Part shown: positions 1 through 64,000 of the stretch, piece by piece | Layout: each line of letters starts with the position of its first letter | How positions within the stretch are numbered: the stretch's first letter is position 1 | Assembly (NCBI RefSeq): GCF_000482705.1 | Contig: NZ_AXWO01000024.1 | Coordinates: 1-64,000 of the forward strand | Direction of reading: 5' to 3' | DNA: 64,000 bases | From: Glycomyces arizonensis DSM 44726 | GTDB lineage: Bacteria > Actinomycetota > Actinomycetes > Mycobacteriales > Micromonosporaceae | The notes under the pieces: generated by a model | Told to the model about the DNA's origin: nothing | The model's database searches: none | Seen by the model: only the letters and a program-made list of their open reading frames with translations | Made by a program: the position numbers and the translations under genes

Positions 1-713
1 CCAGCCGCCGCCACACCCCAAGAGGGAAGAGAACCAGACGGAGCCCACCAACCCACCTCCGCCCCGACAGGCCACCCCCGACACCCGCTCACCGCTGCAT
101 CGCCGATACGCCTGAAGCCCAACCGAATACCACCCCGGGGACACCGACCAACCTCAGCCACCAGGCGCCCGCAGAGCGCCCAGCCGGCGCCCGGGGGCGC
201 TACTCCGCCCCTCTGTACCCACCCGCCGCCGTCCTGCACACCACGAAAGTCCTCGCCAGCCTGACAGACGCCCCAAAACCGGTCAAGGAAAAGTTTCTGA
301 GCCTGTGGATAACTCCCCGAGATGGCGTGGTCCACCTGCGAATACTTGGGAAACGGCATACCGCCTTCAAGGACCCGCCCTACCCCTCCACTCCCGTCTT
401 TGTCGCCGCCCACTCGAAGCACAACCGGCAACGACCCCGAAGTCACAGCGACAGCCCCAGCCCCTTCCTACCTCGCGGTCGCCGATCGGTTGAACCCCTA
501 CCCGACCGCGCCTCCGCGTCGGCAGGCCACCCCAAACCCTTCCACCTCTTCGTCGCTGCCTCGCCTGAAGCCGGACCGACGACCACCGACAGCCGAATGA
601 CCGACCCGCTCAATCTCCGCTTCGCTTTCGCCGGCTCGATTGCAGCCAGGCTTCGCAGCCGAACACCGGCTCGATTTCGGTGGCCGGGAAGGGGGCCGCT
701 GTGCCTCTCCGTA
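1..713. other. C-rich stretch without a supported gene
   Basis: No reading frame here looks like protein. The open frames are Pro/Arg/Ser/Thr-rich products of a strong C-over-G bias on the + strand, with no recognisable domain and no convincing ribosome site. The longest runs into the antisense of the TetR gene. One exact match to the DnaA-box consensus in reverse orientation (TGTGGATAA, 304-312) is present, but it is alone. The stretch could be the eroded end of a gene that begins left of the window, or plain intergenic DNA. Confidence 0.45.
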
Positions 714-1310
714 TCAGCCAGAGCTCAGGTCGGCGTCCCCTTCTCCGTGAGACGTTCGAATGCCGTCCATGAGCAGGTCGAGCAGTCGAATCGCTTGGGG
801 TTGCTGCGCGGGGGCGCCGGTGACGCTCAGGATTCCGATCAGTCCCGCGGCGATGTCGGCCGCGTTGATGTCGGGCCGGATGTCGCCGACGGCGCGACCG
901 GCGTCAAGGATGGCACTGATGGCGGCGAGGAGTTTCTCTCGAGTCTCGGCAAGCACGATCTGGTCCGATTCGATCATTGCGCGCAGGGTGGCGAGCATGC
1001 CGTGCTTGGTGGCCAGCCAGTCCGCGAACAGGTCCATCCACAGACGCAACGCGACGGCGGGAGGGTGTTCGTCGAGCAGATCATGTGCCCCGGTGGTCAA
1101 TCGCCTGACTTGGTCCTGGTAGACGGCATCGACGAGTGACTCCCGGGTCGGAAAGTGTCGATAGAGCGTCGCGACCCCGACTCCTGCATCGCGCGCGATG
1201 GCACGCATCGACGGTTCCGCATCCGCGGTGGCGAACGCACGAGCGGCCGCTGCGAGCAGAGTGCCACGGTTGCGTGCCGCGTCGGCTCGCAATCGCTGTG
1301 CGTTCGGCAT
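714..1310 (-). CDS. TetR/AcrR family transcriptional regulator
   Basis: A 198-residue protein of normal TetR length. The N-terminal helix-turn-helix (about residues 15-60) carries the usual MRAIARDAGVGVATLYRHF signature; the C-terminal half is helical and Ala/Leu-rich, as in the ligand and dimer domain. It starts with ATG after a GAAGGG-like ribosome site. It is transcribed divergently from the zinc-free oxidoreductase at 1495, so it most likely represses that gene and itself from the shared region. TetR proteins usually release DNA on binding a small hydrophobic or toxic ligand; which ligand is not visible. The family call is secure, the target is inferred. Confidence 0.93.
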   Translation of the reverse strand: MPNAQRLRADAARNRGTLLAAAARAFATADAEPSMRAIARDAGVGVATLYRHFPTRESLVDAVYQDQVRRLTTGAHDLLDEHPPAVALRLWMDLFADWLATKHGMLATLRAMIESDQIVLAETREKLLAAISAILDAGRAVGDIRPDINAADIAAGLIGILSVTGAPAQQPQAIRLLDLLMDGIRTSHGEGDADLSSG

Positions 1311-1330
1311 CCCTTCACCCTCATCCCTAT

Positions 1331-1387
1331 CCGGAACACGTTTCGGTTGTGTTAGTCTAGTCGAGGCAAAAACGGATCACGTTCCGG
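1331..1387. promoter_or_regulatory. Candidate TetR operator region between divergent genes
   Basis: Two inverted repeats lie between the TetR gene and the oxidoreductase. One is AACAC (1335-1339) with GTGTT (1349-1353), a 19-bp dyad of TetR-operator size. The other is CCGGAAC (1331-1337) with GTTCCGG (1381-1387). On the minus strand a TAGACT hexamer lies just beside the first dyad and could be the regulator's -10 box. The operator role is inferred from position. Confidence 0.45.
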
Positions 1388-1494
1388 TTATTCACCTCGT
1401 CGCCGAGCCTCCACTGCCGACAACTCAGGGCGCGCGGGCGCTGCCGGACCGGACGCGGCCACGTTGAGCACCCCATCGAACAACGGAGCGATCG

Positions 1495-2466
1495 ATGACC
1501 GACCCGATGACTGACACCATGCGCACGGTGCGCTTCCACGAGTACGGCGATCCCGCCGACGTCCTGCGCTTGGAGACCACGCCCATACCGGATCCGGGTC
1601 CCGGACGCGTCCGTGTCGTCGTGCACGCGTGCGGACTGGCCCCGGCCGACTGGGCGCTGTGCCGCGGCCTGTTCCCCGGCGAGCTGCCCCGCGGCATCGG
1701 CTGCGACGTCTCGGGGACGGTCGACGCGATCGGCGAGGACGTCACCGACACCGCCGTCGGCGAGCTCGTCTTCGGAACGACCGACTGGAAGAACTGTCCC
1801 ACCGCAGGAGCGGCCGACCGAGCGATCATGGACCGCTGGGTCCGCGTCCCCGAGGGACTCGACCTCGTGCAGGCGGCTGCGCTGCCGATGGCGGTCGATA
1901 CCGCATATGCGCATCTACACTGGCTGGGGTTCGATCCTGAGAAGACCGTCCTCGTCCACGGCGCCGGAAGCACGATCGGCTTCGCCGCCGTGGAGATCGC
2001 GCTGCTCCGCGGGATGCGGGTGATCGCCACCGCCGGCGAGACCTACGCGCAGCGGCTGCGCGATCTCGGCGCCGCCGTCACCTCTTATGGGGACGGCATG
2101 GTCGACCGCGTGGCGGCCATCAACCGAGGGCCGGTCGACTTGGTCCTGGACACCGCACCGGTCGGGGGTGCGCTGCCGGATCTCGTTCGGATTGCCGGAG
2201 GCGACCCGAAACGCGTACTCACGATCGCCGACTTCGCCGCGGCGGCGGAGCTCGGTGTTCGTGACACCTTCCACGAGGACATGACCCAGCGCGTCGAGCC
2301 GCTCCCGGAGTTCGCGCAGCTCGCCGCCGATGGGAGGTTCGCCGTGCCGGTTGCCCGCACGTTTCCCCTCGATCAGTGGAAGGCGGCGCTCGAGATCAGC
2401 CAGAGCGGCCACGCCCGCGGCAAGCTCCTGCTCCTGCCCGGTGACTCCGGTCCCGCAGCCCGGTAA
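1495..2466 (+). CDS. Medium-chain (quinone-type) NAD(P)-dependent alcohol dehydrogenase
   Basis: A 323-residue MDR-superfamily protein. The N-terminal GroES-like domain (about 10-120) is followed by a Rossmann fold whose nucleotide loop reads VLVHGAGSTIGFAAVE (about 143-158). The zinc-binding Cys/His pattern of true alcohol dehydrogenases is absent, so a quinone-oxidoreductase or enoyl-reductase-like role is more likely, using NADPH to reduce an activated double bond or quinone. ATG at 1495 was chosen because GGAG lies 6 nt upstream; an internal ATG (1507) is possible. It is divergent from the TetR gene, its probable repressor, which suggests induction by a toxic electrophile. The substrate is unknown. 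Confidence 0.88.
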   Translation: MTDPMTDTMRTVRFHEYGDPADVLRLETTPIPDPGPGRVRVVVHACGLAPADWALCRGLFPGELPRGIGCDVSGTVDAIGEDVTDTAVGELVFGTTDWKNCPTAGAADRAIMDRWVRVPEGLDLVQAAALPMAVDTAYAHLHWLGFDPEKTVLVHGAGSTIGFAAVEIALLRGMRVIATAGETYAQRLRDLGAAVTSYGDGMVDRVAAINRGPVDLVLDTAPVGGALPDLVRIAGGDPKRVLTIADFAAAAELGVRDTFHEDMTQRVEPLPEFAQLAADGRFAVPVARTFPLDQWKAALEISQSGHARGKLLLLPGDSGPAAR

Positions 2467-2499
2467 CCGAAGCGCTCCACCCCGGGCCCATATCGACCG

Positions 2500-2796
2500 C
2501 TATTCGATGACGGCGCTGCGGTGCGTGTGGGCGGGCGGCTGCGGCCAGATTTGAGCGGCCCAGGCTTGGACCTTCTCCCAGTCCTTGCGGTTCGACCAGG
2601 ACGCGATGACGTCCACCCCCTCATACCAGCCGCCCACCCGCCAGATCATCATGCTGTCGTCGGTGACAACGAGGGCATCTCCCGGATAGAGGTCAACGCA
2701 CTGCCGGTACTTCCGCCACGGCGTCCTGTAACTGACTCGCCATGGCGTGGCACTGATCAGCGGTATCACCCCCCCGCGCCATGAGGAGGCCGGCAA
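2500..2796 (-). CDS. Small hypothetical protein, start uncertain
   Basis: The frame encodes 98 residues, but only the part after about residue 28 looks like real protein: a Trp/Tyr/Asp-rich globular stretch containing VDLYPGDALVVTDDSMMIWR and ending at SAVIE. The first third overlaps the next frame upstream (2693-2959) and resembles a shadow of it. I see no family. Either this is a short gene with a start inside the overlap, or it is the C-terminal half of the upstream membrane protein separated by a one-base frameshift: reading across about 2695 would join ...AEVPAV directly to VDLYPG.... No strong ribosome site decides between these. Confidence 0.5.
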   Translation of the reverse strand: MPASSWRGGVIPLISATPWRVSYRTPWRKYRQCVDLYPGDALVVTDDSMMIWRVGGWYEGVDVIASWSNRKDWEKVQAWAAQIWPQPPAHTHRSAVIE

Positions 2797-2959
2797 TGAA
2801 CGTCACCAGCACCATCAGGGCAAGCATGATGTAGCTGAACGGCGGAGCCTCTGTCTCCACCCATATGAACAACGCGATTCCCGTGCTCACCATCCCCAGC
2901 AGCGTTGCGATGGCGATGTAGCGGGGCGAATAGCGAATCTTCACGAGAGGGGCGACCAT
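2693..2959 (-). CDS. Small two-helix membrane protein
   Basis: An 88-residue protein from ATG at 2959. Two hydrophobic helices are clear: about 14-32 (IATLLGMVSTGIALFIW) and about 40-62 (IMLALMVLVTFIAGLLM), followed by a short polar tail. No family recognised. It overlaps the 98-residue frame downstream by about 100 bp in another phase. The two tails read more naturally as one protein of about 155 residues, a membrane hairpin plus a soluble domain, so a frameshift or sequencing error near 2695 should be considered. It has no obvious functional link to the glycosidase downstream of it or the oxidoreductase. Confidence 0.55.
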   Translation of the reverse strand: MVAPLVKIRYSPRYIAIATLLGMVSTGIALFIWVETEAPPFSYIMLALMVLVTFIAGLLMARGGDTADQCHAMASQLQDAVAEVPAVR

Positions 2960-3084
2960 ACGTACGATTATCCCCGTCCCGAAACATCCCTGGGCACACC
3001 GCAACGACAGCGGGTGCGAAGCCTCCCGACTCCGCACCCGCCTACCCTCACATTTCGGTCTTCGTCGGCCGCAGCCGTCCTTCG

Positions 3085-5979
3085 TCAGTGGGCGAGTTCG
3101 ACGTCCACATAGTCTAGGTCCACTGTGCCCGGCCGTGGTTCGTCGAGCTGGTCGGGATCGCTCTTGGCGAGGGTGATCACCGAGGTTCCTTCCGGCAGTT
3201 CGACGGTCACCGTCGTGGTGCCGACCATGTCCCGGTACTGGGTCGGCGTGTACGTCACTTCCTGCCATTCGCCGTCGCCGACGCGCAGCAGCTGCCCGGA
3301 GGTGATCTGCGCGCGCCGCTCCTCCTCGGTCCCCGCCGTCGAGTAGCCGATGGTGAGTTCGTACGTGCCCGCGGAAGGCACGGTCACCGGCAGGCGCAGG
3401 TTGCTGTCCTCGCCTTCGAACCCGCGGACGTAGGCGGCCCCGGAGAAGTAGGCGGCGGAGAAGTTGCCCTCGGACATGTCCACTTCGACCAGTTCGGCGC
3501 CGGTCCACTCACCGTCCTCGGCCTGGAGGCGCTCGCTGAACGGCGTCGCCTCAAGGTAGTCGACGCCGATGCCGTCGAGTTCGACCGCGATCCAGTTCCT
3601 GCCCTCCCGCAGTTCGACGGAGGTGGAGGCGGTGGCGAACGCAGCGCCGGTCGGCTCGTAGGTGAACTCGGTCCGCTGCCCGTTGACGCGGACGTCGCCG
3701 GTCGCAGCCTCGCCCGAGTCGTTGGTGTAGCGGATGGCGAGGTCGTAGGCCCCGGCCACCGGAGCGTCGACGGTGAAGAGCAGCTCGTTCGCCCAGGGGC
3801 GGGCTTCGACGTATTCGTTGTCGGAGGCCAGCGGACTGTCCTCGTCGCGCAGCCAGCGGGCCGGGAAGGCGTCCTCGGCCTCGTAGCGGCTGACCGCGCC
3901 GGGGAAGTCGGGCGCGTCGCGCTCGGGAGTGATGACCGCGTAATAGGCGTCGGTGGCCTTCAGGCCCTGCACGGGCACGGAGATCGCGCCGTCGTCGAGC
4001 CGGTAGGCGCCCTCGAACAGGGCCACCGGCCCTTCGGAGACGCCGTCCGTGCCGGTCCACTCGGTGGTGAAGACCTGCACGTTCGCCTTGCGCCCGAAGC
4101 CCCTCAGGGAGTCGAGGCCCTGAACGTCGAGCCGGATGTCGCCCTCGCCGCCGCCGAAGACCACCTTCGCGGTGTTCGTCTCGGCGTCGGCGCTGGCGAA
4201 GCCCTCCAGTGCGGGGATCTGCTCGACGCCGGTCATGGCCGTGGCCACGGTGGCGTCGCGGCCGTTGCCCGAGGCGTCGGGCGCGGTGGTGCCCTCGGCC
4301 TCGTCGAAGCGGTACCAGGCGACGTCGCCGCCGCCGGTCGTCCCGGCCGGGGAGTCCATGAGGGACTGTACTTCGGTCCCGGACAGGCCGCGGCCGAAGA
4401 TCTGGAACTCGTCGACGGCGGCGTTGAGCAGCGGGTCGGCCGCGTACTGGGACTCGCCGATCCAGTTCTGGGTGGTCTGTCCCATGTCGCCGGGGCTCAG
4501 CGTCATCGCGTCGTTCACGCCGACCGCCTCGCCGTCGACGTACAGGGTCCCCGTGTCGCCGTTCTTGACGACCGCGACGTGCGACCACTGCCCGGTGGGG
4601 AGCGTCCCGGCGTCGCTGGCGATCTGCTGGACGGTGTCGCCCACCTTGAGGTCGAAGCGCAGGCCCGCGCCGTCGTTGACGGTGAGGAACATGTTGTTGT
4701 CGGTGCCCGTGCCGAAGTCGAAGATCCGCGACCACTGGGTGTTGGCGTCGGGCTTGACCCAAGTGGCGACGGTGAAGTCGCCCAGGCCGCCCACGACGTC
4801 GCCGGGGAGCTCCACATAGGTGTTGGGGTCGTCGCCGCCGAGGCCGAGGGCGCCGCCGAAGCCGTCCTGGCCGTCGATGCGGGTGGACGGGGCGGGGACC
4901 GGCTCGCCGATCTCGATGTAGCGGCCGGTGTTGGTCGGCGGGGTCACCTCCACCATCTGGCCGGTCATCTGGCCGTACCACTTGAACAGCCAGTAGTTCC
5001 CGGTCGGCTGCGGATCGGTGGCCGGGCCGGAGCCGCCGCCGGTGGGCACGAGCAGGTCGGACAGGCGCCCGGGCTTGTGCCAGAAGGCGAGGTTGGCGGT
5101 GTCGACGCCCGCGCGTTCCATGCGGGCGATGAAGCGGGTGAGCCAGCCGGGGACGCCCGCGTCGCGCGGGGAGCCGTACTCGTTGATGCTGATGGGGCGC
5201 GGCTCGATGCCCAGTTCGGTCTCGAGCCCGCGGTAGAAGGCGACGTGCGATTCGACGTTGAGGCCCTCGACGGGGCCGAGCTCGTGCCAGGAGACGATGT
5301 CGGGCACGGTGCCACTGGCGACGGCGTGGGTCATGAACTCGCGCAGCCCGGCCTTGTAATCGCGGTCGTAGCTGGGTCCGATGATGGGCGTGTCGGGGTC
5401 GAGTTCGCGGATGAGGCGGTAGGTGCGGTCCCACATCTCGAAGTACGAGCCCCAGTCGTCGTTCCAGGTCCACTGGGGTTCGTTCCAGATCTCGTAGCCG
5501 TAGACGTTGTCGGCGCCGGAGTCTTGGACGGCGGTGACCATCTTCTCGACCCCGGCGTACCAGTAGTCGTCGCCCTGCCACTGGTAGGGGAAGGTCGGGA
5601 AGATGTCGGGGAGGCGGACGGTCACGGTGGCGCCGTTGCGGGCGGCGGTCTCCCAGACGTCGAGCGTGTCGCCGACGGGTTCGGGTTCGCCGTTGGGCAG
5701 ATGGGTGGCGCCGGGCGGGGGCTGGGTGAACATCTTGGGGCTGGTGGGCGCGATCCACTCGTCGGGCGGCCAGCCTTCGTCGCCGATGCCGTAGAGCGAG
5801 CCCGAGGCGGCGTGGTCGACGTTCTTGAGCGGTTGGGAGACGTCGACGGTGAGGACCGTCGGGTCGATCTGGGGTTCCTCTGCTTCCTCTGCGGCACTGG
5901 GGAGCGCGGCCGCGACGGTTGCGGTGGCGGTGATCATGGCGGTCGTGGCAGTGAGTGCGAGGAGTCGCCTTCGCATCAT
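3085..5979 (-). CDS. Secreted multidomain clan GH-A glycosidase (GH39-like) with LamG and CBM6/35-like modules
   Basis: A 964-residue exported enzyme. A twin-Arg-poor Sec signal covers about 1-30 (MMRRRLLALTATTAM, Ala-rich end). The catalytic (beta/alpha)8 part (about 45-365) shows the clan GH-A pair: acid/base E167 in YEIWNEPQW and a probable nucleophile E267 in ISINEYGS. This spacing and the NEP motif fit GH39-type enzymes (beta-xylosidase or related), though I would not fix the family. A LamG/concanavalin-like domain follows (about 372-540), then a linker region, then two beta-sandwich modules beginning YEAEDA (about 705) and LQAEDG (about 815), typical of CBM6/CBM35. It therefore probably cleaves a plant polysaccharide outside the cell. 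It is a single gene with its own operator-like palindrome 57 bp upstream. Confidence 0.85.
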   Translation of the reverse strand: MMRRRLLALTATTAMITATATVAAALPSAAEEAEEPQIDPTVLTVDVSQPLKNVDHAASGSLYGIGDEGWPPDEWIAPTSPKMFTQPPPGATHLPNGEPEPVGDTLDVWETAARNGATVTVRLPDIFPTFPYQWQGDDYWYAGVEKMVTAVQDSGADNVYGYEIWNEPQWTWNDDWGSYFEMWDRTYRLIRELDPDTPIIGPSYDRDYKAGLREFMTHAVASGTVPDIVSWHELGPVEGLNVESHVAFYRGLETELGIEPRPISINEYGSPRDAGVPGWLTRFIARMERAGVDTANLAFWHKPGRLSDLLVPTGGGSGPATDPQPTGNYWLFKWYGQMTGQMVEVTPPTNTGRYIEIGEPVPAPSTRIDGQDGFGGALGLGGDDPNTYVELPGDVVGGLGDFTVATWVKPDANTQWSRIFDFGTGTDNNMFLTVNDGAGLRFDLKVGDTVQQIASDAGTLPTGQWSHVAVVKNGDTGTLYVDGEAVGVNDAMTLSPGDMGQTTQNWIGESQYAADPLLNAAVDEFQIFGRGLSGTEVQSLMDSPAGTTGGGDVAWYRFDEAEGTTAPDASGNGRDATVATAMTGVEQIPALEGFASADAETNTAKVVFGGGEGDIRLDVQGLDSLRGFGRKANVQVFTTEWTGTDGVSEGPVALFEGAYRLDDGAISVPVQGLKATDAYYAVITPERDAPDFPGAVSRYEAEDAFPARWLRDEDSPLASDNEYVEARPWANELLFTVDAPVAGAYDLAIRYTNDSGEAATGDVRVNGQRTEFTYEPTGAAFATASTSVELREGRNWIAVELDGIGVDYLEATPFSERLQAEDGEWTGAELVEVDMSEGNFSAAYFSGAAYVRGFEGEDSNLRLPVTVPSAGTYELTIGYSTAGTEEERRAQITSGQLLRVGDGEWQEVTYTPTQYRDMVGTTTVTVELPEGTSVITLAKSDPDQLDEPRPGTVDLDYVDVELAH

Positions 5980-6035
5980 CGTCCTCCGGTGAGGGCCGCG
6001 GGGCGGCGCGGCGGGTCGGTTGCCTCAGAAAGATT

Positions 6036-6051
6036 CCGAAAACGTTTTCGG
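6036..6051. promoter_or_regulatory. Perfect 16-bp LacI-type palindrome upstream of the glycosidase
   Basis: CCGAAAACGTTTTCGG is a perfect palindrome with the central CG step typical of LacI/GalR-family operators. It lies 57 bp upstream of the glycosidase ATG (minus strand), where a promoter would be. Known actinobacterial LacI regulators such as CebR repress cellulolytic genes from similar sites, but with a different core. No lacI gene is in the window, so the regulator is unknown. The rest of the 5980-6314 gap contains no gene I can support. Confidence 0.7.
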
Positions 6052-6314
6052 GGATATTACCGTTAACATCGAGACGGGTCAAGAGATGGGAATGCATCGA
6101 TTAAGACCGCAGTGCGACCGACGATTCGCCTCGCAGGAGGTGACTCGGGTGCCCTCGACGGCGGTGGGCGGTCAGGCGCTCTCGCGCAGACAGATCGGAC
6201 CGACCCGATGGTGACGGCGCCGGGCTCCGCCAGACGCTCGCGCGCGGAGCGGATCCAGGAGAGCGGGCCGATCATCTCGACGTCGGACCGCCGGACACTC
6301 GCGTGCGGAGCGGA

Positions 6315-6635
6315 TCAGACTCCGGTGACGGTGGTGAGGATGAACACGGAGTCCTCGAGCGCGGTCAGCCCGTGGCGCTCGTGCGGGATGGGCGCGGTCT
6401 GGTGCTCGCCGAGCTCGACGTCGCCGCCGGCGGCCGTCAGCCTCACGCGCCCGCGCAGCACCAGGAGGGCGGCGGCGACCGGCGGCTCGTGGTCGTCCAG
6501 CTTGAAGCCCTCGGCCATGGCGATGAGGTTCTGCCGCAGCGGACCGTCGTGCAGCAGCTGCTCGCTGCTGCGGCCGTGCCTGGCCTCCTTGGCGGCGCCG
6601 AGGTGTTCATCGGCCAATCGAGCGAGATCGTTCAC
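6315..6635 (-). CDS. Small single-domain cupin
   Basis: A 106-residue protein starting with GTG behind AGGAG. The second half forms a short cupin barrel (VLRGRVRLTAAGGDVELGEHQTAPIPHERHGL), with conserved Gly and two His residues that could bind a metal; the N-terminal 40 residues are helical. Such proteins often sense or buffer small molecules or are minor oxygenase or isomerase partners; the substrate cannot be read. It sits on the same strand 186 bp downstream of bioD and may be the last gene of the biotin operon or an independent gene. The 186-bp gap holds no frame I trust. Confidence 0.8.
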   Translation of the reverse strand: MNDLARLADEHLGAAKEARHGRSSEQLLHDGPLRQNLIAMAEGFKLDDHEPPVAAALLVLRGRVRLTAAGGDVELGEHQTAPIPHERHGLTALEDSVFILTTVTGV

Positions 6636-6821
6636 GGCAACTCCTGCATCCGGTGGGTACCAGAGGGTTCCAGATCGGTTCTTCCCGAACCGGAGTATAC
6701 GGCCGCGGCGTTGGTGCCACGGCGGGTTCGGCGCACTCGGCCCGTGCCGGGGGCCGGAGGTCGGCCCGATGATGATCGGCGTGCGGGCCTCGTCGATGAG
6801 CCCGCCTCCCCGGGCCGGAGG

Positions 6822-7472
6822 TCAGCCCCGGTCGAGGTCGAGCCATTCGGTGGCGGTGAGGCGGAAGACCTCCGGGGCGAGGTCCCCCGCGCCGTCGGGA
6901 ATCCAGCCGAGGCGGTCGCCCGGGAGGTCCTTGATGTTCTCGAACTCGGCCAGTCCCGGGTGGTGCGGCCAGGCGCCGATGACCACGGCCGCTTCGACAC
7001 CGCGCCTGGCGAGGGCCTCGAGCGTCAGCGTGGTGTGGTTGAGGGTCCCCAGGCCCGCCCGCGCCACCACGACGGCCGGACAGCCGAGCTCGACGGCGAG
7101 ATCGCGCACCGTCCAACCGCCCTCGCCGATCTGGACGAGGAGCCCCCCGGCCCCTTCGAGCAGCACCACGTCCGCCGTGCACTCCAGCGCGGCGTCGGCG
7201 ACCTCGCGGAGCTTCAGCAGCGGTGCCTCGGCCCTCCTGGCGGCGGTGAACGGCGCCAGCGGGTCCGGATAGCGGACGAGGCAGCGCGCGGGGGCGCCGC
7301 TGAGGCGGTGCACCGTCGCGGCGTCGTCATCGTCGCCGGTCTGGGCGACCTTGATGACCTCCACGGTGGTGCCCCTCGCCATCAGGTGCGCCGCGATGGC
7401 GGCCGTCGTGACGGTCTTGCCGACGCCCGTGTCGGTGCCGGTGACGACCACGGGGCCTTCGAATGCGATCAC
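6822..7472 (-). CDS. bioD: Dethiobiotin synthetase (BioD)
   Basis: A 216-residue enzyme of standard BioD length. It closes the ureido ring of 7,8-diaminopelargonate with CO2 and ATP to give dethiobiotin, the penultimate step of biotin synthesis. The P-loop GTDTGVGKT (about 11-19), the KVAQTG region (about 41-46) that contains the carbamate-forming Lys, and the LLEGAGGL motif (about 104-111) are all visible. Its ATG overlaps the bioF stop (ATGA), so translation is coupled. The order on this strand is bioA-bioF-bioD; biotin synthase bioB is not in the window and must lie elsewhere. Confidence 0.97.
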   Translation of the reverse strand: MIAFEGPVVVTGTDTGVGKTVTTAAIAAHLMARGTTVEVIKVAQTGDDDDAATVHRLSGAPARCLVRYPDPLAPFTAARRAEAPLLKLREVADAALECTADVVLLEGAGGLLVQIGEGGWTVRDLAVELGCPAVVVARAGLGTLNHTTLTLEALARRGVEAAVVIGAWPHHPGLAEFENIKDLPGDRLGWIPDGAGDLAPEVFRLTATEWLDLDRG

Positions 7473-8587
7473 GGTCGCTCCTCCCTGACGGCCTGGACGG
7501 CCTTGTCGAAGTCGGCGGCCTCGACGCCGGTGTTGATCGTAATCCGCAGCCGGGACCGGTGGTCGGGCGTGGAGGGCGGACGGAAGCAGCCGACGGCGAC
7601 GCCGCGCTCGGCGCAGCGGCGGGCCCAGGCCGCGGCCGCGTGCGCGTCTCCGGCCGGAGGGGAGAGGACTCCGGCGGCGGGGCGCGGCGCGTCCAGTGCC
7701 TCGGCGGCGCTGGAGGCGCGGCGGGCGAGTTCGGCGCGGGCGTCGTCGGCGCCTCGGGCGAGCGTGAGCGCCGCGGCGGCACCGGCGATGACGGCGGGCG
7801 GCGGCGCGGTGTCGTAGACGAACGGGCGGCTGGTGTCGGTCAGGTGTCGGCGCAGGGCGGCGGGGCCCGCGATGACGCCTCCGGCCGAGCCGAGGGCCTT
7901 GGAGAGCGTGGCGGTGACGACCACGCCGGGGTCGCCGCTCAGCCCGGCGGCCGCCACTCCCCCGGCGCCTCGCGGGCCGATCGTGCCGATGGCGTGCGCC
8001 TCGTCGACCACGAGCAGCGCGTCGTGGGCGGAGGTCAGGGCGTGGATCTCGCGCAGCGGCGCGGCGTCGCCGAGGACCGAGTAGACCGATTCGATCGCGA
8101 CGACGGAGGGACGCAGTGTCGACAGTTGGCGTTCGAGGTCGTCGAGGTCGTTGTGCGCGAAGGTGTCCGCTTGGCCGTGCTCGGCGGTATTGCGCTTGGC
8201 GGCACTGTGTTTGGCGGCGTCGTGGAGGGAGGCGTGTGCGTGGGCGTCGAGCAGGACGGGGCCGGGCAGGGCCGCGAGCGCGCCGAGGTTCGCCAGGTAG
8301 CCCGAGGAGTAGAGGGTCGCGGTCTCGGCGCGGAGGTGGCGGGCGATCGCGTCCTCGAAGGACTCGTGCAGCTCGGTGGTGCCGCGGACGAGCCGCGACC
8401 CGCCCGCTCCGAGCCCGTGCTCCTCGAGCGCCGCAACGGCGGCGGCGATGACTCGCGGATGCCTGCTCAGCCCCAGGTAGTCGTTGCCCGCCAGGTCGAC
8501 CGCCTCGGTCCGGGGCCGGACGGTGCGCGCCAGCCCGGCGCGCTCGCGCAGCGCCGCCTTGCGCTCCAGGCGGTCCCAGAGTTTCAT
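7469..8587 (-). CDS. bioF: 8-amino-7-oxononanoate synthase (BioF)
   Basis: A 372-residue PLP enzyme that condenses pimeloyl-ACP or -CoA with L-alanine to KAPA. Hallmarks are LAGNDYLGLSRHP (about 32-44), GAGGSRLVRGT (about 60-70), the PLP-ring Asp in VVDEAHAIG (about 193-201), and the Schiff-base Lys K230 in TATLSKALGSAGG. Between HASLHD and FAHNDLDD the protein carries a few extra Ala/Lys/His-rich residues (about 124-141) compared with the usual family spacing; this is probably a tolerated loop insertion. It is coupled on both sides by ATGA overlaps, with bioA upstream and bioD downstream. Confidence 0.97.
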   Translation of the reverse strand: MKLWDRLERKAALRERAGLARTVRPRTEAVDLAGNDYLGLSRHPRVIAAAVAALEEHGLGAGGSRLVRGTTELHESFEDAIARHLRAETATLYSSGYLANLGALAALPGPVLLDAHAHASLHDAAKHSAAKRNTAEHGQADTFAHNDLDDLERQLSTLRPSVVAIESVYSVLGDAAPLREIHALTSAHDALLVVDEAHAIGTIGPRGAGGVAAAGLSGDPGVVVTATLSKALGSAGGVIAGPAALRRHLTDTSRPFVYDTAPPPAVIAGAAAALTLARGADDARAELARRASSAAEALDAPRPAAGVLSPPAGDAHAAAAWARRCAERGVAVGCFRPPSTPDHRSRLRITINTGVEAADFDKAVQAVREERP

Positions 8588-9945
8588 GCGCGCACCTCAG
8601 CGGTGCGCACTTCGTCGATGGCCTCGGCGAGCGCGGTCACCAGCAGGTCGGTCTCCGCTTCGGCGAGCGTCAAGGGCGGCATGACGATCACGGTGTCGCC
8701 GAGGGGCCGCAGCCATACGCCGCGCCTGCGGGCGGCCTGGCAGACGTCGAAGCCGGTGCGGGCCGAGCGCGGGCGCACCTCGACGCCGATCATCGTGCCG
8801 AGCCCGCGGATCTCGGCCACCTGCTCGTGGTCCGCAAGGGGTTCGAGGAGTTTGCGGAGGCGTTCGCCGAGGCGCGCGGCCTGGCCGACCACGTCCTGCT
8901 CGGCCATGACGCGGAGGTTGGCCAGCGCGGCGGCGCAGCACAGCGGGTTGCCGGTGTAGGTGTGGCCGTGGAAGAACGTGCGCGGCCCGGTGTCGCCGGG
9001 GCGGGCGAGGAAGGCGTCGTAGACGTGTTCGGCGGCGAGCACGGCCGAGAGCGGCAGGTAGCCGCCCGTGATGCCCTTGCCGCAGGTGAGGAGGTCGGGG
9101 GCGACGCCGGCGTGCTCGGCGGCCCACATCGTCCCCGTGCGACCGAAGCCGGTGGCGACCTCGTCGAAGATCAGGAGCGCGCCGTGGGCGTCGGCGAGCT
9201 CGCGCGCGGCGCGCAGGAAGGACGCGTCGTAGTCGAACATGCCCGCCGCGCCTTGGATCATGGGCTCGACGATGACGGCGCAGACCTCGTCGCCGTGGGC
9301 GCGCATGACCGACCGGAGCGCGGCGACGGCTGTGGCGTTGCGGTCCTCGCCGAGGGCGCGGTCGCCCGGCGAGGGGACGCCGACGGTCTCCAGCAGCAGG
9401 GGCCGGTAGGTGGCGTGGAAGAGGTCGTGGCCGCCGACGGCGACGGCGCCGAGGGTGTCGCCGTGGTAGGCGTGCTGGAGCCGCACGAACTTGGGGCGCG
9501 CGCGGCCGGTCTGGTGTGAGTACTGATAGGCGATCTTGAGGGCGGCCTCGACGGCGGAGGAGCCGTCTCCGGCGTAGAAGACCTTCGTCAGCTCGGGGCC
9601 GTCGCCCCGCGGGGCCGAGGCGATGAGGGTCTCGGCGAGTTCGATGCCGGGGGTGTGGGTGGTGCCGAGGAACGTGGTGTGGTCGAGCTTGGCGAGCTGC
9701 GCGGTGATCGCGGCGTTGACCTCGGGGTGGCAGTGGCCGAGCGTGGTGGTCCACAGCGAGGAGACGCCGTCGAGATAGCGGCGGCCGTCGACGTCGATCA
9801 GCCAGGGGCCCTCGGCCCGCTCGACCACTGTGGGCTCATCGTCGACCCAGGTGGCGTGCTGGGTGAACGGATGCCAGACGGAGGCGGCGTCGCGGGCGAC
9901 CCAGGAGGTGCTGTTGTGGGAGGCACTGTCGCTGATGGTCATCAC
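8584..9945 (-). CDS. bioA: Adenosylmethionine-8-amino-7-oxononanoate aminotransferase (BioA)
   Basis: A 453-residue class-III aminotransferase that makes 7,8-diaminopelargonate from KAPA, normally with S-adenosylmethionine as amino donor. The start region [10 protein letters not shown], the [14 protein letters not shown] cofactor loop (about 126-139), the PLP-binding Asp in [15 protein letters not shown] (about 258-271) and Schiff-base K290 in [11 protein letters not shown] are all diagnostic of BioA rather than other class-III enzymes. Two adjacent ATGs (9945, 9942) are possible starts. It is the first gene of the operon, so the upstream region should carry the biotin-responsive promoter. 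Confidence 0.97.
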
Positions 9946-10314
9946 CGGTTCCCTCTTATTGGATTCCTACAAAGTTCTTTGGAGGATAGTGGACCGCAGC
10001 CGAGAACGTTCCTCAGCCCGAGCGGCGATGCGCGCTGGCACCGCGTCCTTGCGCAGCCGCAGAGGCGCGGTTATATGTTATAAGATATAACCTCCACATT
10101 GCTTCCCTCACGAGGGCGCGCTGGTCGATGCAGTGCCAGATCGTCACTCTGCCCTCGCGCTCGCGCGAGCTCGGCTCTTCTTGGGGCGCACCTTGGTCGA
10201 GGCTTCAACCGACCGCTCGGTAACTACTCATACCCGTTGGGGCCTAATATGACCGAGACGGGTTGAACGCCGATCCTCCGTCCTGGTTTCTGCACTTTGA
10301 ACAGACTGGGGCAC
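9946..10314. promoter_or_regulatory. bioA/MFS intergenic region with two dyads
   Basis: No gene in this stretch. Two candidate operators are visible. CAAAG-TT-CTTTG (9970-9981) is a 12-bp palindrome 25 bp upstream of bioA, where it would overlap the promoter or leader. A nearly perfect 24-bp dyad spans 10069-10092: arms GGTTATAT and ATATAACC flank GTTATAAG, whose core TTATAA is itself palindromic. The second is strikingly AT-rich for this genome. Neither matches the classical BirA operator as I know it; either could serve a biotin regulator. Binding is inferred only. Confidence 0.5.
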
Positions 10315-10343
10315 TTGACAAAAACTGCCGCCACCGTCAGACT
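10315..10343 (+). promoter_or_regulatory. Candidate sigma70-type promoter of the MFS gene
   Basis: A perfect TTGACA (10315-10320) is followed 17 nt later by CAGACT (10338-10343), with AGACTA one base further as an alternative -10. It lies 74 bp before the GTG at 10417, and would sit inside the coding region if the earlier ATG at 10297 were used; that argues for the GTG start. Confidence 0.5.
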
Positions 10344-10416
10344 AGTGACACTTGCGGCAATCGCGGAGGATTGTCGCTTACCTCCCCCTTCAGGCAGGCT
10401 TCTCGAGGAAGGCTTT

Positions 10417-11736
10417 GTGTCGCAACAGAATTCCGAATCGCCCGATGCCAGTGCGCCCGCTGCTCCAGAAGAGGAACGCAAGCCCACGTTCGGCGACGTC
10501 TTCGGCAACCGGGAAGCCGCCGCATTCCTAGCCGCATTCTGCCTCTCCAGCGCCGGCGCCATGCTCAACCGCGTCGCCGTCACCTTCCTGGTCTGGAGCA
10601 ACACCAACTCCGCCGCCCTCGCCGCCGCCTCCTTCGCCATCAGCTTCGCGCCCTACCTCGGCCTCGCCCAGCTCCTCGGCGCCATCGTGGACCGCTACGC
10701 CTACCGCAGCGTGATGATCCTGTGCGACCTCCTGCGCGCGGCCCTGGTGGCGCTGCTGCTCATCCCCGGCATGCCCGTCCCGGTCATGATGATCGTCGTC
10801 TTCGCCATCGCCGCCGTCCAGCCGGCCTACTCCGCGGCCCGCACCGCCACCCTCGCCCAGGTCGTCACCGGCGAGGCCCTCCCGGTCGCCATCGCGCTCA
10901 ACCTCAGCGCCTCGGGCGTCGCCCAGATCATCGGCTACCTCTCCGGCGGCCTGCTCGCCGCCATCGACCCGTACACGGCCCTGGCCATCAACGCCGCCAT
11001 GTTCACCCTCAGCGCGCTCACGGTGTTCCTGCTCGTCGAGCACCGCCCGTCGGCCAACCGCCACGAGGAGCGCAGGCACGTGCTGGTCGAGACCGGCGCT
11101 GGCCTGAAGATGCTGCGCGAGAACCGGGTCCTGCGCACCGTCTCCCTCTCCATGTGGGGGCTGTACGCGCTGGCGGCCGTCCCCGAGGGCGTGGCGGTGC
11201 TGTGGGCCGTCCATCTGGGCGGCGGTTCGGTCACGCAGGGAGCGATCATGGCCGTCGACGCGGCCGCCGCCATCGTCGGGCTGCTGCTGTTCACCCGTTT
11301 CGTGCGGCCGTCGCTGCGCGACCGGCTGATCCGCCCGCTGGCCTTCGCCGCCCCGCTGGTGCTGGTGACGGCGCTGCTCGATCCGCCGCTGTACGGGGTC
11401 GTCCTCATCGCGATCGGGATCGGGCTGTCCACGGCCATCATGGCGCCGCTGAACGGCACGCTCGCCCAGTGCATCCCCGACGGGTGGCGCGGCAGGATCG
11501 TCTCTGCGGTGAACGGCGGACTCCAGCTGTGCCAGGGCGCGGCGATCGCCGCGGTCGGGTTCGTGGCCGAGCTGGGCGTGCCGGTGCCGTACGTGGTCGG
11601 CGTCTGGGGGCTCCTGGGCCTGGGGATCATGGCGCTGGTGACGCGCAACTGGCCCAGCGCCGAGGAGATCCGGGCCGCGAAGGCCGCCGCCGCGCCGCCG
11701 CGACCCGACCCCGTGGCCCGAGACGCCGCCGCCTGA
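10417..11736 (+). CDS. MFS transporter, probable efflux pump
   Basis: A 439-residue protein with 12 predicted membrane helices after a polar N-terminal segment of about 30 residues. The FGNREAAAFLAAFCLS start, the GAIVDRYAYRSVMILCDLLR loop (MFS motif-A-like D-R/K pattern between helices 2 and 3) and the long central loop at the middle place it with drug- or siderophore-exporting MFS families such as the MFS_3/EntS type. GTG at 10417 is chosen because GAGGAAGG lies just upstream; an in-frame ATG at 10297 adds 40 residues of non-conserved sequence and overlaps a good promoter. The substrate is unknown. The next gene begins 98 bp later on the same strand. Confidence 0.85.
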   Translation: MSQQNSESPDASAPAAPEEERKPTFGDVFGNREAAAFLAAFCLSSAGAMLNRVAVTFLVWSNTNSAALAAASFAISFAPYLGLAQLLGAIVDRYAYRSVMILCDLLRAALVALLLIPGMPVPVMMIVVFAIAAVQPAYSAARTATLAQVVTGEALPVAIALNLSASGVAQIIGYLSGGLLAAIDPYTALAINAAMFTLSALTVFLLVEHRPSANRHEERRHVLVETGAGLKMLRENRVLRTVSLSMWGLYALAAVPEGVAVLWAVHLGGGSVTQGAIMAVDAAAAIVGLLLFTRFVRPSLRDRLIRPLAFAAPLVLVTALLDPPLYGVVLIAIGIGLSTAIMAPLNGTLAQCIPDGWRGRIVSAVNGGLQLCQGAAIAAVGFVAELGVPVPYVVGVWGLLGLGIMALVTRNWPSAEEIRAAKAAAAPPRPDPVARDAAA

Positions 11737-11833
11737 CCGGGGACCGCCCCTCCCCCGGAGGACGCCGCTGTTTCGCTCCCTGCCTTGGGAGCTAGGCTCG
11801 ACTGGTCCTGACCAGGTATCACAGGAGAGCGTT

Positions 11834-13078
11834 GTGGAACACAGCAAGACCGTCGAGCTGCGCGGGCACCTCATCGACCAGGGCGTCTTCGCCCGCGTCA
11901 TGGACGATGTCCTCGAGTACTCGGGGGCCTATTCGATCGACCGGTTCGACGTGGGGCGTCACCACACCGACGAGTCCTACGTCCAGCTGACGATCTCGGC
12001 CGAGACCCCCGAACTGCTCGAGCGCATCGTCATGCGCCTGCAGACGCACGGGGCGAACCCGCTCGATCCGGGCGTGGCGACGGTCAGGCCGGCCCCGAGC
12101 GACGGCGTGTTCCCCGAGGACTTCTACTCGACGACGAACTTCGACACCCGCATCCGACTCAATGGCGCCTGGATCGACGTCGAGAACTCGGAGATGGACT
12201 GCGGCATCATCGTCGCGCCCGACCACGGCTCCGCGCGGACCCTGCCGGTCTCGGACGTGCGCGCCGGTGAGCTGGTCGTCTGCGGCGGCGAGGGCGTCAA
12301 GGTCCTGCCGCTGCCCGAGCCCGAGCGGGACGACCCGGAGTCCTCGAACTTCGAGTTCATGAACTCGGGCGTCTCCTCGGAGCGCCCGCAGGCCCTCCAG
12401 GTGCGCCAGATCGCCGAGCGGATGCGCGAGGTCAAGGCACGCGGCGAGAAGATCCTGTGGGTCGGCGGCCCGGCGATCGTCCACACCGGCGCGGGCAAGG
12501 CGCTCGAGGCGCTCATCGACGAGGGGTACGTGGACATCCTCTTCGCGGGCAATGCTCTTGCGGCCCATGACATCGAGTCGTCGCTGTTCGGCACCTCGCT
12601 GGGCGTGGACCTCGACAAGGGCCACGGCGTCCCCCACGGCCACGAGCACCACATCCGCGCGATCAACAAGATCCGCGCCTCCGGTTCGATCGCCGACGCG
12701 GTGGCCGAGGGCGTGCTGCGCCGCGGCATCATGCATTCGCTGGTCAAGAACGGGAAGCAGTATGTGCTGGTCGGCTCGGTGCGCGACGACGGGCCGCTGC
12801 CGGACGTCTACACCGACGTCATCGAGGGCCAGCGGGCCATGCGCTCGCAGCTGCCCGGCGTCGGCTTCGCGATCATGGTGGCGACGATGCTGCACTCGAT
12901 CGCCACGGGGAACCTGCTGCCGGCCTCGGTGCCGCTGGTGAGCGTCGACATCAACCCGGCGACGGTCACGAAGCTGGCCGACCGCGGTTCGGCGCAGGCG
13001 ATCGGCGTCATCACCGACATCGGCCTGTTCTGCGAGCAGCTGGCCGGGGAGCTCGTCGTCGGCTACAAGCGGGATTAG
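11834..13078 (+). CDS. LOR/SDH-domain protein (TIGR00300 type), putative ornithine cyclodeaminase
   Basis: A 414-residue protein of the family first seen as the C-terminal part of LOR/SDH-related proteins. In archaea a stand-alone member acts as an NAD-dependent ornithine cyclodeaminase (ornithine to proline plus ammonia), and in cyanobacteria the same domain is the C-terminal half of AgrE/ArgZ, fused to arginine dihydrolase. Here the dihydrolase domain is absent. Visible marks are the N-terminal RGHLIDQGVFARVMD, the nucleotide-binding stretch ILWVGGPAIVHTGAGKAL (about 213-230) and AGNALAAHDIE (about 242-252). It starts with GTG behind AGGAGA. The cyclodeaminase role is by homology; an arginine or ornithine salvage role is plausible, but no arginine genes are adjacent. 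Confidence 0.85.
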   Translation: MEHSKTVELRGHLIDQGVFARVMDDVLEYSGAYSIDRFDVGRHHTDESYVQLTISAETPELLERIVMRLQTHGANPLDPGVATVRPAPSDGVFPEDFYSTTNFDTRIRLNGAWIDVENSEMDCGIIVAPDHGSARTLPVSDVRAGELVVCGGEGVKVLPLPEPERDDPESSNFEFMNSGVSSERPQALQVRQIAERMREVKARGEKILWVGGPAIVHTGAGKALEALIDEGYVDILFAGNALAAHDIESSLFGTSLGVDLDKGHGVPHGHEHHIRAINKIRASGSIADAVAEGVLRRGIMHSLVKNGKQYVLVGSVRDDGPLPDVYTDVIEGQRAMRSQLPGVGFAIMVATMLHSIATGNLLPASVPLVSVDINPATVTKLADRGSAQAIGVITDIGLFCEQLAGELVVGYKRD

Positions 13079-13140
13079 CGCCCGGAACGGGCGGACGGCG
13101 TTCGTCCGGGGTTCGCGGACGGCCCCTGAAAGTGCTGCGT

Positions 13141-13179
13141 GACCGGTCCTCTCGCGATGCCGCGAGCGGACCGGTCTTT
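13141..13179 (+). terminator. Strong hairpin terminator after the LOR/SDH gene
   Basis: GACCGGTCC plus CTCGCG pair with CGCGAG plus GGACCGGTC around an ATGC loop, a 15-bp stem with a single mismatch, followed by TTTGG. It begins 62 bp after the stop codon and insulates the xyloglucanase promoter downstream. Confidence 0.8.
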
Positions 13180-13214
13180 GGCATCACGCGCTGGTGGTTT
13201 ATCGTGAACATTGA

Positions 13215-13243
13215 TTGACATTACATCGATACATGTTTATATT
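13215..13243 (+). promoter_or_regulatory. Near-consensus promoter of the GH74 gene
   Basis: TTGACA (13215-13220), 17-bp spacer, TATATT (13238-13243). This is close to the sigma70/HrdB consensus in an AT-rich island of an otherwise GC-rich region. The spacer and -10 contain ATCGAT and ACATGT, two short palindromes that a repressor could use. The start codon is 79 bp downstream of the -10, leaving a leader of about 70 nt. Confidence 0.7.
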
Positions 13244-13321
13244 TGGTCGGATAGTCAAACAAGGCGTCCCGGCCGCGGTCGGGGGCGAAAGCCGCGGGCG
13301 CCGCCGATCGAAAGCAGATCG

Positions 13322-16054
13322 ATGAGGAAGAGCAGACTCCTCGGGCTCTTGAGCGTCGGCGCGGTCACCGCGGCGACCGCAACCTTCGTTCAAGCGACCG
13401 CCCATTCGCAGACCCTTGAGCCGGACCAGGCCGAGACCTACACCTGGAGCAACGCCGCCATAGCCGGTGGCGGTTTCGTCCCTGGGATCGTGTTCAACGA
13501 GACCGAGGCCGACCTGATCTACGCCCGCACCGACGTCGGCGGCCTCTACCGCTGGCAGGAGGACTCGCAGACCTGGAAGCCCCTGCTCGACTGGGTCGGC
13601 TGGGACGACTGGGGCTACACCGGCGTCGTCTCCGTCGCCACCGACCCGGTCGAACCGAATCGCGTCTACGCGGCGGTCGGGACCTACACCAACGACTGGG
13701 ACCCCAACAACGGCGCCGTCCTCTACTCCGAGGACTACGGCGAGACGTGGGGCGTCGCCGAGCTCCCGTTCAAACAGGGCGGCAACATGCCCGGCCGCGG
13801 CATGGGCGAACGGCTCGCCATCGACCCGAGCGACAACTCCACGCTCTACCTCGGCACGCCGAGCGGCAACGGGCTGTGGAAGTCCACCGACTACGGCCGC
13901 ACCTGGGCCGAGGTCACCAGCTTCCCCGATCCCGGCGACTTCGTCGTCACCCCGGGCGACCCCTACCTCGGTGACGACCAGGGCGTCATCTGGATCGAGT
14001 TCGACCCCGACGCCGGGAAGACCTACGTCGGCGTCGCCGACCCCGACAACCCCGTCTACGTCTCCGACGACGACGGCGCCAGCTGGGAGCCCCTGGCCGG
14101 AGCGACGCAGATCGGCACCGTCGACGGCTTCCCCAACATCCCCAAGCAGGCCGCCCTCGACGAGGTGAACGACTACCTCTACATCATCACCGCCTGGGAC
14201 CCCGGCCCCTACAACGGACCGCCGAACGAGGAGGGCACCGAGCGCGGCGGCTCGGTGTGGCGCTACGACACGGCCGCGGGCACGTGGACCGAGATCCACC
14301 CCGGCCCCAACGGCACCGACTACCAGGGCTTCGGCTTCGGCGGCCTGACACTCGACCAGCAGAACCCCGGCACTCTGATGGTCTCGAGCATCAACGCCTG
14401 GTGGCCCGACGAGACCACCTACCGCTCCACCGACTCCGGCGAGACCTGGACCCAGTCGTGGACGCTGAACGGCTGGCCCGACCGCGTCAACCGCTACGAG
14501 ATCGACTACTCCTCGGTCGGCTGGCTCGACTGGGGCGTCACCCCCACCGCGCCGGAGCAGAACCCCAAGTGGGGCTGGATGATCGATTCGATGGCGATCG
14601 ACCCGCACGATTCGGACCGGGTCATGTGGGGCACCGGCGCGACGATCTGGGGCTCGAACGACCTCACCAACTGGGACGCGAACCAGACCTTCCACGTCAC
14701 GCCGATGGTCCACGGCATCGAGGAGACCTCCGTCCAGGACCTGGCCGCCCCGCCCTCGGGACCGGAGCTGTACAGCGCCCTGGGCGACATCGGCGGCTTC
14801 GTCCACACCGACCTCGACGCCGTGCCCGACTCGTTCTACCAGTCGCCCTACCACGTCACCACCACCTCGGTGGACTTCGCCGAGCTCAACCCGGCCGTCG
14901 TCGTCCGCGTCGGCAACGGCGACGAGGCGCCGGGCATCGGCATCTCGTCCGACTCGGGCGGCAACTGGTGGGCCGGGCAGGCGCCGAGCGGCGCCACCGC
15001 CTCGGGCACCGTGGCCATCACGGCGAACGCCTCGGCGATCGTGTGGTCGCCCGAGGGCCTGGCCCCGCAGCGCTCGACCGACTACGGCTCGTCCTGGACG
15101 GCCGTGAGCGGCCTGCCGACCGCCGCGCGGGTGGAGTCCGACCGGGCCGACGCGAGCCGCGTCTACGGCTTCGGCGGCGGGCAGTTCTACTACAGCACCG
15201 ACGGCGGCGCGAGCTTCACCGCCTCGTCGTACTCGGGCTTCCCGGCCTCAGGCAACGTCCGCTTCGGCGCCGTCCCGGGCCACGCGGGCCACGTGTGGCT
15301 CGCGGGCGGGGCCGAGAACGGCGCCTACGGCATGTGGCGCTCGACCGACGGGGGCCAGACGTGGACCGAGGTCTCGGGCTTCGACGCGGCCGACACGGTC
15401 GGCTTCGGCGCCACGGCACCGGGCCAGGACTACCCGGCGATCTACGCCAGCGCCTCGTACGGCGGCGAGCGCGGCATCTGGCGCTCGGTCGACGAGGGGG
15501 CCACGTGGACGCGGATCAACGACGACGAGCACCAGTGGGGCTGGACCGGTTCGGCCATCACCGGCGACCCGGACGTGTTCGGGCGGGTCTACATCGGCAC
15601 CAACGGCCGCGGCGTCATCGTCGGCGAGTCGAGCGACTACGTGCCGCCGGACGACCCCACCACCGATGAACCGACCGACGACGAGCCCACCACTGACGAG
15701 CCGACGACCGAGGAGCCGACGGACGACCCGCCGACCACGCAGGAGCCGAGCGGCGAGTGCGGCGTCGAGGCGTCGACGACCAACAGCTGGCCGGGCGGCT
15801 ACCAGGGCAACGTCACGATCACCAACGGCACCGGGGCCACCAGCGGCGGCTGGACCGTCCAGTGGACGTTCGCGGGCGACGACCAGGTGGCGAACCTGTG
15901 GGGCGGCTCGTGGACGCAGGAGGGCAACACCGTCACGGTGACGAACGCCGACTGGAACGGCGCGATCGCCGCGGGCGGCTCGGTCGAGATCGGCTACACC
16001 GCCTCCGCGAGCGGCACCGCCGGAGTAGTGGAGGCCGCCTGCACGCTGAGCTGA
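13322..16054 (+). CDS. Secreted GH74 xyloglucanase with C-terminal CBM2
   Basis: A 910-residue exported endo-xyloglucanase-type enzyme. ATG at 13322 starts a Sec signal (MRKSRLLGLL, cleavage probably near HS-Q, about 28-30); an earlier in-frame start only adds untranslated-looking sequence that covers the promoter. The double seven-bladed beta-propeller of GH74 is marked by repeated SxDxGxTW-type blades and by both catalytic Asp motifs: ARTDVGGLYRW (D71) and ALGDIGGF (about D489). A Thr/Pro/Glu/Asp linker (about 775-805) leads to a CBM2 cellulose-binding module (about 810-910) with conserved Cys near both ends and surface Trp residues. It acts outside the cell on cellulose-bound xyloglucan. 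Confidence 0.95.
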   Translation: MRKSRLLGLLSVGAVTAATATFVQATAHSQTLEPDQAETYTWSNAAIAGGGFVPGIVFNETEADLIYARTDVGGLYRWQEDSQTWKPLLDWVGWDDWGYTGVVSVATDPVEPNRVYAAVGTYTNDWDPNNGAVLYSEDYGETWGVAELPFKQGGNMPGRGMGERLAIDPSDNSTLYLGTPSGNGLWKSTDYGRTWAEVTSFPDPGDFVVTPGDPYLGDDQGVIWIEFDPDAGKTYVGVADPDNPVYVSDDDGASWEPLAGATQIGTVDGFPNIPKQAALDEVNDYLYIITAWDPGPYNGPPNEEGTERGGSVWRYDTAAGTWTEIHPGPNGTDYQGFGFGGLTLDQQNPGTLMVSSINAWWPDETTYRSTDSGETWTQSWTLNGWPDRVNRYEIDYSSVGWLDWGVTPTAPEQNPKWGWMIDSMAIDPHDSDRVMWGTGATIWGSNDLTNWDANQTFHVTPMVHGIEETSVQDLAAPPSGPELYSALGDIGGFVHTDLDAVPDSFYQSPYHVTTTSVDFAELNPAVVVRVGNGDEAPGIGISSDSGGNWWAGQAPSGATASGTVAITANASAIVWSPEGLAPQRSTDYGSSWTAVSGLPTAARVESDRADASRVYGFGGGQFYYSTDGGASFTASSYSGFPASGNVRFGAVPGHAGHVWLAGGAENGAYGMWRSTDGGQTWTEVSGFDAADTVGFGATAPGQDYPAIYASASYGGERGIWRSVDEGATWTRINDDEHQWGWTGSAITGDPDVFGRVYIGTNGRGVIVGESSDYVPPDDPTTDEPTDDEPTTDEPTTEEPTDDPPTTQEPSGECGVEASTTNSWPGGYQGNVTITNGTGATSGGWTVQWTFAGDDQVANLWGGSWTQEGNTVTVTNADWNGAIAAGGSVEIGYTASASGTAGVVEAACTLS

Positions 16055-16060
16055 TCAATG

Positions 16061-16127
16061 CGGCGCCGGGGAGTGCGGCCCCGGCGCCGCCTCCGTCCGC
16101 CGCCCGCCACCGCGGGCGGCGGACGGA
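16061..16127 (+). terminator. Tandem GC hairpins after the xyloglucanase gene
   Basis: Two adjacent perfect stem-loops. One pairs CGGCGCCGGGG with CCCCGGCGCCG (16061-16089, 11 bp). The other has a 16-bp stem (16092-16127) with a CACC loop. Neither has a T-tract, as is common for actinobacterial terminators. Confidence 0.65.
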
Positions 16128-16209
16128 CCTCGAACCCACAACTCCATGAGGACCGACCCCGACCGTCCACAACCGCATAAGACCGCATCCAACGAGTGAA
16201 AGCAGCGAA

Positions 16210-17442
16210 ATGATACGAACAGTCAGACGCAAGACCGCCGTGCTCGGCACGGCGGCCCTGGCCGCCGCGACCGCACTGGCGTCCTTCGTCCTCGTCAACC
16301 AGTCCGCGGGCGCCGAGACGGCGGCTCCGGGCGACGCCTCAGCGGCATCGGACGTCTCAGCGGCATCCGATGTTTCGGCGGCATCCGATGTTTCGGCGGC
16401 ATCGGATGTTTCGGCGGCACAGTCGTGCGGCGGGGGCGACGCGATCGTGACCGGCAGCCAGTCCTCCGGCTTCACCAGCACCTACCACGGCCAGACCGTC
16501 TACCAGGGCGAGTACTACATCACCGCGATCTGGGAGGCGATCGGCGCGCTCGATCCGAACCGCGGCAGCCAGGAGCGGGTCTCGGTCATGGCCAGCGGCT
16601 GGATCGGCGACGACAACACCATCGACCTGCCCAGCCACACCGCGTTCGAGGTCTGCGGCACGCTGGACACCGGCTATGCCGCCGGCAAGGGGGCGGTGCA
16701 GGCCATCGGGGTGTCCGACGTGTCGGTCCCGTACATGAACATGACGGGAGCCCCCTACTTCGGCATGCGCTTCGCCGACGTCCACGGCCTGCATTTGGGC
16801 GACATCGACATGTATCTCAGCGGCGGTCTCGGCATCCGCTTCGAGCGGGACATGCCCGGCAGCACCGACGTGACGATGGACGACATCTACGTCGAAGGAG
16901 CCGGGAGCCACGCCGTGGAGACGTGGAACATCGACGGGTTCGACATCGGCAGGGTCACCGCCCGCGACGTCGGCGAATCGGGGCTCCTGATCCAGAACTC
17001 CACCGACGGATGGGTCGGCACCGTCGACGGCGACAACGTCGGCTCCGGCACCGGTTACGCGACCTTCCGCATGGCCAACAACAACGGCCAGGAGTCCGAC
17101 GGCGGCTACGACACCAACATCTGGGTGGACAACGTGATCTCCCGGGGCGGCGGACGCGGGGTCTTCTGCGTCTCCCAGTCCGGCGGCGTGGTCATCGAGC
17201 ACGTCGACTTGGCCAACAACGGCAACAACTCGATCCTCATCGAGAACTGCTACAACGTCTCGATCCGCAGCGGCACCGTCAACGGCGGCGGCGAAGTCCG
17301 CGTCGCCGCTCGCGACGAGTTCCCCAACACTCGCGACGTGTGGATCTACCTGGAGGTGAACAACACCTCGGTGCGTGAATCGCCGTGCGGCGAGAACGTC
17401 AACTGGGACATCAGCGGCAACGCGTCGCTGGACATCTGCTGA
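16210..17442 (+). CDS. Secreted right-handed parallel beta-helix protein with DVSAAS-repeat linker
   Basis: A 410-residue exported protein. A Sec signal (MIRTVRRKTAVLGTAALAAA, about 1-36) is followed by a linker of four SAASDV repeats (about 44-67), then from about residue 72 a single domain of short beta-strand coils with Asn/Gly-rich turns (for example VIEHVDLANNGNNSILIENC), the pattern of right-handed parallel beta-helices found in pectate lyases, rhamnogalacturonases and GH28/PL families. Six or so Cys residues are conserved with the neighbour. I cannot assign a catalytic family; a polysaccharide lyase or hydrolase is likely from context between GH74 and another copy. The C-terminal 300 residues are almost identical to the next gene. 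Confidence 0.8.
   Translation: MIRTVRRKTAVLGTAALAAATALASFVLVNQSAGAETAAPGDASAASDVSAASDVSAASDVSAASDVSAAQSCGGGDAIVTGSQSSGFTSTYHGQTVYQGEYYITAIWEAIGALDPNRGSQERVSVMASGWIGDDNTIDLPSHTAFEVCGTLDTGYAAGKGAVQAIGVSDVSVPYMNMTGAPYFGMRFADVHGLHLGDIDMYLSGGLGIRFERDMPGSTDVTMDDIYVEGAGSHAVETWNIDGFDIGRVTARDVGESGLLIQNSTDGWVGTVDGDNVGSGTGYATFRMANNNGQESDGGYDTNIWVDNVISRGGGRGVFCVSQSGGVVIEHVDLANNGNNSILIENCYNVSIRSGTVNGGGEVRVAARDEFPNTRDVWIYLEVNNTSVRESPCGENVNWDISGNASLDIC
16339..16419 (+). repeat. Four 18-bp tandem repeats encoding the SAASDV linker
   Basis: Four in-frame 18-bp units (16339-16410) plus a 9-bp partial unit. Units 3 and 4 differ at one base, and the older ones at a few. The homologue at 17614 lacks the repeat, so it expanded after duplication. 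Such runs change copy number by slippage without breaking the frame. Confidence 0.9.
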
Positions 17443-17452
17443 CACGCGCCAC

Positions 17453-17464
17453 TGAAACGTTCCA
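17453..17464. promoter_or_regulatory. LacI-like imperfect palindrome before the second beta-helix gene
   Basis: TGAAACGTTCCA is a 12-bp dyad with one mismatched pair and a central CG, close in form (GAAAACGTTTTC versus GAAACGTTCC) to the perfect palindrome upstream of the glycosidase at 6036. It lies 150 bp before the start at 17614 and could be the operator of that gene. The similarity may be chance. Confidence 0.4.
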
Positions 17465-17613
17465 ACCGAAAATATCCTTATTGGAGGTGATTGGTCCGAG
17501 ATGTCGAACCGGAGCGGCGAGGTTCCTCCCGCGTTGACGATCCCCGTCGCTCCGGCTCCAATTTAATCGTTTCATTCCAATATCCCGATCAACTCGATCA
17601 AAGGAATCAAGCC

Positions 17614-19203
17614 ATGACCCGAGTTCTCAAACGGAGACTCACCCTCCTCCTCACCACCCTCACCGCCGCCCTCACCGGCCTCGCCATCGCGTTCTTCGCG
17701 GTCCCGCAGGCGAGCGCGGTGGAGACGGGCACCTGGTACAAGATCGTCAGCCGCCACTCCGGCCTGGCCCTCGACGTCCTCGACCGCTCCACCGAGCCCG
17801 GCGCCGAGCTCATCCAGTGGAACGACACCGGAGCGCAGAACCAGCAGTTCCGCTTCATCGACTCCGGCGGCGGCTACTACCGCATCCAGGCCCGCCACTC
17901 CGGCCTCGTCGTCGAGGTCTTCGAATGGAACGCCGAGAACGGCGCGACCATCGCGCAGTGGAACGACCTGGGCGGCACGAACCAGCAGTGGCAGGTCCAG
18001 GAGTCGGGCGGCTACGCCACCTTCGTCAACCGCTTCTCCGGCAAGGCCATGGACGTGTGGGAGTGGTCCACCGAGCCGGGCACCCGCATCTCCCAGTACG
18101 ACCCCACCGGCGGGGCCAACCAGCAGTTCCAGCTCGTTCCCATCGACGGCGACGGTGACGACGGCGGCGGCGATGACGGCGGTGGAGACGGCAGCGGCTG
18201 CGGCTCGGGGAGCCCCGACGCGACCGTGACCGGCTCCAGCGGCAACTACACCGCCAGCAACGGCGGCAGCACCGTCTACTCCGGCGGGGACTACCGGGCC
18301 GCGATCCAGGCGGCCGTCGACTCGACCGGCAGCGGCGAGCGGATCTCCGTCATGGCCTCGGGCGGGATCGGCGCGAGCACGATCTCCATCCCGAGCAACC
18401 GGACCTTCGAAGGCTGCGGGACGATCGACATCGGATGGCGGGCCGGACACGGGGCGATCGAGTCGCTGGGCACCTCCAACGTGTCGATCCCGTATCTGAC
18501 CCTGACCGGCTCGGCGTACTTCGCGATGCGCTTCTACGGCAACCACAATCTCCATCTGGGCGACATCAATATGTACCTCAGCGGGGGCCTGGGCATCCGC
18601 TTCGAGCGCGACGAGGCCGGGAGCACCGACGTGACGATGGACGACATCTACGTCGAGGGCGCGGGCAGCCACGCGGTCGAGACGTGGAACATCGACGGGT
18701 TCGACATCGGGCGGGTCACCGCCCGCAACGTCGGCGAGTCGGGCCTGCTCATCCAGAACTCGACGAACGGCCGGGTCGGCACGGTCGACGGCGACAATGT
18801 CGGGGCCGGGACGGGGTATGCGACGTTCCGCATGGCCAACACCAACGGCCAGGAGTCCGACGGCGGCTACGACACCAACATCTACGTCGACAACGTGATC
18901 TCGCGCGGCGGCGGCCGGGGCGTCTTCTGCGTCTCGCAGTCCGGCGGCGTGGTCATCGAGCACGTGGATCTGGCGAACAACGGGAACAACTCGATCTTGA
19001 TCGAGAACTGCTACAACGTCTCGATCCGCAGCGGCACCGTCAACGGCGGCGGCGAAGTCCGCGTCGCGGCCCGCGACGAGTTCGCGAACACGCGCGATGT
19101 GTGGATCACCTTGGAGGTGAACAACACCTCCGTCAGGGAGTCGCCGTGCGGCGACAACGTCAACTGGAACATCACCGGCAACGCGTCCCTGAACATCTGC
19201 TGA
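17614..19203 (+). CDS. Secreted RICIN (CBM13)-parallel beta-helix protein
   Basis: A 529-residue exported protein. ATG at 17614 is preferred: AAAGGA lies upstream and a Sec signal begins there (MTRVLKRRLTLLL, ending near ASA-V, about 34). Residues about 38-178 form a RICIN/CBM13 beta-trefoil with three QxW-type repeats (NQQFRFI, NQQWQVQ, NQQFQLV), a galactose- or xylan-binding module. An Asp/Gly linker (about 180-198) leads to the same beta-helix domain as in the previous gene (about 202-529), which it matches nearly residue for residue over its last 300. The pair looks like a recent tandem duplication with module exchange. The enzymatic activity is unknown, probably plant pectin or hemicellulose degradation. 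Confidence 0.85.
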   Translation: MTRVLKRRLTLLLTTLTAALTGLAIAFFAVPQASAVETGTWYKIVSRHSGLALDVLDRSTEPGAELIQWNDTGAQNQQFRFIDSGGGYYRIQARHSGLVVEVFEWNAENGATIAQWNDLGGTNQQWQVQESGGYATFVNRFSGKAMDVWEWSTEPGTRISQYDPTGGANQQFQLVPIDGDGDDGGGDDGGGDGSGCGSGSPDATVTGSSGNYTASNGGSTVYSGGDYRAAIQAAVDSTGSGERISVMASGGIGASTISIPSNRTFEGCGTIDIGWRAGHGAIESLGTSNVSIPYLTLTGSAYFAMRFYGNHNLHLGDINMYLSGGLGIRFERDEAGSTDVTMDDIYVEGAGSHAVETWNIDGFDIGRVTARNVGESGLLIQNSTNGRVGTVDGDNVGAGTGYATFRMANTNGQESDGGYDTNIYVDNVISRGGGRGVFCVSQSGGVVIEHVDLANNGNNSILIENCYNVSIRSGTVNGGGEVRVAARDEFANTRDVWITLEVNNTSVRESPCGDNVNWNITGNASLNIC

Positions 19204-19214
19204 TGACGCGATAG

Positions 19215-19256
19215 GCGAAAAGGGGCCGGGAGGTTCGCCTCCCGGCCCCTTTTCGC
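19215..19256. terminator. Perfect 19-bp bidirectional terminator
   Basis: A perfect 19-bp stem with a TTCG tetraloop and A4/T4 flanks on both sides. It sits between the convergent beta-helix and glucokinase genes and can stop transcription from both directions. Confidence 0.93.
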
Positions 19257-19265
19257 ACGTGTCGC

Positions 19266-20213
19266 TCAGGTCAGGTGCCTGGCCAGGTCGGCCGCGCCGA
19301 TGACGCCCGCCTTCGAGCCGAGCGTCGCGGCCTTGACCTCGGCGACCGGCAGGGCCGCACGCTTGGCCAGCGCGTCGGTGTAGTGCTTGCGGATGGGGTC
19401 GAGCAGCACGCTCCCGGCGTCCACGACGCCTCCGGCGATGATGACGACGCCGGGGTCGATGAGCTGCACCAGGTCGGCCACGGAGTTGCCGAGGTAGTAG
19501 CCGATGAAGTCGAACGCGGCGAGGGCGACCTCGTCGCCCTGCTTGGCGGCCTCGGTGATCTCCCGGCCGGTGATGGAGTCGGGGTCGTCCCCGGCGAGCT
19601 TGAGCAGGATCGAGGCCTTGCCGGGGTCGGCCTTGGCGCCCTCGCGGGCGGACTGGGTGAGCGAGCCGCCGGAGGCGTACTGCTCAAGGCAGCCCTTGCG
19701 GCCGCATCCGCACACGCGCCCGTCGGGGACCGAGCGCATGTGGCCGATCTCGGCGGCGACGCCGTGGGTGCCGCGCAGCAGGTTGTCCTTGACGACGATG
19801 CCGCCGCCGATGCCGGTGCCGACGGTGTAGAGCACCGAGGAGCGGAAGCCCTTGGCGGCGCCGAAGCGGTGCTCGCCCCAGATGGCGACGTTGGCGTCGT
19901 TCTCGACGACGACGGGCAGGTCGACCGCGGCGGCCACCTTGTCGCGCAGCGGCTCGTCCTTCCACGAGAGGTTGGGGGCCAGCATGACCGTGGAGCGGTC
20001 GGCGGAGATCCATCCGGCGGCGCCGACGCCGACGGCCTCGATCTCGTGGTCGCCGCGCAGCTCTTCGACGACTTCGGTGACGGCCCGGATGACGCCGGAG
20101 GTGTCGTCCGCCGGGGTGGGGCGAAGGGCCGTGGCGAGGACCTTGCCGTCCTCGTCGACGAGTCCGCCGCCGACCTTGGTCCCGCCGATGTCGACCCCGA
20201 TTGTCAGACTCAC
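19266..20213 (-). CDS. glkA: ROK-family glucokinase
   Basis: A 315-residue ROK kinase phosphorylating glucose with ATP; in actinomycetes this enzyme also mediates carbon catabolite repression. GTG at 20213 is chosen because GGAGGG lies 6-8 nt upstream and the protein then begins at once with the ATP-binding TIGVDIGGTKVGGGLV. Other marks are NDANVAIWGEHRFG (about 113-126, catalytic Asp), GTGIGGGIV and the zinc motif CGCGRKGCLEQYASG (about 176-190). Longer in-frame starts give unconserved Arg/Ser-rich sequence. It is convergent with the beta-helix gene and divergent from the acyl-CoA ligase; glucokinase beside a FadD15-like gene is a known actinobacterial arrangement. Confidence 0.95.
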   Translation of the reverse strand: MSLTIGVDIGGTKVGGGLVDEDGKVLATALRPTPADDTSGVIRAVTEVVEELRGDHEIEAVGVGAAGWISADRSTVMLAPNLSWKDEPLRDKVAAAVDLPVVVENDANVAIWGEHRFGAAKGFRSSVLYTVGTGIGGGIVVKDNLLRGTHGVAAEIGHMRSVPDGRVCGCGRKGCLEQYASGGSLTQSAREGAKADPGKASILLKLAGDDPDSITGREITEAAKQGDEVALAAFDFIGYYLGNSVADLVQLIDPGVVIIAGGVVDAGSVLLDPIRKHYTDALAKRAALPVAEVKAATLGSKAGVIGAADLARHLT

Positions 20214-20558
20214 TGCTGTCCCTCCAGCGATATAAGAGCGATGCCGTTGGATGCTCCGCGACGCTGCGGGCCACCGACAGACTTTACGCGATGTTAATCG
20301 CCTGAGGTGCGCGCCCTTTTTCGCACCTCTTGCGGAAGCCGGGGAGGACATCGGGAGTCGGCGGTTCGGCTTCGGCTCCAATCGAAGGCCCCGAATCGGC
20401 CGGTTCGGGGACGCCACCGACGCCCCGGCAGGGAATGACGGCAACTATCATCATGGTTCAGCTCACAATCCGGCCGCACGAGCCCAGTGACCCATCGGTA
20501 ACCTATGTGTCAGCCGCTTACAACGCCGTAGACCCGGCTACACGAACGGAGCCAGCCC
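20214..20558. other. Divergent intergenic region, glucokinase / acyl-CoA ligase
   Basis: A 345-bp gap that must hold both promoters. Only weak sigma70-like hexamers are visible, with an AT-richer patch at 20445-20475. A GATATAAG octamer (20231-20238) lies just upstream of the glucokinase ribosome site and resembles the TTATAAG motif seen elsewhere in the window. No gene seen. Confidence 0.4.
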
Positions 20559-22355
20559 ATGCGCGAGTTCGCCGTCCCCCCCGTGGTGACTGTGCCAGAC
20601 GACGACAACACCCTCACCTCTCTTTGGGACGCCGCCGACAACCACCCGCAGTCGGTGCTGTACGCCCGCACCTTCGACGGCGGGCGCACCTGGCGCGACG
20701 TGACCGCCGCCGAGTTCCGCGAGCAGGTGGTGGGCGTGGCCAAGGGCCTGTGCGCGGCCGGGATCCAACCGGGCGACCGGGTGGCGCTGATGTCCCGCAC
20801 CAGGTACGAGTGGACGCTGTTCGACTACGCGATCTGGGCCTGCGGCGCGGTGACCGTGCCGGTCTACGAGACGTCCTCGGCCGAGCAGGCCGAGTGGATC
20901 CTCACCGACTCCGGGGCCGTGGCCGCCGTCGTCGAGACGCCCGAGCACCGCGAGCTCGTCGAGGGGCTGTCCGAGACGGTCAAGGACCTGTGGACGATCG
21001 ACGAGGGCGCGGTGGAGCGGCTCACCGAGTCCGGCGAGCACGCCGACGCCGACATCGAGGAGCGGCGCGCCTCCCGCAAGGCCGACGACCTGGCCACGAT
21101 CATCTACACCTCCGGGACCACCGGCCGGTCCAAGGGCTGCATGCTCACCCACCGGAACCTGACGGCGAACATCCGCAACATCATCCCCGAGGTCCCCGAC
21201 GTGCTGTACGAGGGCGCGCGGATGCTCATGTTCCTGCCGCTGGCGCACGTGCTGGCCAGGATCCTCCAGGTCGCCGGCGTCGAGTCGCGCACCACGATGG
21301 CGCACTTCTCCGACCGCTCCAAGCTCGCCGAGATCATGCCGGTGGTCCGGCCGACGACGCTGCTGGCGATCCCGCGCGTGTTCGAGAAGGTCTACAACAG
21401 CGCCTACCAGCGGGCCGTCGACGGCGGCAAGGCGAACCTGTTCGCGAGGGCCGCCTCCACCGCCAAGGAGTACAGCCGGGCCCTGGACACCTCGGCGGGC
21501 CCGGGCCTGGCGCTCAAGCTGCGCCACCGGCTGTGGGACGTGCTGGTGTACGGGAAGCTGCGGGCCGCGCTCGGCGGCGAGTGCACCTCGGCCGTCTCCG
21601 GCGGCGCGGCGCTCGGCAGCGAGCTGGGGCACTTCTTCCGCGGCGTCGGCGTCCAGATCTTCGAGGGCTACGGGCTCACCGAGACCTCCCCGGTGCTCGC
21701 GCTCAACATGCAGAACGCGCTCAAGATCGGCTCGGTCGGGCGGCCCATCCCGAGCACCTCGCTGCGCATCGCCGAGGACGGCGAGCTCCAGGCGAAGGGC
21801 CCGCAGGTCTTCGACGGGTACTGGAACAACGACGCGGCCACCGCCGAGGTGCTCGACTCGGACGGCTGGTTCTCGACCGGCGACATCGCCGAGATCGACG
21901 ACGACGGCTATGTGACCATCACCGGCCGCAAGAAGGAGATCATCGTGACCTCGGGGGGCAAGAACGTCGCCCCCGCGCCGCTGGAGAAGGTCATGGACGC
22001 CCACCCGCTCATCGCCTACGCGATGGTCGTCGGCGAGGGCCGCCCTTACATCGGGGCGCTCATCTCGGTGGACGGCGAGATGCTCCCGGACTGGCTGGAG
22101 CGCCACGGCAAGGACCCGGAGTCCTCGATCGCGGACGTCGCCGAGGACCCCGACCTCCTCGCCGAGCTCCAGGCGCAGGTCGATCTCGCGAACGCGACGG
22201 TCTCCCGGGCCGAACAAATCAAGCGATTCCGGGTCATACCGGTAGAGTTGAGCGAAGACGCCGGAGAAATCACCCCCTCAACCAAAGTCAAACGGCACGT
22301 GGTCGTGAAAAAATACTCAGACGAGATCAACGCGTTGTACGACAAGCACAGTTAG
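20559..22355 (+). CDS. fadD15: Long-chain acyl-CoA synthetase, FadD15-like
   Basis: A 598-residue AMP-forming ligase activating long-chain fatty acids to acyl-CoA. The AMP-binding P-loop motif IIYTSGTTGRSKGC (about 183-196), the GYGLTETSPV adenine-binding motif (about 370-379), STGDIAEIDDDGY (about 443-455) and the terminal lysine region K-x-K (TKVKRHVVVKKYSDE) are intact. The form is that of the FadD15 group, which in mycobacteria lies beside pimB, as it does near here. The histidine kinase gene starts 9 bp after the stop, so the two are probably cotranscribed. Confidence 0.95.
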   Translation: MREFAVPPVVTVPDDDNTLTSLWDAADNHPQSVLYARTFDGGRTWRDVTAAEFREQVVGVAKGLCAAGIQPGDRVALMSRTRYEWTLFDYAIWACGAVTVPVYETSSAEQAEWILTDSGAVAAVVETPEHRELVEGLSETVKDLWTIDEGAVERLTESGEHADADIEERRASRKADDLATIIYTSGTTGRSKGCMLTHRNLTANIRNIIPEVPDVLYEGARMLMFLPLAHVLARILQVAGVESRTTMAHFSDRSKLAEIMPVVRPTTLLAIPRVFEKVYNSAYQRAVDGGKANLFARAASTAKEYSRALDTSAGPGLALKLRHRLWDVLVYGKLRAALGGECTSAVSGGAALGSELGHFFRGVGVQIFEGYGLTETSPVLALNMQNALKIGSVGRPIPSTSLRIAEDGELQAKGPQVFDGYWNNDAATAEVLDSDGWFSTGDIAEIDDDGYVTITGRKKEIIVTSGGKNVAPAPLEKVMDAHPLIAYAMVVGEGRPYIGALISVDGEMLPDWLERHGKDPESSIADVAEDPDLLAELQAQVDLANATVSRAEQIKRFRVIPVELSEDAGEITPSTKVKRHVVVKKYSDEINALYDKHS

Positions 22356-22364
22356 TGAGGCTGC

Positions 22365-24128
22365 ATGAGCGAGGAGGCGGTCCTGGAGCGGCAGTGGCGC
22401 CTACCCGCCGTCGCCCTGCGGGCGGTGCTCTTCGCGCTCGTCGTCGTGTTCGGCTGGGCGGCGGTCGGCTTCGTCGCCGCCGTGACGTGGTGCGGGATCC
22501 TCGCGCTGGCGACGCTGCCGGGGATCGTCCTGCCGCGGCACCGCGTGCTCGCTCCGGCCGGGCGATTGGCCGAGGTCGTGGTCGTCGTGCTCGGCACGCT
22601 CGCCACCGGGGGGCTCCCCGCCTGGATGCTGCCGTACCTGATCGCCCCGTTCGCCACGGCCGCGTTCGACGCCGCGGCCCCGCCGGGCGAGCAGTCGGAG
22701 TGGTACGCCAGGCTGCGCACGTGGGGGCCGCCGGTGCTCTTGGCGGTGGCCGCCGCCGGACTGCTGACCCAGACCCCGCGCCTGTCGGCGTACGAGCGCG
22801 GCACCTACGTCACCACCGTCGCCGTCGCGCTGGCCTTCGGCATGGCCTCGGCGGTCGGCGCGTGGTGGCTGCGCCGCTCCAGGCGCAGTGACCTGAGCCA
22901 CTCGCAGCTGCCGTACGCCGAGGCCGCGGCCCTGCTGACGCAGCTGCGGGTCGTCGCCAGGCAGCTGCCGGGCTCCACGCTCGACCCCGGCGGCATCGCC
23001 ACCGAACTGGTCGACACGGTCGTGCGCATCCCCGGCGCCGACCGGGCGGCCGTGCTCGCCGCCTCCTCGGGACGGCGGCTCGTCGTCTTGTCCCAGCACG
23101 CCGACGAGCGGGTCGACTGGGAGACCTCCCCGCAGATGAACGCGCTGCTGGCCGACGCCTGGGCCGGGCAGAAACCGCAGGCCGGGCAGCTGCCGCTGTC
23201 GCGCTCGACCCAGGGTCCGGTGGCGTCGCTGGTGATCCCGCTCGTGGCCGAGGGCCGCACCGTCGGCCTGGTGGCGATCGAGTCGGACGACGCGGCCGCG
23301 TTCGGGACCGAGGCCATCACCGCCGCCGAGGAGCAGACCAAGGGCGCCGCGCTGCGCCTGGAGACGGCGCTGCTGTTCGAGGACGTCAGGTCGATGGCGA
23401 CCACCGAGGAGCGCCAGCGGCTGGCCCGCGAGATCCACGACGGCATCGCCCAGGAGCTCGCGATGCTCGGCTACGGCATCGACAACGCGATGGCGGTCCT
23501 GCCCGAGGACGCCGGCGAGGCCGGGACCGAGCTGGAGGACCTGCGCAGCGAGGTCACCAGGCTCGTGACCGAGCTGCGGTTCTCGCTGTTCGAGCTGCGG
23601 TCGAACGTCGACCGCCAAGGCGGGCTGGCGTCCGCGATCGCGGACTATGCTCGTACTGTGGGCGCCTCCGCAGGGCTGCGGGTCCACCTGTCGCTCGACG
23701 AGGGCGGGGCGCGCCTCCCGGCGAGCACCGAGGCCGAGCTGCTGCGGATCGCTCAGGAGGCGATCACCAACGCCCGCAAGCACGCTCGAGCGGAGAACCT
23801 GTGGGTCACCTGCGAAGTGGACCCGCCGTACACGCGAATCGAGGTCACCGACGACGGCCAGGGCCTGGCCGGCGAGGCCTCCGAGGGGCGCTACGGACTG
23901 GCGATCATGAGCGAGCGCGCCGAGCGGATCAGGGGCTCGCTGGAGATCCGGCCCCACCAGCCGCACGGCACCACCGTGGCGGTGGTGCTCAACGCCTCCG
24001 CCAGGCCGACCCCGAAGTCGGCGCCCGCGCACCCGGCCTCCGAGGAGTGGGCGGCCGCCGACCGCGCGACCTCGACTGAGGAGAGGGCACACCAGTCACC
24101 CGACCGTGAGTCCGGAGGTAACCGATGA
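22365..24128 (+). CDS. Membrane sensor histidine kinase, GAF-HisKA_3 (NarL-type partner)
   Basis: A 587-residue NarX/DesK-class kinase. Five or so hydrophobic helices (about 15-170) anchor it; a GAF-like domain follows (about 190-340). The phosphoacceptor is H358 in LAREIHDGIAQELAMLGYG, and the HATPase_c domain (about 450-550) has EAITNARKHARA (N box) and TDDGQGLAG (G1). It should phosphorylate the response regulator at 24351. Between the two genes lies 222 bp of foreign-looking DNA, a transposon relic, so the operon has been interrupted but not destroyed. The signal is unknown; the GAF domain could bind a small ligand or haem. Confidence 0.93.
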   Translation: MSEEAVLERQWRLPAVALRAVLFALVVVFGWAAVGFVAAVTWCGILALATLPGIVLPRHRVLAPAGRLAEVVVVVLGTLATGGLPAWMLPYLIAPFATAAFDAAAPPGEQSEWYARLRTWGPPVLLAVAAAGLLTQTPRLSAYERGTYVTTVAVALAFGMASAVGAWWLRRSRRSDLSHSQLPYAEAAALLTQLRVVARQLPGSTLDPGGIATELVDTVVRIPGADRAAVLAASSGRRLVVLSQHADERVDWETSPQMNALLADAWAGQKPQAGQLPLSRSTQGPVASLVIPLVAEGRTVGLVAIESDDAAAFGTEAITAAEEQTKGAALRLETALLFEDVRSMATTEERQRLAREIHDGIAQELAMLGYGIDNAMAVLPEDAGEAGTELEDLRSEVTRLVTELRFSLFELRSNVDRQGGLASAIADYARTVGASAGLRVHLSLDEGGARLPASTEAELLRIAQEAITNARKHARAENLWVTCEVDPPYTRIEVTDDGQGLAGEASEGRYGLAIMSERAERIRGSLEIRPHQPHGTTVAVVLNASARPTPKSAPAHPASEEWAAADRATSTEERAHQSPDRESGGNR

Positions 24129-24142
24129 GGAGAGAGACCAGA

Positions 24143-24330
24143 GTTGACATCCTTCCCTCCGCAAAGAGAGGGAATACCGACCGGTCGCCTGGTCGGTCTT
24201 CCTGCTTCGCGGGCGACTGCCGTTACCCTCCCCTAGGGGACAACGGTCTTACAAGGCCTCCACAGGCTTCACATCCCGCCAGCCCGGCGGTAGGGCCGCA
24301 ATGCTTGGTTTTCGCGGCACGGCCAGGAAC
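24143..24330 (-). mobile_element. 3' relic of an IS200/IS605-type TnpB element, omegaRNA-like
   Basis: Read on the minus strand, this stretch has the layout of the right end of an actinobacterial TnpB element. A short tnpB C-terminal tail (codons for LPPGWRDVKPVEAL then TAA at 24249-24251) is followed by a structured 3' region and ends at GTCAAC (24143-24148 on the + strand). The end also translates as GIPSLCGGKDVN, very like the tails of annotated TnpB proteins as I remember them. Hairpins: ACCGACC (24176-24182) with GGTCGGT (24191-24197), and CCCTC with GAGGG near 24155-24172. In intact elements this RNA is the omegaRNA scaffold that guides TnpB. No tnpB body or left end is left here. Confidence 0.65.
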
Positions 24331-24350
24331 ATTGTACAAGAAGGAATCCA

Positions 24351-25022
24351 ATGAACGCTGACGCTCCCGAATCGACTGCCCAGACGACGGTCTTGATCGT
24401 CGACGACCACGATCTGATCCGCAAGGGCCTGCGGCACGCCTTCGATCGCGACCCCGAGTTCGAGGTCGTCGGCGAGGCCGACACGGCCGGGGACGCCCTG
24501 CGCCTGGCCGCCTCGCTGATGCCCAGCGTCGTCATCATGGATCTGCGACTCCCCGACGGCTCCGGCCTGGACGCGACGCGCAAGCTCCGCAAGGCCCACC
24601 CCAACATGGGCATCGTGGTGCTGACGATGTACGCGGGCGACGACCAGCTGTTCGGTGCCCTGGACGCGGGCGCGAGCGCGTTCGTGCCGAAGAGCGCCCC
24701 CGCGAACGACGTGGTCTCGGCGGCGAGGCACGCCTCGGCGAACCCGACGGCGTTCAGCGCCGCGGACCTGGCCGAGGCCATGCAGCGGCGCCTGACGCCG
24801 ACCGGCCCCCAGCTCTCGCCGCGAGAGTCGCAGGTGCTCAAGCTCCTGGCGGACGGCCTGTCGGTGGCCGGGATCGCGAAGCAGCTGTACGTCTCGGAGT
24901 CGACGGCGAAGACGCACATCTCGAAGCTCTACGAGAAGCTCGGGGCGGGCAACCGCGCGCAGGCGCTCATGACGGCCTTGAAGCTCGGTCTCCTGGAGGC
25001 ACCGGACCAGCCGAAGTTCTAG
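24351..25022 (+). CDS. NarL/FixJ-family response regulator
   Basis: A 223-residue regulator and the expected partner of the kinase upstream. The receiver domain (about 13-130) has acidic DD18-19, phosphoacceptor D64 in VVIMDLRLPDGSG and the T/K switch residues (LTMYA, PKSAP). The C-terminal LuxR-type helix-turn-helix (about 152-212) reads LSPRESQVLKLLADGLSVAGIAK. ATG at 24351 has AAGAAGGA in front. The ribosome site lies right at the edge of the TnpB relic, so the element may have supplied or replaced the 5' region. Its stop codon overlaps the convergent pimB stop in a shared CTAG. Confidence 0.95.
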   Translation: MNADAPESTAQTTVLIVDDHDLIRKGLRHAFDRDPEFEVVGEADTAGDALRLAASLMPSVVIMDLRLPDGSGLDATRKLRKAHPNMGIVVLTMYAGDDQLFGALDAGASAFVPKSAPANDVVSAARHASANPTAFSAADLAEAMQRRLTPTGPQLSPRESQVLKLLADGLSVAGIAKQLYVSESTAKTHISKLYEKLGAGNRAQALMTALKLGLLEAPDQPKF

Positions 25023-26158
25023 ACGGTCTCGCCGTAGAGCATCGCTTCGAGGCGCCCGGCCTGGCGGTCCCATGTCCACTCGCCGCAGGCCCACTCCCGG
25101 CTGGCCGCGCCGAACTTCTCGGCCAGCGGCCGGTCGGTGAGCACCTGCGTGAGCCGGGTGGCGATCTCGTCGACGTCCCTGCCGTCGACCACCCAGCCCG
25201 ACTGGTCGTGCAGCACCGTGTCCGGCGCGCCCCCCGAATCCCCCGCGATGACCGGCAGGCCGGACGCGGCGGCCTCCAGGAAGACCGCGCCCAGTCCTTC
25301 GACGTCCAGGCCCCGGCGGCGGGTGCGGCACGGCATCGCGAAGACGTCCCCGGCCGCGAAGTGCCCGGCGAGCTCGCTCTCGGGCACCGCGCCGGTGAAC
25401 GTCACCGCGTGCTCGACGCGGTGGTGCCGGGCCAGCTCGCGCAGCCGGGTCCCGTAGGGTCCCTGGCCGACGACGAGCAGCCGCACGTCCTCGCCGACCC
25501 GGTCGCGCACGCGCGGGAGGGCCGCGATGAGCTTGTCCTGGCCCTTGCGCGGCACCAGCCGCGAGACGCACACGACGACCGGCCGCCCGCCCAGGCCGTG
25601 GCGGTCGCGGACTCCGGTGCCGTCGACGCCGGGGTGGAACGTCTCGGTGTCGATCCCGAAGGTCAGCTGCTCGAGCCGGGTCAGGTTCGCCGCGACCGGG
25701 GCGAGGCGCCGGTAGGTGTAGCCGCCGAGGTAGGTCATGACGTCGAGCGAGCCCGCGATGCGCCGCAGCGCCTGGCGGGTGCCCGGCATCATCGCCCAGC
25801 CGACCTCGTGGCCGTGGGTGAGCGCGATGGCCCGCTCGATGCCGGTGTCGCGCAACAGCCCCGCGGCGAGGAGCCCGAGCGGGGCGGCGGCGCCGAACCA
25901 GACGCGGTCGCAGCGGTGCTCGCGGGCGAGGGCGGTGACGGCGCGGGCGACGCGCGGAGTCGGCAGGAGCATCGCGGCCCGGTCGCGGACCACGGTGAAC
26001 GGCTGGACGGCGTCGAACGCCTCGTGGCCGGGAGAGGAAGAGGTGTAGACGACCAGGTCGTCGGACGGCAGCCGCAGCGCCATGCCGTGCACGAAGGTCT
26101 GGATGCCGCCCCTGCGTGGCGGGAAGTCGTTCGTCACCAGCAGCGTTCGGCTCATCAT
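25019..26158 (-). CDS. pimB: GT4 glycosyltransferase, PimB'-like mannosyltransferase
   Basis: A 379-residue GT-B glycosyltransferase. In actinobacteria the PimB' group transfers mannose from GDP-mannose to Ac1PIM1 or related lipids on the cytoplasmic face of the membrane. The N-terminal TNDFPPRRGGIQTFVHGMA, the CVSRLVPRKGQDKLI start of the second lobe (about 199-213) and the EX7E-type site in DVEGLGAVFLEAAASGLPVIAG (about 285-306) are typical. The fadD15-pimB neighbourhood of mycobacteria supports the name. Two successive ATGs are possible starts. It is convergent with the response regulator; the two stops overlap by four bases. Confidence 0.85.
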   Translation of the reverse strand: MMSRTLLVTNDFPPRRGGIQTFVHGMALRLPSDDLVVYTSSSPGHEAFDAVQPFTVVRDRAAMLLPTPRVARAVTALAREHRCDRVWFGAAAPLGLLAAGLLRDTGIERAIALTHGHEVGWAMMPGTRQALRRIAGSLDVMTYLGGYTYRRLAPVAANLTRLEQLTFGIDTETFHPGVDGTGVRDRHGLGGRPVVVCVSRLVPRKGQDKLIAALPRVRDRVGEDVRLLVVGQGPYGTRLRELARHHRVEHAVTFTGAVPESELAGHFAAGDVFAMPCRTRRRGLDVEGLGAVFLEAAASGLPVIAGDSGGAPDTVLHDQSGWVVDGRDVDEIATRLTQVLTDRPLAEKFGAASREWACGEWTWDRQAGRLEAMLYGETV

Positions 26159-26277
26159 GCCCCCTTCATGACTGCCCTAGTCTGTCATGCCGGGCCGGAT
26201 CCCCGAAGGAATCCGGCGGGCTCGGTCCGCGGCGTGCGGGCGGGGCGGCCGGTGAGGGCGATGGCACACTGGGGGCC

Positions 26278-27618
26278 ATGACGAGCGGCGAGGACGGTCA
26301 AGGGCCCGCGGACCGAGACGAGAGCGAGCCGGCGGTCTTCCTGTCCGAGCCGGTGCGCCGCAAGACCGTCGAGATCGCCGCCGCCGCGATGCCGGGGCTG
26401 GCGCCCGCGAAGGTGCCCGCGAAGCTGCGCCGGTTCCTCAAGTTCAACCAGGCCAAGCGCGCCAAGCTGGCCCGCGCCGACATCGCCGCCGAGCTGGCCG
26501 GGGGCGATGCGTTCCGCGCCGATCTGGGCGAGGTGCTCGCCGGGGCCGACGCGCCGCTGGTGCGGGCGGTCGCCGACGGCGGGGCCGTCTCGGCGATGGC
26601 CGATCCCGCCGAGGTGGCCGCGCTGGCCTACCTGCTGCGTCCCGAGGGCTGGAGGGCGCTGGTGGCGGGCGCGGCCGAGGCCGTCCGCACCGAGCCCGAG
26701 GCCGCCGCCGCGGAGGCGCCGGTCGACGAGGAGGCCCGGCGGCGGATCGCCGCGGTCGACAAGGAGAACCAGCGGCTGCGCGGGGCGCTGACCGACCAGC
26801 GGTCGGCGGCGGCCCGGCTGCAGGAGGACCTGCGCAAGGCGCGGCGGGAGCTGCGCGAGGCCGAGGAGCGGGCCGCGAAGCTCGCCGGGGACCTGGCCGC
26901 CGAGCGCGGCCGCATCAAGCAGGCCGACTCGGAGCGGCGCGCCGAGCGGCGCCGCCTCGAATCCGAGGCGGCGTCGCTGCGCTCGCAGCTCGACGAGCTC
27001 CGGCGGGCCGACCGCGAGGCGGACCGGCTCGCCGACTCGCGGCTGTGGCTGCTGATGGAGACGCTCTCGGGCACCGCGACCGGGCTGCGCCGCGAACTCG
27101 GGCTCGAACCGGTCGCCGACCGCCCGGCCGACTACGTGGCCGACGAGCGCTGCGCCGAGCCCGAGACGCGGGAGACGGAGGGCTCGCGGGGGCTGGATCA
27201 GACCGACCCGCAGCGGCTCGACCACCTGCTGTCGCTGCCGAACCCGCACCTGATCGTCGACGGCTACAACGTCACCATCAGCGCTTGGGGCGACACGCTG
27301 ACGCTGGAGCAGCAGCGCAACCGGCTCGTCCAGGGGCTGGGAGCCCTTGCGGCGCAGACGAACGCCGAGATCACGGTGGTCTTCGACGGGGCCGATCCGA
27401 TCTTCGGGGCGAAGCCGAGCGCGCGCGGGGTGCGGGTGCTGTTCAGCGCCAAGGGCGAGATCGCCGACGACGTGGTGGTGGACCTGGCCAGGGTGGAGCC
27501 GAAGGGCCGCCCGGTCGTGGTGGTGTCCTCGGACCGGGAGGTCGCCGACCGGGTGCGGCGCCACGACGCCTATTCGGTGCCGTCGCCGATGCTGGTGCGG
27601 CGGATCCAGCGCGGCTGA
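26278..27618 (+). CDS. NYN-domain (PIN-like) protein with central coiled coil
   Basis: A 446-residue protein. A helical N-terminal domain (about 20-140) contains PAKLRRFLKFNQAKRAKLAR, found in actinobacterial NYN proteins. Residues about 155-262 form an unbroken Arg/Glu/Ala coiled coil. The last 130 residues are an NYN domain: HLIVDGYNVTIS (about 323-334, catalytic-type Asp), TVVFDGADPIFG and VVVSSDREVADRVRRH, the YacP-like metal-dependent RNase fold. Such proteins are thought to cut or process RNA. ATG at 26278 follows a G-rich ribosome site; the upstream in-frame extension is not protein-like. Coiled-coil length suggests dimerisation. No partner gene is obvious. Confidence 0.88.
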   Translation: MTSGEDGQGPADRDESEPAVFLSEPVRRKTVEIAAAAMPGLAPAKVPAKLRRFLKFNQAKRAKLARADIAAELAGGDAFRADLGEVLAGADAPLVRAVADGGAVSAMADPAEVAALAYLLRPEGWRALVAGAAEAVRTEPEAAAAEAPVDEEARRRIAAVDKENQRLRGALTDQRSAAARLQEDLRKARRELREAEERAAKLAGDLAAERGRIKQADSERRAERRRLESEAASLRSQLDELRRADREADRLADSRLWLLMETLSGTATGLRRELGLEPVADRPADYVADERCAEPETRETEGSRGLDQTDPQRLDHLLSLPNPHLIVDGYNVTISAWGDTLTLEQQRNRLVQGLGALAAQTNAEITVVFDGADPIFGAKPSARGVRVLFSAKGEIADDVVVDLARVEPKGRPVVVVSSDREVADRVRRHDAYSVPSPMLVRRIQRG

Positions 27619-27649
27619 GCGGGGGTTCGGGCTCGCATGCGCGGGGCCG

Positions 27650-28096
27650 TCACGGGGTCTCGGAGGCCGGTCGGGGCGTCGCCTTGAGCATCACCGAGTC
27701 GGCGGCCAGGTCGTGCAGCCCGCGGTGGTAGCGGTGGCCGAAGGCGCTGAGCGCCGGGAGGACCAGCGACAGGAGCACGGCCCGCACCAGGGCGCGCCAG
27801 AAGCCGAGGCGGCCGCCGGTGGTGGCCGAGACGCAGGCGATGCGCATGATGGCCATGCCGAGGCTCTGGGAGCCGAAGGTCATGCAGGCGGTGTAGTAGA
27901 CGATGAACAGGGCGGGGGTCGCGATGCGGACGTCGTCGGGGCCGGGCGGCAGCGTGCCGATCCATTCGAGGAGGTAGACGAGCACCAGGCACGAGACCCA
28001 GTCGATCACCAGGGCCGTGAGGCGCTCGCCGAGGCCGGCGAGATCCTGGCCGCCGGTGTCCGTTCCCTCTGCCGCGCCGTCGCTTTCCGTTGTCAT
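27650..28096 (-). CDS. RDD-family membrane protein
   Basis: A 148-residue RDD protein. The N-terminal LGERLTALVIDWVSCLVLV contains the family's first helix with its conserved Arg (R25) and Asp (D31). GSQSLGMAIMRIACVS and the final LHDLAADSVML complete the three-helix family pattern. The function of RDD proteins is mostly unknown; some are transporters of ions or small solutes. RDD genes commonly lie near glnA in actinomycetes, and here glnA starts 246 bp away in divergent orientation. ATG at 28096. Confidence 0.9.
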   Translation of the reverse strand: MTTESDGAAEGTDTGGQDLAGLGERLTALVIDWVSCLVLVYLLEWIGTLPPGPDDVRIATPALFIVYYTACMTFGSQSLGMAIMRIACVSATTGGRLGFWRALVRAVLLSLVLPALSAFGHRYHRGLHDLAADSVMLKATPRPASETP

Positions 28097-28187
28097 GGCG
28101 CGAGTCTACGGGCCGCCTCCGGGCGGTGGGATCCAGCGGCCGTGAGCAGTGGGTTCGGTCAACAGATGACGAGTTCACGCATAGCAA

Positions 28188-28225
28188 GTAACACGCGCGA
28201 AACATTTGATTTACGCTGAGGCAAC
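28188..28225 (+). promoter_or_regulatory. Two GlnR boxes upstream of glnA
   Basis: GTAAC-N6-GAAAC (28188-28203) matches the actinobacterial GlnR a/b half-sites gTnAC-n6-GnAAC exactly. A second copy, TTTAC-N6-GCAAC (28210-28225), starts exactly 22 bp later, the spacing of the known two-box GlnR operators. They end 117 bp before the glnA start. This implies nitrogen control of glnA by GlnR. Confidence 0.85.
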
Positions 28226-28342
28226 TGACTGCGGATAGCGTTTCGCCTAATACCGCGGTGTCGACAGCGACGTCGGTGCCAGACCGTGGCAAAGCGTGCG
28301 AGCCATGGATTTAGCTTCATACCTACCGAGAGGAACACCTTC

Positions 28343-29767
<1,425 letters not shown>

Positions 29768-29787
29768 CGGAACTGCTTACCCCCGGA

Positions 29788-29821
29788 GGGCGCGGCCGGC
29801 ACATGCCGGCCGCGCCCTTTT
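29788..29821 (+). terminator. glnA terminator
   Basis: A 14-bp perfect GC stem (29788-29801 with 29804-29817), a two-base loop and a TTTT tail, 21 bp after the glnA stop. Rho-independent form. Confidence 0.93.
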
Positions 29822-29863
29822 GCCGTCTGCTCCCCCGCCGGGGCCCGGCGGTAGGTTTGCCGG

Positions 29864-30565
29864 GTGCGTTCACGACTCATCCGCGCGATCGGCCCCGAGC
29901 TGCTGCGCGACATCGCCGCGCTGGCGGCGGGCATCCTGATCGTCGGCGCCTCGTTCGGCGCGATCGCCACTGCCGAGGGCGTCCCGTGGTGGCAGTCGAC
30001 GGCGATGTCGGCGCTGGTGTTCGCCGGGGCCTCCCAGTTCGCGACGCTGGGGATCATGACCACCGGCGGCGGGGTGCTCGCCGGGGTGGCGGCCGGGCTG
30101 ATCCTCAACATGCGGCACATCCCCTACGGCATGGCCGTCGGCGGCCTGTACTGGACGAGCCTGCGCTCCAAGCTCCTCGGCACCCATCTGCTGCTGGACC
30201 AGTCGACGGCGTTCGCCCTCGCCGCCGGGGGGGACCGCCGCCGGGCGCGGATCGCGTTCTGGACGGTCGGGGTCGTCATGTTCGCGGTGTGGAACATCGG
30301 GACCGTGCTCGGGGCCGTGGCGGGGCGGTTCATCGCCGACCCGGCGGCGCTGGGGCTCGACGCGGCGCTCCCGGTCATCCTGCTGTCCCTGGTGCTGCCC
30401 GCCCTGCGCGACAGGGACACGCTGCTGGCCGGGCTCGCGGGCACGGCGATCGCCCTCGTCGCGAGCCTGTTCCTGCCCGCTGGCGTCCCGGTGCTGCTGG
30501 CGCTGCTCGGGCTCGCGGTCATGTGGCGCGGCACCGGCTCGAAGAAGCGGGAGGCGGCGTCATGA
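29864..30565 (+). CDS. azlC: AzlC-family branched-chain amino acid exporter subunit (copy 1)
   Basis: A 233-residue membrane protein, the large subunit of an AzlCD/BrnFE-type exporter for branched-chain amino acids or related compounds. Signature FGAIATAEGVPWWQS (about 39-53), ASQFATLGIMT and LILNMRHIPYGMAVG (about 79-93) are typical; six to seven helices. It starts with GTG at 29864 (no strong ribosome site). Its stop overlaps the azlD start (ATGA), so the two subunits are made together. A second pair follows 94 bp later. Confidence 0.93.
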   Translation: MRSRLIRAIGPELLRDIAALAAGILIVGASFGAIATAEGVPWWQSTAMSALVFAGASQFATLGIMTTGGGVLAGVAAGLILNMRHIPYGMAVGGLYWTSLRSKLLGTHLLLDQSTAFALAAGGDRRRARIAFWTVGVVMFAVWNIGTVLGAVAGRFIADPAALGLDAALPVILLSLVLPALRDRDTLLAGLAGTAIALVASLFLPAGVPVLLALLGLAVMWRGTGSKKREAAS

Positions 30566-30873
30566 CGATGGTCGCGGCGATCATCGCGCTCGCGGTCGGG
30601 ACGTTCCTGATCCGGCTCTCCGGGCCGCTGCTGCGCGGGCGGCTCACGCTGTCGGCGCGCACCGAGGCGATCCTCAAGGCGGGAGCGACCGTCGTGCTGC
30701 TGGCGCTGACGGTGACCTCGACGCTCATCGTCGATGGCGGCTTCGCCGGGTGGGCGCTGCCCGCCGGAGTCCTGGTGGGCGGGGTCCTGGCGTGGAGGCG
30801 GCTGCCGCTGGCGGTGGTCGTCGTCGCGGCGGCGGCCACGACGGCACTGCTGCGTCTCGCTGGCATCGCTTGA
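30562..30873 (+). CDS. azlD: AzlD-family branched-chain amino acid exporter subunit (copy 1)
   Basis: A 103-residue protein with three to four helices. AVGTFLIRLSGPLLRGR near the start and the Ala/Val-rich end AAATTALLRLAGIA are AzlD marks. It partners the AzlC encoded directly upstream, with which it overlaps by 4 bp. About 70% of its residues match copy 2. Confidence 0.92.
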   Translation: MTMVAAIIALAVGTFLIRLSGPLLRGRLTLSARTEAILKAGATVVLLALTVTSTLIVDGGFAGWALPAGVLVGGVLAWRRLPLAVVVVAAAATTALLRLAGIA

Positions 30874-30966
30874 GCCGCAACGACACCAGAAGCCACATAA
30901 AGAACTGAATAAATGTTTGATGCTCTTCCGGCGACATGCCGCGCGTTTCCACGTGATACTCGGGTG

Positions 30967-31662
30967 ATGGCGTTCCGCATCTGGGAGACGATCGGACGGG
31001 ATCTGCTGCGCGACACCGCGGCCTACAGCGTCGGCATCGCCGTCGCGGGTGCCGCGTTCGCGGCCATCGCGACCGCCCAGGGACTGCCGTGGTGGATCAC
31101 CTGGGCCATGTCGCTCTTCGTCTATGCCGGAACGGCGCAGTTCGCCGCGCTCGGCGTCGCCGCGGCGGGCGGCAGCGGCCTGGCGGTCGTCGCCACCGGC
31201 CTCATCCTCAACCTCCGCCACATCCCCTACGGGCTCGCCGTCGGGCACCTGTACTGGGACCGGTGGTGGACCCGCATCCTCGGCACGCAGAACCTGCTCG
31301 ACACCACCACGGCCTTCGCACTGGCCGAAGGGGACGATCAACGCCGGGCGAAGATCGCCTACTGGACGACCGGCACCGGGAACGCCGTGGCGTGGGTGGT
31401 CGGGAACTTCGCGGGCATGTTCATCGGCGGCTGGATCGCCGAACCCGAACGGCTCGGCCTGGACGCGGCGCTGCCCGCGATCATCCTGGCGCTGGTGATC
31501 CCGAGCCTGAAGGACCGCAGGACGCTGCTGGCGGCCGCGACCGGCGCGGTGATCGCCTTGGCCGCCAGCCCGTTCCTGCCGCCGGGGATGCCGGTGCTGC
31601 TGGCGCTCGTCGGGCTGGTCTTCGCGCGGCCGAAGCGCGGACGGGAGGAGGCGGCCACGTGA
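30967..31662 (+). CDS. azlC: AzlC-family exporter subunit (copy 2)
   Basis: A 231-residue paralogue of copy 1 with the same core motifs: AAIATAQGLPWWITW, AQFAALGVAAAG and LILNLRHIPYGLAVG. GTG-ATG tandem starts occur at 30964/30967; longer in-frame starts add unconserved residues. Sequence identity with copy 1 is clear but moderate, so the duplication is old and the two exporters may have different substrates. It shares a GTGA overlap with the azlD copy 2. Confidence 0.9.
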   Translation: MAFRIWETIGRDLLRDTAAYSVGIAVAGAAFAAIATAQGLPWWITWAMSLFVYAGTAQFAALGVAAAGGSGLAVVATGLILNLRHIPYGLAVGHLYWDRWWTRILGTQNLLDTTTAFALAEGDDQRRAKIAYWTTGTGNAVAWVVGNFAGMFIGGWIAEPERLGLDAALPAIILALVIPSLKDRRTLLAAATGAVIALAASPFLPPGMPVLLALVGLVFARPKRGREEAAT

Positions 31663-31967
31663 ACTGGATCGAGGTCGCGGTGCTGGCGGTCGGGACGTTC
31701 CTCATCCGGCTCTCGGGGCCGCTGCTGCGCGGGCGCATCAGCGTGTCCGAGGAGACCGAGGAGTTCCTCAAGCGCGGCGCGACGGTGGTGCTGGTGGCCT
31801 TGGTGGCGACCTCGTCGGTCATGTCCGAGAACCAGTGGGCCGGATGGGCGCTGCCCGCGGGGGTCGCGGTGGGCGGGGTGCTGGCGTGGCGGCGGGCGCC
31901 GCTCGCGGTGGTCGTCGTCGCGGCGGCGGCCACGACGGCGCTGCTGCGCCTGGCGGGCATCGAGTGA
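31659..31967 (+). CDS. azlD: AzlD-family exporter subunit (copy 2)
   Basis: A 102-residue small subunit starting with GTG that overlaps the azlC stop. AVGTFLIRLSGPLLRGR and the C-terminal AAAATTALLRLAGIE are shared with copy 1 almost unchanged, while the middle (EETEEFLKRGATVVLVALVATSSV) has diverged. A decayed third copy lies at about 33458-33535. Confidence 0.9.
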   Translation: MNWIEVAVLAVGTFLIRLSGPLLRGRISVSEETEEFLKRGATVVLVALVATSSVMSENQWAGWALPAGVAVGGVLAWRRAPLAVVVVAAAATTALLRLAGIE

Positions 31968-31980
31968 GGCGACGGCGAAC

Positions 31981-32007
31981 GGGCCGCGCGGCATGGCCGC
32001 GCGGCCC
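31981..32007. terminator. Hairpin between azlD and the LPXTG gene
   Basis: A perfect 12-bp GC stem (31981-31992 with 31996-32007) with a 3-nt loop lies between convergent genes. Weak T-tract; probably a bidirectional terminator. Confidence 0.7.
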
Positions 32008-32049
32008 TGGTTCGGATCGGACGGAAGCCGGGTCCGCCGCTGGGGTCGG

Positions 32050-33177
32050 TCAGTCGGCGACCACGCGGCGGCGACGGGCGAGGAGGATCAGCACGGCGGC
32101 ACCGGCCACGATGGCGGCTGCGGCGACGCCGATCGTCACGGTCATCGGGGAACCGGTGACCGGCAGCTGCGCCACAGGTGTGGACGACTCCGGCGGCGCG
32201 GACGACTCGGAGGGCGCGGGGCTCTCCTCATCGCAGCCGGCGGGCATGGCCCAAGAGGCGGTGCCCTCGATCGTGTTCCTCGCGAACTCGACCTGGAACG
32301 AGACGTTCAGCTCGCCGCCTTCGGCCTGGAACTCGACGGTCGCGGTCTCACCGGCCGCCAGCTCCTCCGTCCGGGTCTCGCCGTTGACCGTGAAGGTGTA
32401 AACGAAGGGGTCGGCGTCGGCGGGGACGGCGAGGTCGAAGGTCAGGCCGTCGCAGGTCTGCTCGTAGGAGCCCCAGGCGCAGGGGGCGTCGGCGTCCCAG
32501 GTGACGACATCGACCTCGATGTCGTCGACGGTGACGGTGACGGTGAAGGGCTCGTCCGGGTTCGGGACCAGGAAGTAGTGGCTCAGCGTCGCCCGACCGG
32601 GGAGGGTTTCGCTGACGGCGTCGCCCTGGCTGGGGGTGAGGACGATCTCTCGGTCCACGCCGATATCGGCGTGGACCGCCTCGACCAGCAGTCCGGAGCA
32701 GTCGCTGGTCCCTCTGGCCGCGCCTATCAGCTCGTCCCCGCCTTCTTCTCCACAGGCTCCGCGCAAGACGACCGGCAGGGACTCCACCAGTTCCTCAGTG
32801 TCCGTGCCCTCGTCGTACTCGCCGTCGGCGTCGTTGTCCCAGAAGAGCGTGACGCTCATCGAGGTGTCGGTGGCCGAGCCCGGCAACGTCTGTGTTCCGG
32901 TCAGGACCGTGCCGTCGGCCACTGGCGCGCCGACCTGCAGTGCGCCGGTCAGCGTTCCGGACTGGTCGATCTGCAGGACCTCGCCTGTGGCGTCGGCGCT
33001 GGGGGCGGTGACGGTCAGCGTCCAGCCGATCTCCCGGTTGCCGTCCACGCACGGGGCCGCATCGAGGCGGAGGGTGGACTCCTCGGCCTGGGCGGCCGAC
33101 GCGAACGCGACCGCGGCCGCGAGCCCGAGGGCCGCGCTGCCGGTCAGGCTCAGCACCCGTTTCAGGATGGTTTTCAT
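32050..33177 (-). CDS. LPXTG-anchored surface protein (paralogue 1)
   Basis: A 375-residue cell-wall protein. ATG at 33177 (TTAGGAGAAAAT upstream) opens a Sec signal (MKTILKRVLSLTGSAALGLA, ending near AQA-E, about 29). The body is acidic and Thr/Val-rich with several Cys pairs (for example DAPCAW...TCDGLTFDL), suggesting beta-sandwich domains. A Pro/Ser/Glu linker precedes the sorting signal LPVTG, one membrane helix and the basic tail RRRRVVAD, so a sortase should fix it to peptidoglycan. The second gene (33621-34763) shares layout, the CDGL-F-L block and upstream DNA. Function unknown; adhesion or surface layer is a guess. Confidence 0.85.
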   Translation of the reverse strand: MKTILKRVLSLTGSAALGLAAAVAFASAAQAEESTLRLDAAPCVDGNREIGWTLTVTAPSADATGEVLQIDQSGTLTGALQVGAPVADGTVLTGTQTLPGSATDTSMSVTLFWDNDADGEYDEGTDTEELVESLPVVLRGACGEEGGDELIGAARGTSDCSGLLVEAVHADIGVDREIVLTPSQGDAVSETLPGRATLSHYFLVPNPDEPFTVTVTVDDIEVDVVTWDADAPCAWGSYEQTCDGLTFDLAVPADADPFVYTFTVNGETRTEELAAGETATVEFQAEGGELNVSFQVEFARNTIEGTASWAMPAGCDEESPAPSESSAPPESSTPVAQLPVTGSPMTVTIGVAAAAIVAGAAVLILLARRRRVVAD

Positions 33178-33263
33178 ATTTTCTCCTAAACCATGACAGT
33201 ACTCATGGGATAGTGGGCAAGTGAGTTTTTCGTGGTCGAAGGCAATGGTCCGACCACTCCAGC

Positions 33264-33282
33264 CACCGTACCAACTGGACAC
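33264..33282 (-). promoter_or_regulatory. Conserved 19-bp upstream element, LPXTG gene 1
   Basis: Sequence CACCGTACCAACTGGACAC (+ strand), 87 bp from the start codon. The same element with two changes precedes LPXTG gene 2 at 85 bp (34848-34866), and a form with a few more changes precedes the LPMO gene (55644-55662). On the coding strand it contains TAMGGT, a possible -10 box. Confidence 0.5.
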
Positions 33283-33457
33283 CACCTGGCCGGAAAAAGG
33301 ATTCGCATATCAGCCGAATGGCGATATCGACGCAATAGCATTGCGCCATTAGAGATAAGAGTGAAGCTCTGAGGTTATTGCGATAATGGCAGCTGGACGT
33401 TTTCACGGCCGCGGCCGGTCTACTCGGCGGAGATTCGGAGCGGGAAGGCCCGCCGAC

Positions 33458-33535
33458 CGCGGCGGAAGGCGCCGATCGCGGCGGTCGGCCGCGACGGCGC
33501 TGCCGCGCCTCGCGGATCTCGCGGGCATCGACTGA
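33458..33535 (+). pseudogene. Decayed 3' end of a third azlD copy
   Basis: Two fragments in different frames match the end of AzlD. The first codes RRKAPIAAV, like WRRAPLAVV of copy 2; the second codes AATALPRLADLAGID and a TGA stop (33533-33535), like AATTALLRLAGIE. A small deletion and frame change between them, and loss of everything upstream, mark it as a remnant. It is followed 8 bp later by a strong terminator, perhaps the original azlCD terminator. Confidence 0.7.
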
Positions 33536-33543
33536 GGCACGAA

Positions 33544-33578
33544 GAAGGGGCCGCGCAAGCAGGTTGCGCGGCCCCTTC
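33544..33578. terminator. Perfect 15-bp terminator
   Basis: GAAGGGGCCGCGCAA pairs with its exact complement (33564-33578) around a GCAGG loop, with T/C flanks. It follows the azlD remnant and can also end transcription of LPXTG gene 2 from the other side, whose stop is at 33621. Confidence 0.85.
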
Positions 33579-33620
33579 GTCTCAGATCGGCTGGAAGCCT
33601 ATCCCACAGACAGGATCGGT

Positions 33621-34763
33621 CTACCAGTCAGCGGCCGCACGGCGGCGGCGCGCGATGAAGAACAGCACGGCTGCGGCGACCACGAGGGCGGCGGCGGCGC
33701 TGATCATGATGGTCATCGAGGAACCGGTGGTCGGCAGCTGGGCCACGGGGGTGGTCGAAGCCTCAGAGGTCGGGGGGACCTCTTCCTCGCACTCACCGGG
33801 CTTGGTCCAGGGGATCTCGCCGCTGTAGATGTGCTTGTCGTCGTCGGCCTCCTCGGCCTTCCACACCACGGTCAACTCGTCGCCGGAGGCGGTGAAGGTG
33901 AAGACCTGGGGCTCGGCGCCCGGGGTGAGGACAGCCTCGACGGCGTCGCCCTCGCTCGGGGTGAGGGTGACAGTGGTCTCAGGCGCGTCGGCGGACACGA
34001 AGAGCTCGAACTTGAGGCCATCGCAGGTGTCGTAGACGGTGCCCCACTCGCAGTTGCCGCCGCCGTCCCACTGGTAGGTCTCATACTCCTCGCCGTTGAC
34101 GAGGACTGTGACGCTCAGGCCTTCTTCGCTCTCGACCGAGAAGTACTGAGTGAATTCCTTGCCGACCTCCGGAGTTCCGGAGACCTCGTCGCCGGTGCTG
34201 GGAACGAAGGTGAACTCGGCCAGGGTCTCGCTCTCGTTGATAGCGGTCACGGCCATGCCGGCGCAGTCGCTCCACGAACCAACGGCGACCGAGGGCTCGG
34301 GCACCTCGGGGCTCGGGCTCTCAGACGGCTCTACGGTCGTCGGCACTTCCGTGGGCTCACAGCCGCCTTGGGGCTGCGGGACGCTCCAGTCGTTGGTCTG
34401 GGTGTCGCCACCGTTCCAAGTCGGCCAGGATGCCGTGATCGAAAGCGTGGCCTGCTGGTCCTCGGAAGTGAGGGTCTGCACGCCTTCGAGCGTCCCGGAC
34501 CCGGGGGTGGGCAGGGAGGCGCCATCGACGATGTCGCCGGTCAGGGTGCCGTTGTTCTCGACCGAGTCGATGATGCCCTCGGCGTCGCCGGTCCAGTTGG
34601 TGGCGTGCCAGGCGACCGTCCAGCCGCCGTCATCGGCGCAGCTGACATCCCAATCGATCTCGACGTGACAGGCCTGAGCGGCCGAGGCGAACACCGTCGC
34701 ACCGACGAGGCCGAGGCCGATGCCTGCGGCCAAGGTCCTTACCCGCTTGAGGGTACGGTTCAT
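33621..34763 (-). CDS. LPXTG-anchored surface protein (paralogue 2)
   Basis: A 380-residue cell-wall protein. ATG at 34763 follows TTAGGAGAAAC, nearly the same ribosome site as paralogue 1. Signal peptide about 1-33 (MNRTLKRVRTLAAGIGLGLV, ending near AQA-C). The exported part starts CHVEIDWDVSCADDGGWTV, with Trp-rich beta-type sequence, then a Pro/Glu/Ser linker and a second domain with DCAGMAV and CDGLKFELFV, matching paralogue 1. The end is LPTTG, one helix and RRRRAAADW. No sortase gene is in the window. Probable ancient duplication; function unknown. Confidence 0.85.
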   Translation of the reverse strand: MNRTLKRVRTLAAGIGLGLVGATVFASAAQACHVEIDWDVSCADDGGWTVAWHATNWTGDAEGIIDSVENNGTLTGDIVDGASLPTPGSGTLEGVQTLTSEDQQATLSITASWPTWNGGDTQTNDWSVPQPQGGCEPTEVPTTVEPSESPSPEVPEPSVAVGSWSDCAGMAVTAINESETLAEFTFVPSTGDEVSGTPEVGKEFTQYFSVESEEGLSVTVLVNGEEYETYQWDGGGNCEWGTVYDTCDGLKFELFVSADAPETTVTLTPSEGDAVEAVLTPGAEPQVFTFTASGDELTVVWKAEEADDDKHIYSGEIPWTKPGECEEEVPPTSEASTTPVAQLPTTGSSMTIMISAAAALVVAAAVLFFIARRRRAAADW

Positions 34764-34847
34764 GTTTCTCCTAAGTGATGGCATTTCTCAATGGGGGTAG
34801 TTGCAGGGGATTCGCACGGTCGGGGGCAGAAAACCGACCGGCTTAGG

Positions 34848-34866
34848 CACCTTACCAACTAGACAC
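34848..34866 (-). promoter_or_regulatory. Conserved 19-bp upstream element, LPXTG gene 2
   Basis: CACCTTACCAACTAGACAC on the + strand, 85 bp from the start codon; see the matching element at 33264. The core on the coding strand, AGTTGGTAAGGTG, contains TAAGGT as a possible -10. Confidence 0.5.
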
Positions 34867-34937
34867 GTGGCGGCTTGCAGAAAGGTCGCATAACAATCGA
34901 GTAACAGACGACCGCAAACCTGCTGTGACGCAAGGGG

Positions 34938-36221
34938 TCAATGAGCGTCACCGAGGCCGCCCGCGCGGCGCAGCAACTGTCCTTTTTCACGGTAATTGTC
35001 GGCCATGGCGGCGGCACCTTCGAATGCGTTCCGTGCTTCCTCGGTGCGTCCCATGCGTTCGAGCATCTCGCCGCGCACGGCGGACACGAGGTGGTAGTCC
35101 TTCAACGCTGGCAGGTCGGCGATCTCGTCGACCAGTTCGAGGCCCCGCTCGGGGCCGAAGGCCATCCCGAAGGCCACCGCCCGGTTGAGCGCGACGACCG
35201 GCGAGGGCTGGACGGCCAGCAGGCGGGAGTACAGGCCCGCGATCCGCACCCAGTCGGTCTCCTCGGCCTTGGACGCCCGCGCGTGGCAGGCCGCGATCGC
35301 GGCCTGGAGCACGTAGGGCCCGGCGTCGTCGCCCCAGGCGCTGGCGCGGTGGAGGGCGGCCTGGCCGCGCCGGATCAGCAGTCCGTCCCACTTGGAGCGG
35401 TCCTGTTCGGGCAGCGGCACCGGCTCGCCCTCGGCATCGGTGCGGGCCCGCGAGCGCGAGGCCTGGAAGTCGAGCAGCGCTGCCAGGCCGAGGACCTCGG
35501 GCCGGTCGGGCAGCAGGACGGTCAGGCGCTGGGCGAGCCGCATCGCGTCCTGGCACAGCTGCGGCCGCATGAGGTCGTCGCCGCCGGTGGCGGTGTAGCC
35601 CTCGTTGAAGATCAGGTAGACGACCTCGAGCACCGCGTCGAGGCGCTCGCCGAACTCGTCGGCCGAGGGCGCCTCGAAGGTCACGCCCGCCTCGGCGAGC
35701 CTGCGCTTGGCGCGCACGATGCGCTGGGCGACGGTGGACTCGCCGGTGAGGTAGGCGCGGGCGATCTCGCCGGTGGTGAGGCCCGCGGCCGCCTTGAGGG
35801 TCAGCGCGGCGCGCGCCTCGATCGACAGCACCGGGTGGCAGGCGCAGAAGACGACGCGCAGCAGCTCGTCGCCGATGTCGTCGTCCAGTTCGGCCTCGGC
35901 CGCGGCGATCGGGTCCTCGGCCTCCCCGGCGGCCTCCAACCGCCGGGCCACCTGCTCGTACTTGCCCTTGAGGTTCTGGTCGCGCCTGATGCGGTCGACC
36001 GCGCGGCGCTTGGCGGTGACCATGAGCCAGGCGGCGGGCCGCTCGGGCACGCCTTCGACCGGCCATTGCTCCAGGGCGGCGACGACCGCGTCGGAGGCGA
36101 GTTCCTCGGCGAGGCCGACGTCGTTCACGGTGCGGGCGAGGACGGCGATGATCTTGGCGGACTCCAGCCGCCACACTGCCTCGACCGTCCTGTGGACGCC
36201 GTCGGTCCGCTCGCCGATCAT
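34938..36221 (-). CDS. ECF42-type RNA polymerase sigma factor with C-terminal TPR-like domain
   Basis: A 427-residue protein much longer than ordinary ECF sigmas. Sigma2 (about 12-75, AELASDAVVAALEQWPVEGVPERPAAWL) and sigma4 (about 125-185, LTTGEIARAYLTGESTVAQRIVRAKRRL) are followed by about 230 residues rich in Ala/Leu helices (DUF6596/TPR-like: NEGYTATGGDDLMRPQLCQDAMRL). This is the ECF42 group, which has no classical anti-sigma and is instead controlled through the C-terminal extension. The YCII/DGPF protein encoded 9 bp upstream is the usual genomic partner. Its regulon and signal are unknown. Confidence 0.92.
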   Translation of the reverse strand: MIGERTDGVHRTVEAVWRLESAKIIAVLARTVNDVGLAEELASDAVVAALEQWPVEGVPERPAAWLMVTAKRRAVDRIRRDQNLKGKYEQVARRLEAAGEAEDPIAAAEAELDDDIGDELLRVVFCACHPVLSIEARAALTLKAAAGLTTGEIARAYLTGESTVAQRIVRAKRRLAEAGVTFEAPSADEFGERLDAVLEVVYLIFNEGYTATGGDDLMRPQLCQDAMRLAQRLTVLLPDRPEVLGLAALLDFQASRSRARTDAEGEPVPLPEQDRSKWDGLLIRRGQAALHRASAWGDDAGPYVLQAAIAACHARASKAEETDWVRIAGLYSRLLAVQPSPVVALNRAVAFGMAFGPERGLELVDEIADLPALKDYHLVSAVRGEMLERMGRTEEARNAFEGAAAMADNYREKGQLLRRAGGLGDAH

Positions 36222-36230
36222 GCCGCGATG

Positions 36231-36593
36231 CTACTCCGCGTCGAGGATCCGGCGGACCTCGTGGATGATCTCGAAGCCCGGGGCGTGCACGCGGTGCAGT
36301 TCGACCGACTGCCTGGCGACCTCGACGGCCTCCTCCTGGCTGCGGCACTGGACGATGAAGTACCCGCCGACCCATTCCTTGGCCTCGGCGAAGGGCCCGT
36401 CGACGACCTTGACCTTGCCGCCGTGCAGGTCGACGCGGGCGGCCCGCTCGGTCGGCTCCAGCCCGGCGGCGTCGACGAGGATGCCGTCGGCGGCGAGCTT
36501 GGCGACGAAGGCTCCCATCGCCTCGTGCAGGTCGGAGGGGTCGCCCTCGAAGTCGGCGGGACGGTCGTGGACGACGTTGATGAGGTAGCGCAT
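36231..36593 (-). CDS. YCII-related (DGPF) protein
   Basis: A 120-residue YCII/DGPF-fold protein. DGPFAEAKEWVGGYFIVQC (about 65-83) is the family hallmark. ATG at 36593 follows GAAGGAG. It is cotranscribed with the ECF42 sigma factor, 9 bp away, and is likely one of its main targets. Such proteins bind or rearrange small molecules, but the role in ECF42 circuits is not settled. Confidence 0.93.
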   Translation of the reverse strand: MRYLINVVHDRPADFEGDPSDLHEAMGAFVAKLAADGILVDAAGLEPTERAARVDLHGGKVKVVDGPFAEAKEWVGGYFIVQCRSQEEAVEVARQSVELHRVHAPGFEIIHEVRRILDAE

Positions 36594-36697
36594 GGACTTG
36601 CTCCTTCGGTTCGTTTCGGCCTTGACACCCCTCAGTCGATCGGCCGGGCGCCGATTCGACGCTCCGGCCGAGAAATCTCGAGAAATTCTTCGAAGGG

Positions 36698-37816
36698 CTA
36701 GAAGTCCTGCGGTTCGACGGCGTTGTCGATGTCCTCCATGGTGAGGTACTCGCTGCCGATCAGCTCCTCTTCCCAGTTGTTCTTGTCGATGCTCACCGGC
36801 TCCAGCAGGTACGAGGGCACGAATTTGAAGCCGTTGTTGTACGTGCCGAGGTCGTTGACCTCGGGGTCGTCGCCGTTCACGATGCTCTTGACCATGCCAG
36901 AGGCGACCGCCGCGAGGTCGCGGGTGTCCTTGAAGACGGTCTGGGTCTGGCCCAGGTCGTCGCGGATGAACTTGATCGAGAGGGCTTCGGCGTCCTGGCC
37001 GGTGATGACCGGGAACTCATCGGTGCCGGGGACGAGTCCGAAGTCTTCGAGCGCGCGAATGACGCCCCGGCTGATGCCGTCGTAGGGGGAGAGCACCGCG
37101 TCGAGGTGGCGGTCCTCGTAGAACTCATCGAGCAGCCCGGCCATGCGCTCCATGGCGAGGGGCCCGCTCCAGCGCTCGGTGGCGGTCTGCTCCTGCTCGG
37201 TCTGCTCGGAGGGGATCCGGATGATTCCGGAGTAGGTGTAGCGCTCGAGCGTGTCGAGGCCCCCCTGGAAGAAGTACTGGGAATTGCTGTCGTCGGACGA
37301 GCCGGAGAAGATCTCGACGTTGAACGGGCCTTCGGCGCCGTCCTCGCTGATGCCGAGCCGGTCGAGGATGTGCTTGGCCTGGAGGACGCCGACCTGGTAG
37401 TTGTCGAACGAGGCGTAGTAGTCGACGTCGGGGGTGTCGAGGATGAGGCGGTCGTAGGAGATGATCATCACCCCCTTGTCCTTCGCGTGGGCGAGGACCT
37501 CGCCGAGGGAGCGGTTGTCGATCGCGCCGATGATGAGGAACTCGACGCCCTGGTCGACCATCCCCTGGATCTGGGAGATCTGCTTTTCGGGGTCGTCGTC
37601 CCCGTATTCGAGGATGGTCTCGTAGCCGGGCTCGTGAAGCTGGTCCTCCAAAAACCCGCCTTCGATGACCCAGCGGTCGGAGGTCTTGGTGGGCATGGCG
37701 ATGCCGGTGAAGCCGGTGAGGGAGGAGCCGGACTCCTCGCCCCCCGAGCACCCTGCCAATGTGACGGCTGCCATGCCTGCCGATCCGTGCAGTAGGCGGC
37801 GGCGACTGAGATGCAT
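36698..37816 (-). CDS. Sugar-binding lipoprotein of an ABC importer (ChvE/XylF-like)
   Basis: A 372-residue periplasmic-binding-type lipoprotein. The lipobox TLAGC gives an acylated C23 after a signal with RRR. The fold is Peripla_BP type I: IIGAIDNRSLGEVLAHAKDKGVMIISYDRLI (about 93-123), NVEIFSGSSDDSNSQYFFQG and ITGQDAEALSIKFIRDDLGQTQTVFKDTR (about 267-295) match the multiple-sugar/xylose-binding group that serves CUT2 importers. No permease or ATPase gene is adjacent, so it must work with a system encoded elsewhere or act in sensing. AAGGAG ribosome site; the upstream region is AT-rich. Confidence 0.9.
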   Translation of the reverse strand: MHLSRRRLLHGSAGMAAVTLAGCSGGEESGSSLTGFTGIAMPTKTSDRWVIEGGFLEDQLHEPGYETILEYGDDDPEKQISQIQGMVDQGVEFLIIGAIDNRSLGEVLAHAKDKGVMIISYDRLILDTPDVDYYASFDNYQVGVLQAKHILDRLGISEDGAEGPFNVEIFSGSSDDSNSQYFFQGGLDTLERYTYSGIIRIPSEQTEQEQTATERWSGPLAMERMAGLLDEFYEDRHLDAVLSPYDGISRGVIRALEDFGLVPGTDEFPVITGQDAEALSIKFIRDDLGQTQTVFKDTRDLAAVASGMVKSIVNGDDPEVNDLGTYNNGFKFVPSYLLEPVSIDKNNWEEELIGSEYLTMEDIDNAVEPQDF

Positions 37817-38071
37817 GAGGGCGGTACTCCTTCGTACAAAAGGGGTGACAATTCACCAGAAAATTTACACGAACCAATTTTTCTACAAGTGACACATTCC
37901 GTGATCTGCCCGTTGCTTGAAAACTGGATGAACGGGTAGGAAACGGCGGCGCCGGGATGGGATCGCGGCACCGTACCCGACGGTAGATCGTCTCGTAGGG
38001 GCGCTCCATCCGCCCCCCGCCGCGCTGAGAGGCGCCGCTCGCGGCCGGAGGGCGCGCGGCGACCCCATACG

Positions 38072-39055
38072 ATGGCGCCCATGGGCGATCGATGGGTGGA
38101 AGTGGCCGACCGGGTGTGGGTGCGGCGCTGCGAGGAGCTGGACCTGTCGCTCGGGCTGGTCGCGGGCGACGACTGCTGCCTGGTGATCGACACCGGCGTC
38201 AGCGCCGACCACGGCTTCGCGTTCGCCACCGCCGTCCGCGAGCTCACGCCGCTGCCGTGGCAGATCGCCTACACGCACGACCACTTCGACCACTGGTTCG
38301 GGACCGCCGCGTTCGGCGAGTCGGCGATCTGGGCCGTGGCCGACGGCGCCCGCTTCATCGCCACCGGCGACGAGCAGCGCAAACGCTGGGCCGCGAAGTA
38401 CCGGCTCGACAGACGCGAGGAGGACGCCAGGGCCATCGGGCGCTCCCGGCTGGTGCCGCCGAACTGCCGCGTCAGCGGAGCGATCGGCCTGGACCTGGGC
38501 GGGCGGACCGTGGTGCTGCGCCAGGTGGGGCTCGCGCACTCCGACAACGACATGGTGGTGGAGGTGCCCGACGCGGGCGTGCTGTTCGCCGGGGACCTGG
38601 TGGAGAACGGCGCGCCGCCGTCGTACGGCGACGCCTTCCCCTACCACTGGCCGCAGGCCGTGGAGTACCTGCTGAGCTGGCGGCCGCAGACGGTCGTGCC
38701 CGGCCACGGCGAGGCGGCCGACTACTGGTGGGCCAGGGGCCAGGTGCGCGAGATGGCCGAGGTGGCGCGGCTGTGCGGCGAGGTGGCCCAGGGCCTGGTG
38801 CCCGTTGAGGAGGCCGCCGAGCACGGGCCGTTCGGGCCCGAGACGATGCGCACCGCGATCGAGCGCAGCCGCCTGCTCGCCCCGCCTCCTCCCCCGCCGC
38901 CGCTCCCCGAGCCGCCCGCCCAGTCCGACCCCGAGGCGGCCCGGCAGAGCCCGATGGGCAACCCCGCCTTCGACGCGGCCCCGTGGGCGCCGGTCTGCAT
39001 CTACGACGCGATCGACTACGTCATCGGCCCCGACGGCTCGATCGAGGCCGAATAG
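38072..39055 (+). CDS. MBL-fold metallo-hydrolase
   Basis: A 327-residue metallo-beta-lactamase-fold protein. The metal site is visible: THDHFDHW (HxHxDH, about 68-75), GLAHSDNDM with the bridging-type His (about 153), the Asp in LFAGDLVE (about 172), and PGHGEA (about 210). Residues after about 260 form a Pro-rich segment and a tail that is not part of the core. ATG at 38072 or 38081. Substrate unknown; glyoxalase II, lactonase or RNase roles are all possible for the fold. The VWA/solute-binding pair follows 103 bp later on the same strand. Confidence 0.88.
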   Translation: MAPMGDRWVEVADRVWVRRCEELDLSLGLVAGDDCCLVIDTGVSADHGFAFATAVRELTPLPWQIAYTHDHFDHWFGTAAFGESAIWAVADGARFIATGDEQRKRWAAKYRLDRREEDARAIGRSRLVPPNCRVSGAIGLDLGGRTVVLRQVGLAHSDNDMVVEVPDAGVLFAGDLVENGAPPSYGDAFPYHWPQAVEYLLSWRPQTVVPGHGEAADYWWARGQVREMAEVARLCGEVAQGLVPVEEAAEHGPFGPETMRTAIERSRLLAPPPPPPPLPEPPAQSDPEAARQSPMGNPAFDAAPWAPVCIYDAIDYVIGPDGSIEAE

Positions 39056-39158
39056 GACTGTCGCATCGCTCGCGAGCTTGGTGCATACTGAGGTTCACCC
39101 AACGTATTGCCGACCCCCGACCTGACTCACCCGGCGACCACCCTTCACGGGAGCACCA

Positions 39159-41189
39159 GTGTCCGACGGCGCACACCGCGACTCCGCGCGAACCGACCGA
39201 CCGCCCCGACCGTCCGAGCGGCGCCGCCGCCTCGACCCGACGGCCACCGCCGTGTGGGCCGGAGCGGCCAGCGCCGCCATCAGCGTCGCCTTCAACGTCC
39301 TGAGCATCCAGGCCGAAGGGCTCACCGGCACCGAGCTCGAACGCATCAAGAACCTCGCGATCATCCTGGCGATCCCCGCGTTCGGCGTGACGACGGCGAT
39401 CCTGTGGGCGCGGCTGTCGCGCTCGCCCACCCGGATCACCGCACTGGTCGACGCCCCGCCGACGCACCGGCCCCGCCCCACGACGCTCCTGTTCATCACG
39501 GCGCTCGCGCTCAACCTGCTCGGCGCGTGCTCGGGCATGGTGGCGCTGTTCCAGCCCCAGCTGCTCGACGTGTTCGACCCGCCGTGCGAGGACCCGATCG
39601 AGCTGACCGTCGCCGTCCCGCAGGAGGGCGCCGCGGGCTTCACCGACGTCGTCGCGGAGTTCGCGGACGACCAGCTCGACGAGCACGGCTGCCGCACGGT
39701 CAGCGTCACCGCCCTCCCCCTCTCCTGGCAGGAGGTCGAAGACGCCTTCGCGGACGACTGGCAGGGGAGGATGCGGCTCTCGCTCGGGATCCGGCCGGAC
39801 GTGTGGATCGCCGAATCGGCCGCGCAGATCGATTACGCCGGCAGCCTCATGGACGACGACGCGCCGCTGGCGGGCGAACCGGTGCCGATCGGCACCACCC
39901 CGCTGGTGCTGGCGGTCCCCCAGGACATCGAGTCGCTGCACACGGCGGCCGAGACGGCGTTCGCATCGCTCATGCAGCCCGACGACAACGCCGTGGTGCG
40001 CGCCGACCCCGAGCAGTCGCTCACCGCGCTCTACCACCTCTCGTGGCTCTACGAGCTCAACGCGAACGACGCCGACATCGAGGAGGCGATCACGAGCGGG
40101 CTCGAATCGAACGGCATCGGCAAGGTCGGCGACACCGCGCTGCTGTGCCAGCTGTACCACCGCGACGCGGCGACGACGGCCGTGCTCACCACCGAGAGGG
40201 CCGTGGCCGTCTACAACGAGGAGGAGATGGGCTCGGACTGCTCGCAGACCGACCGCCCCGACACGCAGCTCGACGCCCTGTACCCCATCGAGGACGTGCA
40301 CCTGGACTACAGCGCCCTGCACCTCGGCTGGCCCGATCCCGAAGGGGCGGATCCGGCCGTCGAGGCCGACCGCGACCGCGCCGCCGAGGACTTCATCGAC
40401 TGGCTCACCGCGCCGGACGGGCAGGCGTCGCTGGCGGACACGGGCATCCGCACCGATGCCGCCGAGACGCTGCTGGCCCGCGCTGGCGGCGTCAACACTG
40501 ACGCGGCGCAGGAGGCCCACGTCCTCGACTCCGGTGCGCTGCCGGGTCTCGAAGCGCGCTTCAGCGAGGCCCGGATGCCCGTCCAGGTCCTGCTGGCGGT
40601 CGACAACTCCGCGGCGATGAGCCAGGCCGTCGGCACCGGGCAGGCCGAGGACGGCGAAGACCGGACCCTCGCCGACGTCGCCTTGGCGGGAGCCCAGGCG
40701 GCACTGGACGAGTTCGAGGACGACGACGAGTTCGGGGTGTGGAGCTTCCCCACCGGCGAGGGCGATCCGGAGCCGGACCGCCTGCTGGAGATCGGGCCCG
40801 CCGACGAGGTCCATCGGACGCAGGCGGTGACGACGCTCGCCGCGCTGACACCGGAGGGCGACACCCCGCTGTACCACACGATCGCCGAAGGCGTGAGCGT
40901 CCTGGAGGGAGCCGACGACGAGCGGACCCAGCCGGTCATGGTGGTCATCACCGGCGGCGAGGACGACGACCCGGCCCACGACACCGGCGTCGAGGCGCTC
41001 ACCGCCCGGCTCAACGAGGCCGGCGTGCGCCTGTACGTCGTCACCGTCGCGGGCGCCACCTGCGAGACCACCGGTCTCGACGAGGTGGCGGAGGCGTCGC
41101 TCGGCCGGTGCGAGAGCGTCCAGGCCGGCTCGCTGGAGGCGACGTTCGCCGGAGTGTTCGACGAGATCTGGGGCGGCGACGATGCGTAG
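39159..41189 (+). CDS. Membrane-anchored solute-binding plus VWA-domain protein
   Basis: A 676-residue protein. GTG at 39159 follows GGGAG. Two helices (about 30-50 and about 62-84) and a third (about 107-128) anchor it; the remainder lies outside. Residues about 145-430 resemble a bacterial extracellular solute-binding domain (ELTVAVPQEGAAGFTDVVAEF, then a GNxSDAFT-like middle). A VWA domain follows (about 465-670) with the MIDAS-like site VDNSAAMS, which departs from the usual DxSxS in having Ala at the third position, and VVITGGEDDDPAHDTG. The pair with the next gene overlaps by 8 bp. No permease or ATPase is near. Role unknown; a surface sensor or adhesion complex is inferred. Confidence 0.8.
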   Translation: MSDGAHRDSARTDRPPRPSERRRRLDPTATAVWAGAASAAISVAFNVLSIQAEGLTGTELERIKNLAIILAIPAFGVTTAILWARLSRSPTRITALVDAPPTHRPRPTTLLFITALALNLLGACSGMVALFQPQLLDVFDPPCEDPIELTVAVPQEGAAGFTDVVAEFADDQLDEHGCRTVSVTALPLSWQEVEDAFADDWQGRMRLSLGIRPDVWIAESAAQIDYAGSLMDDDAPLAGEPVPIGTTPLVLAVPQDIESLHTAAETAFASLMQPDDNAVVRADPEQSLTALYHLSWLYELNANDADIEEAITSGLESNGIGKVGDTALLCQLYHRDAATTAVLTTERAVAVYNEEEMGSDCSQTDRPDTQLDALYPIEDVHLDYSALHLGWPDPEGADPAVEADRDRAAEDFIDWLTAPDGQASLADTGIRTDAAETLLARAGGVNTDAAQEAHVLDSGALPGLEARFSEARMPVQVLLAVDNSAAMSQAVGTGQAEDGEDRTLADVALAGAQAALDEFEDDDEFGVWSFPTGEGDPEPDRLLEIGPADEVHRTQAVTTLAALTPEGDTPLYHTIAEGVSVLEGADDERTQPVMVVITGGEDDDPAHDTGVEALTARLNEAGVRLYVVTVAGATCETTGLDEVAEASLGRCESVQAGSLEATFAGVFDEIWGGDDA

Positions 41190-42564
41190 GCGCATCGGGA
41201 TCGGCCCCGCCCGCGCGGGGTACAGGCGGCGGGAGCTCCTCGGCGGCCTGCTCTCGGCGGCGGGCGCGGGCGCCGCCGCCGCGCTCGGCGTCCAGGGGTA
41301 TGTGCACCGCGAACGCGAGTTGGAGGACCTTCCCGAGGGCTACCGGCTGGGCATCCTCGCGGGCGTGGACGAGAGCTCCGGCGCGCAGCGCGAGATGCTG
41401 GTGCGCCAGTGGAACCGGCTGCACGAGCACCACCAGGCCGAGATCCGCGACCTGCCGCCCAACGCCGACCTCCAGTACAACGGCATGCACGCCGCGCTCC
41501 AGGCCCGCGACACCGACGTCGACCTGGTCGCCGTCGACATCGCCTGGATCGCGGAGTTCGCCGAGCAGGGCTACCTCAGGCGGCTCGAGCACCTGGCCGA
41601 CGACGGCTTCCTCCGCGCGCCGTTCCAGGCGGGGGTCATCGGGGGCGACGTGTACGCGCTGCCGTTCAACTCCGATGTGGGGCTGCTCTACTACCGCAGG
41701 GACCTCCTGGACGAGGACGACGAGCCGTCGCGGTGGGGCTGGGAGGAGTTCGCCGAGCGGGCCGAGGCGCTCACGGACGCCCTCGTGGGTTCGAGCGCCC
41801 ACCCCGGCCTGGAGGGCGGCATCGCCATGCAGCTCGCCCCGTACGAGGGCTTCACCGTCAACGTGTGGGAGGTGCTGCTGTCCAACGGCGCCGAGCCGGT
41901 GCGCGAGGACCTCATCCAGATCGCCGACGACCCGCTCACCGTCCCCGCGCTGAACCGGCTCCAGGGCATGGTCAACCGGGGCACGGTCCTGCGCGATTCG
42001 CTCGCGTTCGACGAAGCGGGGTCGCTGACGGCCTTCCTGGAGGGCCGGACGGTCTTCCTGCGCCACTGGCCGCGCGCCTACCACCAGCTGCTGGCGAGCA
42101 CCGCCGACCTGGACGTCGGCGTCGCGCCCATGCCGGGCAGGGGGGTGCTCGGCGGGCAGAGCCTGGCGGTGGCCGCTTCCTCGCGGTTCCCCGTCGTGTC
42201 CCAGGCCTTGGCGGAGTTCCTCACCGGCGACCGCAGCCAGCAGCTGCTGTTCGAGCGCGGCGGCTTCGCCGCCACGCGCCCCGAACCGTACGAGGACGCC
42301 GATCTGCGCAACGACGCCTACGGGCCTCCGGCGAAGGCGGGCGGCGGATCCGGCGGTGCGGCGCCCGCGGTCGGGTTCCCCATCGAGGACGTCGCGGTGC
42401 TCGAGGGCGGCCTGCGGGACGCCGGGCTCCGGCCCGCCGTCGACCACTACAAGCGCTTCAGCGAGGTCTTCAGCGACTACCTCCACGGCATCCTGTCCAA
42501 CGGCGAGGAGGTCGACGCCGAGCGGCTCCAGACGGATCTGGAGCAGGCCGTCGAGGGGAAGTGA
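41182..42564 (+). CDS. Extracellular solute-binding protein, family 1-like, Tat-type signal
   Basis: A 460-residue exported binding protein. The N-terminus GYRRRELLGGLLSAAGAG fits a Tat signal. The rest is a type-II binding fold of the SBP_bac_1 class: YRLGILAGVDESSGAQREMLVRQWN (about 54-78), VDLVAVDIAWIAEFAEQGYL, GGDVYALPFNSDVGLLYYRRDLL and the long hinge segment, with FLRHWPRAYHQLL near 295. Its start lies inside the end of the VWA gene (8-bp overlap), so both are translated together and probably form a complex. The lack of a lipobox and of transporter subunits is unusual for a binding protein. Confidence 0.83.
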   Translation: MRRRIGIGPARAGYRRRELLGGLLSAAGAGAAAALGVQGYVHRERELEDLPEGYRLGILAGVDESSGAQREMLVRQWNRLHEHHQAEIRDLPPNADLQYNGMHAALQARDTDVDLVAVDIAWIAEFAEQGYLRRLEHLADDGFLRAPFQAGVIGGDVYALPFNSDVGLLYYRRDLLDEDDEPSRWGWEEFAERAEALTDALVGSSAHPGLEGGIAMQLAPYEGFTVNVWEVLLSNGAEPVREDLIQIADDPLTVPALNRLQGMVNRGTVLRDSLAFDEAGSLTAFLEGRTVFLRHWPRAYHQLLASTADLDVGVAPMPGRGVLGGQSLAVAASSRFPVVSQALAEFLTGDRSQQLLFERGGFAATRPEPYEDADLRNDAYGPPAKAGGGSGGAAPAVGFPIEDVAVLEGGLRDAGLRPAVDHYKRFSEVFSDYLHGILSNGEEVDAERLQTDLEQAVEGK

Positions 42565-42573
42565 CCGGCTGGT

Positions 42574-43551
<978 letters not shown>

Positions 43552-43618
43552 GGTCTGGCCTCCATCGGTCGTGGTGTTCGTGTCGCGGTCGGCAGGGCTG
43601 GGGTTACCCCGATCGGGG

Positions 43619-44143
43619 CTAGAGGAACGGCTGGTCGTCGAATGCGGTGTGGAGTTTGCGCAGCAGGGCGTCGAGTGTCCGGCGCTCGTCGGCGCTCAAG
43701 ACCGAGAGCGCCTCGTCTTGGACGACGAGTCCGGCGCGGACGGCCGATTCGATGGCCGCTCGGCCTCGGTCGGTCATCTTGACCTTGAGGCCGCGGCGGT
43801 CGTCGGGGTCGGGGAGCCGCTCGATGTACCCGGCGCTCTCGAGCTTATCGAGGCGGCCGGTGAGGCCGCCCGAGGAGAGCATGAGAGTGGCGCCGATCTG
43901 CTTGGGCGAGAGGATGAACGGTTCGCCGGAGCGGCGGATGCTGGCCAGGACGTCGAATTCGCCGCGGCCGAGGGCGTACTCGCCGTGGGCGCGGCCGAGC
44001 ATGGCGCGGAGCTTCTGGGAGACGCGGTGGACGCGCCCGAAGAGGGCCATGGACTCGAGTTCGAGGTCGGGCAGCTCGCGGTGCCACTGCTCGACGATGC
44101 GGTCGACCGCGTCTGGTTCAGCCATGGGGACATTCTCGCTCAC
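43619..44143 (-). CDS. MarR-family transcriptional regulator
   Basis: A 174-residue MarR protein. The winged helix (about 60-125) reads LGRGEFDVLASIRRSGEP, LSPKQIGATLMLSSGGLTGRLDKLESAGYIERLPDPDDRRG, the family's recognition helix and beta-wing Asp-Arg pair. Possible starts are GTG at 44143 and ATG at 44125. It is divergent from the EamA exporter and faces a perfect 18-bp palindrome, its likely operator. It probably represses the exporter and itself until a phenolic or drug-like ligand binds. Confidence 0.95.
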   Translation of the reverse strand: MSENVPMAEPDAVDRIVEQWHRELPDLELESMALFGRVHRVSQKLRAMLGRAHGEYALGRGEFDVLASIRRSGEPFILSPKQIGATLMLSSGGLTGRLDKLESAGYIERLPDPDDRRGLKVKMTDRGRAAIESAVRAGLVVQDEALSVLSADERRTLDALLRKLHTAFDDQPFL

Positions 44144-44208
44144 CGCCCGAAGCGCCGCAGAGGTACCTCGCAGTGAAGTAAATCAACCTCAAGTATCTTG
44201 ACGAAAAC

Positions 44209-44226
44209 TATCTTAGCTCTAAGATA
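44209..44226 (+). promoter_or_regulatory. MarR operator on the EamA promoter
   Basis: Perfect palindrome TATCTTAG-CT-CTAAGATA. It overlaps the -10 (TAAGAT, 44220-44225) of a promoter whose -35 is TTGACG (44198-44203, 16-bp spacer), so a bound repressor would block RNA polymerase. Related half-sites (AAGTATCTTG, CAAGCTACTTG) flank it. Confidence 0.75.
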
Positions 44227-44255
44227 ATTAAGTACAAGCTACTTGGAGGCGTGCC

Positions 44256-45161
44256 ATGAACACCCGCACCCGCGACATCGCCCTGACCGCGCTGGCTCCG
44301 GTCATGTGGGGCACCACGTACCTGGTGACCAGTGAATTCCTACCGCCCGACCGGCCCATGCTCACCTCGATGCTCCGGGCGCTCCCGGCCGGGCTGCTGC
44401 TCATCCTCATAGCCCGGCGGCTCCCCCGCGGCGCGTGGTGGTGGAAGTCAGCCGTGATCGGCACGCTCAACATCGCCGTGTTCTTCGCGATGCTGTTCCT
44501 GGCCGCCTACCGGCTGCCGGGCGGGGTCGCGGCCGTGGCCAGTGCCGCCGGACCGCTCACGACGGCCGGGGCGACGATCCTCATCCTCCACCAGAAGGTG
44601 CGGCTGCGGACGTGGCTGCTCGGCATCGCCGGAGTCGGGGGCGTCGCGATGGTGGTGCTGACGGCCGAGGCACGACTCGACCTGATCGGCGCCCTCGCCG
44701 GGATCGGCGGGGTCGTCTCGATGTCGACGGCGGTGGTGCTGACGAAGCGGTGGGGGCTGCCGCCGCAGGCCGGACCGGCGGCGCTGGCCGGGTGGCAGCT
44801 GACCGCGGGCGGCCTGCTGCTGGTCCCGGCGGCCTTCATTCTCGAAGGCGGCCTGCCGGAGTTCACCTCGGTGAACGTCGCCGGATACGTGTACCTGGGG
44901 CTGGTGAACACGGCGCTGGGCTACTGGCTGTGGTTCCGCGGCATCGGAAGGCTCTCGGTGGTGCCGTTGAGCTTCCTGGGCCTGTTCTCGCCGCTGACGG
45001 CGGCGACCCTCGGCTGGCTGGCGCTGGGCGAGACGTTCACCGCGTGGCAGACCGCCGGGTTCGCCGTGGCGCTGGCGGCGACCCTCACGAGCCAGCTGCC
45101 CGCGCGCCGGAAGGCCGCACTGCCGATCGAGGAACCGAAACCCGAACTCACCCGAGTCTGA
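44256..45161 (+). CDS. EamA/DMT-family exporter
   Basis: A 301-residue protein with ten predicted helices in two EamA repeats (about 7-135 and 145-285). MWGTTYLVTSEFLPPDRPMLTSMLRALPAG at the start and SFLGLFSPLTAATLGWLALGE in the second repeat are typical of drug/metabolite exporters of the RhtA/PecM type. It has an ATG behind a TTGGAGG ribosome site. It is controlled by the divergent MarR gene and followed 14 bp later by an NmrA-like gene in the same operon. Substrate unknown. Confidence 0.93.
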   Translation: MNTRTRDIALTALAPVMWGTTYLVTSEFLPPDRPMLTSMLRALPAGLLLILIARRLPRGAWWWKSAVIGTLNIAVFFAMLFLAAYRLPGGVAAVASAAGPLTTAGATILILHQKVRLRTWLLGIAGVGGVAMVVLTAEARLDLIGALAGIGGVVSMSTAVVLTKRWGLPPQAGPAALAGWQLTAGGLLLVPAAFILEGGLPEFTSVNVAGYVYLGLVNTALGYWLWFRGIGRLSVVPLSFLGLFSPLTAATLGWLALGETFTAWQTAGFAVALAATLTSQLPARRKAALPIEEPKPELTRV

Positions 45162-45175
45162 AAGGAAACGAGAAC

Positions 45176-45811
45176 ATGCGCATAGCGGTATTCGGAGCCG
45201 GAGGAAGCGTCGGCAGCAGAACGGTCGCCGAGGCGGCGGCCAGAGGCCACAAGGTGCTGGCCATCGCCAGGAAGCGGCTCGCCGGACTCCCCGGCAACGC
45301 CGAGACGCGGATCGGCGACGTGACCGACACGGCGGCGGTGGAGCGGCTGAGCGGGGAAGCGGACGTCGTGATCAGCGCCGTGCGCCCTCCGCAGGGGCTG
45401 GAGCACCAGCAGGCCGCGGCCACGAAGACGCTGCTCGACGGGGTGGCGCCGACCGGGACCAGGCTCTTGATCGTCGGCGGAGCGGCGACGCTGCGGGTGC
45501 CCGACACGGGCGGGCTCGTGATGGACGATCCGCGCTACGTGCAGGCCCCGTGGCGGGCGATCGCCGCGGCGGGCGCGGAGCAGCACGAGGTGTGCAGAGG
45601 CGAGAAGCGGGTGGACTGGGTGTACGTGAGCCCGTCGGCGAACCTGGTTCCCGGAGAGCGCACCGGCCGGTACCGGATCGGCGGCGACGAACTCCTGACA
45701 GACGAGCAGGGCGACTCGCGGATATCGGTGGAAGACCTGGCGGTCGCCCTCATCGACGAGGCGGAATCCCCAAGGCACCACCGAACCCGCTTCACGGTCG
45801 CCGCCGCCTGA
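45176..45811 (+). CDS. NAD(P)-binding NmrA/YwnB-like protein
   Basis: A 211-residue short-chain-dehydrogenase-like protein. The N-terminal MRIAVFGAGGSVGSRTVAEA is the dinucleotide-binding loop, the second ADVVISAVRPP; it lacks the YxxxK pair of classical SDRs, as in NmrA and YwnB/BVR-B-like oxidoreductases. VDWVYVSPSANLVPGERTGRYRIGG is a family block. ATG at 45176 follows AAAGGAAA. Cotranscribed with EamA. It may be a redox sensor or reductase; the role is not known. Confidence 0.9.
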   Translation: MRIAVFGAGGSVGSRTVAEAAARGHKVLAIARKRLAGLPGNAETRIGDVTDTAAVERLSGEADVVISAVRPPQGLEHQQAAATKTLLDGVAPTGTRLLIVGGAATLRVPDTGGLVMDDPRYVQAPWRAIAAAGAEQHEVCRGEKRVDWVYVSPSANLVPGERTGRYRIGGDELLTDEQGDSRISVEDLAVALIDEAESPRHHRTRFTVAAA

Positions 45812-45829
45812 TCCGAGCCGCCGGCGACC

Positions 45830-45863
45830 CGTCGTCGAAGCGCTCGCGGGCGCTTCGACGACG
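45830..45863. terminator. Perfect 14-bp bidirectional terminator
   Basis: CGTCGTCGAAGCGC pairs exactly with 45850-45863 around a 6-nt loop. It lies between the convergent NmrA-like and higA genes, 19 bp and 3 bp from their ends. Confidence 0.88.
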
Positions 45864-45865
45864 TT

Positions 45866-46180
45866 CTACGTTGTCGCGAACGGTTCGATCCGGCGCAGTT
45901 CCACTGCCAGCCGCTCCCGCTCGGTTTCGAGGTCGAAGCGGTCTTGGAGGTTGAGCCAGAACCGATCCGACATCCCGAAATAGCGAGCGAGCCGAAGCGC
46001 GGTGTCGGCGGTGATCGATCGCTTCCCGTGCACGATCGCATTGATGCGGGGAACCGGCACTCCGATGGCGTGCGCGAGCTTGTACTGCGAGATGCCCATG
46101 GGATCCAGGAACTCCTCGAGCAGGATCGCTCCGGGATGGATCGGTGGTAGCAGTTCCTCAGCCATCGCGCTCCCGTTCAT
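45866..46180 (-). CDS. higA: HigA-family antitoxin (orphan)
   Basis: A 104-residue Xre-type protein of the HigA/VapI addiction-module family. HPGAILLEEFLDPMGISQYKLAHAIGVPVPRINAIVHGKRSITADTALRLARYFGMSDRFWLNLQ is the whole family pattern: a HTH then the FWLNLQ tail. A HigB toxin gene should adjoin it but none is seen. Instead it follows vapC with an ATGA overlap, so it is the third gene of a vapB-vapC-higA operon. It may be an extra regulator of that operon or a solitary antitoxin for a remote HigB. ATG at 46180 or at 46165. Confidence 0.9.
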   Translation of the reverse strand: MNGSAMAEELLPPIHPGAILLEEFLDPMGISQYKLAHAIGVPVPRINAIVHGKRSITADTALRLARYFGMSDRFWLNLQDRFDLETERERLAVELRRIEPFATT

Positions 46181-46617
46181 GGATCAGTGCGAGTCGGATC
46201 AATCCAGCGGACTTCGCTGAAACCAGCGAATCCGGTATCGGCACTGGCAATGGTCAGGCCATGCTCGATCGCCAACGCCACCAGGTGCGCATCCGGCACC
46301 AGTTTCACGGTGGGTCTCTCAGTTCGCATGATGCGCTCCAGAACGTTCCGGTGCCCCGGGCCCGGAGTGGGAACCCAGGCCCCCGAGCTGTCCAGCCATC
46401 GGTCAACCTGGTCCCAAGCCTTCTCCGAGGTGAGCGGCCTGCGGAATATCCGGGGGTTGGTCATGATGCGCATGAATCCCACCAGGTTCTCCCACGGGAG
46501 TCCCACGGTTTTGCCACGGCCGTTCAGCTGTCCGTCGAGCCAATCGAGCGTGGCCTTATGCCTCTCGTGGTCCGCATTGACCGCATAGACCAAGATGTTC
46601 ACATCGACCAGGAACAC
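46177..46617 (-). CDS. vapC: VapC toxin, PIN-domain RNase
   Basis: A 146-residue PIN-domain toxin of the VapC class. The metal site acids are visible: D5 in MFLVDVNILVY, E43 in LPWENLVGF, D107 in PDAHLVALA and D125 in TIASADTGFAGF. It cleaves RNA (usually tRNA or rRNA) when not held by VapB. GTG start overlaps the vapB stop by one base (TAGTG), which gives coupled translation. The stop overlaps the higA start. Confidence 0.95.
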   Translation of the reverse strand: MFLVDVNILVYAVNADHERHKATLDWLDGQLNGRGKTVGLPWENLVGFMRIMTNPRIFRRPLTSEKAWDQVDRWLDSSGAWVPTPGPGHRNVLERIMRTERPTVKLVPDAHLVALAIEHGLTIASADTGFAGFSEVRWIDPTRTDP

Positions 46618-46871
46618 TACTTGTGGTCCTCGCCCTCCGCGAGGGCGAGCATCTCAGCAGTGCTCGCCTGGTACGGCAAGAGCTCTCCACCGAGGTCTCT
46701 CGGGATGGTCCGCGCCCGATCCTGCTCTTGGCGGCGGTCCGGGCCGTCATAGGCGTCCAGGCCGATACTCAGGATCTCGTTGATCGCTTCTTTGAAGGTC
46801 ATGTGCCGCTCCGCTCGGAGGCCCTCGATTCGGACCGCGAGACTGTCTTCAATGGTTACCGTTGTACGCAT
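46617..46871 (-). CDS. vapB: VapB antitoxin, ribbon-helix-helix type
   Basis: An 84-residue protein. RHH N-terminus MRTTVTIEDSLAVRIEGLRAERHMTFKEAINEIL is complete; the acidic C-terminus (LPYQASTAEMLALAEGEDHK) should wrap round VapC. It binds the operator upstream and neutralises the toxin. ATG at 46871 follows AAGGA. Confidence 0.93.
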   Translation of the reverse strand: MRTTVTIEDSLAVRIEGLRAERHMTFKEAINEILSIGLDAYDGPDRRQEQDRARTIPRDLGGELLPYQASTAEMLALAEGEDHK

Positions 46872-46905
46872 GCATCAATCCTTACATTAATTGATGATTT
46901 GATGC
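46872..46905 (-). promoter_or_regulatory. vapB operator region with nested dyads
   Basis: ATCAAT (46874-46879) pairs with ATTGAT (46890-46895), and GCATCAA (46872-46878) with TTGATGC (46899-46905). Both dyads overlap the -10 and start region of vapB on the minus strand, where the RHH antitoxin would repress its own operon. AT-rich against the surroundings. Confidence 0.6.
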
Positions 46906-46944
46906 TACCGAATCGAGGACCATGAGCGAACGCGACACGCTGGG

Positions 46945-47754
46945 TCAGACCATCTTCTTCTTGTAGGCGCGCATCGCGAGCGGGGCCGTGACCGCGAAGA
47001 TCACCACTGCCCAGATGGCCGTCCACATCAGCGGTTCGGCTATCGGGCCGCTGGAGAGCAGGCCGCGCATGGCGTCGGCCAGGTGCGTCACCGGGTTGAC
47101 GTCAGCCCAGGCTCCGAGGAAGCCCGGCATCGTCGAGGTGTCCACGAACGCGCTGGAGGTGAACGTCAGCGGCATGATCACCACGAAGGAGTAGATCTGC
47201 ACCTTCTCCTCCGAGTCGGCCAGCACGCCCATCAGGACCGAGACCCAGGAGATCGCCAGCGCGAACACCACGATCACCACCGTCGCCAGCAGCGCCCCGC
47301 TCAGGCTGCGCAGCTCGAAGCCCATGAGCACGCCGAGGATCAGCATGACCGCCACGGACCACACCTGCTTGAACAGGTCGGCGAAGATCTTCCCCGCCAG
47401 GGGCGCCGAGCGCGCGATCGGCAGCGACCGGAAGCGGTCGTACACGCCCTTGCGCAGGTCGGCGTTGATGCCGGTCCCGGTGTACATGGTCAGGAAGATC
47501 GCGTTCTGCGCGATGAGGCCGCCCAGCACGTACTGCAGGTAGTCCGTCGTCGACCCGGCCATCTGCCCGCCGAAGACGTACACGAACAGCAGCAGGAACA
47601 TGACCGGGCTCAAGGACAGGTCCACGAGCTCGAACGGGTTGTGCTTGATGCGGACCATCTGCCGCCAGGCCATCGAGAGGGTCTGGCTCATGGTCGCGCC
47701 CAGGCCCGGCCGGCCGGTGACGCCGGACGGGGTGTCGAGAGTCGCAGCCGTCAT
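46945..47754 (-). CDS. drrB: ABC exporter membrane subunit (DrrB-type)
   Basis: A 269-residue ABC-2-type permease with six helices. The start SQTLSMAWRQMVRIKHNPFELVDLSLSPVMF is the DrrB/ABC-2 pattern. ATG at 47754 overlaps the stop of the ATPase gene (ATGA). Together the two make a daunorubicin-resistance-type exporter; in actinomycetes these move drugs, lipids or pigments. Substrate not visible. Confidence 0.93.
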   Translation of the reverse strand: MTAATLDTPSGVTGRPGLGATMSQTLSMAWRQMVRIKHNPFELVDLSLSPVMFLLLFVYVFGGQMAGSTTDYLQYVLGGLIAQNAIFLTMYTGTGINADLRKGVYDRFRSLPIARSAPLAGKIFADLFKQVWSVAVMLILGVLMGFELRSLSGALLATVVIVVFALAISWVSVLMGVLADSEEKVQIYSFVVIMPLTFTSSAFVDTSTMPGFLGAWADVNPVTHLADAMRGLLSSGPIAEPLMWTAIWAVVIFAVTAPLAMRAYKKKMV

Positions 47755-48722
47755 CGGTCGGTCTCGCTTTCGGTCTCGTTGTCTTCGGCCCGGTGGCCGG
47801 TCAAGGTCAGGAACACCTCGTCGAGGCTCGAGAGCCCGAGGTGGAACTCGGTGAGGCCGATGCCCCGCTCGCGCAGGTCCGCGGCGAGCACCGGCATGAT
47901 CGCGTCGTCGTTGACCCCGACGGTGACCGCCCCGGCCTCGACGAGCGGCTCGAGGTCGCCGAACCGCTCGGCGACGAGCGCGCCGACCGCTTCGAGCTGG
48001 GCCGGGTCCTCGGGCTGGATGCGCAGGGTCTGGCCGCCGATCTTGGCCTTGAGCTGGGTGGGCGTGCCGGTGGCGATGACGGTGCCGTGGTCGATGACCG
48101 CGATGTCGTCGGCCAGCTGGTCGGCCTCCTCCAGGTACTGGGTGGTCAGCAGGACGGTGGTGCCGTCGGCGACGAGGCTGCGGACGAGGCCCCACAGCTC
48201 GCCGCGCGCCCGCGGGTCGAGCCCGGTCGTCGGTTCGTCGAGGAAGAGGATGCGGGGCCGCCCCACCAGGCTCGCGGCCAGGTCGAGGCGGCGTCGCATG
48301 CCGCCGGAGTAGGCCTTGGCGGCCTTGTCGGCGGCGTCGGAGAGGTTGAACTCGGCGAGCAGCTCGCGGGCGCGCGCCTTGGCGTCGCGCGTGGGCATGC
48401 CGAGCAGGCGTCCGATGAAGCGCAGGTTCTCCTCGCCGGTGAGCAGCTCGTCGACGCCGGCGAACTGGCCGGTCAGTCCGATGAGGGTGCGCACGTGCGG
48501 GGCGTCGCGCACGATGTCGAAGCCGCCGACGCGGGCGGTTCCGGCGGTGGGCTCGGAGAGGGTGGCGAGCATCCGGACGATCGTGGTCTTCCCAGCCCCG
48601 TTGGGGCCGAGGACGCCGAGGACCGTGCCGGCCCTGGCGTTGAGGTCGACGCGGTCGACGGCGATCAGGTCGCCGAAGTTCTTCGTCAGCCCCTCGGTTT
48701 CAATGGCGTTGTCATGCGACAC
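47751..48722 (-). CDS. drrA: ABC exporter ATPase (DrrA-type)
   Basis: A 323-residue ATPase. Walker A GPNGAGKT, signature YSGGMRRRLDLA, Walker B ILFLDEPTTGLD and the switch His are intact; the C-terminal 90 residues form the DrrA-specific domain. GTG at 48722 follows AAGGAGG; earlier in-frame starts add a non-conserved Cys/Asn/Ser stretch. Two TGAYGTCAT motifs lie about 90 bp upstream. Confidence 0.94.
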   Translation of the reverse strand: MSHDNAIETEGLTKNFGDLIAVDRVDLNARAGTVLGVLGPNGAGKTTIVRMLATLSEPTAGTARVGGFDIVRDAPHVRTLIGLTGQFAGVDELLTGEENLRFIGRLLGMPTRDAKARARELLAEFNLSDAADKAAKAYSGGMRRRLDLAASLVGRPRILFLDEPTTGLDPRARGELWGLVRSLVADGTTVLLTTQYLEEADQLADDIAVIDHGTVIATGTPTQLKAKIGGQTLRIQPEDPAQLEAVGALVAERFGDLEPLVEAGAVTVGVNDDAIMPVLAADLRERGIGLTEFHLGLSSLDEVFLTLTGHRAEDNETESETDR

Positions 48723-48800
48723 GTCGTCCTCCTTGCTGGATGCGTTCGCAGTGTCGGTTCGCTGGAATGGGTTCGGGTTTCCACAGTCATCACACCATAA

Positions 48801-48831
48801 TGATGTCATTGTGACAAGTATCTGACGTCAT
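48801..48831 (-). promoter_or_regulatory. Two TGAYGTCAT motifs 22 bp apart
   Basis: TGATGTCAT (48801-48809) and TGACGTCAT (48823-48831) lie upstream of drrA in tandem, exactly two helical turns apart. The second contains the palindrome TGACGTCA. This is the form of a two-site operator. No regulator is adjacent. Confidence 0.5.
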
Positions 48832-48937
48832 GGAATTGACGTGCGGCGCATCAGCGCCGGATCGATTGCGGTTCGATCATGCACTCCGGGTCCGACAAGG
48901 TGCGAACGATTTGTTCGGGGCGCCTAGGACACCGAGG

Positions 48938-51900
48938 TCACAGGGATTGCAGCAGCCTGCGGACGCGCTTCTCGCTGACCTGGTAGCGGGTGCCGAGCTG
49001 CTGGGCGAAGAAGCTGACGCGCAGCTCCTCGATCATCCAGCGCAGCTCCTGGCCTTCGGCGGTCCGCATGGCCGCCGGGCGGGCGCGCGCCAGCGCGTCG
49101 CGCTCGGCCTGGAGAGCGTGGACGACGTCCATCTTGGCCTTGTCCCCCGCGATGTCGTCCTTGACGCGCCTGGCGCGGTAGACGATGCCCTTGACGTAGC
49201 GGGTCAGGTCGTCCAGGCGCCACCAGCCGGTCGCGCCCACGAACCCGTCGGCGCCGACCAGGCTCTCGAGCTGGGCGCGCATGTCGCTCATGGCCGCGAG
49301 CATCGAGAAGTCGAACTTGCCTTCGAGCAGGCGGGACGCCTCGCGGGCCTCGGTCAGGACCGCGGCCGCCTTGCGCGCCACCGCGGGCGACTCGCCGGCC
49401 ACCTCGGGGCGGGCGCGCTTCAGCAGCGCCTCGAAGCCGTCGCGGTCCCAGGCCGGCCCGCCGCCTTCGATGAGGACCTTGTCGAGCACCACGCGGACGC
49501 AGTCGTCCAAGAGCGCGCCGACGGACTTGTAGGGCCCGGTGGCGAGGACGAGCTGCTCATTGCGGGTGAGGGCCTCCTTGAGGTGCGGGTCGGGGACGTT
49601 CAGCCTGAGAAGGCGCCTGGTCCCGGCCCACATGTTCGCCGACTGCGCGCCGACGTCGGCGAAGGCCTTGACGCCGACGCTCTTGCCCTCGTCGAACAGG
49701 GCCGGGTAGGCCTTGGCGACGTAGCCGCGGCGCGGGGTCTCCTGGACCTTCGGCAGCGCATCGAAGTCCCATGTGGTCAATCCGGTGCGTTCGAGCTCCG
49801 GGGCGGCCTCGGCGGCGGCCTCCTGCGTCCTGGGGGCCAGCTGCCGCTGGAGCGCGCCGAGCTCCTTGCCTTGTGCGAGGACCGAACCGTCCTCGTCCTT
49901 GACCTGGAACGTCATGAGCAGGTGGCCGGGGATCTTGGTGAGGTCGAAGGCGTCCTCGGGGACGTTCACGCCGGTCATGGCGCGGAGCATGTCGGCCAGC
50001 GCGGCGGTCATGGGACGGGCCTCGGAGGCGTCCATGCGGGCGACGGCGGCCGCCGCGAAGTCGGGGGCCGGCACGAAGTTGCGGCGCAGGCTCTTGGGCA
50101 GGCTCTTGATGAGCGACTCGGCGAACTCGGCCCGCAGGCCGGGCACCTGCCAGGTGAAGGCGTCCTCGTTCAGCTGCTGGAGCGCGTCGAGCGGGACCTC
50201 GACGGTGACGCCGTCGCCCGCCGAGCCGGGCTCGAACTCGTAGTCGAGTTCGAGGTCGACACCTTCGGAGGTCCACATCTCGGGGTAGGCGTCGGCGCTG
50301 AGGTCCTCGGCGCGGTCGCCGAGGAGCAGGGCCTCGTCGAAGTCGAGCCGGTGCTTGTCCTTCTGCTTCTTCCACCAGGAGTCGAAGTGGCGCCCCGAGA
50401 CGATGTCGGCGGGCAGGCGCTCGTCGTAGAAGTCGAACAGGGTCTGCTCGTCGGCGAGCAGGCCGCGCTGCCTGACGCGGTTCTCCAGGTCCTCGACTGC
50501 GGCGATCTTGTCGCGGTTGCGCCCGAAGAAGGGGTGGTGGGTCTCCCACTCGCCTTGGACGAGGGCGTGGCGGATGAACAGCTCGCGGCTCGTCGCCTGG
50601 TCGATGCGACCGAAGTTGACCTGGCGGCGCGGCACGATCGGGACGCCGTAGAGGGTGACGCGCTCGAAGGCGAGGACGGCCCCGGACTTCTTGGACCAGT
50701 GGGGTTCTGAGTAAGTGCGCTTGACGAGGTGCTCGGCGAGCGGCTCGACCCATTCGGGCTCGATCTTGGCGCAGATGCGGCCCCACAGCCGCGAGGTCTC
50801 GACCAGTTCCCCGGCGACGACCCACCGCGGCTGCTTTTTGAAGAGTCCCGAGCCGGGGAAGATCGCGAACTTGGCGTTCCGGCCGCCGAGGTATTCGCGC
50901 TTGTCGGCCTCTTTGACGCCGATGTGGGAGAGGAGTCCGGACAGGAGCGCGGTGTGGATGCGGCGGTTGTCCGGGGAGGGCGTCGTCGGAGCGGTGGAGA
51001 TCTTGAGGCTCTTGAGGACGCCGGTGATCTGACGTACCAGGTCCTGCCATTCGCGGATGCGCAGGTAATGCAGGTACTCCTGTTTGCACATCCGCCGGAA
51101 GGCGCTGGAGGAGCGGGCGCGCCGCTCGTCTTCGAGGTACTTCCACAGGTTGAGGAAGGCGGCGAAGTCGGATTCGGGGTCGTTGAAGCGGGCGTGGGCC
51201 TGGTCGGACTGGGCCTTCTTGTCGGCCGGGCGCTCCCGCGGGTCCTGGATGGACAGGGCGGCGGCGATGACGGCGACCTCGTGGACGCAGCCCTCCTCCT
51301 TGGCCTGGAGGATCATGCGGGCCAGGCGCGGGTCGATCGGCAATCGCGAGATCTCCCGGCCCGTCTTCGTCAGGCGCCGCTCGCCGCCGCGCAGGTCCTC
51401 GAGCGCGCCGAGCTCGACGAGGAGGTCGGTGCCGTCCTTGATGTTGCGGGCGTCGGGGGCGTCGACGAACGGGAAGTCCTCGACCCTGCCGAGCTTCGCG
51501 GCGGCCATGAGGAGGATGACGCTGGCGAGGTTGGTGCGCAGGATCTCCGCGTCGGTGAACTCCGGCCTGGAGGTGAAGTCCTCTTCGGAGTAGAGGCGGA
51601 TGCAGACGCCCTCGGCGACGCGGCCGCAGCGCCCGGCGCGCTGGTTGGCGCTGGCCTGGCTGATGCGCTCGATCGGCAGGCGCTGGACCTTGGTGCGGGC
51701 CGAGTAGCGGGAGATGCGCGCGTGGCCGCCGTCGATGACGTAGCGGATGCCCGGGACGGTCAGGGACGTCTCGGCGACGTTGGTGGACAGGACGATGCGC
51801 CTGCCGGTGTGGGAGGAGAACACGCGGTGCTGCTCGGCGGCCGAGAGGCGGGCGTAGAGCGGGACGATCTCGGTGTGGCGCAGCTTCGCCTTCTCCAGGG

Positions 51901-52828
51901 CGTCGGCGGTGTCGCGGATCTCCTGCTCGCCGGAGAGGAAGACGAGGATGTCGCCGTCGCCCTCGCGGCCGAGCTCGTTGACGGCGTCGAGGATGCCGTC
52001 GGTCTGGTCGCGCTGCTCCTCCTCGTCGACGAGGGGCCGATAGCGGACCTCGACGGGGTAGGTGCGGCCGGAGACCTCCAGGATCGGGGCGGGACCCTCA
52101 TCGCTCTTGAAATGCTGCGCGAAGCGCTCGGGGTCGATGGTCGCGGAGGTGACGATGACCTTGAGGTCGGGGCGCCTCGGCAGGATCTGCTTGAGGCAGC
52201 CGAGGATGAAGTCGATGTTGAGGCTGCGCTCGTGGGCCTCGTCGATGATGATCGTGTCGTAGGCGCTCAGGAGCCGGTCGCGCTGGAGCTCGGTGAGCAG
52301 GATGCCGTCGGTCATGAGCTTGACGAAGCTGGAGTCCGAGACCTGGTCGGTGAAGCGGACCTTCCAGCCGACGGCCTCGCCCAGCGGCGAGCCGAGCTCC
52401 TCGGCGATGCGCTCGGCGACAGCGCGGGCGGCGATCCGGCGGGGCTGGGTGTGCCCGATCATGCCGCGCACGCCGCGGCCGAGTTCGAGGCAGATCTTGG
52501 GGATCTGCGTGGTCTTGCCCGAGCCGGTCTCGCCGGCGATGACGACGACCTGGTGGTCCCTGATGGCCTCGGCGATGTCGTCGCGGCGCTGCGAGACGGG
52601 CAGCTCGTCGGGGTAGACGATCTTGGGCAGGCTCGCGGCCCGCGCGGCGAGGGCGGCCTCCTTCGCCTCGACGTCGGCTTCGAGGGCGTCGAACGCGGCC
52701 TTGCGCTCGGGGCCGTCGAGCTCGCGGGCCTCGCGCAGGCGCCTGCGCAGCGCACGCTGGTCGGCCGTGCGCAGGGCGAAGACGCGCTCGCGCAGGCTGG
52801 TACGGGATTTCGAGGTGCTGCTGGGCAT
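48938..52828 (-). CDS. hrpA: ATP-dependent DEAH-box RNA helicase (HrpA)
   Basis: A 1296-residue helicase of HrpA size. Walker A GETGSGKTTQIPK (about 99-111), DEAH in IIIDEAHERSLNIDFILG, SATID, the VAETSLTVPGIRYVIDGG helicase-C motif and QRAGRCGR are all intact. The long C-terminal half (OB-fold and HrpA-specific domain) ends at RYQVSEKRVRRLLQSL. It remodels rRNA, mRNA or stalled ribosomes. ATG at 52828 is taken; GTG at 52870 adds 14 residues and neither has a clear ribosome site. The upstream neighbour is an ABC-F protein on the same strand, 72 bp away. Confidence 0.96.
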   Translation of the reverse strand: MPSSTSKSRTSLRERVFALRTADQRALRRRLREARELDGPERKAAFDALEADVEAKEAALAARAASLPKIVYPDELPVSQRRDDIAEAIRDHQVVVIAGETGSGKTTQIPKICLELGRGVRGMIGHTQPRRIAARAVAERIAEELGSPLGEAVGWKVRFTDQVSDSSFVKLMTDGILLTELQRDRLLSAYDTIIIDEAHERSLNIDFILGCLKQILPRRPDLKVIVTSATIDPERFAQHFKSDEGPAPILEVSGRTYPVEVRYRPLVDEEEQRDQTDGILDAVNELGREGDGDILVFLSGEQEIRDTADALEKAKLRHTEIVPLYARLSAAEQHRVFSSHTGRRIVLSTNVAETSLTVPGIRYVIDGGHARISRYSARTKVQRLPIERISQASANQRAGRCGRVAEGVCIRLYSEEDFTSRPEFTDAEILRTNLASVILLMAAAKLGRVEDFPFVDAPDARNIKDGTDLLVELGALEDLRGGERRLTKTGREISRLPIDPRLARMILQAKEEGCVHEVAVIAAALSIQDPRERPADKKAQSDQAHARFNDPESDFAAFLNLWKYLEDERRARSSSAFRRMCKQEYLHYLRIREWQDLVRQITGVLKSLKISTAPTTPSPDNRRIHTALLSGLLSHIGVKEADKREYLGGRNAKFAIFPGSGLFKKQPRWVVAGELVETSRLWGRICAKIEPEWVEPLAEHLVKRTYSEPHWSKKSGAVLAFERVTLYGVPIVPRRQVNFGRIDQATSRELFIRHALVQGEWETHHPFFGRNRDKIAAVEDLENRVRQRGLLADEQTLFDFYDERLPADIVSGRHFDSWWKKQKDKHRLDFDEALLLGDRAEDLSADAYPEMWTSEGVDLELDYEFEPGSAGDGVTVEVPLDALQQLNEDAFTWQVPGLRAEFAESLIKSLPKSLRRNFVPAPDFAAAAVARMDASEARPMTAALADMLRAMTGVNVPEDAFDLTKIPGHLLMTFQVKDEDGSVLAQGKELGALQRQLAPRTQEAAAEAAPELERTGLTTWDFDALPKVQETPRRGYVAKAYPALFDEGKSVGVKAFADVGAQSANMWAGTRRLLRLNVPDPHLKEALTRNEQLVLATGPYKSVGALLDDCVRVVLDKVLIEGGGPAWDRDGFEALLKRARPEVAGESPAVARKAAAVLTEAREASRLLEGKFDFSMLAAMSDMRAQLESLVGADGFVGATGWWRLDDLTRYVKGIVYRARRVKDDIAGDKAKMDVVHALQAERDALARARPAAMRTAEGQELRWMIEELRVSFFAQQLGTRYQVSEKRVRRLLQSL

Positions 52829-52900
52829 GACGATCGTCAAGGATACGCGGGCGCCCGGCTCCCGTGCCACGGGTTTTCCAGTGGCCGGGCCGCCGGGCCG

Positions 52901-54472
52901 TCAGTCCTCGGCGCTGATCCCCTTTCCTCGTTCGAGGCGGATGCGGCGGGTCAGGCCGAGCCCGTCGAGGAAGGCCTCGTCGTGGCTGACGACGATCAGG
53001 GCCCCCTGGTAGGCGGTCAGGGCCTGCTGGAGCTGGCGGGTCGAGGTCATGTCGAGGTTGTTGGTCGGCTCGTCGAGCAGCAGCAGGTGCGGGGCGGGCC
53101 GCGCCGAGAGCACGGTCGCCAGCGCCACGCGCAGCCGCTCGCCTCCCGAGAGCGTCCCGACCTTGTGGAAGACGGTGTCGCCGCGCAGCAGGAAGCGGGC
53201 GAGCCGGGTCCGCAGCAGGCTCGGATCGGTCTCGGGCGAGCGGGAGCGGACGCTGTCCAGGACGCTCGACGCGTCGTCGAGGAACTCCAGCCGCTGGGTC
53301 AGGAAGCCGTACGGGACGCGCGCGGCCTCGGCGACGGCGCGCAGCAGCGTGGTCTTGCCCGCGCCGTTGTCGCCGGTCAGCGCGATCCGCTCGGGCCCGC
53401 GGACGTGGAGGTCGACGCCCTCGCCGTACAGGTCCCCTTCCTTGAGGCCCTCGATGAGGGCGATCTCGCGGTGCGGGCTGACGGAGGTCTCGGGCAGGTC
53501 GACGCTGATGCTCGCGTCGTCGCGGACCTCGGACCTGGCGGCCTCGAACTCCTCTTTGGCCTCGGCGACGTCCTCGGCCATCGCGGTCTTGACGCGCCCG
53601 GACGTGGTCTCGCCCTGGTTCTTCTTGGCGTTGCGGATGATCGCGGGCGCGTTGGCGTACTTCTTCTTCCCCGCCTTCTCGCGGCGGGCCAGTTTGGTCT
53701 GCATCTCGATGAACTCGCGCTTCTGGCGGTTGAGCTCGGCCTTGGCGTCGCGCACGGCCCGCTCGGCGGCCTCCTGCTCGACGGCGATGGCCCGCTCGTA
53801 GGCGGCGTAGTTCCCTTCGAAGGTGCGGATGCGCCCGGCGTACAGCTCGGCGACGGCGTCGACCCCGTCGAGCAGCGCCCGGTCGTGGCTGACGACGAGC
53901 AGCGTGCCGGGGAAGCGGCGGATGGCCTCGTAGAGCCGGGCCCGGGCCGAGCCGTCGAGGTTGTTCGAGGGCTCGTCGAGCAGCAGCACGTCGGGTCGCT
54001 GCACGAGCCGCCCGGCGAGGCCGACGAGCATGGACTCGCCGCCGGAGAGCGTCGCGACGGTCCTGTCGAGTCCGATGTGGTCGAGTCCGAGCTCGTCGAG
54101 CGTGACGCGGGAGCGGCCCTGGAAGTCCCAGTCGTCGCCGATGACGGCGAAGTGGGCCTCGTCGGCGTCGCCGGACTCGATGGCCTCCAGGGCGCGCTGC
54201 TTGGCGGTGATGCCGAGCAGGTCGGCGACGGTGTCGCCGAGGCGCAGCGGCAGGTCCTGGGGCAGGTAGGCGACGATTCCCGAGACGGTGACGCCGCCGG
54301 TGTCCGGTGCGAGCCGCCCGGCGATGAGGCGCAGCAGCGTGGACTTGCCGGTGCCGTTGTCGCCGACGAGGGCGGTGTGGCCACCTGCGAAGACGGCGTC
54401 GACCCCGTCGAAGACGCGGTCGCCGTCGGGCCAGGAGAAGCCGAGTCTGTTGACGGTGATGAAGGAGGTCAT
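52901..54472 (-). CDS. ABC-F ATPase, antibiotic-resistance subfamily (OleB/LmrC-like)
   Basis: A 523-residue soluble protein with two ABC domains and no membrane helices. First Walker A GDNGTGKST, signature LSGGES, Walker B VLLLDEPSNNLD; then a charged arm (about 245-330, KAELNRQKREFIEMQTKLARREKAGKKKYANAP) that in ABC-F proteins reaches the ribosome; then Walker A GDNGAGKTT and LSGGERLRVAL. Such proteins release antibiotics from the ribosomal exit or P site. ATG at 54472 follows GAGGAAT. Upstream is a long structured leader, as expected for drug-induced expression. Which drug is not visible. Confidence 0.9.
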   Translation of the reverse strand: MTSFITVNRLGFSWPDGDRVFDGVDAVFAGGHTALVGDNGTGKSTLLRLIAGRLAPDTGGVTVSGIVAYLPQDLPLRLGDTVADLLGITAKQRALEAIESGDADEAHFAVIGDDWDFQGRSRVTLDELGLDHIGLDRTVATLSGGESMLVGLAGRLVQRPDVLLLDEPSNNLDGSARARLYEAIRRFPGTLLVVSHDRALLDGVDAVAELYAGRIRTFEGNYAAYERAIAVEQEAAERAVRDAKAELNRQKREFIEMQTKLARREKAGKKKYANAPAIIRNAKKNQGETTSGRVKTAMAEDVAEAKEEFEAARSEVRDDASISVDLPETSVSPHREIALIEGLKEGDLYGEGVDLHVRGPERIALTGDNGAGKTTLLRAVAEAARVPYGFLTQRLEFLDDASSVLDSVRSRSPETDPSLLRTRLARFLLRGDTVFHKVGTLSGGERLRVALATVLSARPAPHLLLLDEPTNNLDMTSTRQLQQALTAYQGALIVVSHDEAFLDGLGLTRRIRLERGKGISAED

Positions 54473-54662
54473 GCGGGGATTCCTCTCGGATTCGATGCGG
54501 ACGGGATCGAATGAGAGACATCGCGCCGATGACCGGATTGCCGGGACGCGGGATTTCAGCAGCAGCCGAGTGGCTCCCTGAAGATCGCAGACCGCCCGCT
54601 CGTGTGGGGACCGGAGCCGCATGGCGGCTCGACGGCCTCGCCGAGAGCGTGGCGCGATGTCT
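54473..54662 (-). promoter_or_regulatory. Structured leader of the ABC-F gene
   Basis: An exact 12-bp inverted repeat joins AGACATCGCGCC (54516-54527) and GGCGCGATGTCT (54651-54662). Inside its loop a second hairpin pairs GAGCCGC (54614-54620) with GCGGCTC (54624-54630). The coding strand also has an in-frame ATG at 54622 that would extend the protein by 50 unconserved residues or serve as a leader peptide. This fits an attenuator controlling the resistance gene. The 54663-54788 part has no gene. Confidence 0.55.
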
Positions 54663-54788
54663 GTGATCTACAGCTTCAAGGGAGTTCCTGACGTCGACTG
54701 CAAGGACCGGATCGATGGTAGCGGCTCGGGCGGGCGCCGTCAATGATGTCGAGAGGCGGCGTCGGACACACCGCCCCTCGGATCGGGG

Positions 54789-55589
54789 TCAGCAGGTGCC
54801 GACCTGTTCCCAGACGCCCCAGTCGCCGGTGGTGCCGGGCTCCTCGCCCTGCGTCCACCACTTGGCGCGCCATTCGGCGCCGTTGTGCGTCACGGTGTCG
54901 CCGCCGTTGTAGACGGCGCTGGAGCTCCAGGCCGCGGCGGTGCAGTCGCCGGCGGGCGGCGGATCGTCGTCGCCGCCTCCGCCGTCGTTGCCACCGCCGC
55001 CGAACTGGACGTCGATGCACGAGTAGAAGGCGTTGGCGGTGTCGGAGATCGTCCACACCGCCAGGATGATGTGGTGGCCGGACTTGCTCGGCAGGTTGAC
55101 GTTGTGGGTGACCGACCAGGGGGGCCGGGCGCCGCCGTCGTAGTCGGTGTAGATCGGCGCGGACTCCAGGGCCGCGCGGGTCAGCGGCTGGTTCTCGTTC
55201 CAGCCGTCGCGGGTGATGAAGTACTCCCACTTGTCGGTGGCGTGGGCGGCCTTGATCGTCCAGGTGAACGTGCGCGAGCCGGGAGAGACGTTCGTGGCGG
55301 GCCAGTCGCCGCCCCGCGGGTCGTCGAGTTCGGAGAATCGGCTGTTGCCGCCGGCGCAGATCGATCCGTCGGCGGGCCCGGCGGCGGGGAAGCCCTTGGG
55401 GCCCTCGACGCTCTGCGGCTCCCATTGGATCGCACCGCAGTCGGAGACGGCGCCGCTGGCGCAGTTCGCCGCCCTGCTGGGCGGGTCGGAGATGTAGGCG
55501 TGGCCCCAGGCCGGGCTCGCCATCGTCGCCGACAGGACCGCTGCGGCGAAGACGCTGAGCACTGCCAAAAGGCGTTTGGTTCGGCGCAT
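54789..55589 (-). CDS. Secreted AA10 lytic polysaccharide monooxygenase with CBM5
   Basis: A 266-residue exported copper enzyme. Signal cleavage after AWG leaves His30 at the N-terminus (HAYISDPPSRAANC), with H116 (AAHATDKWEYF) as the second histidine-brace residue. AA10 domain about 30-195; a Gly/Asp/Pro linker; CBM5 (about 217-266) with the AKWWTQGEEPG motif that binds chitin or cellulose. It cleaves chitin or cellulose oxidatively. The conserved 19-bp element seen before the LPXTG genes lies 55 bp upstream. Confidence 0.96.
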   Translation of the reverse strand: MRRTKRLLAVLSVFAAAVLSATMASPAWGHAYISDPPSRAANCASGAVSDCGAIQWEPQSVEGPKGFPAAGPADGSICAGGNSRFSELDDPRGGDWPATNVSPGSRTFTWTIKAAHATDKWEYFITRDGWNENQPLTRAALESAPIYTDYDGGARPPWSVTHNVNLPSKSGHHIILAVWTISDTANAFYSCIDVQFGGGGNDGGGGDDDPPPAGDCTAAAWSSSAVYNGGDTVTHNGAEWRAKWWTQGEEPGTTGDWGVWEQVGTC

Positions 55590-55643
55590 CTGTCGCTCCT
55601 CTCAGGGGGTATTGGAGGCGGTGGCCTGCGGAACCTTATTGGC

Positions 55644-55662
55644 CACCTTATTAACTAAAAAC
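55644..55662 (-). promoter_or_regulatory. Copy of the LPXTG-type upstream element before the LPMO gene
   Basis: CACCTTATTAACTAAAAAC on the + strand, four mismatches from the element at 34848. It lies 55 bp from the LPMO start. A further CCTTATT repeats at 55634. Homology by chance cannot be excluded. Confidence 0.4.
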
Positions 55663-55730
55663 TAAGCTAACAGTTTTTGAACACCCCGCACAAGGGGCAT
55701 GATCCATCAATTGCCGTCAATACCAAGAAA

Positions 55731-55761
55731 ACCGGTCGCATCCGTGGCGGATGCGACCGGT
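55731..55761 (-). terminator. Terminator of the NSS transporter operon
   Basis: A perfect 14-bp stem (55731-55744 with 55748-55761), 3-nt loop, followed on the minus strand by TTTTCTT. It ends the metS transcript and shields the LPMO promoter. Confidence 0.9.
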
Positions 55762-55876
55762 GAGGCCGGCGAAGTCAGTCCGAATGGGACTCGATCGCGG
55801 TCGGGCGCGGGTTCACCGCGCCGCACGACCGACTCGCGGCGAGGGGCCGACCGGTCGATCGGCCCCTGCGGCCGGG

Positions 55877-55990
55877 TCAGTCCTCGTCGGGCTCCTCGGG
55901 ATGGGTCATCAGCGTGATCGCCGAGACGACCATGCCCCCGAAGATGATCGCGATGGCGATGACCATCATCGTGATGGCGGTGGCGTTCAT
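55877..55990 (-). CDS. metS: NSS transporter small subunit (MetS)
   Basis: A 37-residue one-helix protein: MNATAITMMVIAIAIIFGG, then the short acidic tail HPEEPDED. It is the MetS small subunit that methionine/alanine NSS importers of actinobacteria need. Its ATG overlaps the stop of the transporter gene. Confidence 0.9.
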   Translation of the reverse strand: MNATAITMMVIAIAIIFGGMVVSAITLMTHPEEPDED

Positions 55991-57528
55991 TTGGCGGTCC
56001 CCTCTCTGACCTGCTCGTCCTCTTCGGATATGAGCACCGGCGCCGGGCGCTTGCGCAAGATGAGCGCCATGATGACCCCGAAGGCGATGGCGCCGATCGC
56101 GATCGCCCAGCCGGTGACCTGGTTGGCCGCGTACAGGGCGAGCGGGTCCTCCGGGTCGTTCGGATCGGCGGCGAGCAGGTCGCGGATGTTGAAGAAGAGG
56201 ATGGCCGCGAGCATGATCGGCGTGATGACGCCCAGGCAGACCATCCAGATCGGTCCGATCTTGAACGTGGAGGTGGCGTTGGCGTTGTCGCGCAGCTCCT
56301 TCCACTTCCACAGCACCCACACCACGGCGACGATGCTCACCGGGGCGGCCACGGCGATGCCGTAGTTGTTGATGTAGTTGTCGGTGACGTCGAGCAGGTT
56401 CAGGCCCGCCGTGGTCGGCAGCAGCGCGGTCGACACGATCGCGATGCCGCCGCCGACGAACAGCGTGGACTTCACGCGGCTGACGCCGAAGCGGTCCTCC
56501 ACCGCGGCGACCGGCACCTGGATGATGCTGATCAGCGAGGTCCAGCCGGCCAGCACGAGCGAGCCGAAGAACAGGATGCCGAACAGGCCGGGGGCGAACG
56601 GCAGGGTGTTGATGATGGCCGGGAAGGCGATGAACGCCAGGCCGACGCCGGTATCCGAGAGCTCGGCGATCGGGACGCCCGATTGGAGCGACATGAAGCC
56701 GAGCACCGAGAACACGCCGATGCCGCACAGGATCTCGAACGAGGAGTTCGAGAAGCCGACGGTGAACGCCGAGGTGGTGATGTCCGACTTGCGTTTGAGG
56801 TAGGAGGCGTAGGTGACCATGATGCCGAAGCCGATCGACAGCGAGAAGAAGATCTGGCCGTAGGCGGCGAGCCAGACCCGCGGGTCGGCCACGGCGTCCC
56901 AGTCGGGGGTGAAGAAGGTGTTCAGGCCCTGGGCCGCGCCGTCCAGGGTCAGGGCCTGGACCACCAGGACGCCGAACATGACCACCAGCAGCGGGATGAA
57001 GATCTTGTTGGCCAGTTCGATGCCCTTGCGCACGCCTGCGCCGATGATGAGCAGCGTGGCGGCCCAGATGACGATCATGACGATGCCGATCTTCGGCAGC
57101 CAGGCGCTGAAGTCGTACATCTCGCCGGCCTGCAGGAAGTCCTCGATGAGGAACGCACCCGGGTCCTCGCCCCACTGCTGCGTCAGCGAGAAGTAGCCGT
57201 ACCAGCAGGCCCAGGCGATGATCGCCGCGTAGTAGACCGAGATGACGATGGAGATCGCCACCTGCCACCAGCCGATCGCCTCGGCGCTCTTGTTCATCCG
57301 GCGGTAGGCCACCGGGGCCGAGCCGCGGTATTTGCGGCCGATGGTGAACTCCATGATGAGCAGCGGGATCCCCGCTGTCAGCAGCGCCACCAGATAGGGC
57401 ACGAGAAAGGCGCCGCCGCCGCTTTCGTAGGCGACGCCGGGGAAGCGCCAGATGTTGCCGAGTCCGACTGCCGACCCGATGGCCGCCAGGATGAACCCGA
57501 TCCTGGTCCCCCAGTTCTCTCTTGTCAT
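55987..57528 (-). CDS. metP: Sodium-dependent amino-acid transporter, NSS family (MetP-like)
   Basis: A 513-residue NSS/LeuT-fold symporter. ENWGTRIGFILAAIGSAVGLGNIWRFPGVAYESGGGAFLVPY is the complete TM1 family signature with the sodium and substrate loops; twelve helices follow. The adjacent MetS indicates the methionine/alanine group. ATG at 57528. Transcribed divergently from the HelD gene; the 314-bp gap contains two GTTATAAG repeats 85 bp from the start. Confidence 0.95.
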   Translation of the reverse strand: MTRENWGTRIGFILAAIGSAVGLGNIWRFPGVAYESGGGAFLVPYLVALLTAGIPLLIMEFTIGRKYRGSAPVAYRRMNKSAEAIGWWQVAISIVISVYYAAIIAWACWYGYFSLTQQWGEDPGAFLIEDFLQAGEMYDFSAWLPKIGIVMIVIWAATLLIIGAGVRKGIELANKIFIPLLVVMFGVLVVQALTLDGAAQGLNTFFTPDWDAVADPRVWLAAYGQIFFSLSIGFGIMVTYASYLKRKSDITTSAFTVGFSNSSFEILCGIGVFSVLGFMSLQSGVPIAELSDTGVGLAFIAFPAIINTLPFAPGLFGILFFGSLVLAGWTSLISIIQVPVAAVEDRFGVSRVKSTLFVGGGIAIVSTALLPTTAGLNLLDVTDNYINNYGIAVAAPVSIVAVVWVLWKWKELRDNANATSTFKIGPIWMVCLGVITPIMLAAILFFNIRDLLAADPNDPEDPLALYAANQVTGWAIAIGAIAFGVIMALILRKRPAPVLISEEDEQVREGTAK

Positions 57529-57612
57529 ATTGATCCGCTCCAGTCACATACTGTGAAGGCACTCACATTTCGCTTTACGGTATCTGTCCCGATAAAGCAT
57601 GGTCAAGGCACC

Positions 57613-57631
57613 GTTATAAGCGTGTTATAAG
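57613..57631. repeat. Two GTTATAAG repeats, 11-bp period
   Basis: GTTATAAG at 57613-57620 and at 57624-57631 on the same face of the helix. They lie upstream of the NSS transporter and the HelD gene. The same octamer is the centre of the palindrome at 10069. A possible regulator site; the rest of 57529-57842 has weak promoter hexamers (TTGACC on the minus strand near 57602) and no gene. Confidence 0.45.
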
Positions 57632-57842
57632 TCTCCGCTCGCCGAAAGGCCGCCGCGCCCGATTCGGGCAGGACGACCCGCCCCGTTGTGAATCGGCACC
57701 GGAAGCGGGTCCGACCGCAGACGATCGGACGCGGCGGCGGTATGCTTTTCTGTTGCGTCCTTGAAATCCGAACACGCCGTACATCCAGAACCCGTGCGTC
57801 CTATTCACAGACGTTCATCCCGTTCCGCACCTGAGGAGATCT

Positions 57843-60056
57843 GTGTCCGCTCCCATGATTCCCGCGATCGACACCGAGCAATCGCGCCTCGACAGGCTGT
57901 ACTCCCGGCTCGACGAGATCCGCGAGTCGGCCGACACCCGGCTCGACGAGTCGCGGCGCAAGCACGTGGAGAATGAGCAGGAGCTCTCGCAGCGGGACGT
58001 CGAGACCCACTTCCACCGCCGCCGCATCGCCCAGCTCGACGCCGTCGAGGACGGCCTGTGCTTCGGCCGCCTCGACTACGCCGACTCGGACCGCCCCATG
58101 TACCTCGGGCGCATCGGGCTCCACGACGAAGGCGGCGAGCAGCTCCTCGTCGACTGGCGCTCGGAGGCCGGCAGGCGCTTCTACCTGGCCACCGCCGCCT
58201 CCCCCGCCGGGGTGCGGCGCCGCCGCCACCTCCACACCAAGGGCCGGCGCATCGCCTCGATCAACGACGAGGTCCTCGACCTCGACGCCGCCGACGGCTC
58301 CGGTTCCACGATCGGCTCCGAGGGCGCCCTCATGGCCGCGCTCGACGCCGCCCGCACCGGCCGCATGCGCGACATCGTCGCCACCATCCAGGCCGAGCAG
58401 GACCGCATCATCCGAGCGCCCCTCGAAGGCGTCATGGTCGTCGACGGCGCGCCGGGCACCGGCAAGACCGCCGTCGCCCTCCACCGCGCCGCCTACCTCC
58501 TCTACGAGCACCGCGAGCAGCTCCAGCGCCGCGGCGTGCTCATCATCGGCCCCGGCAAGCAGTTCCTGCGCTACATCTCCGAGGTCCTCCCCGGCCTGGC
58601 CGAGACCGACGTGCTGCTGCGCACCCCCGGCCAGCTGTTCCCCGGCATCGACCCCGACCGGCCCGAGTCCGAGGCCGCCGCCGCGGTCAAGGGCCGCGCC
58701 GTCATGGCCGGGGTCATCGCCAGCGCCGTCGCCGACCGCCAGATCGTGCCCCGCGAGCCGCAGCCGGTCGAATACGAGGGCCACACGCTGTGGCTGCGTC
58801 CCGAGAAGATCACCTCCGCCCGCGACGCCGCCCGCGAGACGGGCCTGGCGCACAACGAGGCCCGCGAGACCTTCCACAAGAGGGTCATCGCCGACCTCGC
58901 GATGCAGTACGCCGACATCATCGGCGAGGACCCGCTCGGCGGGGAGAACCTCCTCGGCCTCGAAGACCGCGCCACGTTCGCCGCCGAGATCGCCACCGAC
59001 CCGGTCATCCGCGGCGAGATCGAGCAGCTGTGGCCCGAGCTGACGCCCACCGAGCTCCTGGAGGACCTCTTCGCCTCCCCCGCGCTGCTGGCCTCGGCCG
59101 CCGCCGCGTTGCGGAAGGAGGAGCGCCGCCTGCTCCGGCGCGAGCCGGGCGGCTGGAGCGAGGCCGACATCGCGCTGCTCGACGAGGCCGCCGAGCACCT
59201 CGGCGAGGTCGAGCGCGAGCGCGGCACCGGCGGCCTCGACGCCGAGCAGATCGCCTACGCCGAGGACGTCCTGTCGATCGCCTCGGGCTCGGCCTCCTTC
59301 GACTTCGAGGACGAGGAGTCGGAGATCCTCCAGGCCACCGACGTGATCGACGCGGCCTGGCTCGGCGAGCGCCAGGTGGACCAGCGGTTCGTCTCGGTGG
59401 CCGAGCGGGCCGCCGCCGACCGGCGCTGGATCTTCGGGCACGTCATCGTCGACGAGGCACAGGAGCTGTCGCCGATGGTGTGGCGCGCGCTGCTGCGCCG
59501 CTGCGTCGCCCGGTCCTTCACCGTCGCCGGGGACCTCGCGCAGTCGGGGAACGCCGCGGCGCCGCACAGCTGGGCCGAGGTCTTCGACGCCTCGGAGCTG
59601 GCCTGGAGGGCCGAGCAGCTCACCGTCTCCTACCGCACCCCTGCCGAGATCATGGCCGTGGCCACGAGGGTGCTCGACGCCATCGACGTCGAGGCGCCGC
59701 GGCCGCGGTCGGTGCGGGCCTCGGGCAGCGAGCCGTGGCTGGAGATCGTCCCCGAGCGGTTGGCCGAGCGGGTGGCCGAACTGGCCGCCGCGGAGGCGCG
59801 GGCCGCCGGTGACGGGAGCGTGGCCATCGTCACCACTCCCGAGCTCGCCGCCGAGCTGGCGTGGATCGACACCGCGTCGGTGCTCACGGTCAAACAGGCC
59901 AAGGGCCTCGAGTTCGACAGCGTCATCGTCGTCGACCCCGACGCCATCGCGGGCGCGAACCTGAGGAACCTCTACGTCGCGCTCACCCGCGCCACCAAGC
60001 GACTGGGCATTGTGGCCCCCGACAAGCCGGTATTTCCCGGCGCCGAGGTCCTGTAG
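57843..60056 (+). CDS. HelD/HelR-type RNA polymerase recycling ATPase
   Basis: A 737-residue superfamily-1 motor of actinobacterial HelD length. A long N-terminal coiled coil (about 10-60, RLDEIRESADTRLDESRRKHVENEQELSQRDVETHFHRRR) enters the RNA polymerase secondary channel in this family. Walker A GAPGTGKT (202-209), DEAQELSPMVW and the C-terminal LTVKQAKGLEFDSVIVVDP and LYVALTRATKRLGIV motifs are present. It dissociates stalled polymerase; the HelR branch gives rifamycin tolerance. GTG at 57843 behind GAGGAG. I find no rifamycin-associated element upstream, so induction by rifamycin is not supported here. Confidence 0.9.
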   Translation: MSAPMIPAIDTEQSRLDRLYSRLDEIRESADTRLDESRRKHVENEQELSQRDVETHFHRRRIAQLDAVEDGLCFGRLDYADSDRPMYLGRIGLHDEGGEQLLVDWRSEAGRRFYLATAASPAGVRRRRHLHTKGRRIASINDEVLDLDAADGSGSTIGSEGALMAALDAARTGRMRDIVATIQAEQDRIIRAPLEGVMVVDGAPGTGKTAVALHRAAYLLYEHREQLQRRGVLIIGPGKQFLRYISEVLPGLAETDVLLRTPGQLFPGIDPDRPESEAAAAVKGRAVMAGVIASAVADRQIVPREPQPVEYEGHTLWLRPEKITSARDAARETGLAHNEARETFHKRVIADLAMQYADIIGEDPLGGENLLGLEDRATFAAEIATDPVIRGEIEQLWPELTPTELLEDLFASPALLASAAAALRKEERRLLRREPGGWSEADIALLDEAAEHLGEVERERGTGGLDAEQIAYAEDVLSIASGSASFDFEDEESEILQATDVIDAAWLGERQVDQRFVSVAERAAADRRWIFGHVIVDEAQELSPMVWRALLRRCVARSFTVAGDLAQSGNAAAPHSWAEVFDASELAWRAEQLTVSYRTPAEIMAVATRVLDAIDVEAPRPRSVRASGSEPWLEIVPERLAERVAELAAAEARAAGDGSVAIVTTPELAAELAWIDTASVLTVKQAKGLEFDSVIVVDPDAIAGANLRNLYVALTRATKRLGIVAPDKPVFPGAEVL

Positions 60057-60115
60057 GAGTCGCTGCCACCTCATACACTGGTGATCACGGCTGGATCGGA
60101 CGGAAAGGGCGCGGG

Positions 60116-61918
60116 TTGACGACGACTACTGGAGACCTCACCGGAGCGCTCGTCGACGGGCGGTACCGGCTCCAGCGGCTGATCGCGAACGGCGGCATGG
60201 CCTCGGTGTACGAGGCGCACGACGAGCGGCTCGACCGCACCGTCGCAGTGAAGACGATCACGGCCTCCGGCGTCGCCGGGTTCGACCTCGAGGCGTTCAC
60301 GCATGAGGCGCGCACGATAGCGCGATTGTCGCACCCGAACGTCGTGGCCGTCTTCGACCAGGGCGTCCACGAAGGACTGCCCTACGTCGTCATGGAGTAC
60401 GTCGCGGGCACCACGCTGCGCGACCTGCTCAACCGCAGGCGTCGTCTGCGCATCGAGGAGGCCGTCGAGCTGTGCGGCCAGATCCTCGACGGGCTCCAGG
60501 CCGCGCACGACGCCGGGCTCGTCCACCGCGACATCAAGCCCGAGAACATCCTGCTCAAGAACGGCGGGCGCGGCGACCGGGTCAAGGTCGTCGACTTCGG
60601 CCTCGCCGAGGCCGTCCACGGCGAGGGCAGGAGGGGCGGGCCGCTGCTGGCCACCGCCGCGTACGTCGCGCCCGAGCTGGTGCGGGGGCGGCCCGCGAGC
60701 CCGGCCAGCGACGTGTACTCGACCGCGATCCTGCTCTACGAGCTGCTGACCGGCGAGGTGCCGTTCGACGGGCCGGACCCGGGGCAGGTGGCCCAGCGGC
60801 ACCTCGCCGAGGACGTCCCCTCGCCGCGGCTCATCGCCCAAGACGTGCCCGAAGGCTTGGCGCAGCTGGTGATGCTGGCAGCGAGCCGCGACCCGGCCGC
60901 GCGCCCGGTGGACGCCGGGGCGTTCGCGCGGCGGTTGAACGCGGTCGACGCCAGGCCGGTGGCCATGGCCGCCGGGCAGCCGCCGCGCCCGACGCGGGCC
61001 GTGCAGACCACGATGGTCGTGCCGCAGGGGCCGAACCGGCGCTCGTGGAAGGCCCTGGTCACGCTCATCGCGATCGTGGCGGTCCTGGCGGCCGTGGCAC
61101 TGGCGGGGTGGTGGATCGGCGTCGGCCGCTACACCTCGGCGCCGTCCCTGCTGGACCAGGACAAGTCGTCGGTGGTCGCGTTCGCCGAGGAGCACGGCTT
61201 CGAGGTCGAGTTCGCCGACAGTGCTTACAGCGAGAGCGTGCCGAAGGACCAGGTGCTCACGCAGGATCCCGGTGTGGGCGAACGCATCCGCTCGGGCGGC
61301 ACCATCACGGTGGTGCTGTCGCTGGGGCCCGAGCGGTACGAGGTCCCCGAGCTGGCTGGCGTGGACGAGGACGAGGCGCTGGCGGCGCTCGACGAGTTCG
61401 GCGCCGAGGTGACCGTGGAACGCGACTACAGCACCGAGTACGGCAAGGGTGAGGTCGTCTCGACCTCGCCGCCCGCGGGCGATGAGGTCAAGCCCGGGGC
61501 CGCGATCACGGTGCTCGTCTCTGAGGGACCCCCGCCGCTGACGGTGCCGGACCTGGTCGGGATGGACGAGGACGAGGCCGAGGAGAAGCTGGAGGCCGAG
61601 GGCCTCGACGTGGGCGACGTGAGCGAGCGCTACAGCGACACGATCCCCGAGGGCGCGGTCATCGAGCACAGTCCGGCGGCGGGCGACCCGGCCGCGCCCG
61701 AGGACGAGGTGGACCTGGTGATCAGCGAGGGCCCCCAGCCGATCGAGGTCCCCGACGTGGTCGGCATGAACGTCGACGACGCCAAGGCCCTGCTCGAAGA
61801 CCTGGGCTTCAAGGTCAAGACCGGCCAGATCTGGTTCACCGGGACGGTCTTCGACCAGTCGAAGGACCCGGGCGAGGAGATCCCGAAGGGATCGGAGATC
61901 TGGCTGTGGGCCCGCTGA
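60116..61918 (+). CDS. PASTA-domain Ser/Thr protein kinase (PknL/PknB-like)
   Basis: A 600-residue transmembrane kinase. Catalytic part about 14-275: ANGGMASVYEAHD, K46 (TVAVKTI), HRDIKPENILL (137-147), DFG at 160 and APEL. One helix (about 312-334) precedes four PASTA repeats (about 340-600), which sense peptidoglycan fragments outside the cell. TTG at 60116 is the only in-frame start with a ribosome site (GGAAAGGG); the longer frame upstream is the end of the HelD gene read in another phase. Controls cell wall growth in actinobacteria. Downstream is the palindrome array. Confidence 0.93.
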   Translation: MTTTTGDLTGALVDGRYRLQRLIANGGMASVYEAHDERLDRTVAVKTITASGVAGFDLEAFTHEARTIARLSHPNVVAVFDQGVHEGLPYVVMEYVAGTTLRDLLNRRRRLRIEEAVELCGQILDGLQAAHDAGLVHRDIKPENILLKNGGRGDRVKVVDFGLAEAVHGEGRRGGPLLATAAYVAPELVRGRPASPASDVYSTAILLYELLTGEVPFDGPDPGQVAQRHLAEDVPSPRLIAQDVPEGLAQLVMLAASRDPAARPVDAGAFARRLNAVDARPVAMAAGQPPRPTRAVQTTMVVPQGPNRRSWKALVTLIAIVAVLAAVALAGWWIGVGRYTSAPSLLDQDKSSVVAFAEEHGFEVEFADSAYSESVPKDQVLTQDPGVGERIRSGGTITVVLSLGPERYEVPELAGVDEDEALAALDEFGAEVTVERDYSTEYGKGEVVSTSPPAGDEVKPGAAITVLVSEGPPPLTVPDLVGMDEDEAEEKLEAEGLDVGDVSERYSDTIPEGAVIEHSPAAGDPAAPEDEVDLVISEGPQPIEVPDVVGMNVDDAKALLEDLGFKVKTGQIWFTGTVFDQSKDPGEEIPKGSEIWLWAR

Positions 61919-62044
61919 GCGGACCCGTCCGCCGCTGAGCCCACGGGGCACGGCGGTGCCCGATCCGCGCCGATCACGGCGCGAGTCCCGCCGGGTTCGG
62001 GGCCTCGGAGGCAGACTCGGGAGCGAACTCGCAATCCGGCATAT

Positions 62045-62148
62045 CTTATAGGCTATACCTTATAAGTCGAACTCTTCAACTTACAAAATATATCCTATAA
62101 GATATAAGCAACATTGCCCTATCGCGATATAGGCTATAACCTATATCG
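62045..62148. repeat. AT-rich array of three palindromes
   Basis: Three dyads in 104 bp, each round a 6-bp CTATAA/CTATAC core: CTTATA...TATAAG (62045-62066), TATATC...GATATA (62089-62106) and a perfect 9-bp pair CGATATAGG...CCTATATCG (62125-62148). The third is followed by GTTTT on the + strand, and the second by TTTT on the minus strand, so they may end both convergent transcripts. Strong AT bias. They resemble the palindrome before bioA at 10069. Confidence 0.65.
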
Positions 62149-62151
62149 GTT

Positions 62152-62682
62152 TTAGGCGGCGGCCTTGAGTTCGGCCATGGTGAACAGGGCTTGCAATTCG
62201 ATGCCGTTGTCGGCCAGCCTCTTCGGGCCGCCCGATTCGCGGTCGATGACGCATACGGCCTGTTCGACCGTCGCGCCGCGGCGCCGCAGTTCGGCCACCG
62301 CGTCCAGCACCGCGCCGCCCGAGGTGACGACGTCCTCCACGATGAACAGGCGCCTGCCCTCGACCTCGCCGCCCTCGGCGAGCCTGCACGTGCCGTAGGT
62401 CTTGGCCTCCTTGCGCACGAACAGCGCGGGCACGCCGGTCACCTGCGAGAGCATGACCGCCAGCGGGATCCCGCCCGTCTCCAGCCCCGCCAGCGCGTCG
62501 ACCCCGTGGGCGGGGACGAGCGGCGCCAGCGCCTCGGCGATGCGCCGCAGCATGACCGGGTCGGACTCGAACAGGTACTTGTCGAAGTACTCGTGCGCGA
62601 CCACCCCCGAGCGGAGCGTGAACTCGCCGGTCAGGTGGGAACGGCGGAAGATGTCGTGGGCAAGCGAGGTATCCGTGCTCAT
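62152..62682 (-). CDS. pyrE: Orotate phosphoribosyltransferase
   Basis: A 176-residue PyrE. ETGGIPLAVMLSQVTGVPALFVRKEAKTYGTC and the PRPP loop LFIVEDVVTSGGAVLDAV (about 120-137) are diagnostic. It converts orotate and PRPP to OMP in pyrimidine synthesis. ATG at 62682 (MSTDTS) is preferred to 62691. No other pyr gene is nearby. Convergent with the PASTA kinase; the palindrome array lies between. Confidence 0.95.
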   Translation of the reverse strand: MSTDTSLAHDIFRRSHLTGEFTLRSGVVAHEYFDKYLFESDPVMLRRIAEALAPLVPAHGVDALAGLETGGIPLAVMLSQVTGVPALFVRKEAKTYGTCRLAEGGEVEGRRLFIVEDVVTSGGAVLDAVAELRRRGATVEQAVCVIDRESGGPKRLADNGIELQALFTMAELKAAA

Positions 62683-62747
62683 GGGCTCCACCCTGCCATG
62701 TCCCCCACCGCGTCAGCGGGCGACGTGCGCGCCGAGCGGGGCGCGCC

Positions 62748-64000
62748 TCATTCGAAGAGCCCGTTGAACCAGTCGGTGAACCATTCGAAGGGGCTGAAGT
62801 CGAAGTCGAGCCAGTCCCACGTCAGCTGGTTGAGGTAGCTCAAGCCGACCACGAACAGGAACGCTCCGGTCAGCAGGTGGGTGAGTCTGGCAGTGCGCCG
62901 CTTGACGCCGAGCATCCGGCCCCAGAACATCCCGCCGAGGACGCGGATGAGGAAGAACAGCCCCACCGCGACGCCCAGGACCAACAGGTAGCCGATGGCC
63001 TGGTCCCCCAGGTTGTCCATGCCCTCCTGGACGGTCCACATCAGCCACATGATCAGCGAGAACAGCCCGCCGATGATGCTGAGCTCAAGGCCCTTGGACA
63101 GGCTGCCGGGCGGGCCGAGCAGCGGCTGCTGCGGCTCGTCGCGGTCGTGCTCGTCCCGGTCGAGGCGGCGGCGATGGCGGTCCCCGTCGTGCTCCTCGGG
63201 CGGGTCGCCCGCCAGCCGCAGGCGCGGGAGCTGCCCGTCGCCGTTGCGGCCCGAGTGTCCGGCCCTGCCGCGCACGTAGTCGCCGCTGCCCTGCTCGGGG
63301 ACGCGAACGCGACCGGCGATCGGCTTGTCGGCGCCGCGATCGGCGACCGGCCTGTCGGGGGCGCGGCCGTCCGCGAAGTCCATGCCCGACTCCATGACCC
63401 TGGTGCCCCCCGCCGCGGCGGAGGGCGACGGCGCGGGGGTCGCCACCGGCATCGTCGGCGCGCTGATCCGGCCGCCGAGGATCCTGGTGGCCGCCGTGGC
63501 GCCCGGGCCTTCGCCGTTGGAGCGGCCCCAATCGACGCCGAGGTCGGGCACGTTGGACTGGCCGACGACGGTGGCCAGCTCGGTGATCCAGCGCGAGAGC
63601 TCGTCGGTGCGGGGCCGGTTGTCGGGGTTGTCGTCCAGCGGCGCGGTGAGCAGCTCGCGCAGGCGCGGGTTGGATTCGAGGACGGGGTGGCGGCGCAGCC
63701 GCGCCCACGGCACCGACTGCGTCTCGCCGGGCGAGTCGGTGCGGGCGCTGGCGCCGGTGACGAGGTAGAACGCGATCGAGCCGAAGCCGTGGACGTCGTA
63801 GGCGGGGCCGACGCGGCCCTCGTGGGCCTCTGGGCCGGCGGTCTCGCGCGTGTAGGCGATGGTGGTGAGGTGCGCCGGGGTGTGGTAGCGGGCGCCGGTG
63901 AAGTCGATGACCTTGGCCGAGCCGTCCGGGCCGATGATGACGTTCGCGGGCTTGAGGTCCATGTGCAGCACCGGGTGGGCGCCCTGCGGCGGGGAGTGCA
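62748..64000 (-). CDS. Protein kinase-like protein with C-terminal membrane helices (5' end outside window)
   Basis: The 3' part of a kinase gene; the start lies beyond 64000. What is visible begins in the catalytic loop (HMDLKPANVIIGPDGSAKVIDF), where Met replaces the usual Arg of HRD and the DFG motif reads DFT. The rest of the C-lobe (AYDVHGFGSIAFYLVTGA) leads into a Ser/Pro/Ala-rich and Arg/Asp-rich linker of about 140 residues, then three or four helices (SIIGGLFSLIMWLMW, AIGYLLVLGVAVGLFFLI, LLTGAFLFVVGLSYL) and a Trp/Phe/Asp tail. No PASTA domain. Missing N-lobe prevents a full call; could be active or a pseudokinase. Confidence 0.82.
   Translation of the reverse strand, partial: HSPPQGAHPVLHMDLKPANVIIGPDGSAKVIDFTGARYHTPAHLTTIAYTRETAGPEAHEGRVGPAYDVHGFGSIAFYLVTGASARTDSPGETQSVPWARLRRHPVLESNPRLRELLTAPLDDNPDNRPRTDELSRWITELATVVGQSNVPDLGVDWGRSNGEGPGATAATRILGGRISAPTMPVATPAPSPSAAAGGTRVMESGMDFADGRAPDRPVADRGADKPIAGRVRVPEQGSGDYVRGRAGHSGRNGDGQLPRLRLAGDPPEEHDGDRHRRRLDRDEHDRDEPQQPLLGPPGSLSKGLELSIIGGLFSLIMWLMWTVQEGMDNLGDQAIGYLLVLGVAVGLFFLIRVLGGMFWGRMLGVKRRTARLTHLLTGAFLFVVGLSYLNQLTWDWLDFDFSPFEWFTDWFNGLFE

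What the first reader, a model, noticed from the sequence alone, without database searches (positions are those of the whole stretch)
24143..24330. Orphan TnpB 3' end and omegaRNA-like segment between a histidine kinase and its response regulator
The minus strand carries a tnpB C-terminal tail, a structured 3' region and a GTCAAC end, with no tnpB body. If still transcribed, the guide position just outside the end (minus-strand complement of about 24122-24142) would be antisense to the last codons of the histidine-kinase gene. A TnpB from elsewhere could use it, or it may simply regulate the kinase/regulator transcript. It also splits the operon and places a new leader before the regulator.
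Basis: partly seen in the sequence, partly recalled or inferred. Interest (0 to 1): 0.65.

Follow-up and report, generated by a model that had tools for sequence, protein, structure and literature searches.

The report
Guide-RNA-only jumping element
A 207-base mobile DNA element carrying nothing but a promoter and a TnpB-type guide RNA has jumped in exactly between a regulator gene's ribosome-binding site and its start codon, and it belongs to a dispersed family of such guide-only elements in actinobacteria that dock at start codons and carry a replacement ribosome-binding site.

Summary
Window 24144-24350 (minus strand) is a precise 207-bp insertion, absent at the same HK-RR junction in all 21 other Glycomyces genomes searched. 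It lies 3' of TTCAT with no target duplication and ends in GTCAA. It has no tnpB body, but it is not a lone relic. A covariance model finds 46 strong relatives in 22 Micromonosporaceae genomes, none with tnpB within 1.5 kb where checked, plus others elsewhere in the class. They share a -10 box at fixed distance (36/46, against 0/20 tnpB-linked copies), a 5' hairpin and omegaRNA scaffold pairings supported by compensatory changes. In multi-copy genomes each copy has its own flank as guide. Family left ends are 90-98% identical to tnpB-bearing IS605-type elements. The target TCAT is the complement of an ATGA start: 25 of 29 readable insertions in related genera abut a start codon, and the left end supplies a Shine-Dalgarno. 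At this site the RR's old one (GAGGAG) is cut off and AAGGA replaces it. Best explanation: a guide-only, non-autonomous IS200/IS605 element whose omegaRNA programs a host TnpB in trans to recut the empty site. Expression and trans action are inferred. A host regulatory role is unsupported.

The parts
24144..24350 (-). whole inserted element, 207 bp, guide-only IS200/IS605-type element
   Evidence: empty-site comparison with 21 Glycomyces genomes: no target duplication, inserted 3' of TTCAT
24351..24355 (-). target motif / presumptive TAM TTCAT (plus strand ATGAA, the start codon of the response regulator)
   Evidence: directly 5' of the element's left end; TCAT precedes nearly all family insertions
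24338..24350 (-). left end; on the plus strand it supplies a new Shine-Dalgarno AAGGA (24341-24345) 5 nt before the ATG
   Evidence: sequence; anti-SD pairing -6.2 kcal/mol against -8.6 for the ancestral site
24331..24336 (-). -10 box TACAAT of the solo omegaRNA gene
   Evidence: TANNNT at the same position in 36/46 solo copies, 0/20 tnpB-linked copies; no -35 consensus found
24294..24324 (-). 5' hairpin (H1, GGCCG/CGGCC) with conserved loop GCGAAAACCAAGC (24303-24315); predicted transcript start about 24324
   Evidence: compensatory changes at 3 of the 4 pairs counted
24276..24290 (-). hairpin H2 CCGCC/GGCGG
   Evidence: 100% of cells paired in 45 distinct sequences, 2 pairs with changes on both sides
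24246..24290 (-). remnant of the tnpB 3' coding end, with the TAAGACC motif whose GAC (24246-24248) can pair with the terminal GUC
   Evidence: homology to the tnpB 3' end of G000 contig C2
24263..24266 (-). CCTG, long-range partner of CAGG at 24201-24204
   Evidence: CCTG/CAGG alternates with TCTG/CAGA across the family
24201..24204 (-). CAGG, long-range partner of CCTG
24153..24174 (-). right-end terminal hairpin TTCCCTC...GAGGGAA
   Evidence: sequence and fold
24144..24148 (-). GTCAA end of the scaffold; the guide starts immediately after
   Evidence: boundary set by the empty site
24124..24143 (-). guide position (first 16 nt CTCTGGTCTCTCTCCT = 24143-24128), host flank
   Evidence: only this site in the genome at <=3 mismatches over 20 nt
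24127..24134 (+). former Shine-Dalgarno GAGGAGAG of the regulator, now cut off by the insert
   Evidence: the same kind of site lies shortly before the regulator ATG in all 21 relatives
22365..24128 (+). sensor histidine kinase gene, stop codon 24126-24128
   Evidence: ORF; conserved in relatives
24351..25022 (+). response regulator gene (receiver + LuxR/GerE domains)
   Evidence: Pfam PF00072 and PF00196

Best explanation
The segment is a non-autonomous, guide-only IS200/IS605-family element (MITE/PATE-like). It is an internal-deletion derivative of a TnpB-bearing element that kept a left end, acquired or kept a -10 promoter and a 5' hairpin, and kept the omegaRNA scaffold and right end. Shown: precise insertion, TCAT target at the start codon, replacement Shine-Dalgarno, promoter position and RNA structure conserved over a dispersed family, ends shared with tnpB elements. 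Inferred: the minus-strand RNA is made from its own promoter, is bound by a TnpB encoded elsewhere in the genome (best candidate G000:C2, intact RuvC), takes the 16-nt flank as guide, and cuts the empty TTCAT site so that the element is retained or copied back. Its own site is spared because the element separates the TAM from the guide match. The new Shine-Dalgarno keeps the regulator translated, so the insertion is tolerated. The confidence given is for the identity as a guide-only mobile element; I put active trans-programming of a TnpB in this strain at about 0.5.
For: All 21 other Glycomyces genomes have the uninterrupted junction. The family model separates tnpB-less copies (56-101 bits, no TnpB within 1.5 kb where checked) from tnpB-linked ones (nearly all under 41 bits). 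A -10 box is in 36/46 solo copies (28/36 not used to train the model) against 0/20 tnpB-linked copies. H1/H2 covariation: 22 cells changed on both sides against 4.3 in shuffles, 0/500 shuffles reach it. Long-range CCTG/CAGG and TCTG/CAGA alternate. Multi-copy in single genomes with different flanks: 7, 4, 4 and 3 copies. Family left ends are 90-98% identical to left ends just upstream of tnpB genes, including one in this genome. 25/29 readable type-C insertions abut an ATG; 9 such genes and the window's regulator all hit Pfam. TnpB genes are in 22/22 solo-bearing genomes searched. The candidate partner matches ISDra2 TnpB structures (E about 1e-65).
Against: No RNA data. No sigma-70 promoter with a -35 box and no terminator were found by consensus. 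Only a 31-codon Y1 TnpA remnant is in this genome, so the element is probably immobile here now. The scaffold is only 72% identical to the nearest in-genome tnpB right end, so cross-recognition by that TnpB is unproven. The window's left end is shorter than that of the larger relatives and its LE palindrome is not evident.
Confidence: 0.85

Rival explanations
1. Dead relic: a recently inserted guide-only or deleted element that makes no functional RNA and is simply decaying in the junction.
For: No intact Y1 TnpA in the genome. Two older copies in the same genome show decay (C20 has lost the GTCAA end; the bioB-locus copy ends in GCCAG), and a bioB-locus copy is badly eroded in another species.
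Against: In the window copy the -10, H1, H2, long-range pair, terminal hairpin and GTCAA end are all intact, and structure is kept by compensatory changes over the family. It may nevertheless be inactive in this strain.
Confidence: 0.3
2. Host regulatory RNA: the minus-strand transcript acts as an antisense or RNA-guided (TldR-like) regulator of the kinase/regulator operon.
For: The guide is complementary to the HK stop/former Shine-Dalgarno region. TnpB-derived repressors with adjacent guide RNAs are known (PMC13418256).
Against: Present in only this one of 22 Glycomyces genomes. The full-length TnpBs in the genome keep the RuvC D/E/D residues, so there is no evident TldR. The antisense target is no longer the regulator's ribosome-binding site.
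Confidence: 0.07
3. The RNA is irrelevant and the only consequence is translational: a new leader with a weaker Shine-Dalgarno uncouples the regulator from the kinase.
For: The former SD is displaced 207 nt further upstream; the new SD AAGGA pairs less well with anti-SD (-6.2 against -8.6 kcal/mol). A 78-codon frame (24125-24361) spans the insert and could carry ribosomes across.
Against: Does not explain the family-wide conservation of promoter and RNA structure. It can be true together with the best explanation.
Confidence: 0.25

Closest known systems
IS200/IS605-family PATE/MITE-like elements (e.g. the single PATE-like sequence of Halanaerobium hydrogeniformans, PMC7290912)
   Same: Short element with LE, last part of tnpB and complete RE, no intact gene, presumed mobilised by TnpA in trans; the described one has 28 nt of LE, the last 58 nt of tnpB and a 160-nt RE
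   Different: Here a dispersed family over several genera with its own -10 box and a covarying 5' hairpin, multi-copy, inserted at start codons; the omegaRNA aspect is not discussed in the passages of that paper I read
TnpB-omegaRNA of ISDra2 (PMC10097598) and related IS605 elements
   Same: Scaffold made from tnpB 3' end plus RE, terminal pseudoknot, 16-nt guide after the right end, pentanucleotide TAM
   Different: RNA not overlapping or co-transcribed with a tnpB gene; own promoter; target TTCAT/GTCAT rather than TTGAT
TldR nuclease-dead TnpB repressors with guide RNA (PMC13418256)
   Same: A guide RNA used apart from transposition; that paper's figure legend suggests a frameshifted locus may still contribute guide RNAs in trans
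   Different: No tldR gene here; full-length TnpBs in the genome are catalytically intact by sequence; the element is a mobile DNA and young at this site
RAGATH-18 / IS607 reRNA (PMC11061315)
   Same: TnpB guide RNA class in which 36% of instances were not next to a tnpB
   Different: Different TnpB/IS family; the instances without tnpB are not analysed in the passages I read; no Rfam model matches our RNA

Membership tests
IS200/IS605 insertion sequences | insertion 3' of a short fixed target without target-site duplication | tested here: met
   TTCAT | element | CTCTGG..., empty site TTCAT|CTCTCG... without duplication
IS200/IS605 insertion sequences | subterminal hairpins at both ends | tested here: inconclusive
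   RE hairpin 24153-24174 present; LE palindrome clear in the larger relatives (CTCCGGCCTTCAGGCCGGAG) but not evident in the short LE of the window copy
IS200/IS605 insertion sequences | encodes Y1 TnpA and/or TnpB | tested here: not met
   no TnpA/TnpB coding sequence in the 207 bp; it can only be a non-autonomous derivative
PATE/MITE-like non-autonomous IS605 derivative | ends shared with an autonomous element, no intact gene | tested here: met
   family LE 90-98% identical to LE of tnpB elements, one in this genome; RE homologous to a tnpB RE
PATE/MITE-like non-autonomous IS605 derivative | mobilised in trans by TnpA | not testable with these tools
   TnpA present in 16/22 solo genomes, only a remnant in this one; dispersal with different flanks is indirect evidence
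TnpB omegaRNA (functional guide RNA) | scaffold pairings including long-range stem and terminal pseudoknot | tested here: met
   H1/H2 and CCTG/CAGG covary; GUC/GAC complementary in the window copy (sequence)
TnpB omegaRNA (functional guide RNA) | expressed and bound by a TnpB | not testable with these tools
   needs RNA-seq/RIP-seq
TldR RNA-guided repressor | RuvC-inactivated TnpB encoded with the guide | tested here: not met
   no TnpB within 1.5 kb; full-length genome TnpBs keep D/E/D

The most novel reading that the evidence does not exclude
A class of guide-only mobile elements in actinobacteria that parasitise TnpB nucleases in trans: promoter-driven solo omegaRNAs that spread with their own insertion-site guides, use the complement of start codons (TCAT = ATGA) as target, and carry a replacement ribosome-binding site so that each insertion is near-neutral for the host gene.
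Probability: 0.45. Interest if true: 0.8.

Novelty: new variant of a known kind. Interest (0 to 1): 0.62.

Why it matters
TnpB normally makes its guide RNA from its own mRNA, so protein and guide are linked in cis. A family of promoter-driven guide-only elements would break that link, as the split between effector and guide array did in CRISPR-Cas12, and would make trans-programming of TnpB directly testable in culturable actinobacteria. The start-codon docking with a donated Shine-Dalgarno would show how a transposon can invade coding-dense genomes without killing genes, and it warns that gene starts and leaders in these genomes may be transposon-made.

Tried and rejected
Rfam scan of the region: no match at E<=1. 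ORF length as proof of start codons: rejected as a statistic because 32 of 65 background TCAT sites also open long ORFs in this GC-rich DNA; replaced by Pfam hits and a generous per-site bound. First attempts to extract TnpBs and left ends by pattern failed and were redone. Host-domesticated regulator: rejected as main explanation because the insertion is lineage-specific. Local tnpB deletion after insertion at this site: less likely because equally tnpB-less copies with shared anatomy occur at many sites. Sigma-70 promoter/terminator consensus scan: nothing. Literature searches on standalone/orphan omegaRNA, PATE and non-autonomous IS605 found only the Halanaerobium PATE and remarks on in-trans guide RNA; subscription papers on Geobacillus IS605 elements and on IscB could not be read, so the novelty claim is limited to the held library.

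Full report
What is there. The segment lies in a Glycomyces genome: genus relatives are named Glycomyces, and the window is G000:C19. Between a histidine kinase gene (22365-24128) and its response regulator gene (24351-25022; Pfam receiver and LuxR domains) is a 207-bp insertion, 24144-24350. In all 21 other Glycomyces genomes searched the junction is uninterrupted: HK stop, GAGGAG-type Shine-Dalgarno, a short spacer, then ATGAACGCTGA or a near variant. Read on the minus strand, a close relative has CGTTCAT|CTCTCGTCTCTCTCC and the window has CGTTCAT|207 bp|CTCTGGTCTCTCTCC, so nothing was lost and nothing was duplicated. This is the insertion signature of IS200/IS605 elements.

Not a lone relic. 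Within the same genome there are two more tnpB-less copies and 8 tnpB-type hits, 6 of them full-length with D/E/D RuvC residues. A covariance model built from ten tnpB-less Glycomyces copies was run over 22 Glycomyces genomes, 355 Micromonosporaceae genomes and 395 genomes of the class. It found 46 strong copies (56-101 bits) in 22 Micromonosporaceae genomes and further copies in two other families. No TnpB was found by tblastn within 1.5 kb of any strong copy examined. The weak matches are nearly all tnpB-linked; the remaining weak ones are decayed solo copies. Because the model was trained on solo copies, this split is partly by design; the independent evidence is what the solo copies share and the tnpB-linked ones lack.

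Shared anatomy. Solo copies have a TANNNT box at a fixed position (36/46; 28/36 in copies not used for training; 0/20 tnpB-linked copies). The predicted start of transcription coincides with the 5' strand of a hairpin (H1) whose loop is GNNAACCAAG. H1 and the next hairpin H2 have 97.3% paired cells and 22 cells changed on both sides, against 4.3 expected from shuffles (0/500 reach it), and sliding the partners destroys the signal. A long-range pair alternates between CCTG/CAGG and TCTG/CAGA. The scaffold ends in GTCAA, whose GUC can pair with the GAC of TAAGACC, like the terminal pseudoknot of ISDra2 omegaRNA (PMC10097598).

Mobility. In genomes with several copies (7, 4, 4 and 3) the flanks differ and the bodies are nearly the same. 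A few copies are orthologous between species, so there is also vertical inheritance. The left ends of these elements are 90-98% identical over about 40-60 nt to left ends directly upstream of tnpB genes, including one in this genome. They are therefore best read as internal-deletion derivatives of TnpB-bearing elements. TnpB genes are in 22/22 of the solo-bearing genomes searched and Y1 TnpA in 16/22. This genome keeps only a 31-codon TnpA remnant, so the element is probably immobile here now, while TnpBs remain.

Docking at start codons. The target TCAT is the complement of ATGA. In the window the element sits exactly before the ATG of the response regulator. Of 29 type-C copies with a readable left end, 25 (counted by hand) abut an ATG opening a reading frame on the other strand. 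Nine such proteins and the window's regulator all match Pfam families, six of the ten with the domain starting within the first 25 residues. With 369 TCAT sites per 64 kb, even if some 60 genes all began with ATGA, chance would be at most 0.16 per site (P about 1.5e-16). Open frame length alone is not informative here, and selection against insertions inside genes surely contributes, so this shows where insertions survive, not necessarily where they land. Several tnpB-bearing relatives also sit there. The left end read on the other strand is CACGGAGGTATCCG|ATG in type C and AAGAAGGAATCCA|ATG in the window, i.e. a replacement Shine-Dalgarno. In the window this replaces GAGGAG (-8.6 kcal/mol with anti-SD) by AAGGA (-6.2).

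How it most likely works. Shown: insertion, ends, promoter position, RNA structure, target and replacement Shine-Dalgarno. Inferred from TnpB biology: the minus-strand RNA binds a TnpB made elsewhere in the genome. The best candidate is the C2 protein, intact and close to ISDra2 TnpB, whose own left end also appears to lie at TTCAT. The flank CTCTGGTCTCTCTCCT becomes the guide, and any empty TTCAT site is cut, favouring retention of the element, as reported for TnpB-bearing elements on plasmids (PMC11870625). The element's own site is spared because the motif before the guide match is GTCAA, not TTCAT. The guide matches nothing else in the genome at up to 3 mismatches, so no regulatory target is evident.

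Limits. There are no expression data; scaffold identity with the nearest in-genome tnpB end is only 72%; the promoter lacks a recognisable -35 box. Older copies in the genome show that such elements decay. The held literature contains a single comparable PATE (PMC7290912) and, as far as my searches reached, no description of a promoter-driven, start-codon-docking, guide-only family, but key subscription papers could not be read.

Noticed in passing
L007 (G000:C12) 1895-1992: Downstream of this tnpB the right end's terminal GGGAAAGCCAAGAG unit is repeated three times at a 35-nt period, each copy followed by a different short stretch: a small CRISPR-like array at the end of an omegaRNA.
   Followed up: partly
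L003, L048, L049, L065 (bioB locus): A tnpB-less omegaRNA-like copy upstream of bioB is kept in three Glycomyces species and eroded in a fourth, with apical stems that differ in sequence but stay paired; downstream sequence (the guide side) is partly conserved.
   Followed up: partly
L048 (G019) around 1697-1770: Partial tandem repeat of the element's 5' part directly after its right end (second hit G019:C42:42077).
   Followed up: no
L085 (G000:C20) and L077 (G019:C2): Orthologous decayed solo copies beside a TetR-type regulator gene, with lost right ends.
   Followed up: no
window 24125-24361 (+): A 78-codon frame starts at the ATGA overlap with the HK stop, runs through the whole insert and ends just inside the regulator gene; it could couple translation across the insert.
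   Followed up: no
L002/L005 and L079: tnpB elements lie before the start codon of the methylmalonyl-CoA epimerase-like gene in two different Glycomyces species.
   Followed up: partly
L194, L195: Two species of another family share a solo copy at the same locus with a well conserved flank.
   Followed up: no

Follow-up and report, generated by a model that had tools for sequence, protein, structure and literature searches.

A conserved pair of actinobacterial solute-binding genes, one joined to a VWA domain, as a candidate two-protein sugar sensor

Two overlapping genes, here called A and B, appear to encode a two-protein transmembrane sugar sensor with an exchangeable cytosolic output rather than an importer, a reading to which we assign a probability of roughly 60%. 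They lie in a Glycomyces sequence of 64,000 nucleotides that was analysed as a whole (the window; Table 1). We envision a scenario in which B is exported, is retained on the outside of the membrane and binds a small sugar. Sugar-loaded B would then dock on the outer solute-binding and VWA part of A, and this ligand-dependent docking would alter A, the membrane helices relaying the change into the cytosol. For roughly two in five relatives the output would be regulated proteolysis by a caspase-like, or rarely a trypsin-like, end of A, this protease form having a small dedicated partner gene (EACC1 or Trypco1), and the proteolysis would probably be protective or suicidal. In the lineage of the window the protease would have been lost or never acquired, and the output would have to be carried by the helices or by some further partner.

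Table 1. Positions of the A-B pair and its features in the window
Feature	Position	Strand	Details
Likely ribosome site of gene A	39149-39153		GGGAG
Gene A	39159..41189	+	676 aa; three TM helices, type-II solute-binding domain, VWA domain; GTG start
Three predicted membrane helices (A residues 31-139)	39249..39575	+	helices 31-54, 58-87, 107-139 (AlphaFold2 model)
Solute-binding domain (A residues 143-475)	39585..40583	+	fold of sulfate/hexose-phosphate/ferric-binding proteins
VWA domain, degenerate MIDAS (A residues 476-673)	40584..41177	+	predicted structure
MIDAS motif 1, DNSAAM (A residues 482-487)	40602..40619	+	Ala486; Ser/Thr there in 90/92 paired relatives
MIDAS Thr569 (GDTPLY), retained	40863..40865	+	
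MIDAS second Asp position, Gly599 (TGG, A residues 598-600)	40953..40955	+	Asp in 90/92
Overlap of A end and B start	41182..41189	+	8 bp
Gene B	41182..42564	+	460 aa; stand-alone, putatively exported solute-binding protein, trehalose/maltose (LpqY/TMBP) type
Twin-arginine motif RRRELL and hydrophobic helix (B residues 15-44)	41224..41313	+	export signal or anchor; Tat by motif only
Solute-binding domain (B residues 55-460)	41344..42561	+	pocket residues matched to LpqY

A near-obligate gene pair

Both reading frames receive high coding scores from a codon-usage gene caller and are deeply conserved, and they are therefore more than chance. The overlap described in the earlier note proved exact. 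Upstream of the pair lies a metallo-beta-lactamase-fold gene and downstream, on the other strand, an aldo/keto reductase gene. A scan of the window neighbours bears out the claim that A-B has no permease, ATPase, chelatase or MoxR gene beside it, and no AAA+ ATPase (MoxR-type) was found among the seven neighbours scanned.

The pairing of A and B is near-obligate and is accompanied by co-divergence. In named species genomes, A lies directly upstream on the same strand at 78 of the 80 best B loci, and the concern set down beforehand that the two genes might seldom be found together is thus dispelled. One of the two exceptions (L098) is at a contig edge and the other (L139) has no A by tblastn. 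B adjoins A in 34 of 34 regions picked around A matches of E<=2.1e-24. These pairing statistics rest on best matches; among weaker B relatives, B-like proteins occur without A in 25 of 29 non-window loci. We collected 114 pairs and dropped 20 as duplicates, judged on the C-terminal 150 residues of B, leaving 94 distinct pairs; L111 and L152, which have a truncated A, were excluded from the tree, the mirror-tree comparison and the residue counts, which therefore comprise 92 rows. The genes overlap in 46 of the 94 pairs and lie within 31 nt in 31 more, with starts and intergenic gaps from the codon-usage caller being approximate. The tree of A mirrors that of B (r=0.93 over 92 pairs, against at most 0.08 in 2000 permutations). 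The loci in named species were gathered with the B profile, since a scan of genome contigs with A alone returned nothing. A survey of 396 genomes across the phylum found B scoring as high as in the pair, and adjoined by A, in 5, the pair's own genome being one of them. No B relative was found in the viral contigs or plasmids searched, which argues against phage or plasmid carriage of the pair, and no third gene accompanies the enzyme-free form across lineages, synteny being conserved at genus level only.

Domains of A and B

The earlier note had read A as membrane helices followed by a solute-binding domain and a VWA domain with the motif DNSAAM, and this architecture is confirmed by Pfam (SBP_bac_11, E=2.3e-10) and by an AlphaFold2 model (pLDDT 85.1, pTM 0.77). 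Pfam matches to VWA and VWA_2 are sub-threshold only (E 0.0096 and 0.016). In comparison by VIA-align, however, the VWA fold of the model is clear (Z 23.9 to 4fx5), and residues 143-475 take a type-II solute-binding fold (Z 24.2 to 5um2). The structural matches of A include 6lkg (title: two-component signal protein), which we take to be HptA. The two domains were matched separately and the structure comparisons returned no solved chain with both, which is not proof that such a chain is absent. A net-positive N-terminus and 88-106 loop suggest an N-in, C-out topology, and the conservation of Cys143, 178, 361, 635 and 651 in 91-92 of the 92 paired A proteins points to domains lying outside the cell.

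The MIDAS set of the window VWA domain reads D482, S484, A486, T569 and G599 in place of a working D-x-S-x-S/Thr/Asp site. The replacement of the second Asp by Gly is additional to the DNSAAM change and was absent from the earlier note. All five positions are intact in 56 of the 92 paired A proteins, counting either S or T as intact at positions three and four, and the Thr is lost in 9 of 9 rows of a sister Glycomyces clade. Judging from these alignments, this double change in the MIDAS is almost confined to the window copy and not a family property.

B is, by fold and predicted pocket, an alpha-glycoside-type solute-binding protein. It matches SBP_bac_1 (E=8.5e-21), and Foldseek returned 6dtq and 1eu8 (E 2.8e-28 and 3.7e-28). 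Its pocket residues D119, D165, E278, W296, G325 and R417 correspond to D80, N134, E241, W259, G334 and R404 of LpqY; across the 92 rows D119, E278 and W296 are present in all, R417 and G325 in 91 (one gap), and the position of D165 is Asp in 85 and Asn in 7. In the available part of PMC7949145, the equivalent LpqY residues contact trehalose and three of them abolish binding when mutated. These pocket residues make an alpha-glucoside, for example trehalose or maltose, the most likely ligand of B.

The description of B as a stand-alone solute-binding protein with a Tat-type motif and without a lipobox also holds. The motif reads YRRRELL in the window and TRRGF in Promicromonospora relatives, and B contains no cysteine and hence no lipobox. 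Several Streptomyces B proteins show lipobox-like sites instead of the twin-arginine motif. The hydrophobic helix spans residues 17-44 and, because no AxA cleavage site is obvious, may stay as a membrane anchor.

Cytosolic peptidases and partner genes in relatives

A cytosolic caspase-like domain is present on A in 36 of the 94 pairs and a trypsin-like domain in 2. We classed 39 A proteins as peptidase-bearing, including L154 ("caspase?"), whose caspase part a late start call may have cut off. Of these 39, 32 match Peptidase_C14 and 2 match Trypsin_2 in Pfam; the 53 peptidase-less A proteins give no peptidase match. The peptidase state changes 4 times on the tree (L154 not counted), with caspase in separate clades, and the 53 enzyme-free pairs span many genera, including Lentzea, Promicromonospora and Dactylosporangium. 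The enzyme-free form may be ancestral, since seven solo SBP-VWA proteins that form the outgroup also lack a peptidase.

The upstream partner switches with the peptidase, EACC1 standing beside caspase and Trypco1 beside trypsin: the genes upstream of the 39 peptidase-bearing pairs match EACC1 in 26 cases, Trypco1 in 2 and neither in 11 (E<=0.01). The Trypco1 match of the trypsin-type L153 has an E of 3.8e-27; that to EACC1 is weak for many upstream genes, with profile-profile comparison giving 16% and 44% probability only. The upstream scan of the enzyme-free loci covered those with a same-strand upstream gene (18 of the 53 have none), and the matches listed comprise 25 of 43 families; a single EACC1 match there is possible. 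In PADLOC, the long A protein of L054 is recognised by a caspase model, and neither A nor B of the window gave a match.

Window A carries neither a caspase nor a cyclase at its N-terminus, where its three membrane helices lie, and the gene directly upstream is the metallo-beta-lactamase-fold gene rather than EACC1. In its own genome no EACC1 or Trypco1 was found at E<=1e-3, the EACC1 search being positive in 3 of 3 control relatives. That negative is no proof of absence, since another contig of this genome (C11) holds, together with a caspase-FtsK protein, a gene that weakly resembles EACC1 (E=0.0021). We rejected this system as an obligate effector because its distribution does not follow that of the pair: close copies, at 73-100% identity, were seen in 3 of 9 pair-bearing Glycomyces searched and in 0 of 7 others, and in G148, a sister species that carries the pair, the system has no match. 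The lack of a recognisable cytosolic output in the window form counts against a sensor, as does its degenerate MIDAS.

That A has repeatedly been joined to a caspase or trypsin on the cytosolic side, and that the partner genes match, argues for a signal across the membrane. Together with the strictly kept sugar pocket, this makes it unlikely that the pair is a surface scaffold or adhesin, with the VWA domain binding the cell wall or a partner protein and the solute-binding folds being structural or glycan-capturing without signalling, even though VWA domains have an adhesion role in many surface proteins, the closest folds of A's VWA include inter-alpha-inhibitor and pilin VWA domains, and the window form has no enzyme. 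More tentatively, the sensor could be a modular surface receptor in which sugar-loaded B docks on A and switches its cytosolic end, the form with protease and adaptor being death-receptor-like with an extracellular sugar cue and the Glycomyces form an enzyme-free receptor.

Transport genes and known systems

By motif-based detection, a same-strand permease- or ATPase-like gene occupies position -2, -1, +2 or +3 in 0 of the 94 pairs, whereas permeases are found at +1 and +2 in 4 of 4 ABC-type B paralogues used as control. The pair thus lacks the permease and/or ATPase gene of an ABC sugar importer locus, and its homologues do not regularly sit beside such genes; had they done so, the proposal of the earlier note would by its own terms have fallen. 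With no adjacent transporters and near-obligate pairing, that proposal, capture or sensing outside the cell rather than import, is the better reading. It is quite unlikely that A and B are parts of an orphan importer, passing the sugar on to an ABC permease and an ATPase whose genes lie at another locus: B is nearest to trehalose/maltose-binding proteins of ABC importers, with the whole pocket kept, and the nearest unpaired B paralogues examined sit with permeases, but beyond the missing neighbours an importer would not need A's membrane helices and VWA domain or the relatives' cytosolic proteases. Slightly less likely still is a Glycomyces pair that is the decaying remnant of an EACC1-caspase conflict system with its effector lost, as the MIDAS decay (A486 and G599, with the Thr loss in the sister clade) and the absence of peptidase and EACC1 at the window locus might suggest, because both genes are intact with conserved cysteines and pocket residues, and peptidase-less pairs over many genera, with few state changes and an outgroup likewise without peptidase, indicate that the enzyme-free form is stable.

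A sensor of this kind would matter because the literature available to us gives no established input signal for the predicted EACC1-caspase conflict systems. If the model is right, a conserved outer module of two proteins, its readable sugar pocket unchanged while the protease inside the cell is swapped, would provide them with a defined trigger that can be tested and would illustrate how solute-binding proteins moved from transport into sensing. With the enzyme-free form of Glycomyces, Lentzea and Promicromonospora, the receptor part could be examined apart from any protease.

Apart from the EACC1 system discussed below, our searches of the open-access literature turned up no description of substrate-binding and VWA domains in combination. 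The solo SBP-VWA proteins of Actinobacteria (553-615 aa, one TM helix) share the domain order of A; unlike A, they have B in 0 of 11 neighbourhoods examined, and in the seven that were aligned Cys361 and Cys635 are absent. B shares its fold and pocket residues with the ABC alpha-glycoside-binding proteins LpqY, TMBP and MalE3, from which it differs in having no adjoining permease or ATPase, in being tied to A and in perhaps being Tat-exported. A signal from a ligand passed by a solute-binding protein to a membrane protein is reminiscent of HptA of S. aureus, a secreted binding protein whose signal is relayed by the membrane kinase HptS (available text of PMC8774646), although A-B has no histidine kinase and A itself combines solute-binding and VWA domains.

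The closest likeness is to the actinobacterial EACC1 system, a two-gene predicted conflict system ("System 4") of Kaur et al. 2020 (PMC7159879); in the open-access literature EACC1 appears as a bacterial domain only there and in PMC8195603. The available part of PMC7159879 mentions a caspase with TM and an extracellular periplasmic-binding-protein domain, and a MoxR-independent vWA also among the C-terminal variants, so the impression in the earlier note that no system of this composition had been described does not wholly stand. The same part does not describe gene B, the trypsin/Trypco1 version or the enzyme-free version, and the window pair differs from the EACC1 system in having neither EACC1 nor caspase. 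The enzyme-bearing A relatives combine caspase, TM, extracellular binding-protein and VWA parts and are encoded immediately downstream of an EACC1 gene. The caspase-TM-PBP protein of Kaur et al. represents this enzyme-carrying sister of A; new here is that A of the relatives carries either a caspase-like or a trypsin-like domain, with a matching switch of the upstream gene.

Anatomy and conservation of the gene pair

The two studied genes (A and B, see table) overlap by 8 bp, as the earlier note had described. In Pfam scans SBP_bac_11 (A) and SBP_bac_1/SBP_bac_8 (B) pass the cut-off, which the VWA domain of A fails to reach. AlphaFold2 models, built from alignments of the window proteins with 50 named relatives, were of good quality (A: pLDDT 85.1, pTM 0.77; B: pLDDT 88.4, pTM 0.86). 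In these models residues 143-475 of A form the solute-binding domain, with a sulfate-binding protein as best structural match (Z 24.2), the VWA domain resembles a Catenulispora VWA protein (Z 23.9), and for B the matching structures are MalE3, LpqY, an alpha-glycoside-binding protein and the trehalose/maltose-binding protein of Thermococcus. A positive N-terminus and a positive loop at 88-106 would fit an N-in/C-out topology for the helices of A.

Features of the window and of contig C11 of the same genome
Feature	Position	Strand	Description
A	39159-41189	+	three helices, type-II solute-binding domain and VWA domain, in that order
B	41182-42564	+	stand-alone solute-binding protein
ChvE-like gene	36698-37816	-	multiple-sugar-binding protein (NF040907, 420.7 bits against a cut-off of 460)
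Tandem gene 1	32050-33285	-	secreted, LPxTG-like C-terminal sorting signal LPVTG
Tandem gene 2	33621-34784	-	secreted, LPxTG-like C-terminal sorting signal LPTTG
Caspase-FtsK gene	C11, ~90312-95053 (L162:2313-7054)	-	1455 aa, N-terminal caspase and FtsK/SpoIIIE ATPase repeats

At the thresholds used, A matches occur in 81 and B matches in 60 of 150 genomes of the family, with Glycomyces the closest relatives of the window at this locus. The expectation that the two genes occur together was borne out. B lies directly downstream of A on the same strand in 34 of 34 regions, taken around all A matches to E=2.1e-24 except the window's own. Further regions comprised one more stretch of the same contig and five picked around weaker B matches; A was present in one of the five (L076) and absent from four, which carry permeases at +1 and +2. 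Among 493 relatives found by a B profile search of GTDB (one genome per species), A stands immediately 5' of B in 78 of the best 80 named loci, the other two being a contig edge and a lone B. These 80 loci are confined to Actinobacteria, and the genera with the pair include Glycomyces, Myceligenerans, Promicromonospora, Dactylosporangium, Lentzea, Pseudonocardia, Kibdelosporangium, Actinoplanes, Micromonospora and Streptomyces. Across 396 genomes drawn from the whole phylum, pair-level B with an adjoining A occurred in five, our own genome included, and the other 25 loci examined encode B-like proteins without A. Weaker A relatives (553-615 aa; L163-L173), a distinct family of solo SBP-VWA proteins that forms the outgroup of A in our tree, had no B partner at any of 11 loci examined.

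Removal of duplicates left 94 distinct pairs, in which the genes overlap (46), lie within 31 nt (31) or are spaced more widely (17). Tree distances of A and B correlate with r=0.93 over 92 pairs (maximum of 2000 permutations, 0.08) and 0.95 among the 11 Glycomyces rows. The reported lack of adjoining transporter genes also held: none of the 94 pairs has a same-strand permease- or ABC-ATPase-like gene at -2, -1, +2 or +3, and within five genes there are two permease-like genes (both at L094) and eight ATPase-like genes, without pattern.

Two other neighbourhoods in the window deserve mention. The ChvE-like protein has a twin-arginine/lipobox-like start and no adjoining permease or ATPase, and its gene also occupies the second position upstream of the pair at L041 and L042, two more Glycomyces regions. 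The tandem secreted proteins are likely sortase-anchored paralogues.

A conserved sugar pocket and a variable metal site

Trehalose binding by mycobacterial LpqY is lost when Glu241, Trp259 or Arg404 is replaced by alanine and falls roughly 100-fold in the Asn134Ala mutant; Asp80 and Gly334 are further contacts of the sugar (PMC7949145). Mapped by eye from HMMER alignments, these six residues correspond to E278, W296, R417, D165, D119 and G325 of B. E278, W296 and D119 are kept in 92 of 92 B proteins, R417 and G325 in 91 (one gap each), and D165 is Asp in 85 and Asn in 7; the position corresponding to Gln59 holds Gln in 71. This near-invariance makes it very likely that B is still a working sugar binder, and its subfamily suggests an alpha-glucoside as the ligand.

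The Tat-type signal assigned to B earlier stands as a twin-arginine motif, and Tat use is predicted from that motif alone. Such motifs recur in the majority of the other Glycomyces rows and in the listed Promicromonosporaceae rows; several Streptomyces rows have a lipobox-like cysteine, and further rows a hydrophobic helix alone. By a simple motif count, 29 of 92 B proteins carry a twin-arginine pattern. All these N-termini would suit a protein retained on the external face of the membrane.

The altered MIDAS, the metal site of the VWA domain, was correctly noted at the second Ser position, Ala in the window and Ser/Thr in 90 of 92 paired A proteins; the second Asp is replaced as well, by Gly, where 90 of 92 retain Asp and L100 is the other exception. 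D482 and S484 are invariant across the 92 proteins. The Thr position is Asp in 19 rows, the caspase rows of the Streptomyces group, Val in 8 and Ile in 1 of the Glycomyces sister clade, and Ala or Arg in others. All five positions are intact in just 56 of 92, which argues that metal-dependent binding is inessential to the family. Cysteines 143, 178, 361, 635 and 651 of A are present in 91-92 of 92 proteins and cysteine 330 in 76, a pattern that would fit disulphides outside the cell.

Enzyme-bearing relatives

By motif, 36 of the 94 pairs have an N-terminal caspase-like region in A (one with a late-called start) and two a trypsin-like region. Of the 39 long A proteins scanned, Pfam assigns Peptidase_C14 to 32 and Trypsin_2 to 2, and it places a peptidase domain in none of 53 short forms. 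In neighbour clustering the sole gene tracking A across lineages is a small gene directly upstream, present only with long A. It matches EACC1 in 26 of 39 cases and Trypco1 in 2, as exemplified by L122 (caspase form, EACC1, 9.2e-30) and L153 (trypsin form, Trypco1, 3.8e-27). For many of these genes membership in EACC1 is weakly supported: several fall barely below the curated cut-off, neither family is hit at E<=0.01 by 11 of the 39, and profile-profile comparison was unconvincing.

In a tree of the outer part of A, made by a quick method and with long branches for L076, L160 and L071, the caspase forms are spread over distinct clades, one of which has the trypsin forms grouped with it, and four changes of peptidase state are required. 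What stays constant is therefore the outer two-protein module, and what varies is the cytosolic enzyme.

In Streptomyces (L136-L159) a conserved protein stands at -2 of the caspase form in 12 loci (the L144 copy has no Pfam match) and another conserved gene at -3 in 8, its L144 member being a SpoIIE-type phosphatase. Upstream of the caspase-FtsK gene on contig C11, and overlapping it by 4 bp, is a gene for a 125-aa EACC1-like protein (E 0.0021, short of the cut-off); we rejected this system as the obligate effector of the pair, since it does not track the pair among the genomes searched.

A putative two-protein sensor and its relation to known systems

The best-supported reading is that A and B form a two-protein sensor. 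We envision a scenario in which B binds sugar outside the cell and meets the SBP-VWA part of A, which would relay the change inward across the membrane. In the enzyme-bearing relatives the output would be proteolysis, as Kaur et al. proposed for EACC1 systems (PMC7159879); the window form has no visible cytosolic output. HptA-HptS sets a precedent from experiment, in which a binding protein hands its signal to a membrane partner (PMC8774646).

The window pair lacks both defining features of an EACC1 system, the EACC1 gene upstream and the N-terminal caspase or cyclase, and for this reason we do not class it as one. The earlier suggestion that the composition is undescribed holds in part. Caspase proteins that carry transmembrane and extracellular PBP domains, as well as a variant with vWA, appear in Kaur et al. 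(PMC7159879), but in the text consulted from PMC7159879, PMC8195603 and PMC10907252 we found no description of an obligate second binding protein, of exchange between caspase/EACC1 and trypsin/Trypco1 on one outer module, or of the enzyme-free two-gene form. Relative to those texts, these three features appear to be what is new in a module akin to the EACC1-caspase proteins.
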